Source: an archaeon (GTDB lineage Archaea > Altiarchaeota > Altiarchaeia > IMC4 > QMZM01). From it: a stretch of DNA of 14,176 nucleotides. The notes beneath the pieces are model-generated. The model worked only from the letters and a program-made list of their open reading frames with translations. It had not been told where the DNA came from and did not search any database. Both the position numbers and the translations under genes were made by a program. Where the stretch lies: assembly GCA_029933895.1 (NCBI GenBank), contig JAOZNG010000016.1, positions 1 to 14,176 on the forward strand, in the 5' to 3' direction. Position 1 is the stretch's first letter, and the number at the start of each line of letters is the position of its first letter. Shown in pieces: positions 1-14,176 of this stretch.

Positions 1-1
1 T

Positions 2-286
2 TTCCTTCTGGAAGAGACAGAGGAGGGAGTTTATTCTGGAGAGATCCCCGGGGAGGAATTTGAACAGGGAAAGACATACAGCTACCACTTCTCCGACAGG
101 GAGGGAGGAGAGGATATAGCTCCCCACCTCTCCTCATCAGTGAAACAGCCGGAGAGATGGGAGGGGGGTAAGGGTAAGGTTAATTCGCTGTATTTTTTGA
201 TAGTAATTGCTCTAATAATCATTCTGATACTTGTTGCTGTGAGAATAATCTATTTGAGGAAAGGAGGAAGAGTGGTGGAGGAGTAG
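2..286 (+). CDS. C-terminal end of a single-pass membrane-anchored surface protein (partial, 5' end outside window)
   Basis: An open frame runs from the window edge to TAG at 284-286, giving 94 residues. The first half (to about residue 50) looks like the end of a beta-sandwich extracytoplasmic domain, with the stretch VYSGEIPGEEF and a tyrosine/histidine-rich strand. A charged Gly/Ser-rich linker follows. Then comes one strongly hydrophobic segment of about 20 residues (LYFLIVIALIIILILVAV), followed by a basic tail RIIYLRKGGR and the end VVEE. By the positive-inside rule the tail is cytoplasmic, so the missing N-terminal part would lie outside the cell. Such C-terminally anchored proteins are common in archaea. 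The specific family cannot be named from this fragment. It is convergent with the helicase operon and probably unrelated to it. Confidence 0.75.
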   Translation, partial: FLLEETEEGVYSGEIPGEEFEQGKTYSYHFSDREGGEDIAPHLSSSVKQPERWEGGKGKVNSLYFLIVIALIIILILVAVRIIYLRKGGRVVEE

Positions 287-390
287 AGCGGAGAGGGGCA
301 CACAAGGGGAGTATCCACATAAGATATTGGGCTCCACTAATTGAGCGGGCATACCATTAAAGACAGAAGTAGACGGAATGGGTGGTGAAT

Positions 391-403
391 TGTTTATTTT
401 TCT
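391..403 (+). terminator. Possible T-rich archaeal terminator between convergent genes
   Basis: A T-rich run (tgtttatttttct) on the + strand lies about 105 nt after the stop of the left-edge membrane protein and overlaps the last codons of the helicase. Archaeal terminators are mostly plain oligo-T runs, so it could end the + strand transcript. There is no convincing hairpin; only a weak GCTC/GAGC pair at 331-346. No other gene is visible in 287-393. Confidence 0.25.
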
Positions 404-3400
404 AGAACTTTTCGTAGGGTTCTTGCTATCTCTGCAGAATGATTAAGAACCTTGTCTGTTGGGAATCTTAGCACGGTCCATCCTAATATGGCAAGTTCAT
501 TGGATATATCAATGAGTTTCTGAATCTGTGTGGGTTCTTTAAAATGGTATTGCACTCCGTCAACGAAAATGGCTATTTTTCTTTCTGGATATGCAAAATC
601 TGCATTTGCTACAATTCGTCCTTCTTTATCTTTGATAGGATGATGATGTTGTGTAGGTAAGGGAAGGTTGTGAGCCGAAAATATATTGTAAAAGGTCTTT
701 TCTAGAGGAGAGTCAAAATAGATCTGTTTCTCGTTTTTTACACCTTCCATAACCTCTCCGCATTCATTCATGACTTTTGAGAGAAAATCCTTGATTACCC
801 TTTTGTCCAAAAGGTGGTGGACTCTTTGATTGTAGTAATTTCTTAAGCATCTGTAGCAAGATCTCTGGCATTCGTGATTGTACAGGACCTCCTCTGCCTT
901 CTTTAAAATTGTACACCAGTGTGGCCCTAGCCTCTCAATGTAGCCTATTCCGCCAGGGATAGTTTCGTATAATATCAATTCGTAGGTTTCCTTTCCCTCC
1001 TTGTCTCTAACTATCCTAATGAACCCTCCAACCTCATCTGGAGAGGTTTCTAGGTGTATGTATATTCCTGTAAGGATTGTGTGGAGAAGCGTTGTCAGGA
1101 AAACCTCCACAAATCCGTCTCCATCGCTATTATCTACTGTAGCAGGAATAACCTGTGAAGGAACCGTTATAACAGCTACTGTGCTGGTTTTTATTGTGGA
1201 GAGTTCAGCATGGATAATGTCCTCATCTCTGGCGTCACAAAACTTCTTGTGGAAGTTCTCCCATCTCTCTTTATCTTCCTCTTGAGTCCATGATCCACAT
1301 TTTAGACAGATTCTAAAGCCATTCCCTCCCCTCCCTCTGTTTGTTATTAGAATCCTAGCATTCTTGTATTTTCTCAATATCACATTCCCTTTCAAGTAAA
1401 CCTCTTCAGATTTCTCTGCTTTGTCCTCTAACAGATACTGTGTCACGTCAAAAGAGGTGGATTTTCTGTATTCCTCCGTAGCGGTTACCCTTTCCACTCT
1501 CTCAGCTCTTACCATTCTCGGTTCAAAGCAGTGAATGGTGTTAGAAAGTTCCTGGCCACAATGGGGGCAGTACATCTCAGTAATGTTGGTGGTTGCATAA
1601 TCACAATGGAGACAGTGCTTGTAATGAATTCCAGAATGACCGTTGATGTAGTCTGCAGCATTTATCTCTTCAGTGACCACCACGTGTCTTGGGGTGTATT
1701 TCATCTGATCCACATAAATGTAATTTCCTGGAGCATATTCCCTGATAGCAAATTCAACATCCCTTACGATTGGCTCGGGAGTATCCGGTATGTTGAGGAC
1801 AGTCTGCACCCCCGGGAAGGCATATCCTGGAAGAAAACCAATCTTGGAGAGATAGGAATAGAGATATGCCACTTGGTGGTCTGATAGAAGCATATTACTC
1901 ACCTGGATAAGTTTGGTCATCTCTGCTATTTCCTTTTTTGATTTCATTGTGATTGACGTTAATTCATCAATTCTCCTCTGTATGTTTGTTAAAAGCTTCG
2001 TGAAAGGCTTGAGTGCGTCTTTCAGGTCGTCTACAAAATCGCTCATAATGCGATCTACATATTCATCAAAATCCCTATCTTTCAAGAAATCCAGGTGTTC
2101 TATGTCATCTTTGAAGACAGACCAGAGGGCCTTCCTTATCTTTATTCTCTTGTTATCAATGCTTTTTCGCAACTCACTCAGATCCTTAATTCGGTATTCA
2201 ACCCTCTCATGACTCCTGTCCTGTTCTACCAGCTCTCCTAAGAGGCTGGGCATTTTGTAATCTATCTTCTCAAGGATGAAGGAGCGAACATGCCTTCTTA
2301 GGATTCTTTCGTTGCTGAGGTTAAAGGCAGGGGGTACAATCTTTCCTGATATTATGTCAGACGGATTTCCATAGAAATAGGTGTCGTGTGGAGTAGCTCT
2401 AGTGTAGGCCACTGAAAGGGAAATTCCGGTCTTTCTACCAGACCTGCCAACGCGCTGGGCATAATTAGAGGGGGAGGGGGGTATATTCCTCAATAGTATG
2501 GTGGAGAGTTCTCCGATGTCTATCCCGAGTTCTAGCGTGGGTGTGCAGACCAACACGTTGAGATCTCCCCTTTTGAATTGCTCCTCATAGATCTCTCTCC
2601 TTTCAGTGGGTATCTGTCCGCTATGTTCAGCAACTTTTACCGGGACCGGTTCGTGTCTAGTGTAGTGGTAGACATAAAAATCTTCCAAATCAATATCTTT
2701 TTTCACAAGTCTTCCGTGGCAATTGTAGGATGTACACTGGTTGTCTATATTCACGGGATGTATCTTGGTACAGGAGTTACATACCCAGACCTCATCCGGG
2801 ACGGTAACCTCCATTCGCTTATGGTTGACGAGGTAGGCGTTGGTGGTGGAGCCTTTGGTGTTACCTATTTTCTCTCTGGTTATTAATCCCCCCTCCTCCA
2901 GAAGTTTGACTACGGCAGAAAGAAACTTTTGAGAGTCCTCAACTCCCAAGAGCCTTTTTGTCATCTGCTCAAAAAGGCAGTGTCCTCTAGATGTGAGAAA
3001 TGGATGAAGCTTATACCCTGCTGCGTCCTCTCCCCGGAAATCATAACCAGTGGGTTTCCAGAAAGGCCTCTTCACGATATCCAGCCGTTTTAGCTCGTAT
3101 GACGTGGGAAAGCGCTTGAAAAGTTCATGATTTATTGCGGCTTTATATCTCATTTCGTTGAGGAAAATTTTGAGGTACTTTAGGAGCTTTTCACCTTCTA
3201 TATCAAACTGTTCAATTATCTCGGTGAAGAGCGGCAGTTCTTTTAACTCCTCAAGGCCATGATACTCCACGGTTATCAGACCTAGGGACTCAAGGGTGTT
3301 TCTCAGGCGAGGTACCATCGTTAACTCCTCAAGGATTTTGTATGTTATTCCTTTTAGGAAATCCTCTGCCAGAGCGGTGCTCTCTGGTTCCTCAAAAAGC

Positions 3401-5409
3401 TGGATCTCCCTCCCCATGTCAAAAACCTCTTCCGCCAAATGTTCAACATCCAGAGGATATTTTCCTTCCTTTTTCCGCTTATTGGCAATGAAATAAATCA
3501 ACTGCCTGAGAGTGAATTTCACATGGCGGTCACCCATGTATCCAGCCTGGTGAGCGGAGTCCTGTCTGTTATCTGAAAATATCAAGAGTTTCCTCTCATC
3601 TTCTTCTAAGTTGGATAAAAGAGATGTGGCAATAACAGCAATGTCTGCGGCGATGCTGCTCCAGATTGGGGTAACGACCTCTCTATTCCCATATCTTCCC
3701 CGGCACACGGGGCACTCTGTGAGTTTTCCCTGAATGTAATGAAAGGGCATGAGCTTGGAACTGCAATTGGGGCACGTATCCGGGGATTCAAAACTTACAT
3801 AACCGCATTTAGGACACAAATAGAGCTTAGGGGGAGGCTCTTTTCCGTTGCTCTCATTCCCTGGAAAGAAAGACACCTCTTGCGTAAGATGATAGGTGTC
3901 CTCGCTAGAGTCAAAGGCCTCATAAGACCTCAAATAATTCCCCTCTACACTCCGTTCTAGAATGGAACGGAGATAATCCTTACCGCAGTGCCGGCAGACT
4001 TCAAGGGGGAAAGTGAGGGAACCGCATTTGGGGCATCGCTCTACGCCGGAAGGGTAAACCTCGCCACACTTCAGACACCTAACAAGACCGTGAAGGCCTC
4101 TCAGGAAAAGGTGTATCCTGGGCCTGAATTTTCTCCTGCCCCCTTTCCTCGCAGCCATCCCCACTATTAGATACGCCACCACTTCTCTCACGACCTCCTC
4201 CAGAGGAACCGTTGCCCTCTCCCGGATGCTCTCCCTTAATTTCTTGGCTATATCTGATAATGAAAGGATGTCCTCCGTAAGGAGACTCTCTATGGCGTGT
4301 GAAATGGTACAGGAGGTCAACTCATCGTACAGGGATTCAAATACGTTCCCTCCCAGTTTTCTCCTAAGGAGTTTTTCTGCGAGTCTTCGGACATCCTCTG
4401 GATTGTTTGGATCAATGTTCAGATCTTCTTCGGAGAGGTTAGGGGGCGGCGGGGTGTAAAAAACGTCAGAAAGCTGGGGTGGAACATGCTTCTCAAAAAT
4501 GATAGAATCGTCTGAGAAAGGCGCTCCAAAGAAGCTTTTTGCAAACATGACCACTTCCTTTTTCTCTTCTTCTCCACCCACCACAGTGGCACTTGTGCCG
4601 ATATGAACCACACCCCTCTTCTCAAGCCTCTCCTCGAGAGAGTGTTCTTTCACTCTCCTCAATAGCATGGCAATTTCTGCCCCTCTTGCGCCGGAATAGG
4701 TATGTACCTCATCCATTACGATGAACCGAAGGTTCCTGTGCCTGAATATGGTTTTGTCTTCTTTTCTTATCATAAGAAACTCCAGCATGGCATAGTTCGT
4801 TATGAGTATGTCCGGAGGACTCTTTTGAATCTCTTCCCTAGTAGCTCTTTCATTAGGAAGAGCGTCATGGGGCCTGTTTTCTGCAGTAGAAGGCGTGGCA
4901 GATGTGTAAATTCCAAATGAGATGCTGGTGCCTTTTAAAAGTGTTTTAAGTCTGGCATATTGGTCATTTGCCAGTGCGTTCATGGGGTACACCACAATGG
5001 CCTTCACCCCCTCCTCGTCGGGATGGGTGATACAGTAATCAATTATAGGAATTAAGAAAGCTTCAGTCTTTCCACTTCCCGTTCCTGTAGCGATTATCAC
5101 ATTCTCTCCGTTTTGTATCCTTTCTATGGCCTCCTGTTGATGTCTATACAATCTGCTAATTCTGCCCTTCTCTGTGAAAAGCCTAGCAGTCTCTTTACTG
5201 ATCAATCCTCTCTCTGCTATCTTCTGAAGAGTGTAGCCTGGCATATAATTTCTGTCAAGCGAAATGTAAATCTCCTTCCATATCAGTTTCTCGTCACGCA
5301 CTTTTCTCCGGACTGCCTCCTTCAGTGTCTCGTCTAGAATGGGAAATGTGGTGTAAATGTACATTTCAAATTCTTTCAAAAGCTCTTTTTGGATTTGGAA
5401 AGGTTTCAT
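394..5409 (-). CDS. Large DEAD/DEAH (COG1205-type) helicase with zinc ribbons, DUF1998/MZB cluster and C-terminal Vsr-like nuclease
   Basis: 1671 aa. Helicase motifs are intact: Q-like motif near residue 91, Walker A ATGTGSGKT (107-115), DEVH (233-236), SAT (273-275), motif IV LLIFSDNRQDS (608-618), motif V TPTLELGIDIG (956-966) and QRVGRSGR (985-992). Three zinc ribbons lie between the two RecA lobes (CxxC pairs at 445, 459, 472, 532, 546 and 566). More Cys pairs occur near 877-897, 1266-1284 and 1368. A DUF1998/MZB cluster follows (C1499, C1514, C1518, C1521). Residues 1563-1671 resemble a Vsr/DUF559 endonuclease, with E1570 in SPLEKTF, D1604 in ADFAYPE, VDG at 1616-1618, H1622, and the LGWTVLRF strand. 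The start ATG has GAGGG 7 nt upstream, and the gene begins 12 nt after the 138-aa gene. It resembles Druantia DruE and MrfA-class helicases. As a defence effector it would translocate on DNA and cut it; that role is inferred. Confidence 0.9.
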   Translation of the reverse strand: MKPFQIQKELLKEFEMYIYTTFPILDETLKEAVRRKVRDEKLIWKEIYISLDRNYMPGYTLQKIAERGLISKETARLFTEKGRISRLYRHQQEAIERIQNGENVIIATGTGSGKTEAFLIPIIDYCITHPDEEGVKAIVVYPMNALANDQYARLKTLLKGTSISFGIYTSATPSTAENRPHDALPNERATREEIQKSPPDILITNYAMLEFLMIRKEDKTIFRHRNLRFIVMDEVHTYSGARGAEIAMLLRRVKEHSLEERLEKRGVVHIGTSATVVGGEEEKKEVVMFAKSFFGAPFSDDSIIFEKHVPPQLSDVFYTPPPPNLSEEDLNIDPNNPEDVRRLAEKLLRRKLGGNVFESLYDELTSCTISHAIESLLTEDILSLSDIAKKLRESIRERATVPLEEVVREVVAYLIVGMAARKGGRRKFRPRIHLFLRGLHGLVRCLKCGEVYPSGVERCPKCGSLTFPLEVCRHCGKDYLRSILERSVEGNYLRSYEAFDSSEDTYHLTQEVSFFPGNESNGKEPPPKLYLCPKCGYVSFESPDTCPNCSSKLMPFHYIQGKLTECPVCRGRYGNREVVTPIWSSIAADIAVIATSLLSNLEEDERKLLIFSDNRQDSAHQAGYMGDRHVKFTLRQLIYFIANKRKKEGKYPLDVEHLAEEVFDMGREIQLFEEPESTALAEDFLKGITYKILEELTMVPRLRNTLESLGLITVEYHGLEELKELPLFTEIIEQFDIEGEKLLKYLKIFLNEMRYKAAINHELFKRFPTSYELKRLDIVKRPFWKPTGYDFRGEDAAGYKLHPFLTSRGHCLFEQMTKRLLGVEDSQKFLSAVVKLLEEGGLITREKIGNTKGSTTNAYLVNHKRMEVTVPDEVWVCNSCTKIHPVNIDNQCTSYNCHGRLVKKDIDLEDFYVYHYTRHEPVPVKVAEHSGQIPTERREIYEEQFKRGDLNVLVCTPTLELGIDIGELSTILLRNIPPSPSNYAQRVGRSGRKTGISLSVAYTRATPHDTYFYGNPSDIISGKIVPPAFNLSNERILRRHVRSFILEKIDYKMPSLLGELVEQDRSHERVEYRIKDLSELRKSIDNKRIKIRKALWSVFKDDIEHLDFLKDRDFDEYVDRIMSDFVDDLKDALKPFTKLLTNIQRRIDELTSITMKSKKEIAEMTKLIQVSNMLLSDHQVAYLYSYLSKIGFLPGYAFPGVQTVLNIPDTPEPIVRDVEFAIREYAPGNYIYVDQMKYTPRHVVVTEEINAADYINGHSGIHYKHCLHCDYATTNITEMYCPHCGQELSNTIHCFEPRMVRAERVERVTATEEYRKSTSFDVTQYLLEDKAEKSEEVYLKGNVILRKYKNARILITNRGRGGNGFRICLKCGSWTQEEDKERWENFHKKFCDARDEDIIHAELSTIKTSTVAVITVPSQVIPATVDNSDGDGFVEVFLTTLLHTILTGIYIHLETSPDEVGGFIRIVRDKEGKETYELILYETIPGGIGYIERLGPHWCTILKKAEEVLYNHECQRSCYRCLRNYYNQRVHHLLDKRVIKDFLSKVMNECGEVMEGVKNEKQIYFDSPLEKTFYNIFSAHNLPLPTQHHHPIKDKEGRIVANADFAYPERKIAIFVDGVQYHFKEPTQIQKLIDISNELAILGWTVLRFPTDKVLNHSAEIARTLRKVLEK

Positions 5410-5416
5410 ATATATG

Positions 5417-5421
5417 CCCTC
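5417..5421 (-). promoter_or_regulatory. Ribosome binding site of the DUF1998 helicase
   Basis: On the - strand GAGGG lies 7 nt before the ATG at 5409 and directly after the TAA of the upstream 138-aa gene. It supports this start and suggests coupled translation. It is weaker than the GGAGGT sites of the other operon genes. Confidence 0.55.
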
Positions 5422-5838
5422 TTACAACCTGAGCTCCCCCTTTATCCTCAAGTAGTTGCCTGGACCTGTAACACTGAAGCCAACGGTAAGTATGTCCTTC
5501 AGCGGCTCCTCTATGCTTTTGCCGTCTTCTATCCTTCTGGCAAGTTCTTTCAGGCTGTTGCATAGGATGTCAAAATGCTTTTCAGTGATCTCAACGGTAC
5601 CCTCTCCCGATCTTATTCTGTTCAGCCGATCCAGGAGGAGGTTATATGTGGTCTGAAGGACAAAATCCGCAAGGAGTATGTCCTTGGAGAAGGCGTATCG
5701 CATGCTCCTGCCAGTTATGCCATAGGCTGCAGAGAAAAAGTATATCTTCTTCTCAATGTCAGACTCCTCTCTAACGTACCTTTCCACGCGCCTCAACTCG
5801 GCAACCAACTCTTTTTTAAAGAACTCTTCACGCTGCAT
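5422..5838 (-). CDS. 138-aa predicted all-helical protein of unknown function, partner of the upstream winged-helix regulator
   Basis: The frame is open up to 5913, but the supported start is the ATG at 5838 (MQREEFFKKEL): AAAGGAGGT lies exactly 7 nt upstream. A closer in-frame ATG two codons earlier is almost on top of that site, and the longer N-terminus would lie inside the preceding gene. The product is mostly charged helices; its most distinctive stretch is KKIYFFSAAYGITGRSMRYAF (residues about 30-50). The C-terminus is probably beta-rich (VGFSVTGPGNYLRIKGELRL). No Rx4-6H motif of HEPN RNases, no nucleotidyltransferase motif and no other catalytic signature is visible. It overlaps the regulator gene by 11 nt and is followed 12 nt later by the helicase, so it is very likely co-translated with both. 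A cofactor of the regulator or a subunit of the defence complex are both possible. I do not recognise the family. Confidence 0.8.
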   Translation of the reverse strand: MQREEFFKKELVAELRRVERYVREESDIEKKIYFFSAAYGITGRSMRYAFSKDILLADFVLQTTYNLLLDRLNRIRSGEGTVEITEKHFDILCNSLKELARRIEDGKSIEEPLKDILTVGFSVTGPGNYLRIKGELRL

Positions 5839-6328
5839 TACCATAACCTCCTTTTGCACAGGGGTCAAGATGAGCAGTGGCAACATCCACGGAAATGGGG
5901 AACTTGTCCTCATCCTCTAAGTCCTTTAAGGGGCCTGGAATAAGACCCTCATCTCCGTCTACCGGGTGGGGCTTCATCTCTGTAGTTGCTCTCTCAATGA
6001 ACTTCCTGTTCCAGTGCTGTTCTACCTTTTCCATGACCTCTGGGCCTACCATCTTTGCGATGAGCAGGTTGTTCAGCTCATTGAGAACCTGGACAAAGGG
6101 GGAACGAACGTTGATCTCATAATAGGCTGTTCCCCCCCTCCTTCGGGTGACCTTCACCAATCCGTACTCTAAGAATTTCTTTATCGCCTTCTGCACTGTG
6201 GGTCGGGAGACCCCAACCTCTTCCGCCAGTTCGCTTATGTTGAAGTCCAGTCCCTCCAGTGGGAGGAGAAACTCCAGAATCCTCAGCTCACAGGTGTTAC
6301 CTAAAATGCCCTCAAAGGGCTTCCTCAT
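5828..6328 (-). CDS. Winged helix-turn-helix transcriptional regulator (166 aa), likely autoregulator of the helicase module
   Basis: Residues about 10-75 form a clear winged helix: a first helix (CELRILEFLLPLEG), then ISELAEEVGVSRPTVQKAIKKF as the helix-turn-helix, then LEYGLVKVTRRRGG and a wing ending in YYEIN. The following SPFVQVLNELNNLLIAKMVG helix resembles the dimerisation helix of many archaeal wHTH regulators. The C-terminal ~60 residues are acidic and proline-rich with no recognised domain. The ATG at 6328 has GGAGGT 7 nt upstream. The gene is first in the second transcription unit, behind a TATA element flanked by two inverted repeats that would suit binding by a dimer of this protein. 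The last codons (KGGYGNAA) contain the ribosome binding site of the next gene. Repressor activity is inferred from layout. Confidence 0.85.
   Translation of the reverse strand: MRKPFEGILGNTCELRILEFLLPLEGLDFNISELAEEVGVSRPTVQKAIKKFLEYGLVKVTRRRGGTAYYEINVRSPFVQVLNELNNLLIAKMVGPEVMEKVEQHWNRKFIERATTEMKPHPVDGDEGLIPGPLKDLEDEDKFPISVDVATAHLDPCAKGGYGNAA
5846..5854 (-). promoter_or_regulatory. Ribosome binding site that decides the start of the 138-aa gene
   Basis: AAAGGAGGT on the - strand ends 7 nt before the ATG at 5838. It lies inside the 166-aa regulator gene, where it encodes Lys-Gly-Gly. The spacing favours the ATG at 5838 over the in-frame ATG at 5844, which almost touches the site. Confidence 0.75.
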
Positions 6329-6335
6329 AATCTCA

Positions 6336-6341
6336 ACCTCC
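6336..6341 (-). promoter_or_regulatory. Ribosome binding site of the 166-aa regulator
   Basis: GGAGGT on the - strand, 7 nt before the ATG at 6328. With the TATA element near 6405 it implies a leader of about 50 nt, unlike the first gene of the other module, which looks leaderless. Confidence 0.7.
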
Positions 6342-6381
6342 GGCTAAACACTCCAAGCCTTCTGCATGTTCCCTGCGCCAC

Positions 6382-6400
6382 CTCTCTATATGATAGGGAG
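6382..6400. promoter_or_regulatory. Imperfect inverted repeat at the transcription start region (candidate operator)
   Basis: Two 8-bp arms, CTCTCTAT (6382-6389) and ATAGGGAG (6393-6400), are reverse complements with one mismatch across a 3-nt spacer. The repeat starts directly downstream of the TATA element on the - strand and covers the expected initiation zone about 25 nt from it. A bound dimer would block initiation. No sequence match to a known operator is claimed. Confidence 0.5.
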
Positions 6401-6410
6401 ATATATAATA
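6401..6410 (-). promoter_or_regulatory. TATA box of the regulator/helicase transcription unit
   Basis: On the - strand this reads TATTATATAT, preceded by AAAAG, which could serve as the purine-rich BRE. It lies in the 108-nt gap between the 100-aa and 166-aa genes, about 75 nt before the 166-aa start. Initiation is expected around 6375-6382. Promoter assignment rests on archaeal consensus; the organism being archaeal is itself inferred. Confidence 0.6.
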
Positions 6411-6430
6411 CTTTTGACACAGGTGTAAAA
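6411..6430. promoter_or_regulatory. Inverted repeat upstream of the TATA box (candidate operator)
   Basis: The core ACAC-AG-GTGT (6417-6426) is a perfect 4+4 dyad with a 2-nt spacer. It is flanked by TTTTG on one side and AAAA on the other, so symmetry extends over about 19 nt with one extra G. It abuts the TATA/BRE region on the upstream side. It is well placed for the winged-helix dimer encoded just downstream. It could instead contribute to termination of the preceding transcript, but it lacks a following T-run of convincing length. Confidence 0.5.
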
Positions 6431-6436
6431 TAGTGT

Positions 6437-6739
6437 TTACAGTGAGTGGATTCGGCCCTTTGGAACACTCACCCCACACTCACCCAAATCAATCAGGGTC
6501 TTCGCCTCATCTGCCACATAGTACTTCTCTGGGCTCTTCCCAACCCTTGATATGTACCCTTTATTCATAAGGTTCTGAAGGCACCTGTCAAATTTCATGT
6601 GTCCACGTCTCTTTGGGAACTTCCTCAGGTAACGGTTCCGTAGCTTCTCGCTGTGATAGCCTCGGTCTCTACCGAAACATCTGTTTTTTACCAAGATCTT
6701 CAGAATGAACGTCTCCTCCTCGGAAAGTGGGCAGACCAT
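6437..6739 (-). CDS. Small winged-helix-like protein (100 aa), last gene of the SNF2-methyltransferase unit
   Basis: The ATG at 6739 has GGGAGGT 5 nt upstream, inside the last codons of the methyltransferase, and only 3 nt separate the genes. The product starts PLSEEETFILKILVKNRCFG, has a very basic middle (HSEKLRNRYLRKFPKRRGH, residues about 29-47), then CLQNLMNKGYISRVGKSPEKY (about 53-73), which has the look of a recognition helix followed by a wing. A short tail (LIDLGECGVSVPKGRIHSL) completes it. The pattern fits a small winged-helix nucleic-acid-binding protein. No catalytic motif is visible. It may regulate the operon or help the methyltransferase bind DNA, much as small accessory proteins do in other defence operons; neither role is shown by the sequence. 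Confidence 0.75.
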   Translation of the reverse strand: MVCPLSEEETFILKILVKNRCFGRDRGYHSEKLRNRYLRKFPKRRGHMKFDRCLQNLMNKGYISRVGKSPEKYYVADEAKTLIDLGECGVSVPKGRIHSL

Positions 6740-6742
6740 TAT

Positions 6743-9700
6743 TTACCTCCCAGAGTGTACCTTCTTGTAAGGTCCTAATTCAATGTATTCTGGATTCAAT
6801 CTTTTAATCTGGCTTATAATCCCAGCAAACCGCTCATACTCCTCCAGACACATCCTCTTGGTGCGGTACTCTCCAAATGCCGCAATCTCCTTCTTTCTCA
6901 GCACGGGGAAGGTGTCCAGAATGTAGGCAAACTCGTCCCTTGTCAGCCCATAGAGGTGGGCAACGAGAGCATCAATTTCCGCCCGCAACTGCGCCCTGTC
7001 GCCATCGTCCCTCTTCTCGCCGTTGTTTTCAATCCAGCCGTAGGCCCCGCACTCAGTGGTCCACTTCTCGCTCAGGTTCTCCCATCCCCCTACCCTGGAT
7101 GTCCTCGCGATCTCCCGCCACTCCGGCCTGAAGGTCTCCTCCCAAAGTTCCGCAAACTCTTCATCAATACAAATCAACCTCGCAGCCCTAGGAACTATCT
7201 GGTCAAAAAACCAGTTGCCTGAGGTGAGGCGGGGGATTGGCAAGGCGTTTAACATAAAACGACCAACAGATGTGGTAGCTCTGGGTCTCAAAATATGGTC
7301 TATGCAAATGGAGTTTAAAATGGCAGTTAGGAGAATTTTCTCCTTATTCTTGATGTTTGACTTATATTCAAACGAGAGTGGCAATTTATGATTTGCATAT
7401 ACATTTTTAAAGACCATTGAAACAATAAGAGTTCGCTCATTAGTATTCGAGGCAATTTCTCTATATCCCATCCTATAGAAACCTTCATTGGTAAGGCCAT
7501 GCAGATGAATTTCCCCTTTAGCTCCCTTGAGTTTTTCATCACCAGACTCTTTATTTATCCAATACTTCGGCTTATCGTAAAACGCGTCAAACTGCCAAAT
7601 CATTTTCCCCTCGTACAGCGGCAGGTATGTGCCCTTTTTCAATTCTCTCCCGTCCACCACCGTGTCTTTTTCCAGAACCCAGCGCAACTCCCTCTTATCC
7701 AGGGGCTTCGCCCCTGCCGCCAGTAGCTCCCTGCGGGTAATGAAGAGATGGGCATCTGAGGTCATATTGAACTCCTGTGTAAACTTCACATTCCATGCCC
7801 CCTCTATCTCCTCGCCCAGAAGTGGCCAGTCGTCGTATATTTTCTCCGCAAGGTCAATGTCCTCCTGCCTCTTGAACTCCATTATGCTCAGCGTGTCTGG
7901 CGAGAACCGCTCTATTAACTTCCGTGATATTTTCAGCCCATCTTCCAAAACCAGAGGTAATAAATTCTCCAGCTCCTCGGCCTTCGGTGCAAAGCTCCCC
8001 GCGAGAATCTCCCGCGCATCCAGAATCGCTTTTTTCTTCTCCTTTGGTCTAGAGCCTACAAAGAATCCTGCTCGGAATTTATAATCTTTTCCCTGAGAAC
8101 TCTTCAGCGTGGAGAAGAGCGAGTACTTAAACCGGATATCTATTGCTGGGAATATCTTTTCTCTATTCTCTACACCTATCAGGAAACTTATCTTTGACCG
8201 TTCCAGAAACATCCTTCTCAGTTCCTTGCAACCCTCATCGGTGTAGAGCCCGGAGGGCACGATTATGGACATCCTTCCCCCCTCCCTGATAACCCAGAAG
8301 AAACGTTCTAAAAACATGTTATAAAGATCTAATTTTCCTAACAAATGCGGATAAAAATTGGATGTTCTAAAGAAGAAACTTTCATTTTTGACTCTTGTCA
8401 CATAATCTTTCCACTGTTTTCTGATTACAGAGTTGGAATCTAATATTTTCTCCATAACTTTTACTTTTTCTTTTCGTTTATAACTTCTGAACCTGGGCTC
8501 GTAGTTACTAAAGAACTCATCAGATTCTGGTTGAAGGGTATTCCACGGGGGATTCCCTACAGCTGCGTCAAAGCCACCGTTCTCAAAGACCTCTGGGAAC
8601 TCAAGTTCCCAGTGGAAGAAGTGGTACTTATCACGTAGTTGCTGAACTCTTTCCATTATACTCTTTTCCCTATCACTCATCTCTTTGTCATTGATGATCT
8701 TATCCACCAGCAGGGTGTATTCTAGGGGATCTGGGAGGTCCCCCCATTCCCAGAACCATAATGCAGTCCAGAGGTCGTAAATCTTCTTTAATTTTTCATA
8801 TCTCCTACCTTCCTCTATCTCACCATCAACAAATCTTCGCCATTTATCCTCTTTTACTCTTATGTCTTCTATCTCCTCCTCTGGGGTCATCAGACCTTCT
8901 CTATACTTAACCAGGTCTTTAATTGTTGAAAGAAGGGGATTCGCCAACATATCAACGCCGGGAACACTGAAGAATACAAGTTTATCATGCATTTTCTTTG
9001 AAAGGTCCTTTATGCTATCCAGCCTCTTCTTAAGGGCGGGATTTTTCTTTGCTCTTTCCTTCAGGCTGGGTATGTTCACCACATCCTTTGGATATTCAAT
9101 GATTCTCTCCTTCGTTGTTCCTATCAAACTGTTTCCAGGTCTCAGCTTGTGGTCCAGAAATGTGAGAGGTTTGTTCTTCTCCATGGCAGTTAGCCAGAGG
9201 GAGACCTTCGCCAGGTCAACGGCAAGGGGATTCAGGTCCACACCGTAAATGCAGTTTTCAAGTACCCTTCGTCTTGCAACTCTCCTCCCCTTCTCCACAT
9301 CCATGTCTAAAAACCATCTCTCCTCCCTTCTGAGTTCCTCAATCTCCTCTTCAGATAACTCTTTCTTCTTCTCTTCGTTTTCCTTCACCATCGCATAATA
9401 ATACGCATCTCCCAAGAAATTGACGGCAGCCACCAGAAAGGCACCGCTTCCCATTGCAGGATCTACAACCTTTATGTCCAGTATTTCATCCGGAGACTTA
9501 TCCTTTACCTGTTCTTCAAGGGCACTTTTCACAAGGAATTCGGTAATCTGTTTTGGTGTGTAATAGGTGCCAGTGCTCTTCCTTGTTCCGCCCCAAGAGG
9601 ACAAATAAGCTTCACCTTTTGGAATAATCCTAATGGGCTGGGTGGTCTGGTCCAGCTGGCTGTACGGTATAAAGATCTCTTCGTTTCCTTTTCTCACAAC

Positions 9701-10936
9701 TGCTATATCCTCCTCTGCCACTTTGGGTTCCAACTCTAGAAGGGATTCGTATATTGCCCCTATCTGGGATATGCCCATCTCACGGAAGGATACCCTATCT
9801 CTGGTTTTCCCCCGCCGCGGCCGGGTCAGTGCGATGTCTTTTATTATCTCTGCCATGATGCTATCAGGTATCTTTGTTTTGGATAGATATTGTGTCTGTC
9901 TGGGATCAAATAGTCCGCCATTGTAAGGTTCAATCTTGAGGTGAGTGGTGTCAACTCCTCTGTTTATGCACCTGAAGGTGGCATCTAGTGTATCCCATAT
10001 GAAATATCTGTCATCACCCGCCCTAAGGCTGCCTGTCAGAATGAATTCTCTGAGAGCCGTCACACTGTACCCGAGTCTGTATATCTCGTTGTCTACAGGC
10101 AAGAGCTCTGTACTCTCTGCATAGAAGAGGAAAAGCAGTCTGAACATGTATATGAGGGTCTCCTCAAACAACTTTTTTAGATCCACATTGGGATTTCTTC
10201 TGTACGCCTCCCGGAGGAGTCTTTCAACTGCGGCATAAACCGAGACCTGTAGGTCTTTACCCACGCTTGCAGCTTCTTCTTTACACCTCTCTTCAATGGT
10301 CTCAAGAATACTTCTTTCCTGAGTAATGGGGAGCAGAGATCTTCTGTGAAAGAGGAGGGTGAAGAGGTGGAAAACCTCCCGATTCCCATCCTCCCAAGCT
10401 CTGCGGAGATTGATGTCCAGGTATGCATTTCCAAGGGCTTCGTTCTTCACAAGCCTGAAAATTCGCCCATTGGTGAGGACCCCCCACCGCACCCCTGTGC
10501 TGAATAGTGCCAATTTGAGCTTTTTATACGCCCTTGCTCTTCCGCTATCCAGGTCTTCTTCAAAGGGTAGGAAGTAAAATAGGAGAAGCCTTTTCCCATC
10601 CTCAATGTAGTGATAAAAGTCAGTGTCTATAACTTCATCTTTGTCGTTCAGGACGGGCATGCGGGAGAGTTTTTCATATCCCAGCCACCCCAAAATCCTC
10701 CTGACCAGGATTCTGTATACCTCCCTCGAGCTGCTCTCACTCCCCAGACGTTCTATACCTCTTCTATAATCCCTCCATATCTCGCCTGTGGCTCTTTCCA
10801 GCTCACTTCTTATTCTGCCTATCTCCCGGTTAATCTTTCGGTCCTGAAACACTGTGCTCAAAAAATACTCTGAAAGAAATCCCCCGCTGTTGACGATATA
10901 ACGGGTTACGCCAATTCCTCCACCAGTCCTTTTCAT
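6743..10936 (-). CDS. Large Eco57I-type N6-adenine DNA methyltransferase, DrmMI-like (1397 aa)
   Basis: The catalytic core is clear: YTPKQITEFL (about 459-468, motif X region), DPAMGSGAF (492-500, SAM binding), YGVDLNPLAVDLAKVSLWL (564-582) and the catalytic NPPW (795-798). This NPPW/NPPY form belongs to gamma-class adenine N6 methyltransferases. Residues 65-190 resemble the nuclease-like N-terminal domain of type IIG/DISARM enzymes (GVLTNGRIFRL at 152-162), but the expected E-x-K is absent: after DTDFY (104-108) the strand reads LLLFYFLPF. FLFYAESTELLP (269-280) and the C-terminal EIDALVAHLYGLTRDEFAYIL (about 1320-1340) are typical of large DISARM-type methyltransferases. Residues ~900-1250 probably hold target recognition. 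It overlaps the SNF2 gene by ATGA and has AAAGGAGGT 5 nt upstream. It likely marks host DNA for protection. Two regions are unusually AT-rich. Confidence 0.92.
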   Translation of the reverse strand: MKRTGGGIGVTRYIVNSGGFLSEYFLSTVFQDRKINREIGRIRSELERATGEIWRDYRRGIERLGSESSSREVYRILVRRILGWLGYEKLSRMPVLNDKDEVIDTDFYHYIEDGKRLLLFYFLPFEEDLDSGRARAYKKLKLALFSTGVRWGVLTNGRIFRLVKNEALGNAYLDINLRRAWEDGNREVFHLFTLLFHRRSLLPITQERSILETIEERCKEEAASVGKDLQVSVYAAVERLLREAYRRNPNVDLKKLFEETLIYMFRLLFLFYAESTELLPVDNEIYRLGYSVTALREFILTGSLRAGDDRYFIWDTLDATFRCINRGVDTTHLKIEPYNGGLFDPRQTQYLSKTKIPDSIMAEIIKDIALTRPRRGKTRDRVSFREMGISQIGAIYESLLELEPKVAEEDIAVVRKGNEEIFIPYSQLDQTTQPIRIIPKGEAYLSSWGGTRKSTGTYYTPKQITEFLVKSALEEQVKDKSPDEILDIKVVDPAMGSGAFLVAAVNFLGDAYYYAMVKENEEKKKELSEEEIEELRREERWFLDMDVEKGRRVARRRVLENCIYGVDLNPLAVDLAKVSLWLTAMEKNKPLTFLDHKLRPGNSLIGTTKERIIEYPKDVVNIPSLKERAKKNPALKKRLDSIKDLSKKMHDKLVFFSVPGVDMLANPLLSTIKDLVKYREGLMTPEEEIEDIRVKEDKWRRFVDGEIEEGRRYEKLKKIYDLWTALWFWEWGDLPDPLEYTLLVDKIINDKEMSDREKSIMERVQQLRDKYHFFHWELEFPEVFENGGFDAAVGNPPWNTLQPESDEFFSNYEPRFRSYKRKEKVKVMEKILDSNSVIRKQWKDYVTRVKNESFFFRTSNFYPHLLGKLDLYNMFLERFFWVIREGGRMSIIVPSGLYTDEGCKELRRMFLERSKISFLIGVENREKIFPAIDIRFKYSLFSTLKSSQGKDYKFRAGFFVGSRPKEKKKAILDAREILAGSFAPKAEELENLLPLVLEDGLKISRKLIERFSPDTLSIMEFKRQEDIDLAEKIYDDWPLLGEEIEGAWNVKFTQEFNMTSDAHLFITRRELLAAGAKPLDKRELRWVLEKDTVVDGRELKKGTYLPLYEGKMIWQFDAFYDKPKYWINKESGDEKLKGAKGEIHLHGLTNEGFYRMGYREIASNTNERTLIVSMVFKNVYANHKLPLSFEYKSNIKNKEKILLTAILNSICIDHILRPRATTSVGRFMLNALPIPRLTSGNWFFDQIVPRAARLICIDEEFAELWEETFRPEWREIARTSRVGGWENLSEKWTTECGAYGWIENNGEKRDDGDRAQLRAEIDALVAHLYGLTRDEFAYILDTFPVLRKKEIAAFGEYRTKRMCLEEYERFAGIISQIKRLNPEYIELGPYKKVHSGR

Positions 10937-13878
10937 GGGGAACCTCCTTTGATTATCAGTGCGCTCAAAATTCTTCTCTCCCCAATGCTCACCTTCTTCT
11001 TTTCATCAAGTTCTTCCAGTTTCTCCGTCTTTAACATCTCTAGCCTATAAATTCTGCTTTTTAGCCGTTCAATATCCTTTTTGAGTCTCCTCTCCTCTTC
11101 AGAAAGGCTCTGTACATCATGGGAGAGGTATAGCGTTGCCTGTTTGACAAGGTTTTTTTCCAACCGTTTAACCTGCCTCTGCAGATTTGAAATCTCCTCG
11201 GTGTAATAGTTCATCACAATTTCATGATGGATTTGAAGTCTTTTCTCTATCTCGTCACTTAGGGCCGCTCTTCTCCTCTCAGCCAGTTCTCTGCATATAT
11301 CCTCCGCCCGGGACAGCAGATCGTCCCATTTATCAGACACAGCCTTTAGGAACTCTGGGGGCAGATTTTCTTTCAGTGGCTTTGATTCCAACAGCGAATT
11401 ATCCCACGGGATTTCCCTTCCGTCCAACCCGACCCTGACCGGCAGAACATCTTCCATCGCCAGTCTTCCGGATCCGTCAACATACTTTACGTAGAAATAA
11501 TACACGACAGAATCCTTCTCCCCGGGGAGAGTGATGTAACTTATGCGGTTCTCATGATCTGTAGAATAGAGCTGTTTCCTATAGTGCCAGAGAATCTTTT
11601 TTATTAATGGGTGAGAGAGGGTGATATACTCTATCTCAGGGTTAGCCAGAGCGTACTCACGATCAAAAGTGACGTTTAAAGTCTGGTCCCCATCAGCGAA
11701 TATCTCGGGGAGGAAAAGGCGAAGGGTCGAACCACCCGTCTCTTCATACTTTCCGCCGTTTTGAATCACGGCCTGTTTAACAAAATTCTCCAGCATCCTG
11801 TTATGTCTAAAGGATTTTTCAAGTCTCTTAACAACCTCGGTGAGCCCCTCCTGTGGAGAGGTTGTGATGTCATCATAGAACTTGGACATCTTGACAAGGG
11901 ATTCCTTCTCCCAGTCCATGAAGAACTTCTCCAGCGTGGCGAGGTTCCTCTCATCTCTGTCCATCAGGTTATTCACGATGACCTCTGTATCAAACAATCC
12001 CAGAACGTCAATGGCGCTTCCGATCCTATTCATTATGTTTTCAATCTTCTCCACAAGAAGTTTGAGAATGTTACCCTCATAAGTATCCGTTAGGAAGAGG
12101 TTTTTTACTATCACATCCCTTCTCTGTCCATATCTGTCAACTCTTCCTATCCTCTGGAGGAGTCTGTTAGGGTTCCAAGGAAGCTCGTAGTTTATTACGA
12201 TATGACACTTCTCCTGAAAGTTTATCCCCTCACTGGCAGCATCTGTCGCTACCATTATCCATTTCTCGTCGGAAAGAAAGTCCTTTTCAGCTTTACTTCT
12301 CTCAGCCTTTGATAACTGGCCATGGATGATAACTATCCTATTTTCATATCCATTGTTTTCAAGGAACTTTACCAGGAAGTCCTGGGTATCTCTGTATTCA
12401 GTGAAGATTATGACCTTATTCTCCCCTTTCTGTACCCCCAGCTCTTTAAGGAGTTCCAGTAACTTGCGGCTTTTAACATCACCACGTCTTACATGGTCCA
12501 GATCCTTGATATCAAGTTCATCCAGATTCTTCAGGATGGCATCTATTTCTTTAAGCTCCACTTCTAGATCGCTTTTATCCCTCGCAAGGGTGGTGTGGAG
12601 GATGGTTCTTTCAAGGTTCTCCTTTTGTCTTTCAGTTAAAGAAATGTCCTCAAAATACCTCCTTTTCTTGTCAATGTCTAGTGTAAATTGCTCCTCCTTA
12701 AGGTCGCTGCGTTCTTCTAGATATTCTTGGAACCGCATTCTTCTCGTTAGAAGGGACTTTTTTAGGGAATAGAAACTGCTGAGAAGGCGCTTCTTGAGTA
12801 TAACCATTGCAAAGGCAGCAGTATTGTTCTCCACCGCCTTTGCCTGCTGCCATAATTTATCCGTGTATTCTATTACCTTGTTGTAGATACGTTTCTCACT
12901 CTCGTCATCTAGAGATACACCGACGGTTTCTATGCTTGGGGGTCTGTATCCAGACATGATGTCCATCTTCAGCCTTCTCACGAAATACTTCTGTACTAGG
13001 CTTCTCTTCTGGAATTCTTTTGGGGTTATGTGGGGATTCAGGAGTTTTAAGAGGCTTATAAAGGACTCATCTCTTCCGTTGTGAGGTGTGGCCGTGAGAA
13101 GTATTAGGGAGTCAGTTCTTTGAGATATAAACTCCCCAAACCTTGCCCGATCAGTCTTCCTGAAGACATAGCTCAGGTAATGTGCCTCATCTATTATCAC
13201 AACATCCCAGTAAACATCTAGAAGCTGTCTTCTGATCTCTGGCCGTTTTACGTAGTCAATGGATGTTATAATACGGTTATACCTTTCCCAGGGGTTTTCC
13301 CCGGTTACCATGTCCCTTAGGATTTCTTTAAGGGTGTCGGAATCAAAGATGGTGAAATCCAGATAGAACCTCCTTTCCATTTCATCTCTCCACTGTTCCT
13401 GGAGGGAGGCTGGAACCACTATGAGAACCCTGTTGGCCATGTTCCTGGACAGAAGCTCCTGCAGAAGAAGTCCAGCCTCTATGGTTTTTCCGACACCGAC
13501 ATCATCAGCGATGAGTATTCTTGGAGGAACAACACTCATCGCCTTCAGAAGTGGAACAAACTGATAATCCTCTATGCGGATTCTGGAGTTGGGAACAGAG
13601 GTGAATATATTTTTGGGTTTGTGTAGCATGAAAGTTACAGCATCCATAAAGGTTTTCCAACTGGAGTATCTTCGCATGTTTCTCCCGAGTTTCAAGGTGT
13701 TAACCTCAATTACCTCAGGGAGCTCAGTATCCGAAGAGGAAAGGAGACGGATTTTGAGGCCCCTGTTATATTCCTCTGCTCCAGTGAGAGTGAGTACGTA
13801 AAACCTGCCGAGATCTCTTACACCAGTTACTTTCCAGAGAAGGGATCGAACCCTTATATACTGCCCCTCTGCGTACAT
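10933..13878 (-). CDS. SNF2-family DNA helicase/translocase, DrmD-like (981 aa)
   Basis: Motifs, numbered from the ATG: Walker A DDVGVGKTIEAGLLL (about 125-139), IVVPASLQEQW (Ia), DEAH (230-233), TATPHNG (262-268), VIIFTEYRDT (489-498), ATDAASEGINF (544-554) and QRIGRVDRYGQ (575-585). These are SNF2/RapA-like rather than DEAD-box. The C-terminus (about 855-970) is a long, highly charged helical region likely to form coiled coils, useful for contacts with partners. Size and motif style match class 1 DISARM DrmD. I chose the ATG at 13878; an in-frame TTG sits immediately before it, and there is no Shine-Dalgarno, which fits leaderless transcription from the TATA element at 13900-13909. The gene is first in its operon and ends in an ATGA overlap with the methyltransferase. 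It probably moves along DNA for the system. Confidence 0.9.
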   Translation of the reverse strand: MYAEGQYIRVRSLLWKVTGVRDLGRFYVLTLTGAEEYNRGLKIRLLSSSDTELPEVIEVNTLKLGRNMRRYSSWKTFMDAVTFMLHKPKNIFTSVPNSRIRIEDYQFVPLLKAMSVVPPRILIADDVGVGKTIEAGLLLQELLSRNMANRVLIVVPASLQEQWRDEMERRFYLDFTIFDSDTLKEILRDMVTGENPWERYNRIITSIDYVKRPEIRRQLLDVYWDVVIIDEAHYLSYVFRKTDRARFGEFISQRTDSLILLTATPHNGRDESFISLLKLLNPHITPKEFQKRSLVQKYFVRRLKMDIMSGYRPPSIETVGVSLDDESEKRIYNKVIEYTDKLWQQAKAVENNTAAFAMVILKKRLLSSFYSLKKSLLTRRMRFQEYLEERSDLKEEQFTLDIDKKRRYFEDISLTERQKENLERTILHTTLARDKSDLEVELKEIDAILKNLDELDIKDLDHVRRGDVKSRKLLELLKELGVQKGENKVIIFTEYRDTQDFLVKFLENNGYENRIVIIHGQLSKAERSKAEKDFLSDEKWIMVATDAASEGINFQEKCHIVINYELPWNPNRLLQRIGRVDRYGQRRDVIVKNLFLTDTYEGNILKLLVEKIENIMNRIGSAIDVLGLFDTEVIVNNLMDRDERNLATLEKFFMDWEKESLVKMSKFYDDITTSPQEGLTEVVKRLEKSFRHNRMLENFVKQAVIQNGGKYEETGGSTLRLFLPEIFADGDQTLNVTFDREYALANPEIEYITLSHPLIKKILWHYRKQLYSTDHENRISYITLPGEKDSVVYYFYVKYVDGSGRLAMEDVLPVRVGLDGREIPWDNSLLESKPLKENLPPEFLKAVSDKWDDLLSRAEDICRELAERRRAALSDEIEKRLQIHHEIVMNYYTEEISNLQRQVKRLEKNLVKQATLYLSHDVQSLSEEERRLKKDIERLKSRIYRLEMLKTEKLEELDEKKKVSIGERRILSALIIKGGSP
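10942..10950 (-). promoter_or_regulatory. Ribosome binding site of the methyltransferase
   Basis: AAAGGAGGT on the - strand lies 5 nt before the ATG at 10936 and within the end of the SNF2 gene, where it encodes Lys-Gly-Gly. Together with the ATGA overlap it indicates coupled translation. Confidence 0.75.
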
Positions 13879-13899
13879 CAAGATTGCATGAGAACAAGG

Positions 13900-13909
13900 A
13901 TAATTAAAG
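13900..13909 (-). promoter_or_regulatory. Archaeal TATA-like promoter element of the SNF2-methyltransferase operon
   Basis: On the - strand this reads CTTTAATTAT, with GTAAG just upstream as a possible BRE. Its centre is about 26 nt from the ATG at 13878, so initiation would fall at or beside the start codon. The absence of a ribosome binding site agrees with a leaderless mRNA. A second AT-rich candidate (CAATATATTTGG, near 13982-13993) is too far away to be preferred. The rest of the 191-nt gap up to leuD shows no gene. Confidence 0.5.
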
Positions 13910-14069
13910 CTTACGTCGGGAGGGGTGAATGTAGCGAGAATATTATGGGGAGCAAGGGATTGAATGTGCGAAATACCCCCAAATATATTGATGAAGCCAA
14001 ATACATAGGCAGAAGAAGAGGAGAAATGTCTAGTGGAGAGAATGGTAGTATCTCTGGAACAAAGCCCCC

Positions 14070-14176
14070 TTAATCTACCTTCATTTTCCTCTTCACATAT
14101 TCCAGCAGCCCCCCTGCATTTAGGATTTCCATCACGTATGGGGGGAAGGGGGAGAAGGTCACCTCAAAGTTCTTTG
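14070..14176 (-). CDS. leuD: 3-isopropylmalate dehydratase small subunit, C-terminal fragment (5' end outside window)
   Basis: The frame reads in from the right edge and ends in TAA at 14070-14072. The 34 visible residues include FSPFPPYVMEILNAGGLLEY, the conserved end of the LeuD/aconitase small-subunit (swivel) domain, followed by a lysine-rich tail. LeuD pairs with LeuC to isomerise 2-isopropylmalate to 3-isopropylmalate in leucine synthesis, in the cytoplasm. In archaea the closely related homoaconitase small subunit (HacB) acts in 2-oxosuberate or lysine pathways and cannot be told apart on this fragment. It points the same way as the defence operon, 191 nt upstream, but belongs to core metabolism and marks the edge of the accessory region. 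Confidence 0.82.
   Translation of the reverse strand, partial: KNFEVTFSPFPPYVMEILNAGGLLEYVKRKMKVD

What the first reader, a model, noticed from the sequence alone, without database searches (positions are those of the whole stretch)
394..13878. DISARM/Druantia-like hybrid defence locus: SNF2 + Eco57I methyltransferase + one helicase-DUF1998-nuclease protein
A DrmD-like SNF2 helicase and a DrmMI-like methyltransferase are in the order of class 1 DISARM. Separate DrmA, DrmB (DUF1998) and DrmC (PLD) genes are missing. A single 1671-aa protein holds a helicase core, a DUF1998/MZB cysteine cluster and a nuclease domain, as in Druantia DruE or COG1205 helicases. Three small proteins of regulator-like type are woven in. 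The combination does not match any system layout I know exactly. Motifs are seen directly; the class signatures are known; the defence role is inferred.
Basis: partly seen in the sequence, partly recalled or inferred. Interest (0 to 1): 0.75.

Follow-up and report, generated by a model that had tools for sequence, protein, structure and literature searches.

The report
Archaeal ARMADA defence operon with regulators
This stretch of archaeal DNA carries a recently named anti-virus defence system (ARMADA Type I), and wedged inside it is a three-gene cassette that some other archaea carry on its own, in places beside other defence genes, and that may control the system.

Summary
The genes are real and as described. 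The "hybrid" layout has a name: it matches ARMADA Type I (Bell et al., bioRxiv, Sept 2025, PMC12458937): ArmA SNF2/BrxHII-like helicase, ArmB PglX-like methylase, ArmC YprA-type helicase with DUF1998 zinc domain and a C-terminal Vsr-like nuclease, in the A-B-C order that paper reports for many archaea. A tree puts the window's ArmC inside ARMADA, apart from Druantia, and outside the ArmD-bearing Type II clade. The same three genes recur in 22 of 80 fetched loci from bacteria and archaea. It is neither DISARM nor Druantia.

The three small genes are the new part. They form a portable archaeal cassette (100 aa, 166 aa winged-helix, 138 aa helical). All three, in the same order, stand without ArmB or a full ArmC at 13 of 15 methanogen places examined, in some cases near CRISPR, BREX or restriction genes. 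I think the cassette is a transcriptional controller placed just upstream of the nuclease gene (about 50%); no experiment supports this. The slot between armB and armC holds other genes in other ARMADA loci.

The parts
10933..13878 (-). armA: BrxHII/RapA-like SNF2 helicase, about 981 aa (TTG start at 13881 also possible)
   Evidence: Pfam SNF2-rel_dom 5.5e-22 and Helicase_C; PADLOC DrmD 443 bits, BrxHII 408 bits; NCBIfam DrmD equivalog 482 bits against a cut-off of 610; motifs intact
6743..10936 (-). armB: PglX/DrmMI-like N6-adenine methylase, 1397 aa
   Evidence: Pfam Eco57I 1e-24; PADLOC DrmMI 392 bits; DPAMGSGAF and NPPW motifs; overlaps armA by 4 nt
6437..6739 (-). cassette gene 1, 100 aa, possibly wHTH-like (weak TrmB similarity only)
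   Evidence: Pfam TrmB E 0.0085, below cut-off; homologues in the same order at methanogen loci
6329..6436 (-). 108-nt spacer with a TATA-like box at 6407, possible internal promoter for cassette genes 2-3 and armC
   Evidence: spacer of 92-267 nt at 12 of 13 methanogen loci with all three genes, 1290 nt with an extra ORF in the other
6424..6441 (.). 18-bp dyad TGTAAA-N6-TTTACA overlapping the stop of cassette gene 1, operator candidate
   Evidence: same place in L169, L170 and, with one change in an arm, L171; the window's dyad alone is not significant (70 of 200 shuffles as good)
5828..6328 (-). cassette gene 2, 166 aa winged-helix protein
   Evidence: HTH_28, HTH_11 and MarR_2 over their cut-offs; wHTH relatives in 21 of 101 genomes searched, own included
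   Evidence: 113 homologues, no Pfam, NCBIfam or PHROG match; model pLDDT 91.6
394..5409 (-). armC: YprA-family helicase with DUF1998/MZB and Vsr-like nuclease, 1671 aa
   Evidence: Pfam DEAD, Helicase_C, MZB; PADLOC DruE1 570 bits; tree
844..1086 (-). MZB (DUF1998) zinc domain of armC; the only one found in the host genome (75% complete)
394..762 (-). Vsr-like nuclease domain of armC
   Evidence: D55, D68, G69, H73 and G94 of the piece invariant in 13 aligned rows, several of them cut short at the N-terminus; fold match to I-Bth0305I
14070..14174 (-). flank: tail of an isopropylmalate-isomerase-like small subunit gene (not part of the system)
   Evidence: weak; no Pfam match
2..286 (+). flank: convergent gene tail (not part of the system)
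   Evidence: no Pfam match

Best explanation
The locus is an ARMADA Type I antiviral operon of an archaeon. ArmB most likely methylates host DNA as a self mark. ArmA (SNF2 translocase) and ArmC (helicase with DUF1998 clamp and Vsr-like nuclease) most likely load on and cut unmarked or abnormal invading DNA, stopping infection directly rather than by suicide. Shown here: gene content, intact motifs, nuclease fold match, recurrence and tree position. Inferred from the tested E. coli Type II system and from YprA-family enzymes: methylation as self mark, loading and cutting, non-abortive action. A portable three-gene archaeal cassette sits between armB and armC. Its most likely role (about 50%, inferred only, not included in the confidence below) is to control, from a promoter in the 108-nt spacer, expression of the nuclease gene armC apart from the methylase.
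For: Core: all three ARMADA genes in the archaeal A-B-C order of PMC12458937. In a tree of 50 rows the ARMADA rows split from Druantia-like rows with support 98; seven ArmD-bearing Type II rows form one clade (100); the window lies on the Type I side (89), in a 5-row clade (100) with the Thermococcus-type rows as sister (99). No ArmD-like gene is in the window; for the reference loci see the Against line. Nuclease. Recurrence: 22 of 80 loci have ArmA- and ArmB-like genes on the strand of ArmC. Cassette: complete and in order at 13 of 15 methanogen places; the 138-aa protein is on contigs whose lengths match those of the five nearest ArmC relatives. Controller idea: winged-helix protein, conserved spacer, armC 12 nt downstream, and HTH plus M78 peptidase genes in the same slot of other ARMADA loci; bacterial CapH+CapP controllers are a helix-turn-helix protein and a peptidase (PMC13373217 passages; that CapP is of the M78 kind is recalled).
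Against: No Type I ARMADA was tested in the paper parts read; the tested one is Type II, which needs ArmD, absent here. ArmD is not a perfect marker: on the Type I side L038 (Thermaceae) has an ArmD-like gene after ArmC and L097 has one 3 kb before ArmC on the other strand. Support for the Type I branch is 89, from a quick search without bootstrap; an earlier 63-row tree left the ARMADA branches unresolved. BRIGADE and TALON sequences were not in the tree. In methanogens the cassette has no fixed downstream gene, so a controller role there is unexplained. The dyad is not significant in the window alone.
Confidence: 0.85

Rival explanations
1. A DISARM class 1 variant in which drmA, drmB and drmC have fused into one gene.
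For: Best PADLOC hits of the SNF2 and methylase proteins are DrmD (443 bits) and DrmMI (392 bits).
Against: NCBIfam DrmD equivalog cut-off 610 is not reached (482 bits); ArmC scores 570 bits with DruE1 against 63 with DrmA; nuclease is Vsr-like, not PLD; the host genome, 75% complete, shows no second DUF1998 gene.
Confidence: 0.03
2. A Druantia variant that has picked up a methylase and SNF2 gene.
For: DruE1 is the best PADLOC hit of ArmC (570 bits); the best PDB hit 9tu7 is a 2108-aa DEAD/DEAH helicase which I take to be DruE.
Against: ArmC lies outside the Druantia-like clade (98 on both sides); no gene that looks like a Druantia partner was recognised in the window; methylase and SNF2 genes go with ArmC relatives in many phyla.
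Confidence: 0.02
3. The three-gene cassette is an independent element (toxin-antitoxin, its own small defence, or mobile passenger) that landed in a permissive slot and does not control ARMADA.
For: It stands alone in methanogens; 10 of the 14 genomes with the 138-aa gene have no ArmC-like match at 1e-30; the slot holds unrelated cargo elsewhere: Abi_2, DUF2887, viperin.
Confidence: 0.4
4. Chance neighbourhood of a type IIG restriction enzyme, a RapA-like helicase and a repair helicase.
For: Methylase also matches REase_MTase_IIG models (318 bits).
Against: The three large genes recur together in 22 of 80 loci, and armA and armB overlap here.
Confidence: 0.02

Closest known systems
ARMADA Type I (Bell et al. 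2025, PMC12458937)
   Same: ArmA, ArmB and ArmC homologues; ArmC with DUF1998 and fused C-terminal Vsr-type nuclease; A-B-C order described for many archaea and cyanobacteria; no ArmD
   Different: Three-gene cassette between armB and armC, not mentioned in the parts of the paper read; its supplementary tables could not be read
ARMADA Type II (E. coli)
   Same: A-B-C order and homologous core
   Different: No ArmD (GajB-like helicase with RelE domain); ArmC in a separate clade
DISARM class 1
   Same: DrmD-like and DrmMI-like genes side by side
   Different: No separate DrmA, DrmB or PLD DrmC on the contig; DrmD cut-off not met
Druantia (DruE)
   Same: Best PADLOC score of the helicase (DruE1, 570 bits)
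   Different: Different clade; no recognised partner gene; Vsr-like rather than the PLD nuclease of Type III
Cap controllers (CapH+CapP, CapW/BrxR, CapK+CapS; PMC13373217)
   Same: Small regulators beside more than one kind of immune operon, as the cassette appears to be
   Different: No sequence relation shown; cassette lies inside, not upstream of, the operon; no experiment

Membership tests
[quoted passage not shown]
   (gene spacing and strand; no transcript data)
ARMADA Type I | YprA homologue falls in the ARMADA clade, apart from Druantia | tested here: met
   support 98; BRIGADE and TALON not included
ARMADA Type I | Falls outside the Type II clade and lacks ArmD | tested here: met
   tree; no ArmD in the window; only 393 nt of contig remain past armC, and a convergent gene tail lies there
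ARMADA Type I | C-terminal active Vsr-type nuclease | tested here: met
   fold and conserved residues; activity itself not testable here
ARMADA Type I | BrxA-like, MarR-like and zinc inserts in ArmC | tested here: inconclusive
   11 CxxC pairs seen; full protein too long to model (1671 aa)
ARMADA Type I | Antiviral activity | not testable with these tools
   needs experiment
DISARM class 1 | DrmD above the curated equivalog cut-off | tested here: not met
   482 against 610 bits
DISARM class 1 | Separate DrmA, DrmB and PLD DrmC | tested here: not met
   none on the contig; no second DUF1998 gene in the genome, 75% complete; PLD genes elsewhere in the genome not sought
Druantia | DruE in the Druantia clade | tested here: not met
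Druantia | Partner genes DruH, DruA-D or DruM-F-G (names partly recalled) | tested here: inconclusive
   none recognised among the window's genes, but lists for the three large proteins were cut at 25 families and no partner was sought by name
BRIGADE / TALON | 7-deazaguanine genes, or TPR-CSD and TBP genes | tested here: not met
   no such Pfam match in the six genes of the contig
Cap controllers | HTH plus peptidase, WYL, or STAS/GHKL domains | tested here: not met
   166-aa protein has only winged-helix or HTH matches, the 138-aa protein no match, the 100-aa protein a weak TrmB match

The most novel reading that the evidence does not exclude
The 100-166-138 aa cassette is an unrecognised, portable archaeal controller of defence loci, an archaeal counterpart of the bacterial Cap regulators. 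It is recruited beside CRISPR, BREX and restriction loci in methanogens and into the armB-armC slot of ARMADA, where it times or triggers the nuclease-helicase separately from the methylase. The slot itself would be a general docking place for such controllers (HTH-peptidase, Csa3, archaeal cassette).
Probability: 0.4. Interest if true: 0.65.

Novelty: new variant of a known kind. Interest (0 to 1): 0.42.

Why it matters
The system core was named only in 2025 and, in the text I read, only Type II was tested; archaeal Type I members with full gene sets are starting points for testing Type I. [quoted passage not shown] The 138-aa family (113 homologues found, no match in the family libraries searched) is a clean unknown to work on.

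Tried and rejected

Defence neighbours of the cassette were compared with control regions from the same genomes. At 1e-20, 117 PADLOC families matched among 93 neighbour proteins and 42 among 115 control proteins; only the first 25 of each list were shown. By inspection 5 of 14 cassette loci (L158-L171) lie near defence-type genes: L161 Mrr and GmrSD, L162 Schlafen-type and SNF2 helicases with Fic, L163 HsdM, L165 PglZ and BrxL, L164 CRISPR. Only ten hand-picked neighbour proteins were scanned singly and only L164 was searched for repeats, so this count leans towards what caught my eye. The control tally shows at least one type I methylase. It is not broken down by locus, many test hits are several GajB models on the same few proteins, and no statistic was computed. 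The association is suggestive only.

The 138-aa gene was sought elsewhere: 2 of 101 genomes (own and one weak hit at E 0.003), 0 of 6 genomes of archaeal ArmC loci, 14 of 344 in the phylum of Methanocrinis, 1 of 29 in the own phylum, the window itself, 0 of 115 in the Thermococcus phylum.

Paper searches: answered; three later ARMADA searches timed out. That the cassette is not described rests on the answered searches and on the parts of PMC12458937 read (parts 1-4 of 8, figure legends, one term search). Of PMC13192584, PMC12839542, PMC13373217 and PMC4158269 I saw passages only; of PMC13316683 only the listing.
Full report
What is there. The window is one complete contig (14,176 bases) of an archaeal draft genome of 1.44 Mb in 264 contigs, 75% complete. 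The host is archaeal by its TFIIB genes (of the 14 control genomes only four archaea ring). Six genes run on the minus strand. The SNF2 and methylase genes overlap by 4 nt, the methylase and the 100-aa gene are 3 nt apart, the 166-aa and 138-aa genes overlap by 11 nt, and the 138-aa gene ends 12 nt before the 1671-aa gene. The only wide spacer is the 108 nt between the 100-aa and 166-aa genes. Upstream lies the tail of an isopropylmalate-isomerase-like small subunit (weak hit, E 0.002; no Pfam match); downstream is a convergent gene tail. No drm gene adjoins the system on this contig, and the genome shows only one DUF1998 domain, the window's own, with the caveat that about a quarter of the genome is missing.

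What the core is. NCBIfam's DrmD equivalog cut-off of 610 is missed at 482. The combination is the one named ARMADA in PMC12458937 (I read parts 1-4 of 8 of the text, the figure legends and one term search): YprA homologue plus BrxHII-like helicase plus PglX-like methylase. Type I occurs in archaea, where the helicase-methylase pair often precedes the YprA gene, and the YprA protein ends in a Vsr-type nuclease. The window fits each of these. The nuclease was checked by a model of the last 122 residues (pLDDT 87.5); its best PDB matches are the I-Bth0305I catalytic domain and NGO0050 (E 2e-3 and 1e-2, probability 1.00). That I-Bth0305I is Vsr-like is recalled.

Tree. In 50 ArmC and DruE rows over 615 core columns (quick search, mixture model, SH-aLRT only), 7 Druantia-like rows and 43 ARMADA rows separate (98). 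The 7 rows with an adjacent ArmD (E. coli and IMG/VR) are one clade (100). The other 36 are the Type I side (89) and hold both C-A-B and A-B-C loci. The window, P0002, P0003, P0005 and P0006 form a clade (100), with Thermococcus sp. JdFR-02 and P0007 as sister (99). An earlier quick tree of 63 rows left the ARMADA branches unresolved and gave 85 for ARMADA as a whole; there the window and P0002-P0006 form a six-row clade (100). The Druantia reference from E. coli is a long branch in both. ArmD is not a perfect marker: L038 and L097, on the Type I side, have an ArmD-like gene nearby, in L097 on the other strand.

Recurrence. Of these 80, 22 carry ArmA-like and ArmB-like genes on the strand of ArmC: 14 in order A-B-C, 1 B-A-C, 7 C-A-B (counted by hand from its table). 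Of the other 58, some are cut by contig ends and many show no ArmA or ArmB match. In the own lineage the system is rare: of 101 genomes, 3 match the methylase at 1e-20, own included, and apart from the window only one shows a match over nearly the whole ArmC, without an ArmB match beside it.

The slot between armB and armC. I looked at 23 loci in which armB is followed by armC: 18 (in four of them ArmA was not found or is cut off), 3 plasmids, one methanogen and the window. The slot holds genes in 12, none in 10, and one has a 729-nt gap without a listed gene. Contents with family support: HTH plus M78 peptidase (L031, L073), Abi_2 (L034) and DUF2887 (L107); viperin, TPR and Csa3/CARF genes (L194, the first two on the other strand). 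L025 and L026 resemble L031 by eye. Thermococcus L019, sister to the window's branch, has two proteins of 301 and 325 aa without a Pfam or PADLOC match.

The cassette. The 138-aa protein has 113 homologues at E 0.01, mostly 138-142 aa, none with a Pfam domain, several named as from methanogens. Contig lengths tie it to ArmC relatives P0002-P0006: 23088, 50076, 9120, 20687 and 10536 in both tables. These contigs were not read, and the other two cassette genes were not sought there. In a draw of 344 genomes from the phylum of Methanocrinis, 14 have it, at 15 places. At 13 of the 15, all three genes stand in the window's order on one strand; at one (L159) only a 43-aa piece of the first gene was found; at one (L172, a 4.5-kb contig) only the 138-aa gene. 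The spacer between genes 1 and 2 is 92-267 nt at 12 of those 13 loci and 1290 nt with an extra ORF at L163; genes 2 and 3 overlap by a base or lie up to 15 nt apart. In the stretches fetched (mostly 20 kb) none of the 15 shows ArmB or a full ArmC; two have weak helicase matches, L159 to ArmC (64 bits) and L162 to ArmA (51 bits). Of the 14 genomes, 4 have any ArmC-like match at 1e-30 and one (G180) a match over nearly the whole length, 0.48 and 0.61 Mb from its two cassettes. Neighbours at five loci are defence-type genes, most strikingly L164, where a CRISPR array of about 91 repeats begins about 25 nt after the 138-aa gene. The control comparison is only suggestive (see Tried and rejected).

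How it may work. Tested in E. coli Type II (PMC12458937): all four genes, the Walker A motif of each helicase and the methylase NPPW motif are needed, and protection is direct, not suicidal. The window keeps the corresponding motifs of ArmA, ArmB and ArmC but has no ArmD. DruE, a relative, loads on 3' single strands and cuts long DNA (PMC13192584, passages). I infer that ArmB marks host DNA and that ArmA and ArmC attack unmarked or structurally abnormal DNA. For the cassette the evidence is anatomy only: a winged-helix protein, a TATA-like box and a dyad in the spacer, and armC close downstream. The dyad stands at the same place in the window and three methanogens but is not significant in the window by itself (70 of 200 shuffles). 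Bacteria place DNA-damage-responsive controllers beside BREX, CBASS and DISARM operons (PMC13373217, passages), and HTH-peptidase genes lie in the same ARMADA slot, so a controller is my first choice, at about even odds with an independent passenger.

Verdict. Core: already named, high confidence. Embedded cassette: a new variant of a known kind, worth a follow-up.

Noticed in passing
L164:9562-17000 (G246): CRISPR array of about 91 repeats starts about 25 nt after the stop of the 138-aa cassette gene.
   Followed up: partly
L194:1-16564 (G180): Methanogen ARMADA with viperin (pVip), TPR and Csa3/CARF-type genes lying between armB and armC.
   Followed up: partly
L125, L126, L127, L128, L130, L135: 6 of 18 IMG/VR contigs with an ArmC relative carry an ArmD-like gene beside it: ARMADA Type II on contigs called viral.
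   Followed up: no
L025, L026, L031 (armB-armC slot): A repeated set of an HTH-M78 peptidase protein (Pfam-checked in L031 only) plus a 166-169 aa protein between armB and armC in Gammaproteobacteria, Rhodocyclales and Gemmatimonadetes drafts.
   Followed up: partly
L104 and L109 (NZ_CP026578.2): E. coli plasmid carrying annotated Zorya II, a gene pair that I read as Druantia III, and ARMADA II in a row.
   Followed up: no
L163:10939-11889: An extra ORF (transposase-like by eye) separates the first cassette gene from the other two.
   Followed up: no
L038:6793-8709 and L097:2801-5116: Loci on the Type I side of the tree with an ArmD-like gene: after ArmC in Thermaceae L038 (305 bits), before ArmC on the other strand in L097 (389 bits).
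   Followed up: no
L019:7496-9888: Thermococcus ARMADA, sister branch of the window, has two unassigned proteins (301 and 325 aa) in the slot instead of the cassette.
   Followed up: partly
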